This document shows positions 1 to 64,000 of a DNA stretch of 64,000 nucleotides, one piece after another. The number at the start of each line of letters is the position of its first letter. Position 1 is the stretch's first letter. This stretch comes from Porticoccaceae bacterium (GTDB lineage Bacteria; Pseudomonadota; Gammaproteobacteria; Pseudomonadales; Porticoccaceae). The notes beneath the pieces were generated by a model. The model did not search any database. It worked only from the letters and a program-made list of their open reading frames with translations, and was not told the origin of the DNA. The DNA lies in NCBI GenBank assembly GCA_021773435.1, contig JAJFKC010000010.1:62001-126000 (forward strand), written 5' to 3'. Position numbers and translations under genes: made by a program.

Positions 1-244
1 AATCGATGAGCTGGTCATCATCTAAATCAGCATTTTTAAGATCATTTTCTTTGTATGCAGCTTCACCTTTACGCAGTAACTGACGAGCGCTGAGATTGAG
101 TTTGCCGAGCAAGTCTTTCAACGTGGCTTTATTGAGAGGAGTATCCAGATAGAGAACGATATTGGGATCGATGCCTTGTTCTTCGAGTAATTGCAGAGTT
201 TGCCGAGATTTTGAGCAACGAGGGTTGTGATAAATAGTGATCAT
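1..244 (-). CDS. arsC: ArsC-family arsenate reductase (partial, runs off window start)
   Basis: The minus strand reads from an ATG at 244 and stays open to the window edge, giving the first 81 residues. It begins MITIYHNPRCSKSR, the N-terminus of the glutaredoxin-dependent ArsC family with the active-site Cys in NPRCSKSR. The next stretch (LLEEQGIDPNIVLYLDTP, then LLGKLNLSARQLLRKGE) also follows the family pattern. The family reduces arsenate to arsenite using glutathione and glutaredoxin, although many members are uncharacterised paralogs (YffB/Spx-like). The C-terminal half, with the arginines that separate arsenate reductases from paralogs, lies outside the window. It is divergent from the YihY gene with 88 bp between them. 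Confidence 0.85.
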   Translation of the reverse strand, partial: MITIYHNPRCSKSRQTLQLLEEQGIDPNIVLYLDTPLNKATLKDLLGKLNLSARQLLRKGEAAYKENDLKNADLDDDQLID

Positions 245-332
245 GGATTCCTGCACAGCAATGTGATATTTAAAAGCCATTGTAATGCTTACATCCGCTC
301 ACATCCACGCTCACAACTAATAAGGGCCTGAA

Positions 333-1592
333 ATGCCGAACCTCCTGGATACCGTAAAACCATGGCTTATCGTTAGCGGACAGTTTCTCAGGCATCTAGC
401 CCACGGATATAAGACTGACGGTTGTCGTGAGAGTGCGGCGGCACTGACCTATATGACGTTGTTTGCGGTGGTGCCGTTAATGACATTGATGTATGCCATG
501 TTCTCCATAATTCCTTCCTTCCAGGGTTTGGGTGAGCAGGTTGAACAGCTGCTATTTGAAAACCTGATTCCACAAAGCGGGTTTGAGGTGCAGCAATATC
601 TGCGCGATTTTTCCGGTCAGGCGCGATCGCTGGGCACGGTGGGCGGTTTTATTTTGGTCATCACGTCCTATTTGATGCTGACCAATATAGAGAAAACATT
701 TAATCGAATTTGGGGAACGGTTGGTGGTCGTCGTGGCCTGCCAGGCTTTTTGTTGTATTGGGGGGTGTTGAGTTTTGGTCCCTTGCTGGTTGGTGCCGGT
801 TTGATCATGCACACCTACCTGTTGTCCCTGCAGTTGATGGTCGATGAGCTGGACTCATTGGGTATCACCGCTTTGTTGTTAGAATATTTGCCCTGGTTAA
901 TGACCTGGGTCGGCTTTACCTTGCTATTCGTGGCGATGCCCAATTGCCGGGTAGTCAGGCGATATGCCATTGTCGGCGGTCTTTTTACCACCGTGTTATT
1001 TGAACTGGCGAAAGGTGTGTTTGGCCTGACGGTGACAAACTCTAGTTACCATACAGTGTATGGTGCTTTTGCTATCGCGCCGCTATTCCTGTTCTGGATT
1101 TACCTGTGCTGGATGATTATTCTCGGCGGAGCAGAGCTGGTGCGTTCAATGGAGACATTCGACACCGCCGCTGCCGGTAAGCGAATACCCGATCTGATAG
1201 CGTTAATCCTAATCTGCGCGGAATGTTTGCGTCGTCAGCGAAAGGGTGACACGGTCAGTGATCGAGATATGATCGGCTTCGGATTCCATCAGGAGCAATG
1301 GCGCAAATTGCGCACACTGATGTTAGCGAATCAGGTGCTAGTCACAAGTGACCACAATACCTATGTGTTGGCCCGCGACCCCACGCTGCTAAGTGTGTGG
1401 GATCTGAACCGTTTGCTAGATGGACCTAACCAGAGCATTGGTTTAGGTAATCACGTTTTCGCCGGTCATTACCCATGGTATGGCAAGCTGGAACAAATGC
1501 TTGGTGATGCCGGTCAAAGCACACAAGCTTTATTCGACATTTCCTTACAGGAGTTATTTGATGAGCAGGCCAACGCTGATTCAAAAAAGTAG
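333..1592 (+). CDS. yihY: YihY/BrkB family inner-membrane protein
   Basis: A 419-residue protein of the YihY (virulence factor BrkB) family. The N-terminal 280 residues hold about six hydrophobic helices, including segments near AALTYMTLFAVVPLMTLMYA, FLLYWGVLSFGPLLVGAGL, MTWVGFTLLFVAMP and APLFLFWIYLCWMIILGGAE. The family signature SSYHTVYGAFAIAPLFLFWIY is present. The last 130 residues are soluble and fit the cytoplasmic winged-helix-like tail of longer family members. Its molecular role is not established; it was once misnamed ribonuclease BN. The next gene starts inside its 3' end (32-bp overlap), so the two are probably translationally coupled. Confidence 0.88.
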   Translation: MPNLLDTVKPWLIVSGQFLRHLAHGYKTDGCRESAAALTYMTLFAVVPLMTLMYAMFSIIPSFQGLGEQVEQLLFENLIPQSGFEVQQYLRDFSGQARSLGTVGGFILVITSYLMLTNIEKTFNRIWGTVGGRRGLPGFLLYWGVLSFGPLLVGAGLIMHTYLLSLQLMVDELDSLGITALLLEYLPWLMTWVGFTLLFVAMPNCRVVRRYAIVGGLFTTVLFELAKGVFGLTVTNSSYHTVYGAFAIAPLFLFWIYLCWMIILGGAELVRSMETFDTAAAGKRIPDLIALILICAECLRRQRKGDTVSDRDMIGFGFHQEQWRKLRTLMLANQVLVTSDHNTYVLARDPTLLSVWDLNRLLDGPNQSIGLGNHVFAGHYPWYGKLEQMLGDAGQSTQALFDISLQELFDEQANADSKK

Positions 1593-2049
1593 CATATTAA
1601 ACTTGTGCGTGGTCGTGGTCGCAGCGCTGCTATCAATGGTTAGCTGTACACCTTCAGATCAATCAGAATCGATTCTGATTGATGGACCGGTAGCATTGGC
1701 AGACTGGCACGGCAAAGTGGTGTTTATAAATTACTGGGCGGAATGGTGTCATCCCTGCCGAACAGAAATTCCGGAGCTAAACGCCTTTGCCGAGCAAAAT
1801 ATTGAAAACGTCAAAGTGTTGTCTGTGAATTTTGACGGTGTTAGTGGTGAGGCTTTGTCCGATCAGGTCGCCGCCCTGGGAATAACGTTTGACACTTTGC
1901 TTGAAGATCCGCGCGAGCTATTGGCTGCCCCGCCCAGTGTCGCGTTGCCTGAAACTTTGGTGGTAAATCGAGACGGCAAGTTACATCTGGTTCTGCTTGG
2001 GCCGCAGACCATAGAGAGTCTTAATGAAGTGCTGGCGGGTGTGCCCTGA
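1561..2049 (+). CDS. TlpA-like thioredoxin-fold lipoprotein
   Basis: A thioredoxin-fold protein of 162 residues from the ATG at 1561. I prefer this start to an in-frame ATG at 1480 because CAGGAG precedes it at good spacing and it puts a signal peptide at the N-terminus (MSRPTLIQKSSILNLCVVVV...). The signal ends in a lipobox-like LSMVSC, suggesting a membrane-anchored periplasmic lipoprotein. The redox motif is WAEWCHPC (CxxC), followed by the TlpA/ResA-type layout (EIPELNAFAEQN, VLSVNFDG, PPSVALPETLVVNRDG). The family reduces periplasmic disulfides, often in cytochrome c maturation. The actual partner is not shown here. Confidence 0.85.
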   Translation: MSRPTLIQKSSILNLCVVVVAALLSMVSCTPSDQSESILIDGPVALADWHGKVVFINYWAEWCHPCRTEIPELNAFAEQNIENVKVLSVNFDGVSGEALSDQVAALGITFDTLLEDPRELLAAPPSVALPETLVVNRDGKLHLVLLGPQTIESLNEVLAGVP

Positions 2050-2123
2050 TTTGCTGACTGGTCTGCTGTCGACTCGTAGAGGGCATTTTTAATTAGTCTG
2101 GTCAATGTCAGTTATCAAAAATA

Positions 2124-4163
2124 ATGATGATGATGGGAGCGATTGCTGTGACTGCTGATCTTGATATGGCTAATAAAACCAACGGTATAATTTCGTTGAT
2201 TCAACTGGATGACCTTGCGCCGGGGTCAATGGCAGGGGTTAATGCCAATGGCGTTGACTTGGTGGTCATTAATACGGGCAGTGAAATAAACGTATTTGAG
2301 GGTCGCTGTCCTCATATGGGTACCTTATTGAGTGAAGGTGATCTGGAGTTTGATCAGGTGGTCCAGGGTCAGGTGGTTCAGGCCCAGTTAGTTTGTCGTG
2401 CCCATCAATGGCGTTTTGATTGCGCGACTGGACAGGCCATCGGCGATAAAAATAGTTGCCTTGCCAAATTACCAGTACAACTTAGCGAAATAGCGGTGCT
2501 GGCTGACATTTCAGATATTCAAAAGCTGGCAGACGACCATCGTCCGGTAACTGCGGTGACAGATGCTGGGCGCAATAACGAAGCTTTGTCTGACGACGAC
2601 GCTGTGGCGAATGCCGAATTATCCGGATTCAGAGGTGCTGATCAAGTAGTGGGCGACTCTGTCATCAAAGCGATCGATGAGCTACCCGGCCCTAAAGCCT
2701 GGCCACTGGTAGGCAGTCTATTTAGCATCAACCGGCGTGCTTTTCACTCAAGCCTGGAGCGTTGGGCAGATGAGTTTGGTTCTATATATAGAGTTAAATT
2801 AGGCGCGCAATCTATAATTGTGGTGTCGGATGCACCATTGGCGAATGCGATTCTAAAGGCGCGACCAGATGTATTTAGAAGGAATAGCCAGCTCGAAGTA
2901 GCCAGTGTCAGCGACATCAATACTCACGGTTTGTTTATGGCTGAAGGCCAGCGGTGGCGTAAGCAACGTCCGGTCATCATGCAATCGCTGGATACTCGCC
3001 ACCTTAAACAGTTTTTCCCTCTGCTAGTGGACGTCACCGACCGCTTGCTGAGACGGTGGCAATCGAGTACCGGTGAGGCTATTGACGTCCAGTCAGACTT
3101 GATGCGGTTTACAGTGGATGTCACCACTTCATTGGCTTTTGGGCAAGATATTAATACCCTCGAATCAGATGGCGACATTATTCAGGAGCATCTCGATAAA
3201 TTGTTCCCGATTGTTCAACGCCGGTTGCTAACGCCGTTTCCTTATTGGCATTATTTTTTATTACCTGCCGATAGAGAAGCAGAGAAGTCTGCCGCCATCG
3301 TTTATGACGCGGTAAAGACGTTTATTGCCGAGGGCGAAAAGGAGCTTAATAATAACCCCGCCCTCATTAACAATCCGCAAAATTTGCTACAGTCTTTATT
3401 GGTTGCGGTGGCCAACGACGAGGTTGGCGGGGCTAATCTGTCCGGCAAGTTCAGTGGCAAGTTCAGTGGCAAGTTCAGTGACAAGGAAGTCGCAGATAAC
3501 GTGACAACCATGCTCCTGGCAGGCGAAGATACCACGGCTAATTCCCTTGCCTGGACGATTTATTTTTTGGTCAAATTTCCAGAAATACAGGACAAGCTGC
3601 GTGATGAAATTGTTGCTGTGCTGGGAGGTGAGTCTCTATCGGCTTTTGAGCAGATCAAAACCATACCTTATCTCGATGCAGTGATACATGAGTCCATGCG
3701 CCTGAAGCCGGTTGCGCCAATAAATGGTGTTGAGGCCCTTGCCGATTTTTCTTATGGTGAAGTTAGCTTTAAACAAGGTGAGACGGTAATCGTGCTAGCC
3801 AGGGTGATGGCGATGAACGACAAAGATTTTGATAAGCCGAAAAAATTTAGACCCGAGCGATGGTTGGGTAAAGAAGAGGTCAGGCAGGCTGGTAATATGG
3901 ATCAGACTGGCAGTAGTAATGCTGATTACCAGCGTCAGCAAAACAGGCAGGTAAATCAAAGAGCGTTTATTCCTTTCGGATCGGGGCCGCGATTGTGCCC
4001 TGGTCGTAGCCTGGCGCTACTTGAGATGAAAATGGTGCTGGTGATGATTCTGCAAAACTTCAATATTCGGTCAAGTGTGGATTTAGATAATGTTCAGGAG
4101 GACTTCAGCTTCACTATGAGTCCGAAAGGCTTAAAAGTCTCGTTCACACCACCTGGCGACTAG
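2124..4163 (+). CDS. Rieske [2Fe-2S] domain - cytochrome P450 fusion protein
   Basis: A single 679-residue frame joins two redox domains. Residues about 20-130 are a Rieske ferredoxin domain with CPH (C62, H64) and CRAHQWRF (C91, H94), the Cys/His pairs that bind a Rieske cluster. After a linker of about 50 residues, a complete P450 begins near residue 187 (DELPGPKAWPLVGSLFS). It carries the I-helix oxygen-activation motif AGEDTTAN, the K-helix ExxR motif (ESMRLKP) and the heme-binding loop FGSGPRLCPGR with proximal Cys 625. The Rieske domain presumably passes electrons to the heme, though it could also serve another role. No ferredoxin reductase gene is adjacent. The start is uncertain: four ATGs from 2124 lack a ribosome site, whereas a GTG at 2148 has GGGAG eight bases upstream. 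A 12-bp minisatellite encodes repeated SGKF just before the I-helix. Confidence 0.9.
   Translation: MMMMGAIAVTADLDMANKTNGIISLIQLDDLAPGSMAGVNANGVDLVVINTGSEINVFEGRCPHMGTLLSEGDLEFDQVVQGQVVQAQLVCRAHQWRFDCATGQAIGDKNSCLAKLPVQLSEIAVLADISDIQKLADDHRPVTAVTDAGRNNEALSDDDAVANAELSGFRGADQVVGDSVIKAIDELPGPKAWPLVGSLFSINRRAFHSSLERWADEFGSIYRVKLGAQSIIVVSDAPLANAILKARPDVFRRNSQLEVASVSDINTHGLFMAEGQRWRKQRPVIMQSLDTRHLKQFFPLLVDVTDRLLRRWQSSTGEAIDVQSDLMRFTVDVTTSLAFGQDINTLESDGDIIQEHLDKLFPIVQRRLLTPFPYWHYFLLPADREAEKSAAIVYDAVKTFIAEGEKELNNNPALINNPQNLLQSLLVAVANDEVGGANLSGKFSGKFSGKFSDKEVADNVTTMLLAGEDTTANSLAWTIYFLVKFPEIQDKLRDEIVAVLGGESLSAFEQIKTIPYLDAVIHESMRLKPVAPINGVEALADFSYGEVSFKQGETVIVLARVMAMNDKDFDKPKKFRPERWLGKEEVRQAGNMDQTGSSNADYQRQQNRQVNQRAFIPFGSGPRLCPGRSLALLEMKMVLVMILQNFNIRSSVDLDNVQEDFSFTMSPKGLKVSFTPPGD
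3444..3479 (+). repeat. In-frame 12-bp tandem repeat, three copies, inside the P450 domain
   Basis: The unit GGCAAGTTCAGT occurs three times without a mismatch at 3444-3455, 3456-3467 and 3468-3479. It encodes (GKFS)3, immediately before the I-helix. Because the unit is 12 bp, copy-number slippage keeps the frame and only lengthens or shortens a surface loop. Confidence 0.9.
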
Positions 4164-4286
4164 GCTTTATGAATTAATCTGCTGAATTTTGGCTGGACGA
4201 ATAATCAGAGTTTGTATTTAGAGGTCGTTTAAAGAAACTGGCAGAAGAGTAAAAGCTATTTGTAATCGAAGCGCAAATAGACAGGC

Positions 4287-5912
4287 TCAGGCATTATCTT
4301 GGGTGCGCAACCACGCCATTAATTCCGCCGGGCCGAGCGGTTTGCTCAGGTGGTAGCCTTGCAATGTGTCGCAATTCCATTGCAGTAATTGCTCGGCGGT
4401 TTTTTCGTTTTCGACACCTTCAGCAACTACCTTCAAACCAAAATTATGGGCAAGCTGAATAGTAGCGCGAACAATCATGGCGTCGCTTTCGTTGGTGAGC
4501 ATATCTTTAACGAAACTCCGGTCGATTTTTATTTCGCGGGCAGGCATCAGTTTAAGGTAGGTTAACGATGAATAACCGGTGCCGAAGTCGTCAATGGAGA
4601 TTTCAGCGCCGAGGCCAGTTAGTGCATTCAAGACTTGTAGACAGCGAGCTGCATCCGTCATGATGACAGTTTCGGTTACCTCTATGGCCAATTGTCTGCC
4701 GGAAATATCGTGATTGGTCAGGTAGGCAGAAACTCGATCGGGTAACTCTGGATCAAGTAAGGTTTGGGCGGATAAATTGATCGCGACCTTTACTGACAGG
4801 TTATGGTCGGTTTTCCACTCAGCAGACTGTCTTAATGACTCATCAAGCACCCAATAGGTGATGTCGTTTATCAGACCGGTGCGCTCAGCGAGGGGAATGA
4901 ATTCTTCTGGGGGGACCTGGCCAAGTTCTGGATGATGCCATCTAATCAGCGCCTCGACGGATAATACTTGGCGGGTGTGTGCGTCCACTTTAGGTTGGTA
5001 TTCAAGGCTAAATAGACCAGAGTCCGCCGCTTGACGTAATTCTCCGACCATTTTTAACTGTCGAGTATCTGGTTGAGCCATCGTACTATTGAAAAAAGCG
5101 AAACGTCGCTTGCTAGTTTTAGCTGAGCGCATGGCCAAGTCTGCGTAGAGTGTTAAGAGCTCGATATCTTCACTCTGGTCTGGGTACATTGCCGCGCCGA
5201 TACTAACTTGTATAGCCAAAGGGAAATTGTTGATGGTGAATGGGCTTTGTAAAGATTCTTCTAGCTCGCCAACCAGGTTTTGCACGTTCTTTTCGGTGCC
5301 AATGTTCGGTACGACGATGGCAAATTCGTCACCGCCCACTCTTGCGAGCATCATTGGATAGGGGGCGATTCTCACCAAACGTTCGGTAATTTGTTTAAGA
5401 ACCATATCACCGTGAGAATTGCCAAGTGTGCGGTTGATTTCTTTAAATCGATCGATAGAAATGACTAAGAGCGCGAGTTTTTCTGAATTATTTTTGGATT
5501 GCGTAATGCCAATGTCCAATAAATTAGACAATTCAATACGGTTAGGCAGGCCTGTTAGATTATCGTGAGTTGCGTCGCGTGCCGCCTTTTTTTCAATAGA
5601 TTCTGCTTTGACCCTCAGACCTTCAGTCCTATCAAGTACTAGCGCGTCTGCTTCTCTAGAAACCACCAGACTCATGCGCTGGCCCCAGTATGAAAATATA
5701 AAGGGCATAGCATCGAGAATCCACAGCACGAAATTTTGTTGCTGTGCGTCTATTAGGGATTCGACACTGATACTTCCAAATTGAATGTAGCCGACTAATA
5801 TGGTGGCTAGAACTACTGTCGCGAAGGCGATTGCTACGCCCGTGATAGCGGTGTTTGTGGCGCTAGAACGTAATGTGTTAAGCGTATTTTTGCTTGAGGG
5901 GCTTGTAGCCAT
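4287..5912 (-). CDS. Membrane GGDEF-EAL protein (cyclic di-GMP turnover)
   Basis: A 541-residue protein. The first 70 residues have two hydrophobic segments (TGVAIAFATVVLATILVGYI; FVLWILDAMPFIFSYWG), then a short coiled linker. The GGDEF domain has an intact active-site loop (RVGGDEFAIVV), so diguanylate cyclase activity is possible. The C-terminal EAL domain has EALIRW, the Asn in KVAINLSA, EVTETV, DDFGTGYSSL, KIDRSFV, VAEGVE and QGYHLSKP. These are the metal and catalytic residues of active phosphodiesterases. It may therefore make, degrade or switch between making and degrading c-di-GMP. No periplasmic sensor domain is apparent. It converges on the P450 gene. Confidence 0.93.
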   Translation of the reverse strand: MATSPSSKNTLNTLRSSATNTAITGVAIAFATVVLATILVGYIQFGSISVESLIDAQQQNFVLWILDAMPFIFSYWGQRMSLVVSREADALVLDRTEGLRVKAESIEKKAARDATHDNLTGLPNRIELSNLLDIGITQSKNNSEKLALLVISIDRFKEINRTLGNSHGDMVLKQITERLVRIAPYPMMLARVGGDEFAIVVPNIGTEKNVQNLVGELEESLQSPFTINNFPLAIQVSIGAAMYPDQSEDIELLTLYADLAMRSAKTSKRRFAFFNSTMAQPDTRQLKMVGELRQAADSGLFSLEYQPKVDAHTRQVLSVEALIRWHHPELGQVPPEEFIPLAERTGLINDITYWVLDESLRQSAEWKTDHNLSVKVAINLSAQTLLDPELPDRVSAYLTNHDISGRQLAIEVTETVIMTDAARCLQVLNALTGLGAEISIDDFGTGYSSLTYLKLMPAREIKIDRSFVKDMLTNESDAMIVRATIQLAHNFGLKVVAEGVENEKTAEQLLQWNCDTLQGYHLSKPLGPAELMAWLRTQDNA

Positions 5913-6020
5913 CTTTGCGTAGCCAGGCTTCCTTGCAGGTTTTATCCAGGTTAATTTGCGAGCATAAAGTTTGGATCCCGCAGCTTATTCATCCTAAGAG
6001 GGTGCCGACTGAAAGTCTAG

Positions 6021-6419
6021 CTATTTAGGATCGATAAACCGCACTGCTTTTTCTTCAGGATCCCGCGTCTGACCGGCATTATTAAGCTTTTCCAGGTATA
6101 ACTGCCACAAGGTGTCATGGTTTTCGTGTAGCTCACGTAAATAAGCCCAGCTATAAATCCCGGTGTTGTGACCGTCATCGAATTCGATCAGGATTGCATA
6201 ATGTCCTGTGGCTTCAAGGGCAATAATTTTGGTGTATTTTTTGCCGTGTTGGAGAACCTCTTCGCCGGGGCCGTGTCCTCGCACCTCGGCACTGGGGGAA
6301 TGGATGCGCAAAAATTCAGCGCTGAAGATGATGACCTGATCATCGGCATAGCGCAGTTCCAGGCTGCCATCATGCTTGTGCAGCTTAACCTCTTCTGGTG
6401 TTATGCCTTCCTCGGTCAT
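6021..6419 (-). CDS. DUF971 (gamma-butyrobetaine hydroxylase N-terminal-like) protein
   Basis: A 132-residue protein of the DUF971 family, related to the N-terminal domain of gamma-butyrobetaine hydroxylases. Typical features are the opening EEVKLHKHDGSLELRYAD, the FLRIHSPSAEV segment and the closing HNTGIYSWAYLREL. In related stand-alone proteins this fold sits in iron-sulfur or metal contexts, but its function is not settled. It lies 34 bp downstream of hslU on the same strand, the same neighbourhood as in Pseudomonas (hslV-hslU-DUF971), so it probably shares the hslVU transcript. Confidence 0.85.
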   Translation of the reverse strand: MTEEGITPEEVKLHKHDGSLELRYADDQVIIFSAEFLRIHSPSAEVRGHGPGEEVLQHGKKYTKIIALEATGHYAILIEFDDGHNTGIYSWAYLRELHENHDTLWQLYLEKLNNAGQTRDPEEKAVRFIDPK

Positions 6420-6453
6420 GGCGCTTGCCTAAAAAGTTAAGCTGAAATTAAAA

Positions 6454-7782
6454 CTAAAGAATAAAGCGTGATAGGTCTTCATCTTTAGATAATTCTTCCA
6501 GATGTTTATCGACAAAAGCACCATCAATTACCACCGGCGTGTTATTGGCGGCCTGATCGGTGGCACTGAACGAGACATCTTCCAGCAAGCGTTCCAGGAC
6601 TGTATGTAAGCGCCGGGCACCGATATTTTCGGTGCGCTCGTTGACATGCCAGGATATCTCGGCGATGCGTCGAACGCCTTCTTTCGTAAACTCAATGGCC
6701 AGACCTTCGGTGGCGAGAAGTTCGCGGTATTGCGTGGTCAGCGATGCTTTTGGTTCGGTCAGGATTCGTTCGAAATCTTCTGCATTGAGTGATTCCAGTT
6801 CCACTCGTATGGGCAAGCGGCCCTGCAATTCGGGGATTAAATCAGAGGGCTTGGAAAAGTGGAAAGCACCGGAGGCAATAAACAGGATGTGATCGGTTTT
6901 AATCATGCCGTACTTGGTGGAAATAGTGCAGCCTTCTATGAGTGGTAATAAATCCCGTTGCACGCCTTCGCGAGAGACATCACTGCCGGAAGTTTCGCCA
7001 CGCTTTGCCACTTTGTCTAATTCGTCGATAAAGACGATGCCGTTTTGTTCTGCGCAGGTAACGGCTTGGGTTTTAATATCTTCGTCGTTGACTAGCTTAC
7101 TGGCTTCTTCATCGACAAGAATCTTCATGGCCTGAGCAACAGTAAGTTTTCGCGACTGGGTGCGACCGCTGCCACCCATGCTGGAAAACATATTCTGCAG
7201 TTGGTTGGTCATTTCTTCCATGCCCGGTGGTGCCATAATTTCTACGCCTACCGGTGCCGCACTAAGTTCGATTTCGATTTCTTTGTCGTCCAGCTCTCTT
7301 TCACGTAACTTCTTACGGAACAATTGTCGAGTGCTGGATTCCTTGTCTGCGTCTTCGTCGCCCCTTGCGGGTTGTAGAAGTGCGTCGAGAATGCGTTCTT
7401 CCGCTGCATCCTGTGCCCGTTGTTGGACTTTATCTACTTCTTGCTCGCGCAGTAGTTTAACGGCAGTTTCTACCAGGTCGCGAATAATGGATTCGACATC
7501 ACGACCCACATAGCCAACCTCGGTAAATTTAGTCGCTTCCACTTTGATAAAAGGCGCGTTAGATAACTTTGCCAGACGTCGGGCGATTTCAGTTTTACCG
7601 ACCCCGGTGGGGCCGATCATCAGTATGTTTTTGGGTGTAATTTCAGCGCGCAGTTCCTCTGGCAACTGCATTCGTCGCCAGCGATTGCGTAGTGCGATAG
7701 CCACGGCGCGTTTGGCATCGTCCTGGCCAACAATATGCCGGTCAAGCTCATGGACAATTTCTCGGGGGGTCATATTGGACAT
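6454..7782 (-). CDS. hslU: HslU, ATPase subunit of the HslUV protease
   Basis: A 442-residue AAA+ unfoldase that feeds substrates to the HslV peptidase. It has Walker A in [17 protein letters not shown], Walker B in [15 protein letters not shown], a sensor-2/arginine region ([19 protein letters not shown]) and the C-terminal tail EDLSRFIL that docks into HslV. Residues about 110-210 are the family's variable intermediate (I) domain. It lies 122 bp downstream of hslV. Length and motifs are those of ordinary gammaproteobacterial HslU. ATG codons at residues 1 and 4 are both possible starts. Confidence 0.98.
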
Positions 7783-7904
7783 TTATTGCTCTCTATCGGT
7801 TATCGCTCTCTCCATGGCTCCCTACAACGGTTGGTCATGGATAGCGGTGCGAATATTATCTCTTGCTTATAGCTGGTTATCGTAAGTACTTAAAGCTGCT
7901 GGAA

Positions 7905-8447
7905 TTAATCGCAGTCTAGCTCTTCAATGGTGCGGTTTTGGTTAGTGTAGATACAGATATCACTGGCAATCTGAAGCGCTTTTTCGACTATCTGGCGAGC
8001 ATCCAGGTCGGTATTTTCCATCAAAGCCTGGGCCGCAGACTGTGCAAAAGGGCCGCCTGAGCCAATCGCGATAATATCGTTCTCTGGCTCGATAACATCG
8101 CCGTTGCCGGTAATGATCAGTGAAGCCTCCTTGTCGGCTACCGCGAGTAGGGCTTCGAGGCGACGTAAGATTCGGTCAGTGCGCCAATCTTTGGCGAGTT
8201 CAACAGCAGCGCGGACCAGGTTACCGCGGTGTTGTTCGAGTTTGCCTTCAAATCGTTCAAATAGTGTGAACGCGTCTGCGGTACCGCCAGCGAATCCGGC
8301 GATAACTTTGTCATGGTGTAGTCTGCGCACCTTGCGCGCATTACCCTTCATAATGGTGTTACCCATGCTGACCTGGCCATCGCCGCCGACAACAACCTTG
8401 CCGTTACGTCGGACAGAGAGAATGGTCGTGCCTCGATATTGTTCCAC
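7905..8447 (-). CDS. hslV: HslV, peptidase subunit of the HslUV protease
   Basis: A threonine peptidase that forms the proteolytic core of HslUV in the cytoplasm. I choose the GTG at 8447 over an upstream in-frame ATG at 8474. GGAG lies just before the GTG, and the ATG would fall at the predicted transcription start of a sigma-32-like promoter. The GTG start gives about 180 residues with a short propeptide (MEQYRG) before the nucleophile Thr of [11 protein letters not shown]. Other landmarks are [24 protein letters not shown] and [17 protein letters not shown]. Confidence 0.96.
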
Positions 8448-8479
8448 AGCAAGCTCCAATAGATGGGGATGCACCTATG

Positions 8480-8507
8480 GTGGGGGCGATACATGGATAT
8501 TTCAACG
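8480..8507 (-). promoter_or_regulatory. Sigma-32-like heat-shock promoter of hslV
   Basis: On the minus strand GTTGAAA (8506-8500) is followed after 14 bases by CCCCAC (8485-8480). The RpoH consensus is cTTGAAA, 11-16 bases, then CCCCATnT. It sits 33 bp upstream of the GTG start of hslV, a heat-shock gene in Proteobacteria. The match was found by eye; no weight matrix was run. Confidence 0.55.
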
Positions 8508-8614
8508 ACAATGATGGTCGATCTTGGCGCAATTACCCTGCGCCGTTAAACTGACGGAATATAACCGGGAGATAGTTCAGTGATTGCTATATCGGGTCGG
8601 TCTGGAAACATGCG

Positions 8615-10228
8615 TTGACCGACAATAATACAAACAAGGACGAGGGTTCTGGGCCGCGCCGAGGCTTGCTCGGCTCTAGTGTCATGGTCGGCACGATGAC
8701 GATGCTATCCCGGGTGCTGGGCCTGATTCGCGATGTGGTTTTTGCCCGGGTTATTGGCGCCGATGGTTTTGCCGATGCCTTTTTTGTCGCTTTTAAAATA
8801 CCAAATTTTTTGCGACGTTTGTTTGCCGAAGGTGCGTTTTCCCAGGCCTTTGTGCCGGTTCTCGCTGAATATCGAGAAAACGGCGGTACTGCGGCGGTTA
8901 GAGAGCTGACGGATCGTGTGGCGGGTGCTCTGGGTTCAGTATTGATTTTCCTCAGCGTGCTAGCTGTCGTCGGTGCTCCAGTACTAACTGCCGTATTCGC
9001 GCCAGGATTCTGGAATGACCCAGTAAAGTTCCAGGCCGCTAGCGATATGATTCGCATCACTTTTCCCTATCTGTTGTTTATTTCTTTAACCGGGCTGGCA
9101 GCCGGTATTCTCAATAGCTTCGACCGATTTGCGGTGCCCGCATTTACTCCAGTCTGGTTGAATGTCTGTTTGATTGGTGCCGCGCTGGTGGCAGCACCAG
9201 GATTTGAACGACCAGTTTATGCTTTGGCCTGGGGGGTGCTCGCTGCGGGCATTATTCAGCTGCTGTTTCAATTGCCGTTTCTGGCAAAAATCCATCAATT
9301 ACCTCACCCTCGGCTAGATTGGCAACACAGTGGCGTTAGAAAAATTCTGAAATTGATGGCCCCGGCGATATTTGGTGTCTCGGTAAGTCAGATCAATTTG
9401 CTGTTCGACACGGTCATCGCGTCTTTCTTACCCACCGGCAGTGTCTCCTGGCTGTATTATTCTGATCGCCTGGCAGAACTACCCTTAGGGGTGTTTGGTG
9501 TAGCAGCGGCAACGGTCATATTGCCCAGCCTGTCCCGGCAACATATCGCTCGGTCTCCCGCTGAATTTAATGCCACCCTCAATTGGGCGATGGGCTTTGT
9601 GTTGTTGATCGCTGTCCCTGCGTCGGTGGCGTTGGCCATTATCGCGGAGCCTCTGCTTACTGCATTATTTTATGACGGCGTGGCATTTACCCAGCGCGAT
9701 GTAGCGATGTCAGCGTGGAGTTTACGTGCCTATGCCCTGGGTGTAATCGCATTTATGCTTATTAAAGTATTGGCACCTGGTTACTACGCTCGGCAGGATA
9801 TCCGTACCCCGGTGCGTATTGGGGTGATCGCCATGGTGGTCAATATGGTGTTGAATATTGCTTTTGTACTCCCATTGCACCACTACTTTAGCCTCGGCCA
9901 CAGCGGTTTGGCGCTAGCGACTACCGTTGCCGCATTTTTGAATGCGAGTTTGCTGTATAGGGGTTTACGCCGTAGTCAGGTGTTTAGTCCTGATCATCGC
10001 TGGCCTAAGCTATTCCGTGGTCTGGCTTTCGCCAATGTAGCGATGGCTGGGCTATTGGTTATGGGACTTCATCAGCTGCCCAGTTTATTTACACTCTCAA
10101 TTGTTGGGCGTTTGGTAATAATCATCGGTTTATGCCTGGCTGGGCTGGGTGTATATCTCGCGGTGCTGTTCCTTTTCGGTTTGCGTATTAAAGATTTTCG
10201 TCAGACTACAGCCGTACAAAAGTTATAA
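8615..10228 (+). CDS. murJ: MurJ, lipid II flippase
   Basis: A 537-residue multi-helix membrane protein of the MurJ/MviN family that moves lipid II across the inner membrane for peptidoglycan synthesis. The family N-terminus is clear (MTMLSRVLGLIRDVVFARVIG, then FADAFFVAFKIPNFLRRLFAEGAFSQAFVP). The Arg and Asp residues of the central cavity lie in these segments. The start is probably the TTG at 8615: an ATG at 8610 is out of frame and stops at once, and the next in-frame ATG (8684) would cut into the first helix. No rpsT, a common neighbour of murJ, is visible. The gene is divergent from hslV. Confidence 0.95.
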   Translation: MTDNNTNKDEGSGPRRGLLGSSVMVGTMTMLSRVLGLIRDVVFARVIGADGFADAFFVAFKIPNFLRRLFAEGAFSQAFVPVLAEYRENGGTAAVRELTDRVAGALGSVLIFLSVLAVVGAPVLTAVFAPGFWNDPVKFQAASDMIRITFPYLLFISLTGLAAGILNSFDRFAVPAFTPVWLNVCLIGAALVAAPGFERPVYALAWGVLAAGIIQLLFQLPFLAKIHQLPHPRLDWQHSGVRKILKLMAPAIFGVSVSQINLLFDTVIASFLPTGSVSWLYYSDRLAELPLGVFGVAAATVILPSLSRQHIARSPAEFNATLNWAMGFVLLIAVPASVALAIIAEPLLTALFYDGVAFTQRDVAMSAWSLRAYALGVIAFMLIKVLAPGYYARQDIRTPVRIGVIAMVVNMVLNIAFVLPLHHYFSLGHSGLALATTVAAFLNASLLYRGLRRSQVFSPDHRWPKLFRGLAFANVAMAGLLVMGLHQLPSLFTLSIVGRLVIIIGLCLAGLGVYLAVLFLFGLRIKDFRQTTAVQKL

Positions 10229-10447
10229 ATCACCGGGTGATGAGCATTTTCCAGCCGGTGGTCCGAGCCTGTTTTCGAGTTGGGGCCTAAGGTATAATTC
10301 TCAGGTTATTCTGGTGGGAAATTCCGGTTATTAGTTGTTGCTACAAGTTGTTGTCAGCGTATTGGTTTGGCTGGCCACCAAACTCGAGTTTAATCGTTGC
10401 CTTTCACTGTGACTATTTATCGTGATCTTTTATTGTGACCTTTTATC

Positions 10448-11395
10448 ATGAAGTTGCATAAGAACTTGTTTATTCGCGGTGTGCATAATTTACGTGCAGA
10501 GCATCGCGGCAGTGTGGTGACCATCGGCTCTTTCGATGGCCTGCATCTGGGCCACAGGGCGATTATTAAGCAGGTGAAGGAGAGAGCAGCACATCACACT
10601 GTGCCATCCGTGGTGATGATGTTCGAACCCCAACCCAGGGAGTTTTTCTCCGGTGAACAGGCCCCGGCTCGCTTAATGCGTATGCGGGAAAAGGCCGACG
10701 CGCTGGCTAAAATTGGGGTCGATCGGGTATTTTGCGTGCGCTTTAACCGTGCGCTATGCGATCTGTCGGCTCAGGAGTTTGTCGATACCCTGCTAGTTGA
10801 AGGCCTGGGCGTAAAATGCCTCGTGATCGGTGATGATTTTCGTTTTGGCTGCGATCGCAAAGGTGATTTCGCCATGTTGGCTGAGCAGGGTGAGCGTCAT
10901 GATTTTGAAGTGGTCGATACCCATACGGTGAGCATTGATGGGCAGCGGGTGAGTAGCACGCGTATTCGACAGTCGCTCGAAGCTGGAGATTTTGCCGGTG
11001 CAGAACGCCTGCTTGGTGAGCCATTCCAGATCAGCGGCAAAGTGGTGTACGGGCAACAGTTGGGTAGCCAGTTGGGCATTCCCACCGCCAACGTGAATTT
11101 AAATCGTTATCGAGCGCCCCTACGCGGCGTGTTCGCGGTTGAGGTGCTACTCGATGGCAAACGCATAAAAGGCGTGGCCAACGTTGGTGTTCGGCCGACC
11201 GTGGGCGATCTTATTAAACCGGTGCTGGAAGTGCATATGCTAGGTTGGCACGACGATATTTATGGGCAACGTATTGCAGTGGAATTTAAATGCAAACTCC
11301 GTGAGGAGCACAAGTTTACCAACCTTGATGATTTGGTGAAGAGTATTCGCAAAGATATAGTCGATGCTCAGCGCTATTTTGGTCAGCAAGGCTAG
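10448..11395 (+). CDS. ribF: RibF, bifunctional riboflavin kinase / FAD synthetase
   Basis: A 315-residue cytoplasmic enzyme that phosphorylates riboflavin to FMN and adenylylates FMN to FAD. The N-terminal nucleotidyltransferase domain has TIGSFDGLHLGHRAII and the GDDFRFGCDRKGDF segment. The C-terminal flavokinase domain has GQQLGSQLGIPTANVNL and GVANVGVRPTVG. It sits between murJ and ileS, the usual gammaproteobacterial order. The 219 bp upstream contain no gene I can support. Confidence 0.97.
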   Translation: MKLHKNLFIRGVHNLRAEHRGSVVTIGSFDGLHLGHRAIIKQVKERAAHHTVPSVVMMFEPQPREFFSGEQAPARLMRMREKADALAKIGVDRVFCVRFNRALCDLSAQEFVDTLLVEGLGVKCLVIGDDFRFGCDRKGDFAMLAEQGERHDFEVVDTHTVSIDGQRVSSTRIRQSLEAGDFAGAERLLGEPFQISGKVVYGQQLGSQLGIPTANVNLNRYRAPLRGVFAVEVLLDGKRIKGVANVGVRPTVGDLIKPVLEVHMLGWHDDIYGQRIAVEFKCKLREEHKFTNLDDLVKSIRKDIVDAQRYFGQQG

Positions 11396-11511
11396 GTGCT
11401 GTATGAGTTGCTTGGCGCTCCAGTTATAAAATTTAAGCGATAAAACTAAACCGACTCCTTATTAACTTAATGGTCTTAACGATAACAATCTGTGATTAAT
11501 ATAAGCGACTC

Positions 11512-14373
11512 ATGACCGAATCAAAAAAACCAGACGCCACTAACCTGGACTATAAGGCGACCCTAAATCTGCCCAAAACCTCATTTCCCATGAAAGCTAA
11601 TTTGGCTCAGCGGGAACCCGGCATACTTAAAGACTGGCAGAAGAATGATTTATACGGAGCTATTCGCAAAGCGCGTGAGGGACGGGAAAAGTTTGTTCTT
11701 CACGATGGTCCGCCCTATGCCAACGGCGATATTCACATTGGCCATGCGGTTAACAAAGTGCTCAAAGACATCATTGTCAAAGCGCGAACTCTGGATGGCT
11801 ACGACGCCCCTTATGTGCCGGGCTGGGATTGTCACGGTTTACCCATTGAGCATCAGGTCGAAAAAAAGCATGGTAAAGCCGGAGCAAAAATTGATCACAA
11901 AACCTTCCGGCAAAAATGCCGAGAATACGCTTTGCGTCAGGTTGATGGTCAAAGAAAGGATTTTATCCGCCTCGGTATTTTTGGCGAATGGGAAAACCCT
12001 TATCTGAGTATCGACTATAAATACGAAGCCGATATTATTCGTTCCCTGGGCAAAATTATCGCCAACGGCCATCTGGTTAAGGGCTATAAACCGGTGTACT
12101 GGAGTGTGGTTGGGGCCTCGGCTCTAGCTGAGGCGGAAGTGGAATACCAGGATAAAGAGTCGTTCTCCATTGACGTGAGTTTCTCGGTAGTTGACGAGGA
12201 TTCGTTTGCGAAAGCGATTGGTGGTTCTGGCGGTGCTGACCTTGGCGGTGCAGGAGATATCGCGGTGGTTATCTGGACCACAACACCCTGGACGCTGCCC
12301 TCTAACCAGGCAGTCTCTCTCCATCCGGATATCGAATACAAAGTCGTGCAATGCCTGCAGGCGGGGCGCCAACAGCGCTTTGTCATCGCTAGTGAGCTGG
12401 TTGAGTCAGCTCTGGCGCGTTGGGGCATTGAAGATTATTCCACTGTGGGAAGTTGCACCGGTGCTCAGTTAGAAGGCCAGTTACTGCAGCATCCATTTTA
12501 TGGCCGGCAGGTGCCCGTGGTGATCGGTGATCATGTCACCACGGAAACTGGTACCGGTGCGGTGCATACGGCTCCCGATCACGGCGTTGAGGATTTTGTG
12601 GTATCCAGCAAATATGATATTGGTACTTTGAACTATATCGACGACCACGGGGTGTTTCGGAGCAATGTCGAGATATTTGCCGGGGATCATGTCTATAAGG
12701 TCGATGAAAAAATTGTTGAATTGTTGCGAGAGCGAGGACACCTTCTAGCAGACAGCAAAATCACCCATAGCTACGCCCATTGCTGGCGAACCAAAACGCC
12801 GTTGATTTACCGTGCCACACCGCAATGGTTTGTCAGTATGTCGGCGAATAACCTGCTCAAAGACGCCAAGGCGGCGGTACGGGATGTGCAGTGGTTCCCC
12901 GATTGGGGGCAGGCGCGTATGGAGTCGATGTTGGATAACAGCCCCGACTGGTGTGTGTCGCGGCAACGCACCTGGGGTGTGCCGATCACCTTGTTTGTCG
13001 ATAACGTCTCGGGAGAGTTGCATCCCGATACCAACCGCCTGATCGAAGAGGTCGCATTACGTGTCGAGCGTGATGGTATGGATGCCTGGTCTGAGCTGGA
13101 TGCAAAAGATTTGCTCGGTGACGATGCTGGTCGATACAGCAAAACTACCGACACACTGGATGTCTGGTTCGATTCTGGAGTCAGTCATGAGGCGGTACTG
13201 CGCCGTCGTGATTCGCTAACTTATCCGGCAGACCTTTATCTGGAAGGTTCCGACCAACACCGGGGCTGGTTTCAGTCTTCCCTCAAGACCGCCATCGCCA
13301 TGAATGGCGGCGCGCCATACAAGGCAGTGTTGACCCACGGTTTTACCGTTGATGCCGACGGCCGCAAGATGTCCAAATCGCTGGGCAATGTGGTCGCGCC
13401 GCAAAAAGTGATCAACGAGCTGGGCGCGGATGTGTTGCGACTCTGGGTGGCGTCGACGGACTTTAGCGGTGAAATGACCGTGTCAGACGAAATTTTGCGT
13501 CGCACAGCTGATTCTTATCGACGTATCCGCAATACCGTGCGATTTTTACTCGCTAACCTCGATGGCTTTGAACCGACCGAGCACCTGGTGCCTACTGAGA
13601 AAATGCTGTCTCTGGATCGTTGGATACTGACGCGGACGGGACAGCTGGAAAGTGAAATCACCACCGCCTATCAAGCTTATAATTTCCACCATATCTATCA
13701 AACTTTGCACAATTTCTGTGCAGGAGATCTGGGCGGTTTTTATCTGGATATTATCAAAGACCGACAGTATACCTGTCAGGCCGACAGCCTCGGTAGACGC
13801 TCCGCACAAACTGCCCTGTTTCATATCGCCGAAGCATTGGTGCGCTGGATCGCTCCGATTCTAAGTTTTACTGCTGAAGAAGTGTGGGCGGCCATGCCGG
13901 GGCAGCGCAGTGATTCAGTGCATGTTGCTGAGTGGTATGCTCTGCCAGCCGACAGTGGCGACGATGCCATCAGCCGCAATGATTGGCAGACTGTTTTATT
14001 AGTCAAAGAAGCGGTAAATAAAGCACTGGAAGATGCCCGCCGCAACGATCGGATCAAAGGTGCGCTGGATGCTGATATCACTTTGTATGCAACGCCTGAG
14101 ATTGCCGAGGTGCTGGGCAAGATGGAGGATGAATTACGTTTTGTGACCATTACCTCATCGGCCGAAGTGGTGGCTCTGACTGAGGATGACTCGCGGGGTG
14201 TCGATACCGGTATGTCGGGTTTGCGTATTTCTATCAGTTTGTCGGCGGCCGCCAAGTGTGTCCGTTGCTGGCATCATCGTGATGATGTAGGTAGCAGTGC
14301 CGAGCATCCAGAGTTGTGTGGCCGCTGTATTATCAATGTCGCGGGCGACGGCGAACTGCGTCGTTTTGCTTAA
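11512..14373 (+). CDS. ileS: Isoleucyl-tRNA synthetase
   Basis: A 953-residue class I aminoacyl-tRNA synthetase that charges tRNA-Ile and edits misactivated valine. The HIGH signature is in [19 protein letters not shown] and the KMSKS loop in [15 protein letters not shown]. The CP1 editing domain contains [13 protein letters not shown] and [12 protein letters not shown]. The C-terminal zinc finger has two Cys pairs (CVRCWHH and CGRC), which marks the bacterial type sensitive to mupirocin-like inhibitors. Length is normal. lspA follows immediately, its likely GTG start lying 16 bp after the ileS stop. Confidence 0.98.
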
Positions 14374-14389
14374 TCACGCCTCTTCAGTT

Positions 14390-14926
14390 GTGCAAGTATC
14401 CTCACTGAGGAAGACAGCACCCTGGTATTGTCTGGCCATTGTGTTAGCTGTTATTGATCAATACTCAAAAACCCTTGCAGTAGAGGCGCTTGCCTATGGT
14501 GAGCAGCTATTTGTCACAAAATATTTTAACTGGACCTTACTCCACAACACCGGTGCAGCCTTTAGTTTTTTAAGCGATGCAGGTGGCTGGCAAAATGGTT
14601 TCTTTTGTACTATCGCGACAGCGGTGAGTGGCTATATTATTTATTGGTTGTACCAAACGCCAGGCTCCGCTCGTTGGCAGGCATTGGCCCTGTCATTGAT
14701 GTTGAGTGGCGCGCTGGGCAATCTATATGATCGATTAACACGGGGTTATGTGATTGACTTTATCCAGGTTCATTACCAGCAATATTATTGGCCGGCTTTT
14801 AATGTGGCTGATTCGGCTATTTGTGTGGGCGCGGGAATCTTGATTGCAACTTCGCTATTTTCAAAGCCTACGAACGTTGATGGCAATGATGGTGTGAAAT
14901 CGAATGACCCGGTGAAGAAAGACTAA
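14390..14926 (+). CDS. lspA: LspA, signal peptidase II
   Basis: An inner-membrane aspartic protease that cuts the signal peptide of prolipoproteins before the modified Cys. The open frame extends back inside ileS. I choose the GTG at 14390, giving 178 residues and a typical N-terminus (MQVSSLRKTAPWYCLAIVLAVIDQ); a TTG at 14366 is the alternative. The catalytic aspartates are in GNLYDRLTRGYVIDFI and FNVADSAI, and LLHNTGAAFSFL is the conserved first signature. About four transmembrane helices are visible. It sits in the conserved ileS-lspA-fkpB-ispH cluster. Confidence 0.95.
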   Translation: MQVSSLRKTAPWYCLAIVLAVIDQYSKTLAVEALAYGEQLFVTKYFNWTLLHNTGAAFSFLSDAGGWQNGFFCTIATAVSGYIIYWLYQTPGSARWQALALSLMLSGALGNLYDRLTRGYVIDFIQVHYQQYYWPAFNVADSAICVGAGILIATSLFSKPTNVDGNDGVKSNDPVKKD

Positions 14927-14974
14927 TGGTGCCGGGACTCTGTGATAAGCATAGTTGTCAGCACGGCGGTTAGT

Positions 14975-15469
14975 ATGGCTACTAATTTGACAAATAGCCC
15001 AATTACAAAACAGAGTACCGTAACCCTGCATTTTTCGCTGGCTCTGGAAGATGGCGCCATTATTGATTCAAACTTTGACAAAACTCCGGCCACGTTCGCC
15101 ATGGGCGATGGCAGCCTGTTGCCTGGTTTTGAAGAGGTATTGATTGACCTCCGCGTTGATCAGCGACGAGATTTTCTGATTAATCCTGAGCAAGGCTTTG
15201 GTCAACACAATCCGTCAAATATTCAGACCTTGAAACGAAAAGAGTTCGCCGATGATATGGCGCTGAGTGTCGGTTTGGTGGTGTCGTTTGCCGATGCAGC
15301 GCGGGGTGAGCGACCCGGCGTCATTGCTGCGATTAATGATGATGAGATTATTGTGGACTTTAATCATCCTCTAGCCGGTAAGTCGATTATCTTTGATGTG
15401 CAAATCCTTGATGTTAAAGCTAGTGATGTTGAGGTTGACGCAGAAGGTCCGAGTCGGGTGCCGCTTTAA
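14975..15469 (+). CDS. fkpB: FkpB/SlpA, FKBP-type peptidyl-prolyl isomerase
   Basis: An SlpA-type FKBP with an inserted chaperone flap, which speeds prolyl bond isomerisation. The landmarks are [53 protein letters not shown] and the closing [20 protein letters not shown] prefer the ATG at 14975 (164 residues) to the GTG at 14942, because family members have little sequence before the first strand. Its stop TAA overlaps the ispH ATG by one base, so the two genes are coupled. Confidence 0.93.
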
Positions 15470-16407
15470 TGAAAATACAACTGGCCAAGCCCCGGGGCTT
15501 CTGTGCCGGTGTTGATAGGGCTATTGATATCGTTAATCGGGCGCTGGAATTGTTTGGCGCGCCGATCTACGTGCGCCATGAGGTTGTGCACAACAAATTT
15601 GTTGTCGATGACCTGCGCGATAGAGGCGCGATTTTCGTCGATGAATTAAGTGAAATTCCCGATGGTATGGTGGTGATTTTTAGCGCTCATGGCGTTGCCC
15701 AGACGGTGCGAGCCGAGGCAAAAAACCGCCAGCTAAAGGTTTTCGATGCGACCTGCCCACTGGTGACCAAGGTACACCTTGAAGTGGAAAAGTTCGCTCG
15801 TAGCGGCATCGAGTGTGTGTTGGTTGGTCACAGTGGACATCCCGAGGTGGAGGGCACCATGGGCCAGTATGATCGCAGCCACGGGGGTGAGATTTATCTG
15901 GTGGAAAACGTTGCAGATGTCGAAAATTTGCACATTAAAAACCCACGGAAAATCGGCTATGTGACCCAAACGACCTTGTCGATGGATGATACGGAAGAAA
16001 TCACCGAGAGCCTGCGCAAGCGTTTTCCGACTATTGAAGGGCCCCGTAAAGACGACATCTGCTACGCCACACAAAACCGTCAGGATGCGGTAAAACAACT
16101 GGCGCTGGAATGTGATGTGGTATTGGTGGTGGGTTCGCCCAACAGCTCCAACTCTAACAGGCTGCGGGAATTGGCAGCGCGTTGTGGTGCCAATGCTTAT
16201 TTAATCGATACCTACGCAGATGTGCAATTGGACTGGCTCAGTAAACAGTCAATTATCGGCGTCACGGCAGGGGCTTCCGCGCCCGATATTCTAGTGTCGG
16301 AGCTGATTGATTATCTGGTTGCTGAAGGCGCTGACCTGGTCAATGAGTTAGATGGTGTCACTGAAAATATTCGGTTTTCTTTACCTTCAGAATTAAGAGC
16401 CAATTAA
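15469..16407 (+). CDS. ispH: IspH, 4-hydroxy-3-methylbut-2-enyl diphosphate reductase
   Basis: A 312-residue iron-sulfur enzyme of the last step of the MEP isoprenoid pathway, reducing HMBPP to IPP and DMAPP. The three cluster cysteines are in [24 protein letters not shown] and [13 protein letters not shown]. The catalytic region TTLSMDDT and the SSNSNRL phosphate-binding segment are present. It is the last gene of the murJ-to-ispH run and overlaps the mnmC 3' end by four bases in convergent orientation, leaving no room for a separate terminator. Confidence 0.98.
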
Positions 16408-18659
16408 ACCTGCTTGCGCTTCAGATCTCGAATAATAAAGCGACCTGGATGCAGGGCAATCTGTAAATCTCGAGGTAACGCGGGTGGCTCGTTATTCATT
16501 ATTCCTGCTAATAACTCAGCGGCCAGTGGCGCGTAGGTAAAACCCCGTGAGCCAAGTCCACAATGGATATACAAACCTGGCCAGTAGCTGCCAGACTGCG
16601 GGATGTTGGCGCGGGCGTCGTCACGCAGAGCAGCAAAGTCGTCGAGGAAGTCATCGAAAACTGGGGCTGGGCCAACAATAGGCAGATAGTCTGGCGTGGC
16701 GCAACGAAGGCTGGCTCTGCCTGATAACTGAGCAGGTTCGGGATTATTGAGCAGGGTAGGCAAAGCCGGGTCAGTATCTGCCAGGGTATTAAGGTTGAGC
16801 TGGTGATCGCTATCGCGTAACTGTTCGGTGTTGGTATCCAGGTTATAAGTGGCGCCAAGCGTATGAGTGGATTCATCGCCAGGTGCAATGTAGCCGGCAC
16901 CACAAATAACACTTCTTAAGGCCGCGCTTTTCTGGCTTGTTGGGGCAATGGAAATTTGGCCGCGGATGGTTTTAAGCGGCAGGTGACTGGCTATTTCAAA
17001 ATTACTAGTTCGGTGACTAGTTGCTAGCACGACTGTTTTTGCTGAATAGGTAGTGGTGTTACAAGCGACTGAACTATGATCACTTGTTTGTGCTTTAAGA
17101 GACCAACGGTTGCTCTGCGAATTCCAGTTCACTGCTTTGATCTCAGCATATTCAACCTGAATATTAGGGTGCCCGGCTAAGTGCTCGCAAATTTGTCGTG
17201 GCTTAATCCAGCCCAGAGTTGGAAAATACAGCGCTAGCTCCGCGTTAAGCGCCACACCACTGACTGCACGCAGCTGTTTGTTGTCAAGGAGGGACACAAA
17301 TTCTTCACAACCACGGAAATTATCAGCAATGTTTGCGAACGTTTTGTGGTTAGTGCTTTGCTCCGGCAGTACCAAAACACCGCAACGCTGGCCGACAGAA
17401 TGCCGATCAAAACTATCCCCCGGAGACGAGTCGCGAGCTGACCAGTAAGGCTCATAAAACCGCGCTGCATAAAGCAGAGCGCTCAGGTTGAAGCGGCTAA
17501 GCGGTGATGCCCAGGGGGATAGCCGCGGGTAAATAATGCCCTGAGGGTTTCCTGACGCGCCATCAGCCAGGGCCCCAGCACTTTCATATATGGTCACTTG
17601 CCAGCCTCTCTGGGCCAACGCATGGGCGGTAGTGCATCCAGCGATGCCGCCACCAATAATGGCGACCTCTTTGAGTGGAGATGGTTGCTCGGTTTGCCGG
17701 TCAGTTGTAGGGTGGCGGTGGTCGCCAGATATGGCTTCTACTGTTTGTAAAGCATCAATATGCCAGGGTGGTGGAAATTCAGCATTACCTTTCTGTGCGA
17801 CGATCTCGGTGGGTGTGGCACTGTCAGGCAGGTTTGTAGCCCGAAATTCGCCGATCAGCATGTTCCGTTTGTTGCCAAAACCAGGAACTTTACCAACTGC
17901 GAAGCCCGCACTTTGTAAGCCCCTCCGGACCATGCCGGCAGCGGTAAAGGTGCTGAACGTCGTGCCCTCACCGCTTAGGCAGGCCATTGATTGAAACACC
18001 TCCTGGGTCCACATATCAGGATTTTTTGCCGGTGCGAAGCCATCGAGAAACCAGGCGTTGGCGGTGAACAGATTATGGTTGTTGAATCGGGGGTGATCGC
18101 TGCCACGCAACTGCTGTAAGGCTCTTTCAACATCTTCAAATATCAGTGTCAGCGTAATACGGCGCCGATTGTTTTCACCCATTAGGTAAATTTTGTGGAA
18201 GCCTGGGGTGGGTGGCGGGTAGGTCGCTAGTAATTGTTTCCCCAGGGTAGAAAACTGGGGCCAGACCTTTAAAGCCCTGCTTAAATCTTGTCGAGAGAGA
18301 GGGGATTTCTCGACTGAAGTGAAGTGCAGTGTGCCGCAGTCAGGCCCTCGTTCAAGCCACAGCTGTGCGGCTGCGAGAAAGTTTAAGCCAGTACCAAAAC
18401 CGGTTTCGACAATCGTAAAGCTGGCTTTCTCGTCCAGTAAATCCCAGCGCGTACTCAGCTGATTGGCGTTAAGAAACACGTATCGAGTTTCGTTAAGTGC
18501 GCTGTCTGGGTGGTCGGCCAAATCGTCAGTAAAAGGAGAGCTTCCAGAAAAATAAATATCTGAGAATTCGGTGGAGTGGGGCACCTCGCCGTGCCAGCTT
18601 ATGTTCGCTGTTTTGACGGCGGTTAATTTGCCTTGTTGGCCGCTATGTTTTTGGCGCAA
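16404..18659 (-). CDS. mnmC: MnmC, bifunctional tRNA mnm5s2U-modification enzyme
   Basis: A 751-residue fusion that finishes the mnm5 modification at wobble U34. The N-terminal methyltransferase domain (DUF752-like) has [12 protein letters not shown] and [20 protein letters not shown], plus the [15 protein letters not shown] segment. The C-terminal FAD domain starts at [21 protein letters not shown] and oxidatively removes the carboxymethyl group. It continues to [20 protein letters not shown]. Both halves appear complete. The first 20 residues are poorly conserved, so the start is slightly uncertain. The gene ends inside the 3' end of ispH. Confidence 0.95.
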
Positions 18660-18674
18660 AGCTAATCTCCGGGC

Positions 18675-19550
18675 TTATGTGTCGCGATGGCTTAGCAGCA
18701 GTTCAATAAAAGCTCGGGCGGCATTGGAGAGGGTTTTGTCTCGATGGTGGATAAGCCCTAGTTGACGCTCTATTTCAAGTCCTTTGCAGTTGAGCGCACA
18801 CAGTGATTGATCAAGCATTGTCGCGGGTAACATACTCCAGCCCAGGCCGACGGAGACCATCATTTTGATGGTTTCGAGGTAATTGGTCGCCATGCTTGCG
18901 TCAAGTTGTTCCCCGCGATCAAGAAAAAATTTCTTGATCATCCTGCCCGTGTAGGTGTTCAGCCCAGGCAGGATGGCCGGGTACACGGACAGCTCGCTGA
19001 TGTTCAGATTATTGATTTGCGTGAGTCGATGATCCGGAGCTGAGATCAGGCACAGAGGGTCTCGCCAAACGGGTGTGGCAAGAATTTTTGGGTGATCGTC
19101 CGGCGCCAACGTGATCACCGCTAACTCAAACTGACCTTGCCGCACGGCTTCGTAAGCGACCTCCGAATCCATAAAATCGATATCTAGTGTGACCTCGCCA
19201 TGTTCATTGTTAAAGGCTTTGAGCACTGGCGGCAATCTATGTAGACCAATATGGTGACTGATGGCCAGGCCTAGTTTGCCGGACACAGCGCCCGATAAGT
19301 CGCGGATATGTTGTCGGGTATTGAGCAATTCCTGGAGCAGGTTTTTCGCCCGCGGCAAGAGCGCGTCTCCCGCCTCGGTGAGATTGACGTTGCGGCCGAT
19401 ACGGTCAAAAAGTCGACAGTCGAGCTGCTCTTCTAGCAGGGCGATACGTTTACTGATAGCCGGCTGGGTCAGGTGGATAGATTCGGCTGCTCTAGAGAAT
19501 GAACCGGTTTCGACCACGGCGATGAAAGCTTCTAATAATTGGGTATCCAT
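18675..19550 (-). CDS. LysR-family regulator divergent from leuCDB
   Basis: A 291-residue LysR-type transcription factor. The N-terminal winged helix-turn-helix is canonical (MDTQLLEAFIAVVETGSFSR, then AESIHLTQPAISKRIALLEEQL), followed by the effector-binding domain. It is transcribed away from leuC, and a LysR regulator holds this position in Pseudomonas too. The likely target is therefore leuCDB and its own gene. An ATTC-N7-GAAT palindrome lies 13 bp before its ATG. The effector cannot be read from the sequence. The mnmC gene follows 15 bp downstream on the same strand. Confidence 0.93.
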   Translation of the reverse strand: MDTQLLEAFIAVVETGSFSRAAESIHLTQPAISKRIALLEEQLDCRLFDRIGRNVNLTEAGDALLPRAKNLLQELLNTRQHIRDLSGAVSGKLGLAISHHIGLHRLPPVLKAFNNEHGEVTLDIDFMDSEVAYEAVRQGQFELAVITLAPDDHPKILATPVWRDPLCLISAPDHRLTQINNLNISELSVYPAILPGLNTYTGRMIKKFFLDRGEQLDASMATNYLETIKMMVSVGLGWSMLPATMLDQSLCALNCKGLEIERQLGLIHHRDKTLSNAARAFIELLLSHRDT

Positions 19551-19563
19551 GTTGGTATTTTAC

Positions 19564-19578
19564 ATTCTAATCTGGAAT
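19564..19578. promoter_or_regulatory. LysR-type box (ATTC-N7-GAAT) between lysR and leuC
   Basis: The perfect interrupted palindrome ATTC-TAATCTG-GAAT has the T-N11-A geometry of LysR recognition sites. It lies just upstream of the regulator's ATG in the divergent region, where autorepression and leuC activation would be expected. A second palindrome, ACAGT-AA-ACTGT, lies at 19620-19631 and overlaps a possible leuC -10 element. Confidence 0.45.
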
Positions 19579-19600
19579 CCAAACAATAAAAAATATGAAT

Positions 19601-19629
19601 TTGTTTTATCTAAAACCCAACAGTAAACT
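19601..19629 (+). promoter_or_regulatory. Possible sigma-70 promoter for leuCDB
   Basis: TTGTTT at 19601-19606 and TAAACT at 19624-19629 are separated by 17 bases, ending 91 bp before the preferred leuC start. The -10 matches the consensus at four of six positions and the -35 at three. The -10 overlaps the ACAGT-AA-ACTGT palindrome at 19620-19631, a plausible operator arrangement. The evidence is weak. Confidence 0.3.
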
Positions 19630-19720
19630 GTATTTCCTAAGACAGATTGTTTTCCTGTATGAATGAACACCAAAGGCAGTTTGCTGGTTTTTTAATAACG
19701 CAATGAATGAGGGTAGCGAT

Positions 19721-21157
19721 ATGGCGGGGAAAACGCTGTACGACAAATTATGGGATTCCCACCTGGTTAAGGCTTTGGACGATGGCTCGGTGCTGTTATA
19801 TATCGACCGGCATTTGCTCCACGAAGTGACTTCGCCTCAGGCTTTTGAAGGACTGCGTCTGGCCGATCGTCAGCCCTGGCGGATTGATGCGAATCTGGCC
19901 ACGGCCGACCACAATATCTCTACAGAATTAACCGAGCGCATGGGCGGTGTGCAGGCCATTGCCGACCCGGTGTCGCGAATTCAGGTGCAGACGCTGGATG
20001 ATAATTGCGCAGAATATGGCATCGTCGAGCATCGCATCAATGATGTGGGGCAGGGCATTGTGCATGTTATTGGCCCCGAGCAGGGTGCGACACTGCCGGG
20101 TATGACGGTTGTGTGCGGTGATTCCCATACGGCGACCCATGGCGCACTGGGCGCGTTGGCCCATGGTATTGGCACCTCAGAGGTCGAACACGTATTGGCA
20201 AGCCAATGCCTGGTCAGTCAAAAGATGAAAAATATGCTGGTGCGGGTCGATGGCAGTCTGGGCGAGGGCGTGACACCTAAAGATGTTGTGTTGGCAATTA
20301 TCGGCAAAATTGGTACCGCTGGTGGCACCGGTTGCGCCATTGAATTCGGTGGTGAGGTGATCCGTAATATGAGCATTGAGGGCCGTATGACGGTGTGCAA
20401 TATGGCCATCGAAGCAGGGGCCAGGGTCGGTATGGTGGCAGTGGATGAGCAGACCATCGATTACGTTAGAGGTCGTCAATACGCGCCTGCTAATGAGCAC
20501 TGGGATGCGGCAGTTGCCGCCTGGCAATCATTGCACAGCGATGCTGATGCGGTCTTTGATATGGTGATCGAGCTTGATGGTCGAGATATCGAACCCCAGG
20601 TTAGCTGGGGCACGTCGCCAGAAATGGTTTTGCCTGTGAGTGCCAGTGTGCCAGATCCTCAATACATTGATGATCCAGGTAAGCAGGATGCGGCAGTAAG
20701 AGCCCTTGAATATATGGGTTTGAAGGCCAATCAACCTTTAGTGGATATTCCTGTGGATCGGGTTTTTATCGGCTCATGTACAAATTCGAGAATTGAAGAT
20801 TTACGTGCTGCAGCGGCGGTGGCGGAAGGTAGAACAGTGGCCGATTCGGTCAAGCAGGTATTAATTGTGCCTGGTTCTCAGGCCGTAAAAAAACAGGCCG
20901 AAGCAGAAGGGCTAGATAAAATTTTTATCGCCGCAGGCATGGACTGGCGAGAACCCGGTTGCTCAATGTGCCTGGCCATGAATGCGGATAAATTAGGCGC
21001 TGGCGAGCATTGTGCGTCGACATCGAACCGGAACTTTGAGGGTCGTCAAGGTAATGGTGGCCGCACGCATCTGGTCAGTCCGGCAATGGCTGCTGCAGCG
21101 GCAGTGGCGGGGCATTTTGTCGATGTCCGAGAACTGATGTCGGGAGCACAATCATGA
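19721..21157 (+). CDS. leuC: LeuC, isopropylmalate isomerase large subunit
   Basis: The large subunit of 3-isopropylmalate dehydratase in leucine synthesis. The cluster cysteines lie in [16 protein letters not shown] and [11 protein letters not shown]. The N-terminus [16 protein letters not shown] is typical when the ATG at 19721 is used (478 residues, GAGGG upstream). The in-frame ATG at 19703 would add six atypical residues. The stop overlaps the leuD ATG (ATGA). leuA is not in this window. Confidence 0.98.
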
Positions 21158-21801
21158 AGAGTTTTACCACCCACAGCGGTTTGGTTGGGCCGATGGATCG
21201 CGCCAACGTCGATACCGATATGATCATCCCCAAGCAGTTTTTGAAGTCGATAAAACGTAGCGGTTTTGGGCCGAATTTGTTTGATGAATTGCGCTACCAG
21301 GATGAGGGCTTTCCCGATCAGGACAACAGCAAGCGGCCTCTGAATATGGATTTCCCCCTCAATTGGCCTCGGTATCAGGGCGCATCTATCTTATTGGCAC
21401 GGGAGAATTTTGGCTGTGGGTCGAGTCGCGAGCACGCTCCCTGGGCGCTGGATGATTACGGATTTCGTGTCGTGATAGCACCCAGTTATGCTGATATTTT
21501 TTATAATAACTGCTTTAAGAATGGTCTATTAGCTATTGTTTTAAAAGAATATATTGTTTCTAATCTGTTTGCTGACATGGAAGCGCAGGAAGGCTATTCG
21601 TTGACGGTCGATCTGAGTAAGCAAACTGTCACTAAACCGGATGGCGAACAAATCACTTTTGAAGTGGAAGCCTTTCGCAAGAACTGTCTGCTCAATGGTC
21701 TCGATGAAATTGGTTTGACCCTGCAGCACGCCGATGCGATCAAGGCCTTTGAGCGAGATTGGCAAGAGGCCTGTCCCTGGCTATTTGGCGCTGTGAAATA
21801 A
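21154..21801 (+). CDS. leuD: LeuD, isopropylmalate isomerase small subunit
   Basis: A 215-residue small subunit that completes the LeuCD isomerase, converting 2- to 3-isopropylmalate. The signatures are [17 protein letters not shown] and the swivelling-domain motif [18 protein letters not shown]. Its ATG overlaps the leuC stop, so translation is coupled and equal subunit amounts are likely. leuB follows after 77 bp. Confidence 0.98.
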
Positions 21802-21878
21802 TTCCCTGCCCCTGGTCTTGAAAAGTTAATTTGGTCTCTATAAAGCGTGCACCTCCCCATTCTAATCAGGAGTAGATA

Positions 21879-23000
21879 GTGAGCACCGATTCTTCGATAA
21901 ATGATTCTGCAATAGGCAGTTCCACGACAAAGAAAATACTAATACTTCCTGGTGATGGTATCGGCCCTGAAATTGTTACCGAGGCAGTTAAAGTTCTTGA
22001 AACGGTTAATGACAAGTTCGCACTCGGTCTTGTTTTTGAAGAAGGCTTGCTCGGTGGTTGTGCAATTGATGCTACCGGGGTGCCGTTCCCGGATAAGACT
22101 TTAGCTCAGGCCAAAGCCGCAGACGCTATTTTGCTGGGCGCCGTCGGTGGCCCGAAATGGGATCAGATCGATCGGTCTATTCGTCCTGAAAGAGGTTTGT
22201 TGGCTATCCGCTCTGAACTAGAGTTGTTTGGCAATTTACGGCCGGCCACCCTTTATCCGCAGCTGGCAGCGGCGTCTTCACTCAAGCCCGAAGTGGTTAG
22301 CGGTCTGGATATTCTGATTGTCCGCGAATTAACTGGCGGCATTTATTTTGGTTCCCCTCGGGGTATAGATGAAACCGACAGCGGCGAGCGTCGTGGTTAC
22401 AATACCTATGTTTATACCGAATCTGAAATTCGTCGCGTCGGTCATCTGGCCTTTGAGTCCGCGCGCAAACGGGGCGGTAAAGTTTGCTCGGTCGATAAAG
22501 CCAACGTGCTCGAAGTCACCATGTTGTGGCGGGAAGTGATGACCGAGCTGGGCAAGGACTATCCCGATGTCGAACTCAGTCATATGTATGTCGATAATGC
22601 CGCCATGCAACTGGTTCGCGCGCCCAAGCAGTTCGACGTGATTGTCACCGGCAATATGTTCGGCGATATTCTGTCGGATCAGGCATCGATGTTGACCGGT
22701 TCCATCGGTATGTTGCCTTCGGCTTCTCTGGCTATTAATGGCAAAGGGCTGTACGAACCCTGCCACGGTTCCGCACCCGATATCGCCGGTCAGGGACTCG
22801 CCAACCCTCTGGCGACGATACTCTCTGCTGCCATGATGCTGCGCTATTCCCTGGATATGAGTGAGCCAGCGGATACCATCGAGGCTGGCGTGGGAGCGGT
22901 GCTCGATCAGGGCTTACGGACGGCGGATATTGTTAGCGACGGGATGAGACAAGTGGGTACCCGAGAGATGGGTAGTGCGGTATTATCTACTTTACGATAA
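21879..23000 (+). CDS. leuB: LeuB, 3-isopropylmalate dehydrogenase
   Basis: A 373-residue NAD-dependent oxidative decarboxylase that converts 3-isopropylmalate to 2-oxoisocaproate. The nucleotide-binding start is [48 protein letters not shown] and [17 protein letters not shown] complete the family pattern. The GTG at 21879 has CAGGAG ahead of it and adds about 18 residues ([13 protein letters not shown]) before the first strand, slightly longer than usual. The protein is otherwise standard. Confidence 0.97.
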
Positions 23001-23056
23001 TCCTGTAATATATTGAAACATAAAGCATTAAAGTATAAAAATTTGAGAAATTTTAA

Positions 23057-24181
23057 ATGAAGAGAGTTGGGTTTGTTGGCTGGCGAGGGATGGTGGGTTC
23101 GGTGCTCTTGTCTCGGATGCGAGAAGAGGGCGATTTCACCACTTTTGAACCAGTGTTTTTTACCACTTCTCAGGTCGGTCAGGCGGGGCCGGATATTAGT
23201 AGCGATGGCAGTGCGGGCACCGTCTTATTGCAAGATGCTCATGATATAGCTGCTCTACAGAGCCTCGATATTATTATCACCTGTCAGGGCGGTGACTATA
23301 CGAAAAGTGTCTTCCCACAGCTTCGCGCTAACGGCTGGCAGGGTGCCTGGATTGATGCGGCTTCAGTGTTGCGGATGGCTGATGATGCCTTGATTGTTCT
23401 TGATCCCGTAAACAAAACAGTTATCGAACAGGGAATAAGCGCTGGCATAAATAATTTTATCGGTGGCAATTGCACTGTTAGCCTGATGTTGATGGCCCTG
23501 GGTGGTTTGTTTAATGCGGGTCTGGTGGAATGGGTCAGTGCCATGACCTACCAGGCTGCGTCGGGTGCTGGTGCGCAAAATATGCGTGAGCTTATCGCGC
23601 AGATGGGGGTCATCCATCAAGCTGTGGCGGAAGACTTGAACACGCCGGGCTCAGCTATTCTCGATATCGACCGAAAGGTCTCCGATACGATGGCGAGTGA
23701 AGGTTTTCCCAACCAGCAATTCGGTTATCCGCTGGCTGGTAACCTGCTACCTTGGATCGATAGTGAGCTGGATAATGGCCAGAGCCGCGAAGAATGGAAA
23801 GGCCAGGCCGAGACCAATAAGATTTTGGGTCTTGAAGACAGGCCTATCCCCATCGACGGCACTTGCGTGCGGGTGGGGGCGATGCGCAGCCATAGTCAGG
23901 CGCTGACCATAAAGTTGACGAAGGACGTGCCGATCGCTGATATCGTAGATCTGTTGGCCGATGCCAATCCCTGGGTCCAAGTCGTGGCAAATCATCGTGA
24001 CGACAGTCTCTCTAAGCTTACCCCAGCAAGAGTGAGTGGTACGTTACGTGTGCCAGTGGGCCGCTTGCGTAAAATGACCATGGGGCCGACTTACCTGTCT
24101 GCGTTTACTGTCGGTGACCAGTTGTTATGGGGCGCGGCCGAGCCGCTCAGGCGAATTAATAAACTGTTGCTAGGGCGCTAG
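23057..24181 (+). CDS. asd: Aspartate-semialdehyde dehydrogenase
   Basis: A 374-residue enzyme that reduces aspartyl phosphate to aspartate semialdehyde, the branch point to lysine, diaminopimelate, methionine and threonine. The NADP-binding start is [19 protein letters not shown]. The catalytic Cys is in [17 protein letters not shown], and the [19 protein letters not shown] segment is the family signature. This is the gammaproteobacterial (E. coli-like) Asd type. The next gene, a degenerate paralog, starts directly after its stop codon. Confidence 0.97.
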
Positions 24182-25201
24182 ATGAATACAGTCAATGTAG
24201 TGGTGGTCGGGGCGACGGGCGCCGTCGGTGAGGCGTTGATAGATGCTCTGGATAGGTCTGAATTTACCAGTGGTGAGATGTATCTGGTGGCCAGCGAAGC
24301 GTCTATCGGTGCAAGCAAGCTCTATAAAAAGCGACCGATACTGGTTGAAGACCTGGCGGATTTTGACTTCTCCCAGGTGCAGCTGGCTTTTTTTGCGGTC
24401 CCAGATTCGGTCAGCCGTGATTACGTTGAACAAGCACTCTCCTGTGGCTGCAAGGTCATTGATTTTTCTGCCTGTTACCGCCAGGAAAATACAGTGCCAT
24501 TACTGGTAGCAGGGGTTAATTCAGCGCTGCTTGAAGAGGACGATTACCAGCTGATTGCCTTGCCCGATAGCCTGGCAGTTGATTTAAGCCAGGTATTACA
24601 GCCAATACACTTAAATACTGAAATAACCCGAATCAACGTTGCCACTTATCAGCCCGTATCCAGCGCTGGCAGAGAGGGCGCTAAAGAGTTGGCGCGTCAA
24701 ACCTCTAATTTGCTAAATGGCTTGCCTATTGAACCGCAGATTTTCCCCCACCAAATCGCCTTTAACATCCTTCCTCAAGTAGGTGAACTTGAGCCATCTG
24801 GGCATTCGAGCAGCGAGCTAGGGCTGGTTAATGAATTACGCAGAGTTATGGATGATGTGTCGCTTCAGATAAGTGCTACCTGTGTGCAGGTACCGATCTT
24901 TTATGGTTCCTGCCAGGCGCTCAATATAGAGACCCGATATCCGATAGATGTGGACGAAGTGATTGGGTTGTTGCGTGAAAATGCCAATCTCAAAGTGTCG
25001 AAATCAGATTCCCTTCCTAACTATTCGGCTCCGTTGGCGGTCGTTGATTCAGACCTGGGGGACTGCTATGTAGGCAGGATCCGTGCAAGTGTCGGCATCG
25101 AAAATGGACTGGATTTGTGGATTGTGTCTGATAGTGTCCGTAAAGGTGCAGTTAATAATGCACTTAGGGTCGCAAAGCTATTGCTAAAAAGTTCTTTATA
25201 A
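24182..25201 (+). CDS. Asd-like paralog (USG-1 type) lacking the catalytic Cys
   Basis: A 339-residue protein with the semialdehyde dehydrogenase fold (VNVVVVGATGAVGEALIDAL). At the position of the catalytic PNC motif it has ALPDSLAVDLSQ, with Ser 130 in place of Cys. The downstream TYQPVSSAGREGAKELARQ signature is kept. Catalysis by the normal acyl-thioester route is therefore not expected. Such USG-1-like proteins lie between asd and fimV/truA in Pseudomonas and relatives; their role is unknown. It abuts asd with no gap, so co-expression is likely. Confidence 0.9.
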   Translation: MNTVNVVVVGATGAVGEALIDALDRSEFTSGEMYLVASEASIGASKLYKKRPILVEDLADFDFSQVQLAFFAVPDSVSRDYVEQALSCGCKVIDFSACYRQENTVPLLVAGVNSALLEEDDYQLIALPDSLAVDLSQVLQPIHLNTEITRINVATYQPVSSAGREGAKELARQTSNLLNGLPIEPQIFPHQIAFNILPQVGELEPSGHSSSELGLVNELRRVMDDVSLQISATCVQVPIFYGSCQALNIETRYPIDVDEVIGLLRENANLKVSKSDSLPNYSAPLAVVDSDLGDCYVGRIRASVGIENGLDLWIVSDSVRKGAVNNALRVAKLLLKSSL

Positions 25202-25281
25202 TAAATACTTACGCGCAATATCTATGTAAGTTGTATAGGTTTGACCGCGAAGCATAGTAAGCTCGAATTTGGCTGGCGTTT

Positions 25282-25309
25282 ATTAAGGTTTGCTTATTAA
25301 GGTTTGCTT
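25282..25309 (+). repeat. 14-bp perfect tandem duplication upstream of fimV
   Basis: ATTAAGGTTTGCTT occurs twice head to tail (25282-25295, 25296-25309) in the 187-bp leader before fimV. It may be a simple slippage duplication in the promoter region; no regulator site is recognised. Confidence 0.85.
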
Positions 25310-25388
25310 TTTGTGGTTTAGCTAAGGTTTTATGTTCAGAACATGTGTTTTAGTTAGTCCGTGAAAAAAACTGGGTGAAAGAGGGAGC

Positions 25389-27722
25389 ATGATGTCTCAT
25401 TTAAAAACGTTAATTTTTGGGTTGATGGCGTTGCTGTACTCGACCTGGGTTTCAGCACTAGGTCTGGGCGAAATAGTACTTAACTCATCGCTCAATGAGC
25501 CACTGAGTGCCGAAGTGGCTTTGCTAAATATCGGCGATTTAGGTGAGGCCGAGATGCTTGTTAACCTGGCGTCGAAGGCGGATTTTGTGCTTGCCGGGGC
25601 AGATCGGGATTTTTTGCTTCTTGACCTAAAATTTAATATCGATTTAAGTAACAAAACCAAACCCATTATTCGGATTAGTTCCTCCAAGCCCATACGTGAA
25701 CCCTACCTTGATTTTCTTATCGAACTACAATGGTCTTCAGGACGATTGCTGCGAGAATATACCCTATTCCTGGATCTGCCAGTTTTCGCGGATGATCGTT
25801 CATCAAGCGTTGTCAGGACTAGTAACCGTAATAATTCTAGCTCTGCAAAAAAAAAAACCAACATAGCACCGGCTAGCGCGAAAACCTCAGTCAAAACACC
25901 CGCAAATGTAACCACTAATAATAATTTTTCGGTATCCGCGGATAGCTATCGCGTACAAAGTGGCGATACTTTGTGGGGTGTCGCTAGTAAAAGTCGTCCT
26001 CAGGACAGTTCCCTTCAACAAACCATGCAAGCCATTTACGAACGCAACGCACATGCATTTGTAAAAGGCAATATGAATGTGCTCAGAAAAGGCGCATTGC
26101 TTGATATTCCCGGCCCTGGAGCCATTCGTGCGGTTGACGACCAGACGGCCAGGCGACGGGTGGCAGAGTCGGCAGAAGAGTTGCAGCGTCAGGCAGAGGC
26201 GCGAGCCCTGGTTGACAGTGGGCAGGGTGTCGCTGCAGCAGCGGAGCCAGCCGAGTCAGAAGGTGTATTGCGACTTTTATCACCGAACGTAGCGGGGGGA
26301 TCTAGCGGGATTGCCGGGCTTGGTGAGCAAACGAATGGTGAGCTTATCGAGAACGAATTGGCCATTGCCCGTGAAGAAGTGACGAAATCTACTCGAGAAA
26401 ACCTGGAGCTTCGCGAAAAAATTGTAAAACTAGAAGAACAACTGGCGACGATGGGCCGGTTGGTTGAACTAAATGACGACCAACTTAGTGCCATGCAAGC
26501 CGGTCTGGGTAAAGAAGAATCGACGGACCTTGGGGTGGGTGTTGAAGAGCTGGGTCTCGATTCAACAACTGTCGAAGCCCCTAACCTTGGTGAAGAAGGC
26601 CCTGGTGAAGACTTGATCGAAATAGATGATGAGGCAACTGTAGCTGATAATACAGGTGTAACTTTGGCGGAGGGGGAAATAGAACAAGCAGACGATCTCA
26701 GTTCTGAGTTTGCCGATGCCGATGCCGAAGCAGTGGTTATCGGCGATGAATCTAGCTTAGGTGGTACTGGGATCGTACAGGAAACAGCCGAAACAGGCCT
26801 AATTGCGACGCTCAGAAATAATCTTGTGGTTATCGCGGGTGTGTTACTCATTATCGTATTAGGTGTGTTTTTCCTGTTGAGCCGCCGTGATGCGGGTACG
26901 GGGGAAAACCAGCTTCCTAGCCTCGAAGCTGCTCGCTTGGCATCTGTTGGTGCTTCAGCAGGCGCTGGTGCATCCCTATTGGAAGAGACTGCACCTTTAG
27001 AGGTGGTTCGAGATATTGAGGAGGTCGAAGCGAATGATAACGTTCTAGCCGCTTTACAGGATGAAATTGATTCCATTGGTGAGTCCGACGTCTCCGAAAA
27101 CCTCAGAGAATTAAACGTTCAGGAAGACAGCTTAGATGAAACTATAGAGTTGTCAGTCGAACCCACGGAGCTTGATGAAGACCTGGATATCAATGATGGT
27201 TTTGATCTGGAATTAGACCCCTCTATTACGGATGCCTTTGATGCTACTGATGAAGAAGTTGCACCCGATACCGTAATTGACCTGGATGACAATCTCCAGG
27301 TTTTGGCGGATGAAGACCTGGATATCAATGATGGTTTTGATCTGGAATTAGACCCCTCTAATACGGATGCCTTTGATATTACTGATGAGAAAAGTGCGCC
27401 CGATGAGGTAATTAGTCTGGACGACGGCCTTTCGGATCTAGGGGATGTAGAGCTTGATCTCGAGTTAGAAGCAGTCGATGAAGACGTTGAGGTAGAGCCG
27501 AAAACGGTCGGCGAGCTTTCAGAATTCGATGACTTTGATATTGATGCCGACCTGGATTCACTGATTGAGGGTGATGAAGTGTCTACGCAGCTAGAACTTG
27601 CCCAAGCTTATCTTGATATGGGTGACAAGGATGGCGCCAAGGATATTCTTAATGAAGTCATGGGCACCGGTGATGAAGGTCAACAGGCTCAGGCTCAGGA
27701 ATTAATCAAACAAATATCATAA
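25389..27722 (+). CDS. fimV: FimV/HubP-type polar assembly protein
   Basis: A 777-residue protein of the FimV/HubP family, which organises type IV pilus and polar machinery. It has a signal peptide (LIFGLMALLYSTWVSALGLG) and the conserved periplasmic N-terminal domain to about residue 140. A LysM domain follows near residues 184-240 (SYRVQSGDTLWGVASKSR...). A coiled-coil stretch near residue 330-365 (ENLELREKIVKLEEQLATM) precedes one transmembrane helix (VVIAGVLLIIVLGVFFLL, about residue 480). The long cytoplasmic part is highly acidic, and the C-terminal TPR-like FimV domain ends in LAQAYLDMGDKDGAKDIL. An internal 45-residue repeat lies in the acidic part. The family position upstream of truA is conserved. 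Confidence 0.95.
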   Translation: MMSHLKTLIFGLMALLYSTWVSALGLGEIVLNSSLNEPLSAEVALLNIGDLGEAEMLVNLASKADFVLAGADRDFLLLDLKFNIDLSNKTKPIIRISSSKPIREPYLDFLIELQWSSGRLLREYTLFLDLPVFADDRSSSVVRTSNRNNSSSAKKKTNIAPASAKTSVKTPANVTTNNNFSVSADSYRVQSGDTLWGVASKSRPQDSSLQQTMQAIYERNAHAFVKGNMNVLRKGALLDIPGPGAIRAVDDQTARRRVAESAEELQRQAEARALVDSGQGVAAAAEPAESEGVLRLLSPNVAGGSSGIAGLGEQTNGELIENELAIAREEVTKSTRENLELREKIVKLEEQLATMGRLVELNDDQLSAMQAGLGKEESTDLGVGVEELGLDSTTVEAPNLGEEGPGEDLIEIDDEATVADNTGVTLAEGEIEQADDLSSEFADADAEAVVIGDESSLGGTGIVQETAETGLIATLRNNLVVIAGVLLIIVLGVFFLLSRRDAGTGENQLPSLEAARLASVGASAGAGASLLEETAPLEVVRDIEEVEANDNVLAALQDEIDSIGESDVSENLRELNVQEDSLDETIELSVEPTELDEDLDINDGFDLELDPSITDAFDATDEEVAPDTVIDLDDNLQVLADEDLDINDGFDLELDPSNTDAFDITDEKSAPDEVISLDDGLSDLGDVELDLELEAVDEDVEVEPKTVGELSEFDDFDIDADLDSLIEGDEVSTQLELAQAYLDMGDKDGAKDILNEVMGTGDEGQQAQAQELIKQIS
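27174..27389 (+). repeat. Two-copy 135-bp-period direct repeat in the acidic region of fimV
   Basis: A segment of about 80 bases starting GATGAAGACCTGGATATCAA at 27174 recurs at 27309 with about three mismatches, exactly 135 bp (45 codons) apart. It encodes repeated DEDLDINDGFDLELDPS units. Acidic repeats of variable number are typical of HubP/FimV cytoplasmic regions. Confidence 0.88.
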
Positions 27723-27726
27723 AAAT

Positions 27727-28668
27727 ATGACCGCAAGCCAACCCTGGCAATATCGCACTAATTGCCGAATGCCCGAAGCAGAAACACTGCCTTCGGGCAT
27801 TTTTCGTTATGCCGCAGCGATTGAGTATGACGGTAGCAATTACTGTGGCTGGCAGAGACAGCCACATTGTTCCAGTGTGCAAAGTGCTGTCGAGAAAGCA
27901 TTATCTGTTATCGCTAATGAACCCGTCGTTGTGGTCTGCGCAGGTCGAACGGATACGGGTGTCCATGCGACCAACCAAATTGTCCACTTTGATAGTCATG
28001 CAATCCGAAGTGCACACAACTGGGTGCTGGGCAGCAACGCGAATTTACCTGATGATGTGCGTTGTCAATGGGCTGGAAAAATACAAGCGGGTTTCCATGC
28101 CCGGTTTAGCGCGCAATCAAGAACGTACCGCTATGTAATTTTGAATACGCCACGACAATCGGCCCTGATGAAGGATGCTTTGACCTGGGAAGGCACGCAT
28201 TTATCTGTGGCCGATATGAATAAGGCCGTGACAGCTTTGATAGGTGAGCATGATTTTAGCGCTTTTAGGGCCGCGCGTTGTCATTCCACTACGCCGTGGC
28301 GGTGTATTTATTACATAGATATATTCAGAATTAACGATATGATCGTTTTTGAGATTTGTGCTAATGCCTTCTTATTGCACATGGTGCGGAATATAGTTGG
28401 TGCTTTGATGGTTGTTGGGCGAAAACAGCAAGATCCTGCCTGGATTGCTCAGTTACTGGCTCAACGAGACCGAACTAAAGCGCCAAAGACTGCGCCGGCA
28501 ATGGGACTTTATCTTGTGTCGGTAGGGTACCCTGCTAAATTCGGCATCCCTAAACTTGGGGCTGGGCCGAGTTTTGTGGGCCGCGAATTGAGTAGCTTGG
28601 CAGCCGGCAAAGAATCTGAAACAACCTCACTCACAATGACGGACGTTAAACGTGCTAACGAAAGTTAA
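27727..28668 (+). CDS. truA: TruA, tRNA pseudouridine(38-40) synthase
   Basis: A 313-residue enzyme that makes pseudouridine at positions 38-40 of the tRNA anticodon arm. The fold starts at AAAIEYDGSNYCGWQRQP, the catalytic Asp is in CAGRTDTGVHATNQIVHFD, and FLLHMVRNIVGALMVVG is the closing signature. The start is uncertain: ATG 27727 or ATG 27769, neither with a good ribosome site. The stretch 27768-27804, inside the frame, folds as a terminator-like hairpin. The C-terminus extends about 45 residues beyond the usual family end. It overlaps trpF by 17 bp. Confidence 0.95.
   Translation: MTASQPWQYRTNCRMPEAETLPSGIFRYAAAIEYDGSNYCGWQRQPHCSSVQSAVEKALSVIANEPVVVVCAGRTDTGVHATNQIVHFDSHAIRSAHNWVLGSNANLPDDVRCQWAGKIQAGFHARFSAQSRTYRYVILNTPRQSALMKDALTWEGTHLSVADMNKAVTALIGEHDFSAFRAARCHSTTPWRCIYYIDIFRINDMIVFEICANAFLLHMVRNIVGALMVVGRKQQDPAWIAQLLAQRDRTKAPKTAPAMGLYLVSVGYPAKFGIPKLGAGPSFVGRELSSLAAGKESETTSLTMTDVKRANES
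27768..27804 (+). terminator. Terminator-like hairpin inside the 5' end of the truA frame
   Basis: AATGCCCGAAG (27768-27778) pairs perfectly with CTTCGGGCATT (27791-27801) across a 12-base loop and is followed by TTT. It lies 46 bp after the fimV stop, where a fimV terminator would be expected, yet it is within the truA open frame. No ATG, GTG or TTG in frame follows it before the TruA core. Confidence 0.6.
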
Positions 28669-29269
28669 AATTTGTGGTATCACCAGCATTGCGGATGCCA
28701 ACGCCGCGATTGACGCTGGAGCGGATGCTATCGGCCTGGTTTTTTATCGCGAGAGCAAACGGTTTATAGAAATTTCAGAGGCAATAGAAATCGTTCGTGC
28801 GGTAGGGCCCCTGGTGACCACCGTGGGCTTATTTGTTAATGAGCCAGCAGAGTCAGTCGAGCTGATTTGTCGAAAAGTTGGCATCCATTTAGCGCAGCTT
28901 CATGGCGATGAGGATTCAAACTATTGTGCAAAGTTATCCATCCCCTACATAAAAGCAATACGCATGGCGCCTGATATTGATTTACGCCAGCAGGCTCTTG
29001 AATACCCCAATGCATCCGCATTTCTATTTGATGCCTGGCTTCCTGATCAGTATGGAGGTACCGGAACCAGCTTTGACTGGCGGCGTATTATCGATATTGA
29101 CGATAAGCCCACTATTTTAGCCGGCGGTCTTAGCGTAGATAATGTCAGAGAAGCAGTGGCATTAACAACGCCTTATGCTGTCGATGTTAGCGGCGGTGTC
29201 GAGTCATCGCCTGGGTGTAAAGATAAAGTATTGATGGCACAATTTATCAAGTTAGCGAAGGCTATTTAA
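28652..29269 (+). CDS. trpF: TrpF, phosphoribosylanthranilate isomerase
   Basis: A 205-residue (beta/alpha)8 enzyme of tryptophan synthesis that isomerises phosphoribosylanthranilate to CdRP. The catalytic Cys is in the N-terminal TKVKICGITSIADA. LAQLHGDED, FDAWLPDQYGGTG and ILAGGLSVDNV are the phosphate-binding and active-site segments. It starts with GTG at 28652, 17 bp before the truA stop, so it is translationally coupled. trpB and trpA are not adjacent. Confidence 0.97.
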   Translation: MLTKVKICGITSIADANAAIDAGADAIGLVFYRESKRFIEISEAIEIVRAVGPLVTTVGLFVNEPAESVELICRKVGIHLAQLHGDEDSNYCAKLSIPYIKAIRMAPDIDLRQQALEYPNASAFLFDAWLPDQYGGTGTSFDWRRIIDIDDKPTILAGGLSVDNVREAVALTTPYAVDVSGGVESSPGCKDKVLMAQFIKLAKAI

Positions 29270-29447
29270 TTCTATTGAAAAATTATCTAGCGGTATTTTT
29301 CCGCACCACGATTGACTGACAGGTTAGTATGTGTAGGATTCGCTTTTTTAAACCGTAAACTATTCACAATGTCATATTAGGCAAATATCAGGGTAGAAGA
29401 TCGGTAGAGAGCTGATTTGAAACCTCTGGATAAAACGGGATACATGA

Positions 29448-30401
29448 ATGAGCTGGCTTGACCGAATAAGACCCACCGGGTTGGCGACTAAGAACAAAGA
29501 AGGCGGCACGGTGCCGGAAGGTTTATGGGAAAAATGCCAGCGGTGTAGCGCACCTTTGTATCGACCAGAGTTAGAGCGAAATTTGGACGTTTGCCCCAAG
29601 TGTGATTACCACCTACGCATCGGCGCGCGTCGTCGCATCGACATATTTCTTGATAAGGACAATCGCGAAGAGCTAGATGCCGACATCGAACCAGTTGATC
29701 GCTTAAAATTTAAAGACGTCAAAAAATATAAAGACCGCCTCACAGCCGCTCAAAAATCTACTGGCGAAAAGGATGCTCTGGTGTCAATGCGCGGTGAGTT
29801 AAAAAGTGCTCCGGTGGTTGTGGCGGCTTTTGAATTTGCTTTCCATGGCGGTTCTATGGGCCAGGCGGTTGGCGAAAAGTTCGCGCGGGCTGCAAAGCTT
29901 TGCCTGGAAGAAAACATCCCGTTAGTCTGTTTTTCTGCGACGGGTGGCGCGCGTATGCAGGAAGCGCTAATTTCATTGATGCAGATGGCTAAGACCAGCG
30001 CTATTCTTGAAAGGATGAGCCAGCAGGGCACACCTTATATATCGGTTATGACTGACCCGGTCTACGGTGGCGTTTCTGCGAGCCTGGCAATGCTGGGAGA
30101 CATTAATATTGCCGAGCCGGGTGCCAGAGCCGGTTTTGCTGGCCCTAATATAATAGAGCAAACGATTCGGCAGAAGTTGCCGGAAGGTTTTCAACGCAGT
30201 GAATTTTTACTCGAACACGGCTCAATAGATATGATCGTCTCGCGTCTTGAATTAAGAGATACAATTGCAAGCTTGCTCAGTAAGTTGACCGGCCGCACCC
30301 AGCCAGGTGAAACACAACCCGTTGTGCCTCAAGCAGAATCGGCACTTGATACAAACCCTGCGAGTGGCGAGGATATTTCTGAAACAAACATCACTCAATG
30401 A
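29448..30401 (+). CDS. accD: AccD, acetyl-CoA carboxylase carboxyltransferase beta subunit
   Basis: A 317-residue subunit that, with AccA, transfers carboxyl from biotin to acetyl-CoA to give malonyl-CoA. The N-terminal zinc ribbon is Cys4 (CQRCSAP and CPKCDYH). The crotonase-like core has [20 protein letters not shown] and [19 protein letters not shown]. The last 30 residues are a low-complexity tail. A 178-bp gap separates it from trpF, so an independent promoter is possible. Confidence 0.97.
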
Positions 30402-31683
30402 ATGGCTGGAATTACTGGAGACGCGCCACCCCAACGCGATTGATTTGGGCTTGGATCGAGTATCTCAGGTAGCGGAGCGGCTTAACCTTATAAACCTGGA
30501 TGCTACGGTTATCAGCGTTGCTGGTACCAACGGCAAAGGCTCCTGCATCGCGACAATGGAAGGCATGTTATTGGCGGGTGGAGTCCGCGTTGGGTCCTAC
30601 ACCTCTCCCCACCTGGTGGCCTACAATGAACGTATTTGTATTGCTGGCGAGCCGGTTGGCGACCAGGATATCTGTGCCGCGTTTGCCCACATTGAGCGAG
30701 CAAGGGGCAGCATTAGCCTTACTTATTTCGAGTTTGGGACGCTGGCAGCACTATGGGTTTTCAAACACCAGGTGCTCGATGTTGTTTTACTTGAAGTCGG
30801 TCTTGGCGGACGACTGGATGCAGTGAATATAGTCGATGCAGACGTTGCAGTGGTGACATCAATTGATCTAGACCATCAAGAATGGCTAGGTGACGACCGC
30901 GAATCTATCGGCGTTGAAAAAGTCGCAATTGCCAGGGCAGGAAGACCATTAGTTTGTGCTGATGCTGAACTCCCGGCAGGCGTCCTGGCTAGTATTAAAA
31001 GTATTAATCCCCGTGAGTACATGCTTGGAAGCGAGGCTTTTAATATTTCTGAGAATGGTCAGGCGCTACATTTAACCTGTACAGATCTGTCTGGGCGGAA
31101 AGTTACTTACGTGGATTTGCCCCAACCACAATTACCCCGAGCCAGTGCACTAAGCGCTGTGCAGGCATTAGTTTGTGCCGGAAGGCCCCCGAGTCCGGAG
31201 CTAGTTCACAAGACATTCGTTGAGACCGGTCTTTCAGGGCGATTTCAAACGGTTCGGTTTGGTCATCACGATGTGATCCTTGATGTGGCCCACAACCCGG
31301 CCGCAACTCAATTACTGGCTAACAAAATAAATTCCCGTACTCATAAAGATGGTCGTGGTGAAGGCCATCGCAAGATTCATGGTTTGTTTGGTGTGCTAGC
31401 GGATAAAGATATAGGTGGCATGATTAAGCCTTTGTTATCAGTGATCGATGTATGGTATCTCTGTGATATGCGCAACGTATCGAGAGCAGTGAGTTCTGAG
31501 GATGTGGCCAGACGATTTTGCACTTATGAAATTTCAGTGCGGACTCACGCCAGTGTTGCCCTTGGCCTGAAATCCGCTATCGAGAAAATGGCTGATCAAG
31601 ATGTGCTACTCATATTTGGGTCTTTTCACATCGTATCTGAAGCGTTGCACTTAATGGATAAAGAAAATGCCCGAACCGGATAA
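30364..31683 (+). CDS. folC: FolC, bifunctional folylpolyglutamate / dihydrofolate synthase
   Basis: An ATP-dependent Mur-ligase-fold enzyme that adds glutamate to dihydropteroate and folates. The P-loop is in [53 protein letters not shown] and LDVAHNPAA follow. The frame opens upstream inside accD. I choose the GTG at 30364 (439 residues) since the family N-terminus is close to [14 protein letters not shown], but TTG 30346 or ATG 30307 cannot be excluded. It overlaps accD by 38 bp and the next gene by 17 bp. Confidence 0.94.
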
Positions 31684-32221
31684 TACCGTAAAGCAAAGAT
31701 TAATTGGTGCACTAGTCCTGGTTTTTTTGGCTGCAATTCTATTACCGCTGGTGCTAAACCTTGATGGAGAATACGTGGTTGATACCCGTACCCATATTCC
31801 CGATAGGCCGGATATAGTGCCAGCGGAGATTGGACTGCCTAAACCTGTAACGAACAATTCTAGCTCTAAAACAGCTGATCAAATGTTTCGATTTAATGCC
31901 AGCCGTGATGATGTCCAAAAAGATAACGATGGTGGCATTGAGCTAAAGGCTGAACCTCCTGGGTTGAGTGAACTAGGGGTGCCGAAATCCTGGATTCTGC
32001 AGATTGGTAGTTTTTCTGAACCCCTGACAGCAAAGCAACTTACTCAGAAATTGTTAGCCGACGGTTATCGCGCCTACTCGAGGCAGTCTACGACTCAGGG
32101 TAAATCAATCTACAGGGTTTATGTGGGGCCAAAAATTCGCAAACAGGATATGCTTGATGAGAAAAATGCTATAGAACGAAAGCATAAAGTAAAGACGTTG
32201 TTGCTTCGGTTTGAACCCTGA
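31667..32221 (+). CDS. DedD-like SPOR-domain protein
   Basis: A 184-residue bitopic membrane protein with one N-terminal transmembrane helix (LIGALVLVFLAAILLPLVL) and a periplasmic linker. Residues from about 108 are a SPOR domain (SWILQIGSFSEPLTAKQLTQ ... IYRVYVGPKIRKQDM). SPOR domains bind glycan strands stripped of peptides and target proteins to the division septum. Its place between folC and cvpA matches dedD in Gammaproteobacteria. It overlaps folC by 17 bp. Confidence 0.9.
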   Translation: MPEPDNTVKQRLIGALVLVFLAAILLPLVLNLDGEYVVDTRTHIPDRPDIVPAEIGLPKPVTNNSSSKTADQMFRFNASRDDVQKDNDGGIELKAEPPGLSELGVPKSWILQIGSFSEPLTAKQLTQKLLADGYRAYSRQSTTQGKSIYRVYVGPKIRKQDMLDEKNAIERKHKVKTLLLRFEP

Positions 32222-32410
32222 GTACCACGCCCGGTTAGTTTGTGAATTAATACTGAATGCCAGAATTAAAGGTTGACACGCGTATAACGCTGAGTTCCGT
32301 TATCAGCGAACCTGATCGTCGGTAAAACTAAAATTAGCAGAACATCCTTATACTGTCAGACAAGTTTTTATTTATAATTAGGCGAGCTGAACCAACGAGC
32401 ACTCGGGATA

Positions 32411-32905
32411 ATGAATTGGGTTGATTTCGCAATTATCGCAATATTGGGTATTTCCATGCTGATCAGTGTTATCAGGGGCTTTGTTCGTGAAGCTATGTCT
32501 CTGGTGGTTTGGGCCACCGCACTGGTGGTGGCGATGCTGTTTTATCAGCGTGCTGCCCCCTGGTTGGTCGACCTTATCAATACACCTTCATTACGCTTAC
32601 TGGCCGCCTGGCTGGCACTGTTTGTCACGGTGCTAATTGGCGGTAGTTTAATCAATTACATACTTGGCAAGGCGATTCTAGCCAGCGGTTTAAGTGGTAC
32701 CGACCGCTTTCTGGGAATTCTGTTTGGTGCTGCGAGAGGAGCACTGGTGATTCTTGCCGTATTGATTATGTTGCCAGGCATACTCCCTGTTGAAGAAGAT
32801 ATATGGTGGCAACAATCTGTGTTGATCCCCGAGTTATTGCGCTTTGAGGGTTGGGCAAGAGAGCTGGCATCAACGGCAGCTAATTTTTTTAGTCGACTGT
32901 TTTAG
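32411..32905 (+). CDS. cvpA: CvpA family membrane protein
   Basis: A 164-residue inner-membrane protein with four hydrophobic helices, starting [20 protein letters not shown] and including the family motif [33 protein letters not shown] is the second conserved block. CvpA was named from colicin V production; it is linked to envelope stress and bile resistance, with unclear mechanism. It lies 11 bp upstream of purF, the conserved cvpA-purF pair. The 189-bp upstream gap has TATAAT at 32373-32378 but no convincing -35. Confidence 0.95.
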
Positions 32906-32916
32906 AGGTTATCCCA

Positions 32917-34455
32917 ATGTGTGGAGTGGTTGGAATTGTTGGCAATAGAGATGTCAATTTACAACTGTATGATGCCTTAATTATGTTGCAACACCGTGGT
33001 CAGGATGCGGCTGGGATAATGACCTGCCAGAATGGCCAGCTTAACCAGCGTAAAGATGTTGGCCTGGTCAGTGATGTATTTAAGCCACGCCATATGGAGC
33101 GGCTGAAGGGCAATATTGGTATTGGTCATGTCCGTTATCCAACGGCTGGCAGTTCCGGGCCCTCGTTAGCTCAGCCGTTTTATGTGAATTCCCCCTACGG
33201 CATTTGCATGGCCCATAACGGTAACTTGACGAATTCTCGCGAATTACTTGAGCATGTATTTAAGACTGACCTACGTCACGTCAATACCGATTCAGATTCA
33301 GAGATTTTGCTCAATGTGTTCGCCCACGAATTACTATTGCAGGATCAGCTTGAACCCGGTGCTGAAGATATTTTTGCCGCTGTCAAAAGGGTACATCGCC
33401 GCTGTCGTGGTGCCTATGCGGTGGTCGGTATTGTCGCAAATTATGGTTTGTTCGCGTTCCGTGATCCGTTGGGCATTCGACCCATGGTCTTGGGAAGCAG
33501 GCAAACCGAGCATGGTATTGAATATATGGTGGCATCGGAAAGTGTTGCTTTTGACACCCTGGGTTACGAAATAGAAAGAGACTTGCAACCGGGTGAAGCA
33601 ATATTTATCGATAGCAATGGGCGATTGTATGCTAAGCAGTGTGCAGATAAGTTCTCGTTAAGCCCCTGTATTTTTGAGCACGTATATTTCGCTCGACCAG
33701 ATTCTCTGATAGATAATATTTCAGTCTATAAAGCGCGCTTACGTATGGGCGAAAAACTGGCGGAAAAAATATTGAGAGAAAGACCGGATCACGATATTGA
33801 TGTGGTCATTCCCGTGCCCGACACCAGTCGGGTAAGCGCCCAGTCAATTGCTGAAACTTTGCAGTTAAAGTTTCGCGAAGGCTTTATGAAAAACCGCTAC
33901 ATTGGCCGGACTTTTATTATGCCGGGACAAACCCAACGCAAAAAATCAGTGCGCCAAAAACTCAATCCCGTGAAGCTGGAATTTAGAGGTAAGAATGTTT
34001 TGCTGGTGGACGATTCGATCGTGCGCGGTACCACGTCGAGTGAAATTATCCAGATGGCCAGAGATGCCGGTGCCGCAAAAGTATATATGGCATCCGCGGC
34101 ACCACCCGTGCGCTACCCCAACGTGTACGGCATCGATATGCCTGCCGCGACGGAATTGATCGCACATAACCAAACAGTCGAGCAAGTGGCGCGTGCAATA
34201 GGTGCCGACTGGCTCATCTATCAGGATATCGAAGACCTAATTGCCAGTGCGCAGGAAGGCAACTCTGCAATCGAGCAGTTCGATTGCTCGGTATTTACCG
34301 GCGAATATATTACTGGTGACGTGGATAAATCCTACCTGGACAGTTTGGCTCAGGAACGCAGTGATAATGCCAAGCAAAACAATAACCGTGAGCTTGATGA
34401 TGGGTCCGATGAAGTTATCGGGCTACATAATTCAACCCGGGAAATGGTTCGATGA
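32917..34455 (+). CDS. purF: PurF, amidophosphoribosyltransferase
   Basis: A 512-residue enzyme of the first committed step of purine synthesis, making phosphoribosylamine from PRPP and glutamine. It starts [12 protein letters not shown], where Cys 2 becomes the N-terminal nucleophile after Met removal. The glutaminase domain has [13 protein letters not shown]. The PRPP-binding motif is [18 protein letters not shown]. There is no propeptide or Cys4 iron-sulfur motif, as in E. coli PurF. The stop overlaps the metZ ATG (ATGA). Confidence 0.98.
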
Positions 34456-35723
34456 ATAAGCCGCCAAATACCGGAAAAAACGATAGTGCCATCGATGGTG
34501 GTAAAGATTCTCCTAAAAAAAATGTCCTTGAAAATCCCGTAAAGCAAGCCCTGGAAAATGCCTCGATGGATACCCTGGCGGTCCGTGCCGGGCAACGCCG
34601 TAGTGCCGAGGGTGAGCATAGCGAAGCTATATTCATGACCTCCAGCTACGTGTTTGCCAACGCAGCCGAGGCCGCCGCGCGATTTAGTGGGAAACAAAAG
34701 GGCAATGTATATTCCCGTTATACCAATCCTACCGTGCGCAACTTTGAGGAGCGCATTGCCGCACTTGAAGGGGCCGAACAGGCGGTGGCCACATCATCAG
34801 GTATGGCGGCAATTCTGAGCACCTTTCTAGCCTTGCTAAAAAGTGGTGATCACATTGTCTGTTCTCGCGATGTATTTGGTACCACAACCGTGCTGTTAAA
34901 TAATTACCTGGCTAAATTTGGCGTAAGTTCTACGGCGGTTCCGCTGAGTGATTTGTCCGCGTGGGAAGCAGCGATTAAGCCTGAAACTAAAATGTTGTTT
35001 CTTGAAACGCCATCTAATCCTCTGTGCGAAGTGGGTGATTTGACTGCTCTGGTAAGTCTTGCAAAAAAAACCAATACCCTGCTGGTTGTCGATAACTGTT
35101 TTTGTACGCCTGCTCTGCAACGACCCTTCGATTACGGCGTGGATATTGTGATTCATTCAGCAACCAAATATCTGGATGGTCAGGGTCGAAGCATGGGCGG
35201 CGTGGCACTGGGGCGAGCCGAGTTAATGGAAGAAGTGCTCGGCTTCGTGCGTTCTGCGGGGCCCACCATGAGCCCCTTTAATGCCTGGGTTTTTCTTAAA
35301 GGGCTAGAAACCCTGCGTTTACGGATGGAGGCACATTCCGCGAGTGCTATGGCGTTGGCGCTTTGGCTCCAGGAGCAAGCGGTGGTGGAAAAGGTATTTT
35401 ATGCTGGACTCGAAGATCATCAGGGCCACAGTTTGGCCAGGCAACAACAAAGAGCTTTTGGTGGGGTATTGTCATTTCGGGTAGCGGGCGGAAGGCAGGA
35501 AGCCTGGCAGGTCATCGATAGCACGCGGATCTTGTCTCTGACAGCAAATCTGGGCGACGCGAAAACAACCATCGTCCATCCCGCGACTACCACTCATGCG
35601 CGATTAACAGAACAGGAAAGATCCGCCGCCGGCATTACCGAAAACCTGATCAGGGTGGCAGTGGGGCTTGAGGCTATCGAAGATATAAAAGCCGATCTGG
35701 CCAGGGGCTTTGCGGGAGTGTGA
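34452..35723 (+). CDS. metZ: MetZ, O-succinylhomoserine sulfhydrylase
   Basis: A 423-residue PLP enzyme that makes homocysteine directly from O-succinylhomoserine and sulfide. The PLP lysine lies in [37 protein letters not shown] and [16 protein letters not shown] are family segments. The N-terminus carries an extra, hydrophilic stretch of about 40 residues ([18 protein letters not shown]...) before the usual TLAVRAGQ. It follows purF with a four-base overlap, the order seen in Pseudomonas. Substrate choice (succinyl versus acetyl) is taken from that context. Confidence 0.93.
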
Positions 35724-36640
35724 GTGCCGTAAAAAAAATCAGCGATGCTCTGGTTGCGCGCATTGGCGATATTCTTATCGGCAAAGACCAGGAAATTCGA
35801 TTAGCACTCGCCTGTCTTTTTGCCCGCGGTCACCTGTTGATCGAAGATTTGCCGGGCATGGGTAAGACCACTCTGGCCCAGGCTTTGGCCGGTGCATTAG
35901 GTCTAAGTTATACCCGCATTCAATTTACCAGTGACCTGTTGCCGGCAGATATCGTCGGTGTGTCGGTTTATGACCGTGACAATGGAAGTTTCGAGTTTCA
36001 TCCAGGACCGATATTTAGTCAGCTTGTGCTGGCAGACGAAATCAATCGCACCACACCAAAAACTCAAAGTGCTTTGCTTGAGTCCATGTCCGAAGGCCAG
36101 GTTAGTGTCGAGGGTGAGACCAGGCAACTACCACAGCCATTTTTTGTGATTGCGACACAAAACCCGGTAACTCAAGCTGGCACTTTCCCGTTGCCAGAAT
36201 CACAATTAGACCGTTTTTTAATGCGCATAAAACTGGGCTACCCTGATCCGGCCGCTGAGCGAAAATTACTGGCGGGAGATGATCCACGCACCCGTTTAAA
36301 AAAGCTCAAAGCCTGTATTAACGAAAAGACTCTGCAACAGATTCAGCAGCAAATTACCAGGGTTAAGGCATCTGATAGTTTGATCGATTATCTACAACGG
36401 TTGTTGCAACAAACGCGATCCATTGCCGAGCTAAATGACGGCGTGTCTCCTCGCGGTGGTATGGCTTTATTACAATGTGCTCGGGCCTGGGCGTTAATGG
36501 ATGGTCGGCAATATGTGATTCCGGAAGATATTCAGGCCTGTCTAATTCCGGTTTGCGGGCATCGCTTGACCGGTGCTGGCAGTGATCAGGAGATTATCAG
36601 TCTGATGCAGCAGGTTCTCAACACAGTGGATATCATTTGA
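35720..36640 (+). CDS. MoxR-family AAA+ ATPase
   Basis: A 306-residue AAA+ protein with Walker A in DLPGMGKTTLAQALAG, Walker B in LVLADEINRTTPKTQSALL and the MoxR sensor segment FVIATQNPVTQAGTFPLPES. MoxR ATPases act as chaperones, commonly encoded beside DUF58 and transglutaminase proteins as here. It begins with a GTG overlapping the metZ stop by four bases. The client is unknown. Confidence 0.94.
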   Translation: MSAVKKISDALVARIGDILIGKDQEIRLALACLFARGHLLIEDLPGMGKTTLAQALAGALGLSYTRIQFTSDLLPADIVGVSVYDRDNGSFEFHPGPIFSQLVLADEINRTTPKTQSALLESMSEGQVSVEGETRQLPQPFFVIATQNPVTQAGTFPLPESQLDRFLMRIKLGYPDPAAERKLLAGDDPRTRLKKLKACINEKTLQQIQQQITRVKASDSLIDYLQRLLQQTRSIAELNDGVSPRGGMALLQCARAWALMDGRQYVIPEDIQACLIPVCGHRLTGAGSDQEIISLMQQVLNTVDII

Positions 36641-36661
36641 TTCATCCAGGGTGAATTATCA

Positions 36662-37636
36662 ATGTCTAAAACGTGGCGAGCCTGGTTTAAGCAACGTTAT
36701 CACCAATGGGTTAACCGACGCCTCCCCGCCGCCCGGAAAATCCGCCTAAACAACAACCGATTATTTATTTTTCCTACCCGGGCCGGGTTTCTGTTTGGCC
36801 TGGTTCTATTGTTGCTCTGGTTAGTCGCCACTAATTTTGAGAATAATCTGGTATTCGGCGCGACGTTTTTACTTTCAGCGATGTTTGTTGTGGCGATTTT
36901 TCACACCTTTTTGAATTTATCTGGCCTGCTTATCGAAGCCGGGCATAGCCATCCCTGTTTTTGTGGCGGGGCGGCGGAATTCGGTATTTTACTCAGTCAA
37001 AAGGGTCATCGTTATCGGGATAATATTTTGCTTCGATATCCAAAATCCGATCAGAAAACAGTATCACTGCCGGGCACCGAGTTAGCTGCAGTGTCACTGG
37101 CCGTGACGGCAGATAAGCGTGGCTGGTTTGAACCGGGCAGAGTGACACTTGAAACTCGATATCCACTTGGCTTGATTCGTTGCTGGACTTATCTCGATTT
37201 GAATATGCGTGAACTGGTGTATCCGCGTCCCATTAATGCGCGGGGTCAGCCGATCAGTGTGGCATCGGGTCAGGGCACAAACGAAATTGCTGGGGGCCGT
37301 GAAGATTTTCGGTCTCTCGAAAAACATCGGCCTGGCGAGCCGCATAGCCATATCGCCTGGAAGCATTACGCCCGTGAGCAAGGACTGCATACCAAGCATT
37401 TCGCCGATCCTATGGACGAGGAGGTGTGGCTTGATTGGGAGGCTTTTCAAGGCATGGATGAAGAAGCGCGCCTATCCCGTTTGTGTGGCTGGTTGCTGGA
37501 ACTTTCCGCCGGCACAGCTTTATATGGCTTGCGAATGCCTGGTGTCGAGATTCTGCCCTCTCGCGGCGAAATACATCGCGTTAGCATTCTCAGGGAGTTA
37601 GCCCTTTTTAACTTGCCGGATCAGGTGCAAAGTTGA
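36662..37636 (+). CDS. DUF58 domain membrane protein
   Basis: A 324-residue protein with two transmembrane helices near the N-terminus (GFLFGLVLLLLWLVATNF and GATFLLSAMFVVAIFH). A C-terminal DUF58 region follows, with the signature GREDFRSLEKHRPGEPHSHI. It is the middle gene of a MoxR-DUF58-transglutaminase cassette; its stop overlaps the next ATG by one base. No enzymatic motif is visible. Related DUF58 proteins work with MoxR chaperones. Confidence 0.9.
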   Translation: MSKTWRAWFKQRYHQWVNRRLPAARKIRLNNNRLFIFPTRAGFLFGLVLLLLWLVATNFENNLVFGATFLLSAMFVVAIFHTFLNLSGLLIEAGHSHPCFCGGAAEFGILLSQKGHRYRDNILLRYPKSDQKTVSLPGTELAAVSLAVTADKRGWFEPGRVTLETRYPLGLIRCWTYLDLNMRELVYPRPINARGQPISVASGQGTNEIAGGREDFRSLEKHRPGEPHSHIAWKHYAREQGLHTKHFADPMDEEVWLDWEAFQGMDEEARLSRLCGWLLELSAGTALYGLRMPGVEILPSRGEIHRVSILRELALFNLPDQVQS

Positions 37637-39681
37637 TGCAAGCTGATTGGCAAATACCCCGCATCAGTCTGCTCTGGCTGTTAGTCAGCATGGTGGTGGT
37701 AATTGGACTACATGTCGAACATTTGCCGATTTGGCTACTGTCGGCTGCGCTTCTCGCAGTCGTCTGGCAGATACAGAATTATCGGGGTGCCTGGGGTCAA
37801 CCCGGCAAACATTTAAAAGTGCTGCTGACCGGATTGTGTTTTGGCGGGGTACTCAGTAGCTATAGCACCATGCTGGGTCTCGACCCGATGGTGGCTCTAC
37901 TGGTGAGTGGCTTTGTGCTCAAACTGTTGGAGATTAACCATCGTCGCGATGCTCTGGTTATTGTCTATTTAGCTTATTTTGTCGCGATTGTTCAATGTCT
38001 ATTTGAGCAAACCATGATGACGGCTTTGCCAGTGTTTATTGCCATAATGATTGTGACTGCTGCTTTGGTTGGACTTCATCAAAGCAATCAAGACCGTCGG
38101 GCCGGCAATCGCAAGTATTGGTTTAGACCTTTGCAAACCAGTGTCGTATTGGTGATCCAGGCGCTGCCTTTAATGCTGGTGCTATTTATAGTGATGCCGA
38201 GAATTGGTGCTCTGTGGTCGGTGCCACGGCATCAGGATTCTGGAATTACCGGGGTTAGCGATAGTATGTCGCCGGGGGACTTCAGCAACCTGAGCGCCAG
38301 CAGGGAAGTTGCTTTTCGCGTCGAATTTGAAGGTGACATTCCGCCGCAGCCGTCATTGTACTGGCGAGGACTGGTGTTTTCAGAGTTCGATGGTCGTCGA
38401 TGGACACAGTCGGGACCCTGGGGCTATCGAGATAAAAATTTGCTGCAGTGGCATGGAGATCAACCGGCAGAATGGGATAGTCAGGTGTCACGGCACGGTC
38501 AGCCACTGGCTTATACGGTTATGCTGGAACCGACCAATAGTCCCTGGCTGTTTGCGCTGCCAACTGCGAGACCAGATTCTTCCGGTGTTGCTTTAACCAG
38601 AGACTTCCGACTTTATAACAAACTTCCGGTCAATTCTGAAAAGCAATATCGTGTTAGGTCGTGGCTGGACTACGACCTGGAATCTGCTGGATTAACGCCA
38701 TTGCGACGCAGGTTAGAGCTGGCTTTACCGGATGGTTTTAATCCCGAAACGCGGCGAGTCGCCAAACGTTGGCGGGCAGAAAACCCAGACCCCGTGGCCT
38801 TGATTAACCGGCTTTTAAAACAGTACAACAGTGAATTCATCTACACATTAAAACCACCTTTACTAGGCAAGCACACCGTAGATGAGTTTTTGTGGGGAAC
38901 GAAACGTGGTTTTTGCGAATTTTTCGCCAGTAGTTTTGTGTTTTTCATGCGCGCGGCGGGTATACCGGCAAGGGTTGTGGTTGGCTATCAGGGTGGCGAA
39001 CGTCATCCCAATGGCGATTACTTATTAGTACATCAGTATGACGCCCATGCCTGGGCTGAAGTCTGGCTCAAAGGTCGAGGCTGGCTGAGAGTTGATCCAA
39101 CAGCTGCGGTAGCGCCGGAAAGAGTTGAAATGAGTTTTACCGATTTATTCGGTAAAAACAAAGATTTTTTATCTGACTCGTTGCTTTCACTGGAACGCTA
39201 TCAGCACATAAGTTGGCTTAATAAACTGCGATTAAACCTCGATGCTCTGGATTACGCCTGGACCAAGTGGGTGCTTGGCTATGACCATGTTCAGACGGAT
39301 TTGCTGATGCGCCTATTGGGCCGGATTGATCCTATGCGTATTGGAATGTTGCTGGTAATTGCCGGGGCCATTGCCCTGGCGCCGATGGCAATTATGCTAT
39401 TTCGGGCGCGCGAGAAACACTACCGAGATGAGCTTGACCAACAATATGTTCGTTTTTGCTTGCGTATGGAACGTGCTGGGTTGGCAAGACTGTCAGGAGA
39501 GGGACCGAGAGATTATGCTAAACGTATTGTCTCCATGCGGCCGGAACTGCAAGGCGATGTGACTGCGATTACCGATCTTTATGAGGCGCAACGGTATAAA
39601 AATGAGCAGTTTAATGCCGGGCTTTTACGCCAAAAAATGCGCCGATTTTATCCGGGCCTACGTCGAAAAGTTCGGCTTTAG
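37636..39681 (+). CDS. tgpA: TgpA-type membrane transglutaminase-like protein (DUF3488)
   Basis: A 681-residue protein. The first 200 residues hold about six transmembrane helices (DUF3488/TgpA N-terminal domain). A large periplasmic part follows with a transglutaminase-like core whose Cys-His-Asp triad is intact: C427 in RGFCEFFASSF, H471 in QYDAHAWAEVW, D487 in GWLRVDPTAA. One more helix (IGMLLVIAGAIALAPMAIML) precedes a cytoplasmic tail. The Pseudomonas homologue is essential there and linked to envelope integrity. I use the ATG at 37636 rather than the TTG one codon earlier. Confidence 0.93.
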   Translation: MQADWQIPRISLLWLLVSMVVVIGLHVEHLPIWLLSAALLAVVWQIQNYRGAWGQPGKHLKVLLTGLCFGGVLSSYSTMLGLDPMVALLVSGFVLKLLEINHRRDALVIVYLAYFVAIVQCLFEQTMMTALPVFIAIMIVTAALVGLHQSNQDRRAGNRKYWFRPLQTSVVLVIQALPLMLVLFIVMPRIGALWSVPRHQDSGITGVSDSMSPGDFSNLSASREVAFRVEFEGDIPPQPSLYWRGLVFSEFDGRRWTQSGPWGYRDKNLLQWHGDQPAEWDSQVSRHGQPLAYTVMLEPTNSPWLFALPTARPDSSGVALTRDFRLYNKLPVNSEKQYRVRSWLDYDLESAGLTPLRRRLELALPDGFNPETRRVAKRWRAENPDPVALINRLLKQYNSEFIYTLKPPLLGKHTVDEFLWGTKRGFCEFFASSFVFFMRAAGIPARVVVGYQGGERHPNGDYLLVHQYDAHAWAEVWLKGRGWLRVDPTAAVAPERVEMSFTDLFGKNKDFLSDSLLSLERYQHISWLNKLRLNLDALDYAWTKWVLGYDHVQTDLLMRLLGRIDPMRIGMLLVIAGAIALAPMAIMLFRAREKHYRDELDQQYVRFCLRMERAGLARLSGEGPRDYAKRIVSMRPELQGDVTAITDLYEAQRYKNEQFNAGLLRQKMRRFYPGLRRKVRL

Positions 39682-39773
39682 TTTCGATTAGGGGCATGCC
39701 CAAAGTTTTCCAGGCGGCGGGTTCGTAAAAAAGCACTAATCAAAAATGCATGTTGTAGCAAAAGGTATAACTA

Positions 39774-39803
39774 TTGACAATGCTCTGGACAGAATCGTGG
39801 ATA
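39774..39803 (+). promoter_or_regulatory. Possible sigma-70 promoter for the ketopantoate reductase-like gene
   Basis: A perfect -35 TTGACA (39774-39779) is followed after 18 bases by TGGATA (39798-39803), a weak -10. It ends 38 bp before the ATG at 39842. The 160-bp gap indicates a new transcription unit after tgpA. Confidence 0.4.
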
Positions 39804-39841
39804 TTTAGTTTGCCAAACCATTATACGAAACAAGGCCAAGA

Positions 39842-40843
39842 ATGCGATTTATTATTTATGGTGCGGGCGCGATTGGCGGAGTAATTGGCGCCAAACTCTA
39901 CCAACGGGGCTTTCAGGTACTGCTGATTGCCCGTGGAGCACATATGGAGGCGATCCAGTCTCAGGGGCTAGTGCTGGAATCTCCCAACGAAGTCGTGACC
40001 TTGCCGATTCCTGTTGTTGGCCACCCGTCCGAAATAAATTTTGAACCCGATGATGTAGTGATGCTGGCGATGAAATCCCAGCACACTGTTTCGGCCCTCG
40101 AAGCATTGCGTAATAGTGCCGGTGACAGCGTGCCAGTGGTTTGCTGCCAGAATGGTGTCTTCAATGAACGGGTAGCAGCCCGACAGTTTCAGCGAGTCTA
40201 TGGCATGACGGTCTTAATGCCGGCCGCTCATCTAGAACCTGGTGCGGTGCAAAGTACCACCACCGGTATAACGGGTGTGGTTGACTGTGGTCTCTATCCT
40301 GACGGTGTTGATCAAACCATTAGTGCCGTCGCCGTGGCGCTTTCCCAGTCAAACTTTGTCTGCCGTGCCGATTCGACAATTATGCGTATGAAATACGCGA
40401 AGCTCTTAATGAACCTCGGTAACGCCCTGCAAGCAGCATGCGGCTCGCCGCCTGAGACTCGTGAATTGATGCGTTTGGTTCGTAACGAAGCGCTCGCCTG
40501 TTATGCCGCGGCACAGATCGACTGTGCGGGGCGAGACGAATTCAAGGCGCGGTTTCTCGGGCAGATAGAAGAAGCACCAATTCGGGGAGCCGTGCGGGGC
40601 GGTGGTTCTTCATGGCAGAGTTTGCAGCGCGGCGTCGGCTCAATTGAGAGCGATTATTTAAACGGTGAAATTGTACTTTTGGGTCGCCTTCATCATGTGT
40701 CAACGCCTGTTAACCACGCGCTCCAGCAAATCGCTAACGAAATGGCGCTCAGTCGCGCAGAACCCGGTAGTGTTGGCGTCGATGTCGTGCGCGAGCGTAT
40801 TCGTATGCTTGACCCTGTAAACAATGGTTCTGATAAAAATTGA
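39842..40843 (+). CDS. Ketopantoate reductase family protein (ApbA/PanE-like)
   Basis: A 333-residue NADP-dependent oxidoreductase. The Rossmann motif is at the start (FIIYGAGAIGGVIGAKLYQRG), followed by VVMLAMKSQHTVSALEAL and CCQNGVFNERVAARQF. The C-terminal helical domain is present (MRMKYAKLLMNLGNAL). PanE reduces 2-dehydropantoate to pantoate for coenzyme A, but many paralogs act on other 2-oxo acids. Its place at the edge of a catabolic region leaves the substrate open. It is convergent with the dioxygenase gene. Confidence 0.85.
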   Translation: MRFIIYGAGAIGGVIGAKLYQRGFQVLLIARGAHMEAIQSQGLVLESPNEVVTLPIPVVGHPSEINFEPDDVVMLAMKSQHTVSALEALRNSAGDSVPVVCCQNGVFNERVAARQFQRVYGMTVLMPAAHLEPGAVQSTTTGITGVVDCGLYPDGVDQTISAVAVALSQSNFVCRADSTIMRMKYAKLLMNLGNALQAACGSPPETRELMRLVRNEALACYAAAQIDCAGRDEFKARFLGQIEEAPIRGAVRGGGSSWQSLQRGVGSIESDYLNGEIVLLGRLHHVSTPVNHALQQIANEMALSRAEPGSVGVDVVRERIRMLDPVNNGSDKN

Positions 40844-40857
40844 GCAGTACTAATTCT

Positions 40858-40879
40858 ATGCAAATCTGTGTTTTTGCAT
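40858..40879. terminator. Short hairpin between convergent genes
   Basis: ATGCAAA (40858-40864) pairs with TTTGCAT (40873-40879) across eight bases in the 48-bp gap between two converging genes. The stem is short and A/T-rich, so a terminator role is only possible. Confidence 0.3.
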
Positions 40880-40891
40880 TCAGATGCGATC

Positions 40892-41746
40892 TTAGCCAAA
40901 CTGAAATGCAGATACGGTTGCGCCGAGTACGTTATCTTTAAAGATTGCTTTGCCCTTATCTTCACCGCCTGCCCCGGCCATGACCATTAGCGGAATTAAG
41001 TGCTCTTCGCGAGGGTGGGCTTGCAGTGCGGAGGGCGCGGATTTCCAGTTACTCAGATATTGATTACGCTCTTTTGGCGACGCTTCACATGCTTCGCTAA
41101 GCCAATGATCAAAGGCGTCGGACTCTGCTTTGGCGCTCGATCCAGAACCAGTCATTAGTGCTGACATATTGTGGTAGCTCAGGCCACTGCCTACCAGTAA
41201 TACATTTTGTTCGCGCAGCGACGAAAGTGCCTGACCTATTGCGATATGCTCGGCGGGATCCAGTGAGGTGGTGAGTGAGACCTGGACGATGGGGATATCA
41301 GCCTCCGGGTAGATAAGCAGAAAGGGGATAAATACGCCGTGGTCAAAACCGTGATCCGGATCCTGCTGGCAGGCAATGCCAGCTTTTGTCAGGAGGTTTT
41401 CAATGGTGTTGGCTAATTCTGGATGCCCGGGTGCCGGATAACTTAGCTCGTAGGTGTGAGGTGGAAAATTGTAATAATCGAAGTACAGCGGTGGCTGGGC
41501 TGAGCTGTTAATCGTAACAACCTCATTTTCCCAGTGGGCGGAGAACACCACAATGGCATCAGGCTTAGCCCTGGATTCCGAATCGGTCTGCCTATAGACC
41601 GCAGTGCTTAGTTGGCGCAGCCAGGCTTCCATCTTATCCCAGGTATCCGCTGGGCCCATGGTCCAGTCCATAAAAAAGCAGGGGCCGCCGCCATGAGGGA
41701 TATAATAAGTGGGCAGTGGATTTTGCTGTGATTTATTGGCGACCAT
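40892..41746 (-). CDS. DODA-type (LigB superfamily) extradiol dioxygenase
   Basis: A 284-residue protein of the class III extradiol dioxygenase superfamily, DODA/YgiD group. The metal-binding and catalytic histidines are visible in YIPHGGGPCFF, VVFSAHWENEV, GFDHGVFIPFL and GSGLSYHN. Relatives cleave DOPA or other catechol-like substrates with a divalent metal. The substrate cannot be read from sequence, and no ring-hydroxylating genes are adjacent. It has its own upstream gap of 244 bp, separated from the LLM gene by a terminator. Confidence 0.88.
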   Translation of the reverse strand: MVANKSQQNPLPTYYIPHGGGPCFFMDWTMGPADTWDKMEAWLRQLSTAVYRQTDSESRAKPDAIVVFSAHWENEVVTINSSAQPPLYFDYYNFPPHTYELSYPAPGHPELANTIENLLTKAGIACQQDPDHGFDHGVFIPFLLIYPEADIPIVQVSLTTSLDPAEHIAIGQALSSLREQNVLLVGSGLSYHNMSALMTGSGSSAKAESDAFDHWLSEACEASPKERNQYLSNWKSAPSALQAHPREEHLIPLMVMAGAGGEDKGKAIFKDNVLGATVSAFQFG

Positions 41747-41852
41747 GATCGAAGCTCTACTTGTGAGAAGATAGTGGCGGTAACGCTACTGTTTTAGGGG
41801 GGCGCTGTAAAGCGGTAGGAAGTGATAGAAAGCGATACAGTGCGACTCGCAT

Positions 41853-41905
41853 AAAAAAGTCAAATAAGCCTGAGTAACGCTTCCAGGAGACTCGGCTTAT
41901 TTGAC
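41853..41905 (-). terminator. Rho-independent terminator after the LLM oxidoreductase gene
   Basis: On the minus strand GTCAAATAAGCC (41905-41894) pairs perfectly with GGCTTATTTGAC (41870-41859). Four further base pairs (GAGT/ACTC) lie beyond a one-base bulge, and six T residues follow (41858-41853). It lies 86 bp past the stop of the gene ending at 41991 and closes the SDR/LLM minus-strand unit. Confidence 0.8.
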
Positions 41906-41990
41906 CGTTAAGCAATCGGTTATTGAGAACCGGCTGTGTTGCTCGCGGTACAAGCTGTACAACAAGTGCTACAAAAAGCTAGCCTCTCGA

Positions 41991-43073
41991 TCAGGCGGCC
42001 AGTAAAGACTGCCCAGGTAGCTTCGTCACTTCAGGCAACACTTTGCGGGCAAAGAGCCGTAAGCTTTTTTCGACGTCAGCATAGGGCATACCGCCATAGC
42101 TGAATACGCCGTTATAAGAACCTGCACCCGTGCGTTCGGTAAATTCCTTGATGGTTTCGAAGCATTTTTCTGGCGTACCCCAGACTTGGATGCTCATAAA
42201 AAACTTGATGGCATCCTCAACGCTTTTACTGACATGCTCTTGCATCGCGCCATAAGCCTCGTAGCCTTTGGTGTGTTTCAGGTGATCGCCTGCCATTTCG
42301 TAATGCTCGATAACGGAGCGGTAATAGCCACCGATGTATTTATAGGCCATTTCTTCAGCGCGGTCGGCGCTTTCGTCACAGAATGTCCAGCCAGCCAGGA
42401 TTGGCGGAGGCGCTTCAGTACCATTAACTTCAAGGAAAATCTTCCGGTAATCGGCCAATTCTCGATCCACATGGGCCCAGGGCTTTTGCGGAATAACCAG
42501 TATGCCAATACCAAGTTCAGCCATAATTTTTGATGATTCAGGTGATACGGCTGCCGCGTAGGTTCTGCCCTTAAAGCTTTTATACGGGGCTGGGCGGATG
42601 GCGCGACGGGCTTGTTGGACCTGTTTGCCGTCATACTCGCAAACGCCGGTTTCGAGACCTTCAAGAATCATCTTGGCGGATTCGGTGAAGTGGTCGCGGC
42701 TTACATTCATATCCTTGCCAAAACCTTCAAATTCAATCCGGCCCAGACCGCGGCCTATGCCGAGAATGACCCTCCCATTGGACATATTGTCGAGCATCGA
42801 GATTTCTTCAGCAACACGCATAGGGTCGTGCCAGGGCAGTACCACAACCATGGAACCCAGACCCAAATTCGGGTTGCGCCCAGCCCAGTAGGATAAATAT
42901 TGCATCACGTCTGGACACATAGTGTAATCGGTAAAATGGTGCTCTACACCCCAGATGGATTTAAAGCCCAATTCTTCGGCTAGATCACCCATACGGAGAT
43001 CATTGGTGTAGACCTCGTGATCAGTCATGTTGGGGTCGAGGCCCTGAAATATTAGCGATAATCCTACGTCCAT
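41991..43073 (-). CDS. LLM-class (luciferase-like) flavin-dependent oxidoreductase
   Basis: A 360-residue TIM-barrel flavin monooxygenase of the bacterial luciferase family. Typical segments are WGVEHHFTDYTMCPDVMQYL, NLGLGSMVVVLPWHDPMRVAEE, MSNGRVILGIGRGLGRIEFEGFG and the late GTPEKCFETIKEF. Family members use reduced FMN or F420 to hydroxylate, or insert oxygen into, diverse substrates; the sequence does not say which. It is the last gene of the minus-strand run led by the SDR array, 174 bp after the sixth SDR, with GAGGAC ahead of the ATG. Confidence 0.9.
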   Translation of the reverse strand: MDVGLSLIFQGLDPNMTDHEVYTNDLRMGDLAEELGFKSIWGVEHHFTDYTMCPDVMQYLSYWAGRNPNLGLGSMVVVLPWHDPMRVAEEISMLDNMSNGRVILGIGRGLGRIEFEGFGKDMNVSRDHFTESAKMILEGLETGVCEYDGKQVQQARRAIRPAPYKSFKGRTYAAAVSPESSKIMAELGIGILVIPQKPWAHVDRELADYRKIFLEVNGTEAPPPILAGWTFCDESADRAEEMAYKYIGGYYRSVIEHYEMAGDHLKHTKGYEAYGAMQEHVSKSVEDAIKFFMSIQVWGTPEKCFETIKEFTERTGAGSYNGVFSYGGMPYADVEKSLRLFARKVLPEVTKLPGQSLLAA

Positions 43074-43247
43074 TATATTTGTCCTCTATTCATGTAGTCA
43101 GTGAAAAATGCTATTGTCGGGAATTTAACAAATTAGCCAGGTGTGGCGTAATTGTAGTAAGTACTGCTGCGTTGTATCGCTGCTATCAGCGGTGAAATAG
43201 CAGGATGGGATGATTGTTTTTCTTTAAAGTCGCTCTTAGTGAATCAA

Positions 43248-44012
43248 TTATATGGCTAAGGTCCAGCCGCCATCAACGACCATGATTGCACCAGTAATAA
43301 AGTCTGAAGCGCCGCTCGCCAGCAAAATAGTTATGCCCTGAAAGTCCTCTGGCATGCCGTGGCGGCCCACGGGCGTTCTGCTCACCACATAGTCAACGGC
43401 TTTGGTTTTATTGGGGCCAAAGCAGGGCACCATTTCAGTGTGAACCAGGCCGGGTAGCACGGCATTGACATGAATGTTGTGTTTCGCCCAGCCCTGAGCG
43501 AGGCTTTGGGTCATATGGTCCATGCCACCCTTGGCGGCGGCGTAATGGGTCAGTCGGCCAAAACCCATTTGTGTGATCACTGATCCGATATTGATTATTT
43601 TGCCACCACCCACTTTGACCATTTCAGGGAAGCAGGCCTTACTGGTGAGAAAACATGAAGTTAAATTGATGGCGATGAAGTTGTTCCACTCTTCCAGTGT
43701 CGTCTCTTCTGCCAGGATGCCCCAACTGATGGCGGCATTATTGACCAGAATATCTATCCGGCCAAAGTGGGCGACAGTCTCACTCACCATTCGACTAACA
43801 TCATCTTCAAGCGATACGTCGGCCTGAATACCCAGGGCATCGGCGCCGCCGTCTTTAAGAACCTGGACTGCGTTATCGATTTTGTCCTGATTACGGCCGA
43901 CGATAGCTACTTTGGCACCGGCAAGCGCCAGGCCCTTAGCGATGCCCAGACCGATACCGCCGTTGCCACCGGTAATGATGGCGACTTTATCTGCAAGGTT
44001 GAATAATTCCAT
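43248..44012 (-). CDS. SDR family oxidoreductase (array member 6)
   Basis: A 254-residue classical short-chain dehydrogenase. The start at 44012 (MELFNLADKVAIITGGNGGI) aligns with the other five array members; the frame extends 28 residues upstream without similarity. It has the cofactor glycine motif TGGNGGIGLG, NNAAIS, the catalytic Ser in INIGSVITQ and YAAAK. GRN after the second strand points to NADP(H). It is the most 3' of six tandem paralogs and is separated from member 5 by 239 bp with a hairpin, so it may be partly uncoupled. Confidence 0.92.
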   Translation of the reverse strand: MELFNLADKVAIITGGNGGIGLGIAKGLALAGAKVAIVGRNQDKIDNAVQVLKDGGADALGIQADVSLEDDVSRMVSETVAHFGRIDILVNNAAISWGILAEETTLEEWNNFIAINLTSCFLTSKACFPEMVKVGGGKIINIGSVITQMGFGRLTHYAAAKGGMDHMTQSLAQGWAKHNIHVNAVLPGLVHTEMVPCFGPNKTKAVDYVVSRTPVGRHGMPEDFQGITILLASGASDFITGAIMVVDGGWTLAI

Positions 44013-44173
44013 AGGCGAGGTGTTTATTTTTATGGAGAAGTTATTGGGGTTATCGTTGAAGTATTGAATCAAGGTGAGCAAGGAGGAGCGAGGCATTACG
44101 ATCGGTGCCCGCTTTTGCTTCGATTACTTTAGCGAGCCTGAGCGCAACAATCTTTACCATGACAACCTTAGCA

Positions 44174-44207
44174 GAGGGATCAAAAAAACGCTATTTTCTG
44201 ATCCCTC
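44174..44207. terminator. Perfect 9-bp hairpin between SDR members 5 and 6
   Basis: GAGGGATCA (44174-44182) pairs with TGATCCCTC (44199-44207) across 16 bases in the 239-bp gap between the SDR genes. There is no T-run directly after the stem on the minus strand, so it could be an attenuator, processing site or operator instead of a terminator. Confidence 0.4.
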
Positions 44208-44251
44208 GTTATTATTTTTGCTAAGTAGTGTAGCTATTAAATATGCATCGA

Positions 44252-45019
44252 CTAGATAACCAACGAAAGTCCGCCGTCCATAACAATAATAGAACCAGTT
44301 ATAAAGTCGGAAGCAGGGCTGGCCAGTAGAATTGACATACCATACCAGTCTTCTGGCACACTATATTTCCTGACCGGCGTTTTCTTGACGATGCTGTCGA
44401 CCAGCCTGTTTTTCTTTGGCCCTTCACAGGGCATCATTTCAGTATCAACCAGGCCAGGCAGCAGCGCGTTTACATGAATATTGTGCTTGCCCCAACCCTG
44501 GGCCAGACTCTGAGTCATATGATCCATGCCACCCTTGGCTGCCGCGTAGTGAGATAGCTTGCCAAAACCCAGTTTGGTGACAATAGAACCGACATTGATG
44601 ATCTTGCCACCACCCGCTTCGACCATATGAGGAAAACAGGCTCTGCAAGTCAGGAAACAGGAGGTCAGGTTGTTAGTAATGAAATTATTCCATTGATCCA
44701 GGGTCATCTTCTCAGTGGCAATACCCCAGCTTATTGCAGCGTTGTTGACCAGAATGTCGATGCGGCCAAAATGTTCAGCGGTTTTTGCGACCATGTTATT
44801 GACCTGTTCTTCGCTGCCGACATCACAGGATAAGCCGATGGCATCGGCACCCTGGTCTTTAAGCTCCGCAACGGCGCGGTCAATTTTTTCCTGATTGCGA
44901 CCAGCTATGGCCACTTTGGCACCGGCCATAGCAAGACCTTTAGCCATACCCAGGCCCAGCCCACCGTTACCGCCAGTAACAATGGCTACCTTACCCGTAA
45001 TATCAAACTTGTCGTTCAT
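44252..45019 (-). CDS. SDR family oxidoreductase (array member 5, type B)
   Basis: A 255-residue classical SDR with TGGNGGLGLG, NNAAISWG, the Ser of INVGSIVTK and YAAAK. It is most similar to member 3 (45900-46667), with roughly 86 percent identity by eye, forming the type-B pair. Its distinctive features are CDVGSEEQV and TNNLTSCFLTCRACFP with extra cysteines, and a KKTPVRKYSVPEDW stretch that departs from the other copies. It follows member 4 after 51 bp, with GGAGAAGG before the ATG. The substrate is unknown. Confidence 0.92.
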   Translation of the reverse strand: MNDKFDITGKVAIVTGGNGGLGLGMAKGLAMAGAKVAIAGRNQEKIDRAVAELKDQGADAIGLSCDVGSEEQVNNMVAKTAEHFGRIDILVNNAAISWGIATEKMTLDQWNNFITNNLTSCFLTCRACFPHMVEAGGGKIINVGSIVTKLGFGKLSHYAAAKGGMDHMTQSLAQGWGKHNIHVNALLPGLVDTEMMPCEGPKKNRLVDSIVKKTPVRKYSVPEDWYGMSILLASPASDFITGSIIVMDGGLSLVI

Positions 45020-45070
45020 TAACCTTCTCCGGAGTGTGTATGCGGATTGCCTGTTTAATAGAAACTGACG

Positions 45071-45844
45071 TTATATTATTGATACGGTCATACCGCCGTC
45101 GGCGACAATGATAGAGCCGGTGATAAAGCTTGATGCTTCGCTGGATAACAGTATCGAAATGCCCTCAAAGTCTTCCGGCATACCGTAACGGCCCACCGGC
45201 GTTTTTTTCTCGATGTAGTCAACTACCGGGCCAATCTTGTTGGGCCCAAAGCAGGGCATCATTTCGGTATGCACCAGGCCAGGTAGCAGGGCATTGACCT
45301 GAATATTATCCTTACCCCAGGCGCAGGCCAGGCTTTGAGTCATATGATCCATGCCACCCTTGGCCGCCGCGTAATGCACCAGCTTGCCAAAACCTTTATT
45401 GGTGGTAATGGCCGAGCCGACATTGATGATCTTGCCACCACCGGCCTTGACCATTTCGGGATAACAAGCTTTGGCACAGAGCCAGCAAGATGTGAGATCG
45501 ATGGCAATAAACTTGTCCCACTCTTCCAGGGTCATTTTCTCGGGAGGAATGCCCCAGCTAATCGCGGCATTGTTAAACAATATATCGACTCGACCCAGTT
45601 GATCGGCAGTTTCTTTGACCATACGATTAACATCGTCTTCGCTGGATACATCGGCCTGAACGCCGATGGCCTTTGCTCCCAGGGCCCCCATTTCAGCGAC
45701 GGCCTTGTCGATTTTTTCCTGATTGCGGCCCACTAGTGCCACGGCGCAGCCTTCCGAAGCCAGGCCTTTGGCAATGCCCAGTCCTAGACCGCCGTTACCG
45801 CCGGTGATAATTGCGACCTTGCCGGTCAGATCAAAAAATTTCAT
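45071..45844 (-). CDS. SDR family oxidoreductase (array member 4, type A)
   Basis: A 257-residue classical SDR (TGGNGGLGLG, FNNAAISWG, the Ser of INVGSAITTN, YAAAK). It is nearly a copy of member 2 (46766-47539): I count about 12 differences in 257 residues. The type-A proteins share a one-residue insertion (ITTNKGFG) and Cys-rich segments (SCWLCAKACYP; SLACAWG). GGAG precedes the ATG. Members 4 and 5 together form a block duplicated as members 2 and 3. Confidence 0.93.
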   Translation of the reverse strand: MKFFDLTGKVAIITGGNGGLGLGIAKGLASEGCAVALVGRNQEKIDKAVAEMGALGAKAIGVQADVSSEDDVNRMVKETADQLGRVDILFNNAAISWGIPPEKMTLEEWDKFIAIDLTSCWLCAKACYPEMVKAGGGKIINVGSAITTNKGFGKLVHYAAAKGGMDHMTQSLACAWGKDNIQVNALLPGLVHTEMMPCFGPNKIGPVVDYIEKKTPVGRYGMPEDFEGISILLSSEASSFITGSIIVADGGMTVSII

Positions 45845-45899
45845 GCTTTGTCTCCAGTTAATTCTTCATTACAGTTTTCAGTAGCTAGTGTGGTGTTAG

Positions 45900-46667
45900 T
45901 TAAAGGGACAGACAAACACCCCCGTCCATGACTATTATTGAGCCGGTCATAAAGTCAGACGCGGGGCTTGATAGAAGGATGGAGATGCCGTAAAAATCTT
46001 CTGGCACACCATACTTACCCACTGGCGTTTTCTTTACTGCGATGTCCACCAGTCTGTTTTTGTTCGGCCCGGAACAGGGCATCATCTCGGTATCGACCAG
46101 ACCGGGTAATAAGGCGTTGACCTGAATATTATGCTTGCCCCAACCCTGGGCCAGACTCTGGGTCATATGATCCATACCGCCTTTGGCCGCGGCGTAATGG
46201 GACAGCTTGCCGAAACCCAGTTTGGTGACAATTGAGCCAACATTGATGATCTTGCCACCGCCGGCTTCGACCATATGGGGGAAGCAGGCCCGGCAAGTTA
46301 AAAAAGTGGAAGTGAGATTGTTGGTAATAAAATTGTTCCACTGGTCAAGGGTCATTTTCTCGGTAGCGATACCCCAGCTTATTGCAGCGTTGTTAACGAG
46401 AATATCGATGCGACCAAAATGTTCAGCAGTGGTGGCGACCATACGATTTACATCGTCTTCACTCCCTACATCGCAGGACACGCCGAGAGCTTCAGCGCCC
46501 TGGGCTTCGAGTTCTTTTACAGCCTTGTCAATTTTTTCCTGATTGCGGCCTACTACAGCGACTTTAGCTCCAGCGAGGGCGAGGCCCTTGGCGATACCGA
46601 GTCCGAGTCCACCGTTTCCACCGGTGATGATGGCAACTTTGCCGGTTATATCAAACTTTTTGTTCAT
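45900..46667 (-). CDS. SDR family oxidoreductase (array member 3, type B)
   Basis: A 255-residue classical SDR with the full motif set (TGGNGGLGLG, NNAAISWG, Ser in INVGSIVTK, YAAAK, GRN after strand 2). It is the type-B partner of member 5, differing mainly in the first 90 residues and the last 40. The centre (about residues 95-195) is almost unchanged, suggesting gene conversion or constraint there. GGAG precedes the ATG; the gap to the next array gene is 55 bp. Confidence 0.93.
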   Translation of the reverse strand: MNKKFDITGKVAIITGGNGGLGLGIAKGLALAGAKVAVVGRNQEKIDKAVKELEAQGAEALGVSCDVGSEDDVNRMVATTAEHFGRIDILVNNAAISWGIATEKMTLDQWNNFITNNLTSTFLTCRACFPHMVEAGGGKIINVGSIVTKLGFGKLSHYAAAKGGMDHMTQSLAQGWGKHNIQVNALLPGLVDTEMMPCSGPNKNRLVDIAVKKTPVGKYGVPEDFYGISILLSSPASDFMTGSIIVMDGGVCLSL

Positions 46668-46765
46668 TTACTTACTCCGCATTGAATACTTAACGTTTTG
46701 AGAGTGCTTAACAAATTAAGCGTTACGATTCTGATTGTTTTAGGTTCTGGCTGTTTTAAATGACA

Positions 46766-47539
46766 CTACATGATGGAGACGGATAAGCCGCCATCGGCAA
46801 CGATGATAGAGCCGGTGATAAAGCTTGATGCTTCGCTGGATAACAGTATCGAAATACCCTCGAAGTCGTCGGGCATGCCGTAGCGACCAACAGGGGCTTT
46901 CTTCACCGCGTAATCGACCAGTGGTCCGATCTTGTCGGGCCCAAAGCAGGGCATCATTTCGGTATGTACCAGGCCAGGTAGCAGGGCATTGACCTGAATA
47001 TTATCCTTACCCCAGGCGCAGGCCAGGCTTTGAGTCATATGATCCATGCCACCTTTGGCCGCCGCGTAATGCACTAGCTTGCCAAAACCCTTATTGGTGG
47101 TAATGGCCGAGCCGACATTGATGATCTTGCCACCACCCGCTTTAACCATTTCAGGATAACAAGCTTTGGCACAGAGCCAGCAGGACGTTAGATCAATGGC
47201 GATGAACTTATCCCATTCTTCCAGCGTCATTTTTTCTGGGGCGATGCCCCAACTGATGGCGGCGTTATTAAAGAGGATATCGACTCGACCCAGTTGATCG
47301 GCAGTTTCTTTGACCATACGATTAACATCGTCTTCGCTGGATACATCGGCCTGAACGCCGATGGCCTTTGCTCCCAGAGCCTCCATTTCAGCGACGGCCT
47401 TGTCGATTTTGTCCTGATTGCGGCCTACTAGTGCCACGGCGCAGCCTTCTGAAGCCAGGCCTTTGGCAATGCCCAGTCCTAGACCGCCGTTACCGCCGGT
47501 GATAATTGCGACCTTACCGGTCAGATCAAAAAATTTCAT
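46766..47539 (-). CDS. SDR family oxidoreductase (array member 2, type A)
   Basis: A 257-residue classical SDR almost identical to member 4, including the cysteine-rich SCWLCAKACYP stretch. Differences cluster in the substrate-proximal C-terminal part (GPDKIGPLVDYAVKKAP against GPNKIGPVVDYIEKKTP), the loop that usually shapes substrate choice in SDRs. AGAGG precedes the ATG. The gap to member 1 is 54 bp; a 98-bp gap follows to member 3. Confidence 0.93.
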   Translation of the reverse strand: MKFFDLTGKVAIITGGNGGLGLGIAKGLASEGCAVALVGRNQDKIDKAVAEMEALGAKAIGVQADVSSEDDVNRMVKETADQLGRVDILFNNAAISWGIAPEKMTLEEWDKFIAIDLTSCWLCAKACYPEMVKAGGGKIINVGSAITTNKGFGKLVHYAAAKGGMDHMTQSLACAWGKDNIQVNALLPGLVHTEMMPCFGPDKIGPLVDYAVKKAPVGRYGMPDDFEGISILLSSEASSFITGSIIVADGGLSVSIM

Positions 47540-47593
47540 TGAATACCTCTGAGTTTTTATTGGAGCAAGCTTTCACAAGATTGTACGGAAAGA

Positions 47594-48361
47594 TTAAATC
47601 GCCAGAGATAAACCACCATCGACAACAATGATCGATCCGGTAATAAAGTCGGAGGCCTCGCTGGACAACAAAATGGAAATACCAGCGAAGTCATCCGGTG
47701 TGCCATGACGTTGACACGCAGATTTATCAATAGCGTATTGAACCAGAGGTTGGCGATCACCTGGGGGGCCAACAGGCATCATTTCGGAATCCACCAGTCC
47801 GGGTAATACCGCATTGACCTGAATATTTTGGGGACCCCAGGCCCGGGCCAGGCTCTGGGTCATATGATCCATGCCGCCTTTGGCGGCTGCGTACTGAATC
47901 AACTTGGGATGGCCGAGCTTGGTAACGATTGAACTGATATTAATGATTTTGCCGCCACCAGCTTTGACGAATTCTGGATAACAGGCCTTGCTGGTTAAAA
48001 AGCAGGAAGTCAGATCGATAGCAAGAAACATATTCCACTCTTCGAGGGTCATTTCTTCCGGGCGTATGCCCCAACTGATGGCGGCATTGTTTACGAGGAT
48101 GTCGATGCGGCCAAAACGTTCTGCAGTCTCCGCAACCATGCGGTTAACATCGTCTTCCAGTGAGACGTCGGCCTGCACAGCCAGCACTGTCGCGCCGCCC
48201 GCTTCCAGGTCCGCCGTGGCAACCTTAAGTTTGTTAGTGTTTCGGCCAACGATGGCGACTTCAGCGCCGGCCGCAGCCAGGCCTCGTGCGATACCCAAGC
48301 CGAGACCGCCATTACCGCCGGTGACAATGGCTACCTTTCCAGTTAAATCAAATATTTTCAC
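47594..48361 (-). CDS. SDR family oxidoreductase (array member 1, promoter-proximal)
   Basis: A 255-residue classical SDR opening the minus-strand array, started by GTG at 48361 (MKIFDLTGKVAIVTGGNGGL). It has NNAAISWG, the Ser of INISSIVTK and YAAAK. It is more diverged than members 2-5: its substrate loop reads MMPVGPPGDRQPLVQYAIDK and lacks the PCxGP motif shared by the others. The 722-bp intergenic region with 22-bp tandem repeats lies directly upstream and probably holds the array promoter. Confidence 0.92.
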   Translation of the reverse strand: MKIFDLTGKVAIVTGGNGGLGLGIARGLAAAGAEVAIVGRNTNKLKVATADLEAGGATVLAVQADVSLEDDVNRMVAETAERFGRIDILVNNAAISWGIRPEEMTLEEWNMFLAIDLTSCFLTSKACYPEFVKAGGGKIINISSIVTKLGHPKLIQYAAAKGGMDHMTQSLARAWGPQNIQVNAVLPGLVDSEMMPVGPPGDRQPLVQYAIDKSACQRHGTPDDFAGISILLSSEASDFITGSIIVVDGGLSLAI

Positions 48362-48592
48362 AGATTAATTCCCAATTGTTGTGCTAGCCCGCAGGCGGAG
48401 CAACTACCCCAATTTATTTTCTTGCACCAGCGTTGTGACAAGATGCAGACGCAAGGACTCCACCAACACCAAGACTGATTTTCGGTGTTATACGAGTGAT
48501 GTGAAGTAATCTTTAAGTATACGAATCACCGCAATTTCATTGTTGGCGGTGAGGTGGAAGCTACTTCCGGTCTCCGTACGTCATCAATTTAA

Positions 48593-48642
48593 GTCAAAAC
48601 GTTGGTGAATATATGTCAACACGTTGGTAAATATATGTCAAC
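48593..48642 (+). repeat. 22-bp tandem repeats (two copies plus partial third)
   Basis: Units at 48593-48614 and 48615-48636 differ at only two positions (GTCAAAACGTTGGTGAATAT followed by AT, and GTCAACACGTTGGTAAATAT followed by AT). A third unit starts GTCAAC at 48637. The 22-bp spacing is two helical turns, so bound proteins would line up on one DNA face. A role as operator iterons is inferred. Confidence 0.85.
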
Positions 48643-49062
48643 AGGATGCGTATATTCGCACCATTTAATTAAAAATGGAACAATTTTTAAGGCTGCTGCG
48701 TGCAATCGGTGCTTCAGCTGGTGCATCTAGTTTTTAGATGCGGCATGCTATGGTTGGCTGGGTATTATTTCGTTACTGAGTAATTCAGCCTGGTTGATTC
48801 ATCGGAACCGGCCGCTTTTTAGATCAACGCAAGGTTGGATAAGCAGCTGTCGACACGGAATTGTGGAAATTAGACGTGTACCGGCGGAAGCTGGTTTTAC
48901 GGTCGGACTTTTGCAGTTATAGTCTCGCTCCCGGGTCGGCCAAAGTCCGGGCAATATGCAAGTAATTTCTTGATTAGAATATACAAAGCCGGGCCGGCGC
49001 TGAGTCAAAATCATGCATGGGGTTTGGCTCCAATTGAAGACGTACCTATTTTAAATAACTTA

Positions 49063-49074
49063 TTATGATCATAA
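49063..49074. promoter_or_regulatory. Perfect palindrome TTATGATCATAA at the ribosome site of the 49084 gene
   Basis: A 12-bp perfect palindrome directly overlaps the AAGGAG ribosome-binding site (49073-49078). It could be an operator; chance occurrence in A/T-rich DNA is also possible. Confidence 0.3.
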
Positions 49075-49083
49075 GGAGCCCCG

Positions 49084-50088
49084 ATGACTGGCTATCGACT
49101 AGACACAGCTGATGAATATAGTCATCAACCTACGGCAGAACAGAACTTTAACGAAAGCGTCTACGTCAATGGCTGGGATAGCCGACATAAGGTGGGACTG
49201 TGGTCCAGGATCGGCAATCGCGTCAATGAGGGACATGCCGAGATGTCGGTTTGTATATATTTGCCGGGTGGTCGTGTTGCGTGCCAATTCCTGCGGCCGG
49301 AACTGGCCAGCAATGATAAACATGCTGCAGGTGGACTGGCCTATCAGGTCAACGAGCCTTTCAAATCAGTGACCATGCAGTATTCGGGCGAAGTCATGGT
49401 GCTTGACGATCCCCAGATTTTACGAACACCCCGAGAAATGTTTAAAACATCACCGCGGGTTGCCTGTGAATTTGAATTTAATTCTACCGGCCTGTCGCCC
49501 ATGAATGGCGGGGAGCCGACCGATCCGGGTGCAGAAACCATGTATGGCCGCGATTTTTCGCTAGGCCATTTCAATCAACACATGCGTACGGTGGGCAGAA
49601 TCAAAGTTGATGACGAGAGTTGGGATATAGATGGTCATGGTTGGCGAGACCACAGTTGGGGGCCACGGTTCTGGACCAATATCTACTTCTATCGACTCTT
49701 TATCGCCAATTTTGGTGACGATAGAGGTTTGATGATGCTCAAGCGCATTGATCGCCAGGGTGTGACCCATCGCCGCGGCGTATTGATGTTTGATAATCAA
49801 TATGAACAGATTGTCGATATGGATGTGATGACTGAATGGAATGACAACAAGGACCCGGCCGCTGTGCAGTTAGGTATTCGCACGGATAAGCGCAAGGTCA
49901 GGCTCGAAGGAAAAATATTAACCGTCGCGCCGCTTCGCAATCATCGGGAGGTCAATGGGGAAAGTCTCGAGACGAGTATTGTTGAAGCGTTTACAGAATG
50001 GACCTGGGATGATGGTCGCCCCGGTATCGGTATTACCGAATATATAGAGTTTATGGAGGATGGTCAGTTGGTGGGATATCCTCTTTGA
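49084..50088 (+). CDS. DUF7064/DUF7065-like (CrtC/AttH lipocalin-fold) protein
   Basis: A 334-residue protein with no signal peptide or membrane segment. The stretch IDGHGWRDHSWGPRFW, plus beta-rich sequence throughout, matches proteins annotated DUF7064/DUF7065, which resemble carotenoid hydratase CrtC and AttH. Such genes often lie in terpenoid or steroid catabolic regions next to phosphotransferase-like proteins, as here. The biochemical activity is unknown. The start has a strong AAGGAG site. It leads the plus-strand run; the next gene starts 148 bp later. Family assignment is from memory of the motif. Confidence 0.65.
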   Translation: MTGYRLDTADEYSHQPTAEQNFNESVYVNGWDSRHKVGLWSRIGNRVNEGHAEMSVCIYLPGGRVACQFLRPELASNDKHAAGGLAYQVNEPFKSVTMQYSGEVMVLDDPQILRTPREMFKTSPRVACEFEFNSTGLSPMNGGEPTDPGAETMYGRDFSLGHFNQHMRTVGRIKVDDESWDIDGHGWRDHSWGPRFWTNIYFYRLFIANFGDDRGLMMLKRIDRQGVTHRRGVLMFDNQYEQIVDMDVMTEWNDNKDPAAVQLGIRTDKRKVRLEGKILTVAPLRNHREVNGESLETSIVEAFTEWTWDDGRPGIGITEYIEFMEDGQLVGYPL

Positions 50089-50236
50089 GGATCGGGCAGT
50101 CTTTTTGCAACAGATGAGCGCCCGACCCCATGCTGTTTCAGTACTTTCTATTCCAGAGCCTTCTAGTCCAGCGCTGTCGGCCCCAGTACCGTCTATCTCA
50201 ACACCTTATTATCTCATGCAGGGAAATCTGTAAAAC

Positions 50237-51253
50237 GTGAGTGGCTCCGATGAACAGGTTATTATTGACGATATAGTTGGCAAGTTGGGTGTTGCTATAC
50301 AGAGGCGCTATGGCAGGACGGCGTCTGTTGAAAATGTCACCATTGCCACACTTGGTGCCTCTAACCGCACCTTGTTATTTGATTTGGTTGAGGGCACTCA
50401 ACGAAGACGTCTGGTGTTACGCCAGGAAACCGTCAAGTCTGAATTTTCACCGTTTATTTCTACCGCAGATCAATATCGCATCCTCGGAGTGGTTTACAGC
50501 CACGATCTACCTGTTCCTGAACCGATATTCGAGTTAGAGCCCACCGACGGTCTCGATAATGGTTTTGTTGTTGCCTGTGTTGAGGGTGAGACATTGCCGA
50601 AAACACTGCTGACTGATCCGACACTTGAAAAGGCACGAAATCGTTTCGCCGCACAGTCGGGCGAAATCCTGGCTCGGCTCCATGCCATCGACCCGGCAGA
50701 AGTTGGCTTTCTTGAAAGCACCAGCGACAGTGTCGATCCTCTGGCAGCTCAGGTGGCCCGTTACGAAGGTTATGGAAACTGTTTTCCTGGTATCGAGGTC
50801 GGTATTCGCTGGCTCGAAAATAACCGTCCAGCCCCGAGCCAGCGTAAATTTATTCACGGTGAATACCGTAATGGTAATGTGATTTTAGGCCCGGACGGCA
50901 TTCGTGCGGTGCTCGACTGGGAGTGTGCCCATATCGGTAGCGCCATGGAAGAGTTTGGCTGGTTATGTATGCGCTCATGGCGTTATGGCAATATCGACCA
51001 GCCGGTCGCTGGTTTTGGCCCTCGCTCCGAGCTGTATAGCGCTTATGAGGCTAATGGTGGTGAGACAGTGGACGAAGAAGCCGTTCGTTGGTGGGAGATT
51101 TTTGCGACCTTGCGCTGGGCGGTGATTAACATGATGCAAATCGATGGCCACATGAGCGGTGTGCGGCGCTCGCTACCCTTTGCCTGCTGCGGGCGCAATA
51201 TCAGCATGGTCGAATACGATATGCTGATGGCTATCAAGGGTAACTATAAATAA
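50237..51253 (+). CDS. Phosphotransferase (APH/ACAD10-like) family protein
   Basis: A 338-residue protein kinase-like fold of the aminoglycoside phosphotransferase superfamily, nearest in layout to ACAD10/11-type hydroxyacyl kinases. The nucleotide loop (GASNRTLLFDL), LVLRQE and AVLDWECAHIGSAMEEFGWL are present. The catalytic-loop motif normally HGDxxxxN reads FIHGEYRNGN, with Glu 209 replacing the catalytic Asp; Asn 214 and Asp 227 are kept. It may be weakly active or inactive. The start is GTG at 50237. A DUF6285 gene follows, the common pairing for this family. Confidence 0.88.
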   Translation: MSGSDEQVIIDDIVGKLGVAIQRRYGRTASVENVTIATLGASNRTLLFDLVEGTQRRRLVLRQETVKSEFSPFISTADQYRILGVVYSHDLPVPEPIFELEPTDGLDNGFVVACVEGETLPKTLLTDPTLEKARNRFAAQSGEILARLHAIDPAEVGFLESTSDSVDPLAAQVARYEGYGNCFPGIEVGIRWLENNRPAPSQRKFIHGEYRNGNVILGPDGIRAVLDWECAHIGSAMEEFGWLCMRSWRYGNIDQPVAGFGPRSELYSAYEANGGETVDEEAVRWWEIFATLRWAVINMMQIDGHMSGVRRSLPFACCGRNISMVEYDMLMAIKGNYK

Positions 51254-51278
51254 TAGGCTAAGTTAGGAAGCGATAGAT

Positions 51279-51647
51279 TTGAGTCAGGATAATCCCGGTA
51301 TTGAACAAATACTCACGACGGTCAAAGAGTTTGCCGAAGGTGTTGCACAACGATCCATTGGCGCCGAGCGTTACGATGCGCTTTGTGCAGCTTTTTTAAT
51401 GGGCGTGGTGCAGCGAGAGTTGCAACTGGGAGATGATCAAAACAATAGCCAATTGACCCAGTTGCAGGGCATGCTTGGCAAGCAGGGCGATCTTGCCGAA
51501 TTATATCGAGAGTTTAGTAGCAGAGTTCGTGAAGGCCAATATGATGAAGATTGGCAGACCGCCCTGGATTTTGCCTTTAGCCAGGTGGTAGACAAGGTGA
51601 AAATTACTAATCCCAATCATCTCGAGACGGAGCACCGAAGCAGTTAG
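51279..51647 (+). CDS. DUF6285-like small protein
   Basis: A 122-residue, mostly helical, acidic protein starting with TTG at 51279 (AGGAAG upstream). The ending DKVKITNPNHLE and internal FLMGVVQRELQLGD resemble DUF6285 proteins, which are encoded next to ACAD10-like phosphotransferases. It lies 25 bp after that gene, which supports the call. Its function is unknown; a partner or accessory subunit of the kinase-like protein is possible. Confidence 0.7.
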   Translation: MSQDNPGIEQILTTVKEFAEGVAQRSIGAERYDALCAAFLMGVVQRELQLGDDQNNSQLTQLQGMLGKQGDLAELYREFSSRVREGQYDEDWQTALDFAFSQVVDKVKITNPNHLETEHRSS

Positions 51648-51762
51648 ATCAGCTAATCGAGACAAGCTGCGCATATCAGGCTGACCTAAATTCAAGAGTA
51701 ATTTTGGAGTACGACAATTTTTAAGTTTCATTTTTAGCTAACCCAAGCAAGAGGAGAAAAAT

Positions 51763-52527
51763 ATGAGTGGCATAGTAGAAGGTAAAGTAGCCGTGGTAAC
51801 CGGTTCTGGTAGTGGCATTGGCCGGGCGGCCAGTCTGATTTTCGCCCGCGAAGGTGCCAGCGTTGTGGTAGCAGATATCAACGTCGAGGGCGGCGAGGAA
51901 ACGGTAAAACTAATTCAGGATGCGGGCGGCACAGCCACGTTTTTGCGCTGTGATGTATCAAAAGCAGCGGATTGCGAAGCCCTGGTAAATACCGCAGTGG
52001 TCAACTATGGGAGTCTGGACTGTGCATTTAATAACGCCGGTGTCGAAGGTGAGCCGTCGAAGTTGGCTGACGCCACAGAAGAAAACTTCATGCTTAACTA
52101 CAACGTTAATATTCTCGGTGTCTTTCTGTGCATGAAATATCAGATCAAACAGATGCTGACACAAGAAAATGGCGGTGCCATTGTTAATACCGCGTCAGAT
52201 GCGGGCTTAATTGGCGTTAAAAATCTGGGTCAATATTCAGCAGCCAAGCACGCCGTTGTTGGCCTGACCAAATCCGGTGCTCTGGATTACGCGCCGAAAA
52301 AGATTCGTATCAATGCAGTTTGCCCCGGACCCATTCGAACCCAGATGTTGCAAAGAGTCTTCGACGAAAACCCGAAAATGGCTGATGCTATGGTCAGCGC
52401 TCAACCTATCAAACGTCTTGGCGAGCCATCGGAGATCGGTGATGCTGCGGTATATCTATGTTCAGATAGCGCCTCTTATATTACCGGTCATGCCTTGCCC
52501 GTTGATGGCGGCTATATGGCGACTTAA
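51763..52527 (+). CDS. SDR family oxidoreductase (NAD-type)
   Basis: A 254-residue classical SDR with TGSGSGIGRAA, FNNAGVEGEPS, the Ser of NTASDAGLIG, YSAAKHAVVGLTKS and the closing YITGHALPVDGGYMA. Asp in VVVADINVEGG after strand 2 suggests NAD rather than NADP. It is not a member of the six-gene array. An AGGAG site precedes the ATG. It sits directly before two zinc alcohol dehydrogenases, so it probably oxidises a secondary alcohol in the same pathway; the substrate is unknown. Confidence 0.93.
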   Translation: MSGIVEGKVAVVTGSGSGIGRAASLIFAREGASVVVADINVEGGEETVKLIQDAGGTATFLRCDVSKAADCEALVNTAVVNYGSLDCAFNNAGVEGEPSKLADATEENFMLNYNVNILGVFLCMKYQIKQMLTQENGGAIVNTASDAGLIGVKNLGQYSAAKHAVVGLTKSGALDYAPKKIRINAVCPGPIRTQMLQRVFDENPKMADAMVSAQPIKRLGEPSEIGDAAVYLCSDSASYITGHALPVDGGYMAT

Positions 52528-52653
52528 TCGGCAATTAATTGTCGCCGGTTTGATTAAACAAATTTCGACTTCCCAGGGCCTTCTATCATTGTGTAGTATG
52601 GCTCGGGTTTTTAACTAAAGAATGTCCCCAAATTACTAAGGGCAGGAGGATTT

Positions 52654-53757
52654 ATGAAGATTAAAGCTGCGGTATTGCGTGCCGTTGATCAGCCGTTTGA
52701 AATTGAAGAACTGGAACTTGCACCACCCAAAGAGGGTGAAGTGCTGGTTAAAACTGTCGCAAGTGGTATTTGTCACAGTGACTATTCTGTTCAACACGGT
52801 ATTTTGCGCTCCCCTTTTCCTGTGGTGCTCGGCCACGAGGGTGCGGGCATCGTAGAAGAAGTTGGCCCCGGCGTATCCAATGTAAAACCTGGCGATAAAA
52901 TTATCGCCTCACTCAGCCCTAGCTGTGGCAAATGCCGGATGTGTAAAGAATCAAAAGAGTATTTGTGTTCACAGATGGGCAAACTGCTGAATGACTGTAC
53001 CCAACTGGATGGCACCACCCGGCACAAGACCGCCAGTGGTGAAGATGTCTATGCCCTGTGCGGCGTCGGTTCCTTTGGCGAATACATGGTCATGCCCGCG
53101 GGTTCGGCCATCAAGGTTGCCGATGACACCCCACTCGACAAAGCCTGCCTGATTGGCTGCGGCGTGACGACTGGCACGGGCGCTGCGCTTAATACCGCCA
53201 AGGTGCAGTGGGGCGAATCATGCGCCGTCATCGGCTGTGGCGGGGTCGGGCTCTCCATCCTGCAGGGTGCGCGCATCGCTGGCGCCAGCATCATCATCGC
53301 CATCGATCCGATGGAAGAGAAGCGCGAGCTGGCGGTGGAGCTGGGCGCTACTCATACCATCAACCCGTTTGAGGAAGACGCTGAGGCCAAAGTCAAGGAA
53401 ATCACCGGCGGTGTCGGTGTTCATTACGCGTTTGAGGCCCTGGGCCGAGTAGAAACCATGTCCCAGTGCTGGGGCATGCTCAGGCCCACCGGTAAGGCCA
53501 TTATCGTGGGTGTGGCGTCGCTCGACCAGTCGGTGAAGATCCCTGCTGCCGGCCTCCTGGCCGAATACGAAATCCAGGGTTCCTGTTATGGCTCGTCGTC
53601 GCCCAAGCGCGACATTCCCCGTTTTGTCGAACTGTACAAGTCGGGACAGCTGAAACTCGATGAAATGATCACCCAGCGGATCGGGCTTGGGGACATCAAC
53701 CGTGCGTTCGAAGAAATGGGGCGCGGCGAAGGTGCTCGCTCAGTGATCATGTATTAA
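52654..53757 (+). CDS. Zinc-dependent alcohol dehydrogenase (copy 1)
   Basis: A 367-residue medium-chain dehydrogenase of the class III-like group. Catalytic zinc ligands are the Cys of SGICHSDYS and the His of VVLGHEGAGIVEEVG. The structural zinc site has four Cys (CGKCRMCKESKEYLC). The NAD-binding motif is IGCGGVGLSILQGARIAGA. AGGAGG precedes the ATG. It is paralogous to the next gene. Base composition changes within the gene: the first 350 bp resemble the neighbours, while the rest is clearly richer in G/C at third positions. Confidence 0.94.
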   Translation: MKIKAAVLRAVDQPFEIEELELAPPKEGEVLVKTVASGICHSDYSVQHGILRSPFPVVLGHEGAGIVEEVGPGVSNVKPGDKIIASLSPSCGKCRMCKESKEYLCSQMGKLLNDCTQLDGTTRHKTASGEDVYALCGVGSFGEYMVMPAGSAIKVADDTPLDKACLIGCGVTTGTGAALNTAKVQWGESCAVIGCGGVGLSILQGARIAGASIIIAIDPMEEKRELAVELGATHTINPFEEDAEAKVKEITGGVGVHYAFEALGRVETMSQCWGMLRPTGKAIIVGVASLDQSVKIPAAGLLAEYEIQGSCYGSSSPKRDIPRFVELYKSGQLKLDEMITQRIGLGDINRAFEEMGRGEGARSVIMY

Positions 53758-53850
53758 TGATATGAGGCATTGAAATAATTTATTTGAGTGAACATTTCGC
53801 CATTTTGTTAATGGGCGGGTTCGCGAACTATAAGATTTGGAGAACATAGC

Positions 53851-54954
53851 ATGAAGACAAAAGCAGCAGTAATGTACGAAGTCGGGAAACCTCTGGTTAT
53901 CGAAGAACTCGAGCTGGAAGGCCCAAAGGCCAATGAGATATTGATCAAATACACCGCGAGCGGTATCTGCCACAGCGATTATTCCTTCCGCGACGGCGTT
54001 ATCGAAAGTGAATTCCCCGCGGTGCTGGGTCACGAGGGCGCCGGAGTGGTGGAAGAGGTTGGCCCCGGTGTCACCGATCTCAAACCGGGCGATCACGTTA
54101 TCGCCTCGCTGACCCCAGCCTGCGGCAACTGCCTGTTCTGCCTGGAACGCAAGCCGTTCATGTGTGTCGAGATGGGCAAGGTCATCTGGCAGGGTTGCCT
54201 GCCGGACGGCACTACACGGCTGAAGAACTCGAAAGGCCAGGCGATTCGCCAGTTGGTGGGCGTCGGCACCTTTTCCGAACGGGCGGTGATCCCCGCAGGC
54301 AATGCCATCAAGATCGATGACAACGCGCCTCTGGATACCGTGTGCCTGATCGGTTGTGGCGTCACCACCGGTGTGGGTGCCGCCCTGAACACTGTAGATA
54401 TCAATCCCGGTGACAGTTGTGCGGTGATCGGCTGCGGCGGCGTAGGGCTTTCCATCATCCAGGGCGCACGCATTGCCGGTGCCACAATGATCATTGCCAT
54501 CGACCCCGTACCCCAGAAGCGCGAGCTGGCGATGAGCTTGGGTGCCACCCACAGCATCGATCCCACCGATGTCAATCCTGTTAAAGAAGTGCGCAATATT
54601 AGCCGTGGTGGTGTGCACTATGCTTTCGAAGCCCTTGGCTTGAAAGCGACCATTGAGCAGGCCTGGTCTATGCCACGGGCCACCGGTACGGCGGTGATCG
54701 TCGGCGTGCCCTCGGGCGACACCGAGATCGATTTGCCGGTGCTGGGCTTCTTTGGTGAGAAGCATTTCAAGGGCTCCGCCTATGGCACCTCGGTTCCGTC
54801 CAAGGATATTCCCAAGTTCGTTGATCTGTACATGAAGGGCGACCTCAAGCTCGATGCCATGATCACCAAACGCATCCAGCTCGAGGACGTCAACGACGCC
54901 TTTGATGAAATGAGCCGAGGTGAAGGTGCACGTTCGGTCATTATGTACGACTAG
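53851..54954 (+). CDS. Zinc-dependent alcohol dehydrogenase (copy 2)
   Basis: A 367-residue paralog of the preceding gene, with matching sites: catalytic SGICHSDYS and VLGHEGAGVVEEVG, structural CGNCLFCLERKPFMC, and NAD motif IGCGGVGLSIIQGARIAGA. It is G/C-rich throughout, unlike the surrounding SDR and esterase genes, so a long minus-strand shadow frame appears inside it. The two copies may take different alcohols; the lid and substrate regions differ (KVIWQGCLPDG against KLLNDCTQLDG). A strong terminator follows 23 bp after its stop. Confidence 0.94.
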   Translation: MKTKAAVMYEVGKPLVIEELELEGPKANEILIKYTASGICHSDYSFRDGVIESEFPAVLGHEGAGVVEEVGPGVTDLKPGDHVIASLTPACGNCLFCLERKPFMCVEMGKVIWQGCLPDGTTRLKNSKGQAIRQLVGVGTFSERAVIPAGNAIKIDDNAPLDTVCLIGCGVTTGVGAALNTVDINPGDSCAVIGCGGVGLSIIQGARIAGATMIIAIDPVPQKRELAMSLGATHSIDPTDVNPVKEVRNISRGGVHYAFEALGLKATIEQAWSMPRATGTAVIVGVPSGDTEIDLPVLGFFGEKHFKGSAYGTSVPSKDIPKFVDLYMKGDLKLDAMITKRIQLEDVNDAFDEMSRGEGARSVIMYD

Positions 54955-54977
54955 TACCAGAGCAGGTAAACACAGTG

Positions 54978-55014
54978 ATCAAAACAACGGGCGCCAAGCG
55001 CCCGTTGTTTTGAT
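54978..55014 (+). terminator. Perfect 17-bp stem terminator after the alcohol dehydrogenases
   Basis: ATCAAAACAACGGGCGC (54978-54994) pairs perfectly with GCGCCCGTTGTTTTGAT (54998-55014) across a three-base loop. The T-rich 3' arm gives terminator character, although no T-run continues past it. It separates copy 2 from the SMP-30 gene. Confidence 0.75.
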
Positions 55015-55043
55015 GTCAGGCGATTAATATTAGGAAGGAAATT

Positions 55044-55895
55044 ATGAAAGAGCTAACAACGAAGCCTCTGGCTGATGATTTTGTTTTTCTCGAAGGCCCC
55101 CGCTGGCATGATGGCAAACTCTGGGTCTCTGACATGTTTGGTAATACGGTGTACACCGTTACGCCGGATGGTAAGAAGGAGGCGGTCGTGGAACTACCTA
55201 ACCGACCATCGGGTATGAATTTTATGGCCGATGGCTCGGTGGTGATCGTTTCCATGACGGATCGCAAATTAATGCGTTTGCAGGACGGTCAGTTATCTGA
55301 ATACGCTGATCTTTCTGATCACCTGCCCTACGATATTAACGACTGCGTTTGTGCAAGTAATGGCGATATTTACGTTGGTACCTTTGGCTACGATGTCTTT
55401 GGCGGGGGGGAGGCTAAACCAGCGTCATTAACACTGGTGAAACCCGACGGCACGATTAAGACCGTTGCTAAAGATATTCAATTCCCCAATGGCGCCGTTA
55501 TCACTAATGGCGGCAAGACCCTGGTGCTGGCTGAAACCTGGGGTTGTCTCTTGTCCGCCTTTGATATCGAAGCGGACGGCTCATTGAGCAACCGCCGGGT
55601 CTTTGCTGAATTGGGAGAATATACGCCAGATGGCATCTGCCTCGATGCAGAAGGTGCTATCTGGGTGTCAGCTTTTGATCAGGGTGAATTTATCCGCGTG
55701 CTGGAAGGTGGGGAGATTACCCATAAAATCAATACCGGTGGGAAGCGAGCTGTAGCCTGTAATCTTGGTGGTGTTGATGGAAAGACTTTGTTTTGTCTGA
55801 TCTATGACGGTGACCTTGGCGATATCCCAAAAGGTGCTCGAAACGCAAAAATTGAGACAGCAACAGTGGAAGTAGCTGCTTCTGGATCTCCCTGA
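55044..55895 (+). CDS. SMP-30/gluconolactonase family lactonase
   Basis: A 283-residue six-bladed beta-propeller of the SMP-30/gluconolaconase/LRE group, which hydrolyses lactones with a divalent metal. Family motifs are FLEGPRWHDGKLWVSDMFG (metal Glu), NRPSGMNF, NDCVCASNGDIYVG and YTPDGICLDAEGAIWVSAF. No signal peptide is seen, so it is likely cytoplasmic. An AAGGA site precedes the ATG. Terminators on both sides (54978 and 55912) suggest partial independence, although no clear promoter is seen in the 30-bp gap. Confidence 0.93.
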   Translation: MKELTTKPLADDFVFLEGPRWHDGKLWVSDMFGNTVYTVTPDGKKEAVVELPNRPSGMNFMADGSVVIVSMTDRKLMRLQDGQLSEYADLSDHLPYDINDCVCASNGDIYVGTFGYDVFGGGEAKPASLTLVKPDGTIKTVAKDIQFPNGAVITNGGKTLVLAETWGCLLSAFDIEADGSLSNRRVFAELGEYTPDGICLDAEGAIWVSAFDQGEFIRVLEGGEITHKINTGGKRAVACNLGGVDGKTLFCLIYDGDLGDIPKGARNAKIETATVEVAASGSP

Positions 55896-55911
55896 TATTG
55901 TTTGTTGTTCG

Positions 55912-55941
55912 AAAAAGCCGGGTGATCCCCCGGCTTTTTTT
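55912..55941 (+). terminator. Rho-independent terminator after the SMP-30 gene
   Basis: AAAAAGCCGGG (55912-55922) pairs perfectly with CCCGGCTTTTT (55929-55939) and runs into more T residues. It lies 16 bp after the stop codon and closes the plus-strand run. Confidence 0.88.
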
Positions 55942-56048
55942 GTCACTTTTTAATGGTTTTTTGCGTGAGAGAATAACTGGATATTGATGAAAATACTTTG
56001 TGCTTAAAATCGGGTATTTCAGCATTTACATGGTATTAAACAGGTACA

Positions 56049-56082
56049 AATAATGGCGAATGATTTCTCATTCGCCATTATT
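56049..56082 (-). terminator. Perfect 15-bp stem hairpin after the amidohydrolase gene
   Basis: AATAATGGCGAATGA (56049-56063) pairs with TCATTCGCCATTATT (56068-56082) across a four-base loop, 37 bp past the minus-strand amidohydrolase stop. A second A/T palindrome (TTAATTTCGAATTAA) follows at 56081-56095. Because the stem is symmetric it could stop transcription from both sides. Confidence 0.65.
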
Positions 56083-56118
56083 AATTTCGAATTAATAAAC
56101 TTTTCAGCTTGTTTTTAT

Positions 56119-57258
56119 TCAGGCCGTTTTTGCGGCAGCGATGGCTTTGGTTGGTAGATTAAATAAATCGACACAGTTCATACCAAGGATTTTATCTTTG
56201 ACTTCCTGGGTAACACATTCCGCATGCTTTTCGAGCATGGGCATGGAATCAGGCCATGTGGAATCGCTATGTGGGAAGTCGTTAGCCCAGAGCAGACGAT
56301 CAGAATTCATCCGGTGTGAGCAACCAAAAGCTTCCCAGTCGTCCTGGAAGGTCAGCCAGACATTTTCGCGAATATATTCGCTAGGCATGCGAGGCAACAA
56401 GCGACCATTTTTGCCATAGCCGTGGCGCTCGACAGCGTGATCCATGCGCGCCATATAGTGAGGCAACCAACCTGCGTCGCCTTCAGCGCCGACAAAGCGA
56501 AGTTTGGGATTGCGTTCAAAGACGCCACCCAAAGTAAATAAGCCAATTAAGTCCTGAATGGCCCGGATCAACTTCATAAAGCCATTAAGTCTGTGGCCAC
56601 GAAATTGGGAAATGCTCGCGGCGCTTTCTTTCGAGGTGAGAATGTGGAAGCAAATGGGCAGTTCAAGATCCACAGCGCACTCCCAAAGAGCGTCATACAT
56701 GACGTGGTCGTAGTCTTCCTGAATGGGCTGGCCAGGCATCATGACGCCAACAAAGCCCTGTTCTTTGATGCGGCGGAAGTCTTCAATGGCCGAATCAACG
56801 TCGAGAATCGCCGTTTGGCCGAGACCAAAAATCCGCTCCGGCGCGCCACCGCAGTAGGTTTCCAGCCAGCGGTTGTAGGATCTAAACAGTGCATCTTTAT
56901 ACAGAGGATCCTTGGCATTACAGAGCACCATGCCAACAGAGGCATAAATAATTTCCGCATCGACGCCATCTTTATCCTGGTCGGCCACTCGAGTTGAGGA
57001 GTCCCAGCCACTGCGGTGTAAGTCGGCAAATTTACGGTTTGGCCCTTCTTTAGGCATTATCTCTTTTGGAATACCAGCAGCCGACATAAGACCGAGGTCT
57101 AGAGGGCGTTTGATACCATCCCATAAATAACCTTCGCCGCCTTTTCCATCAGGAACAATATGAGGCAAATTATCGCGATATTTAGGGTCGATATGTTTTG
57201 AGTAGGCTTCTGGTGGTTCGACGATATGTGAGTCTGCTGAAACAACTAAAGCAGTCAT
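56119..57258 (-). CDS. Amidohydrolase family 2 protein (ACMSD-like TIM barrel)
   Basis: A 379-residue metal-dependent amidohydrolase or decarboxylase. The N-terminal VVSADSHIVEPPEAYSKH is the variant metal motif typical of amidohydrolase_2 proteins in catabolic clusters. ICFHILTSKESAA carries a central His and LLWANDFPHSDSTWP the late catalytic Asp. Relatives decarboxylate or hydrolyse ring-derived acids; the substrate here is unknown. AGGAGG precedes the ATG. It is the last gene of the minus-strand esterase-SDR run. Confidence 0.9.
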   Translation of the reverse strand: MTALVVSADSHIVEPPEAYSKHIDPKYRDNLPHIVPDGKGGEGYLWDGIKRPLDLGLMSAAGIPKEIMPKEGPNRKFADLHRSGWDSSTRVADQDKDGVDAEIIYASVGMVLCNAKDPLYKDALFRSYNRWLETYCGGAPERIFGLGQTAILDVDSAIEDFRRIKEQGFVGVMMPGQPIQEDYDHVMYDALWECAVDLELPICFHILTSKESAASISQFRGHRLNGFMKLIRAIQDLIGLFTLGGVFERNPKLRFVGAEGDAGWLPHYMARMDHAVERHGYGKNGRLLPRMPSEYIRENVWLTFQDDWEAFGCSHRMNSDRLLWANDFPHSDSTWPDSMPMLEKHAECVTQEVKDKILGMNCVDLFNLPTKAIAAAKTA

Positions 57259-57425
57259 GATTTACTACCTCCTAATGGGGTTGAAATAATTTAGTGTAAT
57301 AACCTTGCTATGAAAAAATTGGTCAGTCCGCTAGTGGAATGGATTTGACGTTGAAAATCAAGACTTAAAGCACAAAGGGTTGAGATGACCTTTCTTCCTC
57401 ACAGTCCTATTTAGCCAAATCCACA

Positions 57426-58274
57426 CTACATCATCGCGGGCAGTCCAGTGTGAGCCGTAAGACCACCATCGACAATATAAGCAGCGCCGGTAATAAAAGA
57501 TGCTTCGTCAGAGGCGAGAAACAATACGGTGTTGGCAATCTCCACAGGTAAACCAAAGCGCCCGAGCGGGTGGGCCTTGGCCATTATTTCGCGCACTTGC
57601 TGGCTCCTGGCGGCATCCATTTTGGGTAATTCACCAACACCGGCTACCGATAAATGTGGGATCGGTTCGGAACTGCTGCCGGTCAGGCCTTTCATGGCAG
57701 GTGTATCGATGCCGCCGGGACAAACACAATTCATGCGTACACCAAAGCGTGCATTTTCGATAGCAGCCGAGCGGGTGAAGTTGATAATAGCCGCCTTGCC
57801 GGCGTTGTATGCAGCCAAACCATAATCACCTCGGGTGCCTGACACTGATGCGGTGTTAACAATAGCGCCGCCACCTTGTTCGATCATAATTGGCAGGACA
57901 TGTTTGGTCGCTAGAAAAGGTGCAGTGACATTCACCGCCAGCGTTTTGTTCCAGCCCTCTAAGGTCAGATCTTTGACCCCACCCATCTCCATAAAAGTGG
58001 CGTTGTTGTGGAGAATATCCAGACGTCCGAAGGTGTCGACAGCGTGCTTGATCATGGCGATGGTCGATTCTTCATCGGCGACATCAGCGACAAATGCCGA
58101 CGCACTGCCACCTCGGCCGTTAATATCCTCCGCCACTTTCAGCGCTTTTTCGCGGTTGATATCCACGACCACGACTTTGGCGCCTTCCTCATGCATGCGT
58201 ATTACCGTGGCCTCGCCAATGCCCGATGCGCCGCCGGTGATTAATGCGACTTTGCCTTCTACTCGCCCCGTCAT
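57426..58274 (-). CDS. SDR family oxidoreductase (NAD-type, 282 aa)
   Basis: A classical SDR with TGGASGIGEATVIRM, HNNATFMEM (the NNAG motif changed to NNAT), the Ser of NTASVSGTRG and YNAGKAAIINF. Asp in VVVVDINREKA suggests NAD. It carries an extra stretch of about 25 residues (GLTGSSSEPIPHLSVAGVG) near the substrate loop, which makes it longer than most. It lies 60 bp downstream of an esterase gene, with a long inverted repeat in the gap, and AGGAG before the ATG. Confidence 0.93.
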   Translation of the reverse strand: MTGRVEGKVALITGGASGIGEATVIRMHEEGAKVVVVDINREKALKVAEDINGRGGSASAFVADVADEESTIAMIKHAVDTFGRLDILHNNATFMEMGGVKDLTLEGWNKTLAVNVTAPFLATKHVLPIMIEQGGGAIVNTASVSGTRGDYGLAAYNAGKAAIINFTRSAAIENARFGVRMNCVCPGGIDTPAMKGLTGSSSEPIPHLSVAGVGELPKMDAARSQQVREIMAKAHPLGRFGLPVEIANTVLFLASDEASFITGAAYIVDGGLTAHTGLPAMM

Positions 58275-58307
58275 AACGTTCTCCTAAAACTTAAACTATA
58301 TTGTTAT

Positions 58308-58334
58308 ATTAATTCAATAACTAATTGAATTAAT
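58308..58334. promoter_or_regulatory. 11-bp inverted repeat between esterase and SDR genes
   Basis: ATTAATTCAAT (58308-58318) and ATTGAATTAAT (58324-58334) form perfect arms around five bases, directly after the esterase stop and 34 bp before the SDR start. It has no G/C stem or T-run, so an operator is more likely than a terminator. Confidence 0.4.
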
Positions 58335-59246
58335 TCATTTTGTATTATCATTTATGAATTCGCCAATACGAATAATAGCGTCTCGGCCTTCGGGCAGCAT
58401 CGGTGCAAATAGATGCCAGACATGAACCATTTCGTCCCAGACTTCGAGGGTGACATCAACGCCTGCAGTTTTGGCTTTCTCAGCAACCCGGGTGGCATCG
58501 TCATGCAGGGTTTCCAGTTCGCCGACCTGAATCAACATGGGCGGTAAGCCTGCGTAGTCGCCATGGAGTGGCGACGCGGTAGGTGCCTGATAGTCGCCAT
58601 CGCCCATATAGAGTTTGGCCATACCCATTAAGCCACCGGGTTCAACCATGGGGTCGAGATCGACCTTGGTCTTCATCGATTCACCGGTGCCTTCCATATC
58701 CGTCCAGGGTGAAATTGGTACAGCTGCACCGGGCAGCTCTTCATCGGATTCCTTCAGCGCCAACAGTGTAGCGAGGGTTAAACCGCCGCCAGCAGAATCG
58801 CCGGAGATGGCAATGTTCTTCGCGGCAATACCCTGCTTTAATAACCAGCGATAAGCGGTAGTAGCATCTTCAACTGCCGCAGGATATTGATGCTCTGGCG
58901 CGAGTCGATAATCCAGCGCCAGAACTCGGCAATTTGCGGTGACAGATAAGGACGCAGTCAGACCACGGTGTGTGGCGATGGAGCCAATAACATAACCGCC
59001 ACCGTGGAGGTAAAGCAGGACTCGATCTTGATCGACACCGGGGGCACTCAGCCACTCGGCTGGAACGCCATCCACATCGACCGAGTCGATTTGGACATCG
59101 TCGGGGGGCGTCGCAAAGTTCTTTGTTGCCATAACAAAGTTATTGCGCATTTTATCGACCTTGTTCTTCATCTTGTCGTAATCCGAGGGGCCGGGATAGT
59201 TCTTCCAGAGCAGTTCAAGGAGCTTTTTGCTTTCGGGGCTGGCCAT
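58335..59246 (-). CDS. HSL-family alpha/beta hydrolase (esterase 1)
   Basis: A 303-residue hormone-sensitive-lipase-like (family IV) esterase. The oxyanion motif is YLHGGGYVIGSIATHRG, the nucleophile Ser is in ISGDSAGGGLTLATL, and the catalytic His is in EMVHVWHLF. The acid lies in the preceding THDDATR/EVWDE region. No signal peptide is seen, so it is likely cytoplasmic. It is clearly paralogous to the next hydrolase (59357-60247), with the same motif wording. It probably opens or releases ester groups of the pathway substrate. Confidence 0.93.
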   Translation of the reverse strand: MASPESKKLLELLWKNYPGPSDYDKMKNKVDKMRNNFVMATKNFATPPDDVQIDSVDVDGVPAEWLSAPGVDQDRVLLYLHGGGYVIGSIATHRGLTASLSVTANCRVLALDYRLAPEHQYPAAVEDATTAYRWLLKQGIAAKNIAISGDSAGGGLTLATLLALKESDEELPGAAVPISPWTDMEGTGESMKTKVDLDPMVEPGGLMGMAKLYMGDGDYQAPTASPLHGDYAGLPPMLIQVGELETLHDDATRVAEKAKTAGVDVTLEVWDEMVHVWHLFAPMLPEGRDAIIRIGEFINDNTK

Positions 59247-59356
59247 AATGCAGTTTCCTGTTCTAAGAGTGAGAAATCGTTTTAAGCCTTGCGGCGCGCA
59301 GATGCTTTTCTAACAAGGAGCTTGTGACCACGGTATTAAAGGTCGTCAGGTAATAA

Positions 59357-60247
59357 TTACTTAAAAATATCCTTCAGGAAAGCGCCAATTTTTTCCACCG
59401 CTTCCTGGGCTTCTTCCAGCATGGGTGCAAAGGCATGCCAGACGTGGAACATTTCTGGCTCATCCAGCAAGGTGACTTTGACGCCAACATGACTGGCTTT
59501 GTTGGCAATGGTGATGGCATCGTCATAAAGAATTTCGCGGCCACCGACATGGATACACAGGGGGGGCAGGCCGTTCATATTGGCAAACATCGGCGACACC
59601 AGCATGTTTGTCGGATCCTCGCCGTTGAGGTAATGAGCACCCAGTGTATATAAACCATCGGGTTGAATCATGGGGTCGGATTCGGCACGAGACTTAACCG
59701 ATTCAGACTCACCAGTCAGGTCGGCCCAGGGAGAAATCAGTACTCCAGCTGCTGGCAGCGGGTCCTTATTTGCGCGTAGGTTCACCAGGGTCGCGAGGGT
59801 CAGGCCGCCACCGGCGGAGTCGCCACCAATGGCAATATTTTCTGGCTTGTAACCCTGGGCCAGTAACCAGCGGTAGGCGGTAGTGGCGTCATCCAACGCG
59901 GCAGGGAAGGGGTTTTCGGGCGCGAGCCGGTAGTTAATACCCAGGGTTTTCGCCCCGGAGTGTCGAGAAATATTCTGCATCAAATAGCGATGGCTGGTGA
60001 TTGAACCAATGGCATAGCCGCCACCGTGCAAATAGAGCACGACTTTGTCGTCACTGGCACCGGGGGCAATCAGCCACTCGCCGGGCACGCCGTCAACATC
60101 GACCGGCTTGAGAGTGACATCTTCGGGCACCTTAAAGCGCGCACCGCCTTCGTCGAGATTGGCGCGATCCTCCTCTAACGACAAAGTCCCCAGACTGGGC
60201 TGCTTGGCGAATATAGCTAATATTTTATCGAGTTGTTGTTGCGACAT
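59357..60247 (-). CDS. HSL-family alpha/beta hydrolase (esterase 2)
   Basis: A 296-residue family IV esterase with YLHGGGYAIGSITSHRY, IGGDSAGGGLTLATLVNL and the His motif MFHVWHAF. It is the closest relative of esterase 1 in the window: both share the opening of the fold (VDVDGVPGEWL against VDVDGVPAEWL), pointing to a local duplication followed by divergence. The gap to esterase 1 is 110 bp. The substrate is unknown. Confidence 0.93.
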   Translation of the reverse strand: MSQQQLDKILAIFAKQPSLGTLSLEEDRANLDEGGARFKVPEDVTLKPVDVDGVPGEWLIAPGASDDKVVLYLHGGGYAIGSITSHRYLMQNISRHSGAKTLGINYRLAPENPFPAALDDATTAYRWLLAQGYKPENIAIGGDSAGGGLTLATLVNLRANKDPLPAAGVLISPWADLTGESESVKSRAESDPMIQPDGLYTLGAHYLNGEDPTNMLVSPMFANMNGLPPLCIHVGGREILYDDAITIANKASHVGVKVTLLDEPEMFHVWHAFAPMLEEAQEAVEKIGAFLKDIFK

Positions 60248-60341
60248 AATTTTATACCTTTACATAGTTGGCGTAGTGATTGGAGTTTTGATGCATTGGG
60301 GAAAGCATTGGTAAAAGTTCGCCGTTTGGTCTTTATTTATT

Positions 60342-61298
60342 TCAGCCAGTAAACGCTTTGCGTAGCGCTGCGGCAGCCTCGCGAAGAAATTGCTTACCTT
60401 CGTCCACGGCACCGGCCATGGAAACAAAGCCGTGTATTTGACGTTCATAACAGACATAGTCTACGGCGACACCCGCTTCTTTTAGTCTATCGGCATAGGC
60501 TTTGCCCTCATCGCGAAGCGGGTCGAAGCCAGCAGTCATTATAAAGGCCGGTGCTAAATCACTGACATCGTCAGAGAGCAGGGGTGAGGCCATGGGGTCA
60601 TCCCAGTGCTTGGCCTTGCTTAAATAATGATTAAAGAACCAGTTCATCGCCTGACCGGTCAGGAAGTAGCCGTCATTGAAATCTTTATAGGACTGAGTCG
60701 ATGCGCCCATGCGTGTGGCCGGATAAATAAGCAACTGCAGGACCAGCTCAGGGCCCTTATTAGCTTTGCTCATCTGGGCGACCACCGCCGACAGGTTGCC
60801 CCCGGCGCTGTCCCCAGCAATGGCTATCCTACTGGCATCACCACCTATTTCGTTGGCATTCGCTGCGGCCCACTCCAGCACTGCATAGCAATCCTGGGGT
60901 GCCGCCGGGAAGGGGTGTTCCGGCGCCAGACGATAGTCCGGCACAATGACGATGCAGTTGGCCTCATTGGCGTAAAAACAGGTTTCGCCAATATAGGTTT
61001 CAGGACTGCCGATTACCCAGCCACCGCCATGATAGTAAATCAGGATGGGCAAACTTTCACCGTCACCGTCACCGTCGATGGAACCGGCTGGAAAAATAAT
61101 ATTGCTGCGAATATCACCGTTTTGCCCGGGAATACTAACCTCACTAATGCGCCCAACTTCCGGCGCTGGCAGGCCGAGCAAAGCGGTAGTGGCCGCCCAT
61201 ATTTCACGGCCTTCGGCCGGAGTGCCAGCGTCGAGGCCAGGGGCGTTACTTTCGGCAGCTCTTTTTAATATCTCAGCAGTCTGTGGATCCAGGGTCAT
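60342..61298 (-). CDS. HSL-family alpha/beta hydrolase (esterase 3)
   Basis: A 318-residue family IV esterase more distant from the other two. Motifs are IYYHGGGWVIGSPETY, IAGDSAGGNLSAVVAQM, FDPLRDEGKAYADRL (catalytic Asp) and QIHGFVSMAG (catalytic His). An extended N-terminus gives a cap helix, and the GDGDGESLPI loop is short and acidic. It is the first gene of the minus-strand run, so its upstream 312-bp gap should hold the promoter for esterases, SDR and amidohydrolase. Confidence 0.93.
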   Translation of the reverse strand: MTLDPQTAEILKRAAESNAPGLDAGTPAEGREIWAATTALLGLPAPEVGRISEVSIPGQNGDIRSNIIFPAGSIDGDGDGESLPILIYYHGGGWVIGSPETYIGETCFYANEANCIVIVPDYRLAPEHPFPAAPQDCYAVLEWAAANANEIGGDASRIAIAGDSAGGNLSAVVAQMSKANKGPELVLQLLIYPATRMGASTQSYKDFNDGYFLTGQAMNWFFNHYLSKAKHWDDPMASPLLSDDVSDLAPAFIMTAGFDPLRDEGKAYADRLKEAGVAVDYVCYERQIHGFVSMAGAVDEGKQFLREAAAALRKAFTG

Positions 61299-61610
61299 GG
61301 CGGACTTCCCTTATTAAATTTCAAAGGTTTAATAGTTGCGCGATTACGGTTTTATGATTTGACCGATAATGCTCGATTGATAGGGGTCGGGTAATCTATC
61401 AAGCTTGGGCGGCGAGGGAAAGGCGCTTTATTATCGTTAGCTTAGTTGCTGCCAAAATACCGAAGATTAGCGACGGCGCATTTTCAGGGCGGAGTGATCT
61501 ACTGTGTTAGGTGGTGTCTTGATGAAAGTGGCATCTTATGGAAAATGGTATATTGGTCTGCAGCTTCATATAGCTAGCGCCCTGTTGCCAAAATCAAACC
61601 GGAGATAATC
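61299..61610. promoter_or_regulatory. 312-bp divergent intergenic region, esterase run / msrA
   Basis: No gene is supported here. It must carry promoters for the leftward esterase run and the rightward msrA gene. The one structured element I see is an inverted repeat TTGATAG (61377-61383) / CTATCAA (61396-61402) with a 12-base spacer, a possible operator. I could not identify convincing -35/-10 pairs. Confidence 0.4.
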
Positions 61611-62237
61611 ATGGGAATATCCAGAACAGGTCTGCCATCGGTGGCGGACGCCTTGCCGGGCCGATCAGCCACGATGCGTGTTCCCCCGGAGCATCATGTC
61701 AATGGTCAGCCTTTGCAAGGCCCATTTCCAGAACAAATGGAGCGAGCGGTGTTTGCCATGGGCTGCTTCTGGGGTGTTGAGCGCCTGTTCTGGCAGCAGG
61801 AGGGTGTTTATACCACTGCGGTGGGTTATGCCGGTGGTGTGACGCCAAACCCATCCTATGAAGAAGTTTGCAGTGGCATGACCGGGCATACTGAAGTGGT
61901 GCTGGTGGTTTACGATCCGGCTGTTATCAGCTATTCAGATTTACTCAAACTCTTTTGGGAATCCCATGACCCTACCCAGGGTATGCGCCAGGGTATGGAT
62001 ATGGGTACGCAATATCGGTCGGCTATTTATTGCTATGGCGAGGACCAGCTTAAACAGGCCCTGGCAACACGAGATACATATCAGTCAGCCCTGAAAGAGA
62101 GCCGCTACCCTGATGTGACCACAGAAATCTGCGAGGCACCTGAGTTTTACTACGCTGAACATTATCATCAGCAGTATTTGTCGAAGGTGCCCGATGGTTA
62201 TTGCAGCCTGCGCGGTACCGGTGTGAGTTGTGTGTAA
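61611..62237 (+). CDS. msrA: MsrA, peptide-methionine (S)-S-oxide reductase
   Basis: A 208-residue enzyme that repairs oxidised methionine. The catalytic Cys is in [45 protein letters not shown] and [23 protein letters not shown] match the family core in three successive blocks. A likely resolving Cys lies at the C-terminus (GVSCV). The N-terminal extension of about 40 residues is typical of the longer E. coli-like form. GGAG precedes the ATG. It is outside the catabolic runs and probably independent. Confidence 0.97.
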
Positions 62238-62244
62238 ATGATGA

Positions 62245-62706
62245 TTGTCGAAGACACCTCGTAAGGAAATGAAAGCTGGGTCGGATGTAAGCCCTTGCGG
62301 TAAGGGTGTCCCGATAGAAGAGCCCGGTATTGTCTACGATGGCGATTGCCCCTTTTGCTCATGGTACGTTGATCACCTCGCGGGTAGCTGCGATCTGCGA
62401 AAGATTGATGCGCGCACTCGCAGCGATGTGGTGGAACTATTGGATGGCATGGCTATCGACATTGATCGCGATATGGTGCTGCTTGAACAGGGGCAGGTAT
62501 ATCGGGGCGCGGAGGCGCTTTATCGGCTTGCGCGGAAAGAGAGTGAGGGCCCTGGTCGTGGCAATCGCGGGTTTGATTGGCTGCAAGGTGCGGTGTTCAG
62601 ATGGCGTCCGCTAGCGATCATGCTTTATCCCATACTACGTTTGTTGAGAACGCTCTACCTTCGCTTGTCTGGGCGCGGCAGAATTCATCCCAGCGTAAAA
62701 AATTAG
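62245..62706 (+). CDS. DCC-family (DUF393) thiol-disulfide oxidoreductase-like protein
   Basis: A 153-residue protein of the DCC/DUF393 family, named for its N-terminal DxxCxxC motif, here VYDGDCPFCSWYVDHL. The fold is thioredoxin-like and the two Cys suggest a redox role, but the function is unproven. The start is unsure: TTG 62245 with no good ribosome site, or ATG 62269. It follows msrA by 7 bp, a pairing compatible with oxidative-damage repair. Confidence 0.85.
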   Translation: MSKTPRKEMKAGSDVSPCGKGVPIEEPGIVYDGDCPFCSWYVDHLAGSCDLRKIDARTRSDVVELLDGMAIDIDRDMVLLEQGQVYRGAEALYRLARKESEGPGRGNRGFDWLQGAVFRWRPLAIMLYPILRLLRTLYLRLSGRGRIHPSVKN

Positions 62707-62907
62707 CGTGACAGTATGAACCTGCCGCCGATCTCATCGCAAAATAGTATTTGCTTTCGGAACGGAAAATCGCTGATTGTATAGGTAGATTGGTAGACGA
62801 GAGGATAGATGGGAGATTTTTTTAGAAGCAATGCTGATTAGACCGAAAACTCGAATCTGTACCTGAGGCCGCCTGATGAGAATAACAACAAATGAGCGGA
62901 TGCGCGG

Positions 62908-64000
62908 GTGAACGGGTTTAACGATACGGGGCTTGAGGGCAGTGCGCTGGTGCTGTTGTCGCTCGGCGCAATATTTCTCCTCGGTCTTGCTACTGACCTG
63001 CTTGGTCAGAGAACATTTTTACCGCGTGTAACGTTGTTGTTGGTGTTTGGTGCGATTATTGGGCCAGCGGCATTAGATTTGATCCCTGACGTTATTATCC
63101 ACCGGTTTGAATTAATTACTGATATCACGCTATTAATGATTGGTTTTTTGCTCGGGGGGAAATTAACGCTCACCTCGATCCGCGAGATGGGTTCGCAGTT
63201 GTTATGGGTGTCTTTAATCGCTGCTCTGGGCGCAGCTGCGGTCGTTTTTATTGGCTTGTATGCCATAGGCTTGCCTTTGGGTTTGGCTATTTTGTTGGGC
63301 TGCATCGCCGCAGCTACGGACCCCATCGCTACTCTGGATGTTATTACTGAATCGGACAGTCGAAGTAGCTTCTCAAAGCTATTGGCCTCCATCGTTGCAG
63401 TTGATGACGCCTGGGCGCTAATTATCTTTAGTCTTGGCTTGACGTTTGTGGCTTCGGTAAATGGCGGTACCGAGATGTCACCGCTGTTAGCAGGTTCGCG
63501 CGATATTGCTGGAGCTTTGTTACTGGGCGTCTTGCTCGGTTTGCCGGGTGCTTACCTGACGGGACGGGTGAGGGATGGTGAGCCTATGCTCACCGAAGCA
63601 CTGGGCCTGGTATTTGTCTGTGGCGGTTTAGCTATCTGGTTTGATGTGTCCTTTCTGCTGGCATCTATGGCAATGGGCATGACGGTCACTAATCTGGCGA
63701 AACACCACGAATACCCGTTCCACGCAATCGAAGGGATCGAGTGGCCCTTTATGGTGATTTTTTTTATCCTCGCCGGGGCCTCACTGGAATTCACTTCAAT
63801 CGGCCAAATTGGATTTATTGGCGCGGTTTATATTACCTGCCGAATTGTCGGTAAGGTCGCTGGCGGCACCGTGGGAGGTGTAGTCAGCAAGGCAGATAAC
63901 ACAACGCAGCGCTGGATGGGCCTGGCCCTGTTGCCGCAGGCAGGCGCCGCGATGGGTATGGCCCTGGTGGCAGCCAACCAGTTCCCTGAGTACAGAAACT
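62908..64000 (+). CDS. Cation/proton antiporter (CPA family), partial at window end
   Basis: An open frame of more than 360 codons begins at GTG 62908, the only start after an in-frame stop at 62893, and runs off the window. It encodes at least ten hydrophobic helices of the sodium/proton antiporter fold. The conserved discontinuous-helix motifs are CIAAATDPIATLDV and VAVDDAWALIIF, the latter with the paired acidic residues used for ion and proton binding. The C-terminal part, which may carry a regulatory domain, is not visible. Confidence 0.88.
   Translation, partial: MNGFNDTGLEGSALVLLSLGAIFLLGLATDLLGQRTFLPRVTLLLVFGAIIGPAALDLIPDVIIHRFELITDITLLMIGFLLGGKLTLTSIREMGSQLLWVSLIAALGAAAVVFIGLYAIGLPLGLAILLGCIAAATDPIATLDVITESDSRSSFSKLLASIVAVDDAWALIIFSLGLTFVASVNGGTEMSPLLAGSRDIAGALLLGVLLGLPGAYLTGRVRDGEPMLTEALGLVFVCGGLAIWFDVSFLLASMAMGMTVTNLAKHHEYPFHAIEGIEWPFMVIFFILAGASLEFTSIGQIGFIGAVYITCRIVGKVAGGTVGGVVSKADNTTQRWMGLALLPQAGAAMGMALVAANQFPEYRN

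Follow-up and report, generated by a model that had tools for sequence, protein, structure and literature searches.

Cytochromes P450 are sorted by the redox partner that feeds them, and the ten-class scheme, as set out in the main text of two reviews, holds no Rieske partner in cis (PMC11173547; PMC9112060). A gene in the window (the whole stretch of 64,000 nucleotides from a Porticoccaceae bacterium that was analysed) raises the question of whether such a partner exists in nature. The original prediction read this gene as a Rieske ferredoxin domain joined to a full-length P450 in one uninterrupted frame. We found a single open frame of 679 codons lacking internal stops, and its product contains two Pfam domains, with nothing further at an E-value of 0.001. 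The Rieske domain (PF00355) scores 47.9 bits against a cut-off of 20.3 (E = 1.2e-12) and the P450 domain (PF00067) scores 315.6 bits against 22.8 (E = 7.3e-94, full-length), such that both lie far above chance in the same chain. The predicted Rieske pairs C62/H64 and C91/H94 all fall at the residues given for them, as do the P450 motifs AGEDTTAN (466–473) and ESMRLKP (523–529) and the heme ligand Cys 625; the ExxR residues are E523 and R526. There is no break in frame between the domains, and the frame of the linker is confirmed by fusions in other genomes. The natural fusion of a Rieske ferredoxin to a P450 is therefore real. Modelled at full length, the protein reaches a mean pLDDT of 79.5 and a pTM of 0.81, with pLDDT below 50 at residues 1–18, 141–178 (the linker), 433–446, and 587–609. 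Features of the gene and its surroundings are collected in Table 1.

Table 1. Positions of the fusion gene, its domains and ligands, and its upstream neighbours (numbered from the first nucleotide of the window; A3 is a 21-row protein alignment that includes the window protein).
Feature	Position	Strand	Basis or remark
YihY/BrkB-family membrane protein gene	333..1592	+	Upstream syntenic neighbour; Pfam
TlpA/ResA-like thioredoxin-fold gene	1480..2049	+	Next gene upstream, 74 bp away; tentative start codon
Rieske-P450 fusion gene	2124..4163	+	679 aa; both domains by Pfam; orthologues elsewhere
Rieske [2Fe-2S] domain, T4moC type (residues 25–109)	2196..2450	+	Pfam PF00355; PDB sequence and fold matches
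First cluster ligand pair, C62-P-H64	2307..2315	+	25/25 readable Rieske rows
15-bp tandem duplication (x1.9), loop between ligand pairs	2354..2382	+	In-frame
Second cluster ligand pair, C91-R-A-H94, then W96 and F98	2394..2405	+	Ligands in 25/25 readable rows
Linker (residues 131–186)	2514..2681	+	Poorly conserved; pLDDT <50 at 141–178
Cytochrome P450 domain (residues 188–674)	2685..4145	+	Pfam PF00067; fold matches
12-bp in-frame repeat x3.5 (GKFS x3), P450 loop	3444..3485	+	Not in other 20 rows of A3
Heme thiolate C625 (FGSGPRLCPGR)	3996..3998	+	24/24 rows with both parts readable

By both sequence and fold, the Rieske part is of the T4moC type. Its closest solved sequence is T4moC (PDB 1sjg; E = 6.1e-11, the best of 11 PDB sequences) and, when modelled alone (pLDDT 93.3), its top PDB fold matches were 4p1b_H and 4p1c_H, which are T4moC complexed with its hydroxylase. 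The four ligands C62, H64, C91, and H94 are kept in every readable Rieske row, and W96 and F98 are invariant across the 21 rows of A3. In the window protein, the loop that separates the ligand pairs is 10 residues longer than in the other 20 rows, and its 15-bp duplication is found in none of them. The position of F98 is occupied by Phe in dioxygenase ferredoxins and by Tyr in respiratory Rieske proteins, the dioxygenase ferredoxins having reported potentials of about −150 mV (PMC1847435). On this residue, the fused domain would fit the low-potential Rieske class at about −150 mV. It also lacks the disulphide cysteines that respiratory Rieske proteins possess, a feature that goes with the low-potential class. 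A plasmid search with the Rieske part returned 29 records. Six of the eight stand-alone matches that we examined are ferredoxins in toluene-4-monooxygenase gene clusters, the remaining two being one NirD and one protein within a propionate cluster. The P450 part, for its part, matches the heme domains of P450s in the PDB when the predicted structure is used for a fold search (best E = 1.6e-24).

The original prediction called an N-terminal Rieske partner unusual; the partner is real but it is not a one-off, and recurs in distant bacteria. An orthologous fusion is present in 4/58 relatives searched (G002, G016, G026, and G033; 40–65% identity by aligned piece). When contigs from species genomes were scanned with two short patterns taken from the Rieske part, 27 loci emerged; these patterns derive from close kin of the window and other Rieske motifs would escape them. 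Twenty-three of the loci match over both the Rieske and P450 parts and four over the Rieske part only. The 23 include records of the four relatives, together with one locus that ends at a contig end (L050) and one interrupted by an N run and a frame break (L051). Among the other 19, which include isolates, are Cupriavidus numazuensis, Paraburkholderia sp. NMBU_R16, and two Luteimonas species, as well as ten metagenome-assembled genomes (MAGs) labelled Myxococcales, Kofleriaceae, Nannocystaceae, Labilithrix, or Deltaproteobacteria. The rest are also MAGs (one Pseudomonadales, two Hyphomicrobiales, one Anaerolineae, and one Armatimonadetes). Labels of MAGs are fallible in general, and the lone Chloroflexota and Armatimonadota assignments are the least secure. 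A plasmid search added two records covering most of the query, from Methylorubrum extorquens AM1 and Persicobacter sp. JZB09, and Pfam places both domains in the Methylorubrum, Persicobacter, Cupriavidus, and Paraburkholderia proteins. The chains found in this way come from isolates and MAGs of Pseudomonadota, from Myxococcota-type MAGs (ten), from single Chloroflexota and Armatimonadota MAGs, and from a Bacteroidota plasmid.

Counting the window, the Rieske and P450 parts share a single open frame in 24 rows, among them L035, which contains an N run. Left out of the counts were L051, L053 (where the Rieske end lies at a contig end), and L054, L056, and L057 (Rieske domains in other proteins); L050 was counted for the Rieske ligands only and L046 is absent from row set A4. 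The P450 subfamily itself is uncommon, being found at E < 1e-70 in 6/390 genomes of an order sample and 4/398 of a phylum sample. With at most three candidates scored per genome, the window's own was the only fused protein in either sample, alongside five unfused proteins in the order sample and three in the phylum sample. The best matches in a viral structure library were P450s without a Rieske domain, as were those in three phage records. Two Persicobacter plasmids (L059 and L062) carry sister P450s, one with the Rieske domain and one without, and form a natural pair for asking what the domain does.

Both domains of the fusion are under purifying selection. Across the four pairs with usable dS (L052 features in two), dN/dS was 0.28–0.33 for the Rieske domain and 0.14–0.30 for the P450 domain. 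For the linker, which spans 15–22 codons in these pairs, the three computable values were 0.23, 1.21, and 1.16, while the pair formed by the window and L031 was saturated throughout. The two domains also diverge together: pairwise Rieske identities co-vary with those of the P450 across the 24 fused rows (Mantel r = 0.77, with 0/2000 permutations as high).

How the fusion arose can be approached from the same rows. The idea that an assembly chimera or annotation artefact has united two genes is hardly credible: apart from the window's genome being a draft of 49 contigs, nothing was found to favour it, and recurrence of the same join in independent assemblies, including isolates and the complete megaplasmid of Methylorubrum extorquens AM1, refutes a chimera. 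A more serious contest sets a single fusion with later losses against several separate joinings of similar Rieske genes to this P450 subfamily. A Rieske tree (93 columns) was built from 24 fused domains and 14 stand-alone proteins; in it, 23 of the fused domains form one group apart from all the stand-alones, with moderate support of 88 on a branch that is unstarred; a second build recovers the same group with support of 90/91. The unstarred status of this branch leaves room for repeated fusion, as does the Persicobacter Rieske domain, which is placed weakly among the T4moC-type stand-alones. The P450 tree points the same way in that fused and unfused proteins interleave, requiring four changes of which at least two are forced by starred branches. 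Set against this are the grouping of the 23 domains in both builds and the topology tests, which reject neither a single clade of all 24 fused Rieske domains, Persicobacter counted (AU p = 0.075), nor a single fused P450 clade without Persicobacter (AU p = 0.094). Because the 23 domains group apart, and taking the P450 tree together with this, we favour a single fusion followed by losses and transfer, with Persicobacter perhaps representing a second fusion; repeated independent fusion appears the less likely course, if a substantial minority view.

We next considered where the electrons might come from. The original prediction saw no reductase gene adjacent to the fusion, and this held as far as we tested. 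Two types of reductase served as tblastn queries, namely the Reductase_C reductase and the NqrF-like protein of the window's genome; neither matched the window or any of 26 regions surrounding fused genes (flanks of up to 8 kb, and far less on short contigs), and Pfam analysis of 30 neighbour genes of the fusions revealed no dedicated reductase. The PF14759 and PF00175 matches in the window's genome sit on contigs other than that of the fusion. A single protein carries PF00175 and is NqrF-like, judging by its length and neighbours. The one PF14759 protein is a 421-aa flavoprotein (Pyr_redox_2 plus Reductase_C) on contig C36, encoded in a cluster alongside a BphC-like dioxygenase and a stand-alone Rieske ferredoxin of 104 aa; of the reductase types searched for, it is the best candidate for an electron donor to the fusion. 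A Reductase_C protein is present in 11/26 fused genomes or records, and is distributed unevenly among them: 6/6 for the close gammaproteobacteria, 2/2 each for Burkholderiales and Hyphomicrobiales, 1/10 (weakly) for the Myxococcota group, 0/2 for Luteimonas, and 0/1 each for Anaerolineae and Armatimonadetes. This rules out Reductase_C as a universal partner. Because it was not found in 15/26, a set containing many MAGs and two plasmid records that say nothing about their chromosomes, the reductase would not be of one type everywhere.

The unfused members of the P450 subfamily give a further view of possible donors. In G206 (L096:8649-11328), an unfused P450 is followed 65 bp on by a separate 116-aa Rieske gene and then by an LCM-type methyltransferase gene, all on one strand. 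In the Rieske tree, the G206 protein falls beside L084, a stand-alone Rieske protein that the window's genome encodes, and apart from the fused domains. No Rieske gene was found near the P450 in the other 14/15 unfused loci (three of which have flanks of about 1.5 kb) and so the subfamily can evidently use other donors. The window's genome itself contains 19 Rieske-domain matches, on contigs C3, C4, C36, C46, and others. Thirteen of them lie in frames of 384–487 aa, like the alpha subunits of Rieske oxygenases, and the genome is likely to be rich in ring-hydroxylating oxygenases.

Gene neighbourhoods provided leads on the substrate rather than an assignment. The neighbours of the window fusion identified by Pfam are YihY, TlpA-like, and GGDEF-EAL genes. 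A TlpA-like ORF is similarly placed in L024, L025, and L026; it is a syntenic neighbour rather than a known redox partner. Homologues of YihY occur in 5/26 fused loci. Genes for sppA, an arsC-like protein, yihY, and a TlpA-like protein precede the fusion in the window's genome (G000), G002, G026, and G033, and a hda-like gene is also present in G000, G002, and G033, with neighbours named by Pfam in the window's genome and by likeness in the other three. This housekeeping setting says little about the substrate. Elsewhere, the fusion lies beside cytochrome c, DUF1329, and DUF1302 genes (G016), or directly downstream of a terpene synthase gene that ends 154 bp before it (Paraburkholderia sp. NMBU_R16; L037:380-1591). 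The terpene synthase family PF19086 is found in only 3/26 fused genomes or records, and the window protein scores far below the cut-offs of the NCBIfam terpenoid-P450 models. A lipid or terpenoid substrate is a lead only. A common pathway did not emerge from the comparison, in which the only strong recurrence is gammaproteobacterial synteny; besides this there are three neighbour clusters of three loci each, one being a short-chain dehydrogenase by sequence. The comparison used simple ORF calling, which is unreliable at high GC and missed the fused gene itself in 7/26 loci.

Other gene runs were observed along the way. An unfused P450 relative in G397 (L097:5334-11829) lies amid AMP-binding, 3-beta-HSD-like, and two KAS III-like genes, an arrangement that we take to be reminiscent of olefin synthesis. 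Within the window, six consecutive tandem short-chain dehydrogenase genes encoding 255–282 aa (43251-48361, minus strand) adjoin a luciferase-like monooxygenase gene (41994-43073), and a pair of neighbouring zinc alcohol dehydrogenase genes, each encoding 367 aa, lies at 52654-54951 (plus strand).

On the basis that both domains occupy one frame, keep their ligands, evolve under purifying selection, and co-vary in identity, we think it probable that the gene encodes a two-domain monooxygenase in which a separate reductase feeds the cis Rieske cluster and this in turn feeds the heme. The N-terminal [2Fe-2S] domain would accept single electrons from a flavoprotein reductase that is a separate, NAD(P)H-dependent protein, and would pass them within the same chain, across a flexible linker, to the C-terminal P450 heme. 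The P450 would then activate O2 and oxidise a hydrophobic substrate. Insertion of the cluster and heme, electron transfer in cis, use of an external reductase, and monooxygenase chemistry are all steps that we infer. The split pair in G206 and the DoxA precedent in trans described below are hints that a P450 can run on a Rieske protein. The strongest objection is the physical one of potentials, those of resting P450s lying near −300 mV. A Rieske cluster at about −150 mV would be a weak donor to such a heme, and transfer would therefore depend on bound substrate or on a heme of unusual potential.

Two readings would retain a Rieske domain with a different task. It might be functional yet not feed its own heme, serving instead as a ferredoxin in trans for other oxygenases or mainly docking a reductase or other protein. 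The abundance of Rieske and oxygenase-like matches in the genome (13 of the 19 being oxygenase-like) is consistent with this, as are the long, low-confidence linker of the window protein and the existence of subfamily members lacking the domain. We nevertheless regard it as improbable: the Rieske domain co-diverges with its P450, the covalent link is conserved in distant bacteria, and the Rieske type is allied to T4moC and not to the dioxygenase ferredoxins. Slightly less probable still is that the cluster senses redox state, oxygen, or NO and so gates the P450, with electrons arriving from another ferredoxin. Occurrence of the subfamily without the domain could be accommodated here too, and neither a reductase nor a further ferredoxin was found adjacent to the fusion. 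Both the ligands and the conserved shell around them, however, match an electron-transfer ferredoxin, and most of the stand-alone relatives examined (the six noted above) are ferredoxins of monooxygenase systems. The two-domain monooxygenase is thus the reading that we carry into the comparison with known systems.

If this reading is true, the fusion would show that a heme-thiolate enzyme can be driven in cis by a Cys2His2 cluster, whose potential would be about −150 mV should it resemble those of its relatives. P450s and the diiron or Rieske oxygenases would then be linked by a shared kind of electron carrier, and biocatalysis would gain a new scaffold that is partly self-sufficient. The broader proposal, on which we are almost evenly divided and which we offer tentatively, is that these proteins represent a further redox class of P450. 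A T4moC-type ferredoxin would have been captured, probably on a single occasion, ahead of one P450 subfamily, and have spread through Pseudomonadota and Myxococcota, perhaps also reaching Chloroflexota and Armatimonadota, with the domain lost in some lines and maybe remade in Persicobacter. Among the matches listed in a search of openly licensed literature, judged by titles and the starts of abstracts, none describes a natural Rieske-P450 fusion, although this leaves absence from print unproven. The word Rieske does not occur in the main text of either class review (PMC11173547; PMC9112060). The original prediction of an undescribed architecture therefore stands for the literature searched.

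The class reviews describe P450s with a fused ferredoxin (class V), a fused flavodoxin (class VI), a PFOR-like reductase (class VII), and a CPR-like reductase (class VIII) (PMC11173547; PMC9112060). Proteins of classes VII (CYP116B) and VIII (CYP102A1) resemble the fusion in that the P450 is joined covalently to its redox module. They carry a complete reductase (PMC11173547; PMC9112060), whereas Pfam finds none in the window protein. Class V, first found in Methylococcus capsulatus, is closer: there too a P450 and a ferredoxin share one chain and a separate ferredoxin reductase is needed (PMC11173547; PMC9112060). The window protein likewise unites a P450 and a ferredoxin in one chain devoid of a reductase domain, as judged by Pfam, and differs in that its ferredoxin is an N-terminal Rieske domain of another fold, with two Cys and two His ligands. 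In the class V example, named CYP51FX, the ferredoxin is C-terminal and its cluster is Cys-ligated; the window protein has no such C-terminal domain and its P450 part is not assigned to CYP51. Because a ferredoxin domain is present and a reductase domain absent, the protein is not self-sufficient, and its likeness is to class V and not to classes VII and VIII.

One P450 is already known to take electrons from a Rieske protein in trans. DoxA of Streptomyces peucetius works with the Rieske-type ferredoxin SpFdx4 and the reductase SpFdR3, so that here as well a Rieske-type ferredoxin feeds a P450; the three are separate proteins, however, and SpFdx4 is likened in that account to BphA3 and TDO-F, not to T4moC (PMC12979805). 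T4moC is the closest solved relative of the fused Rieske domain in sequence and fold, and shares its CRAHxW motif. It is itself a stand-alone protein of 111–112 aa that serves a diiron hydroxylase and not a heme enzyme (PMC4200526), and the fusion does not lie within a diiron toluene monooxygenase operon. What appears to be new here is a class V-like chain that begins with a T4moC-type Rieske ferredoxin.
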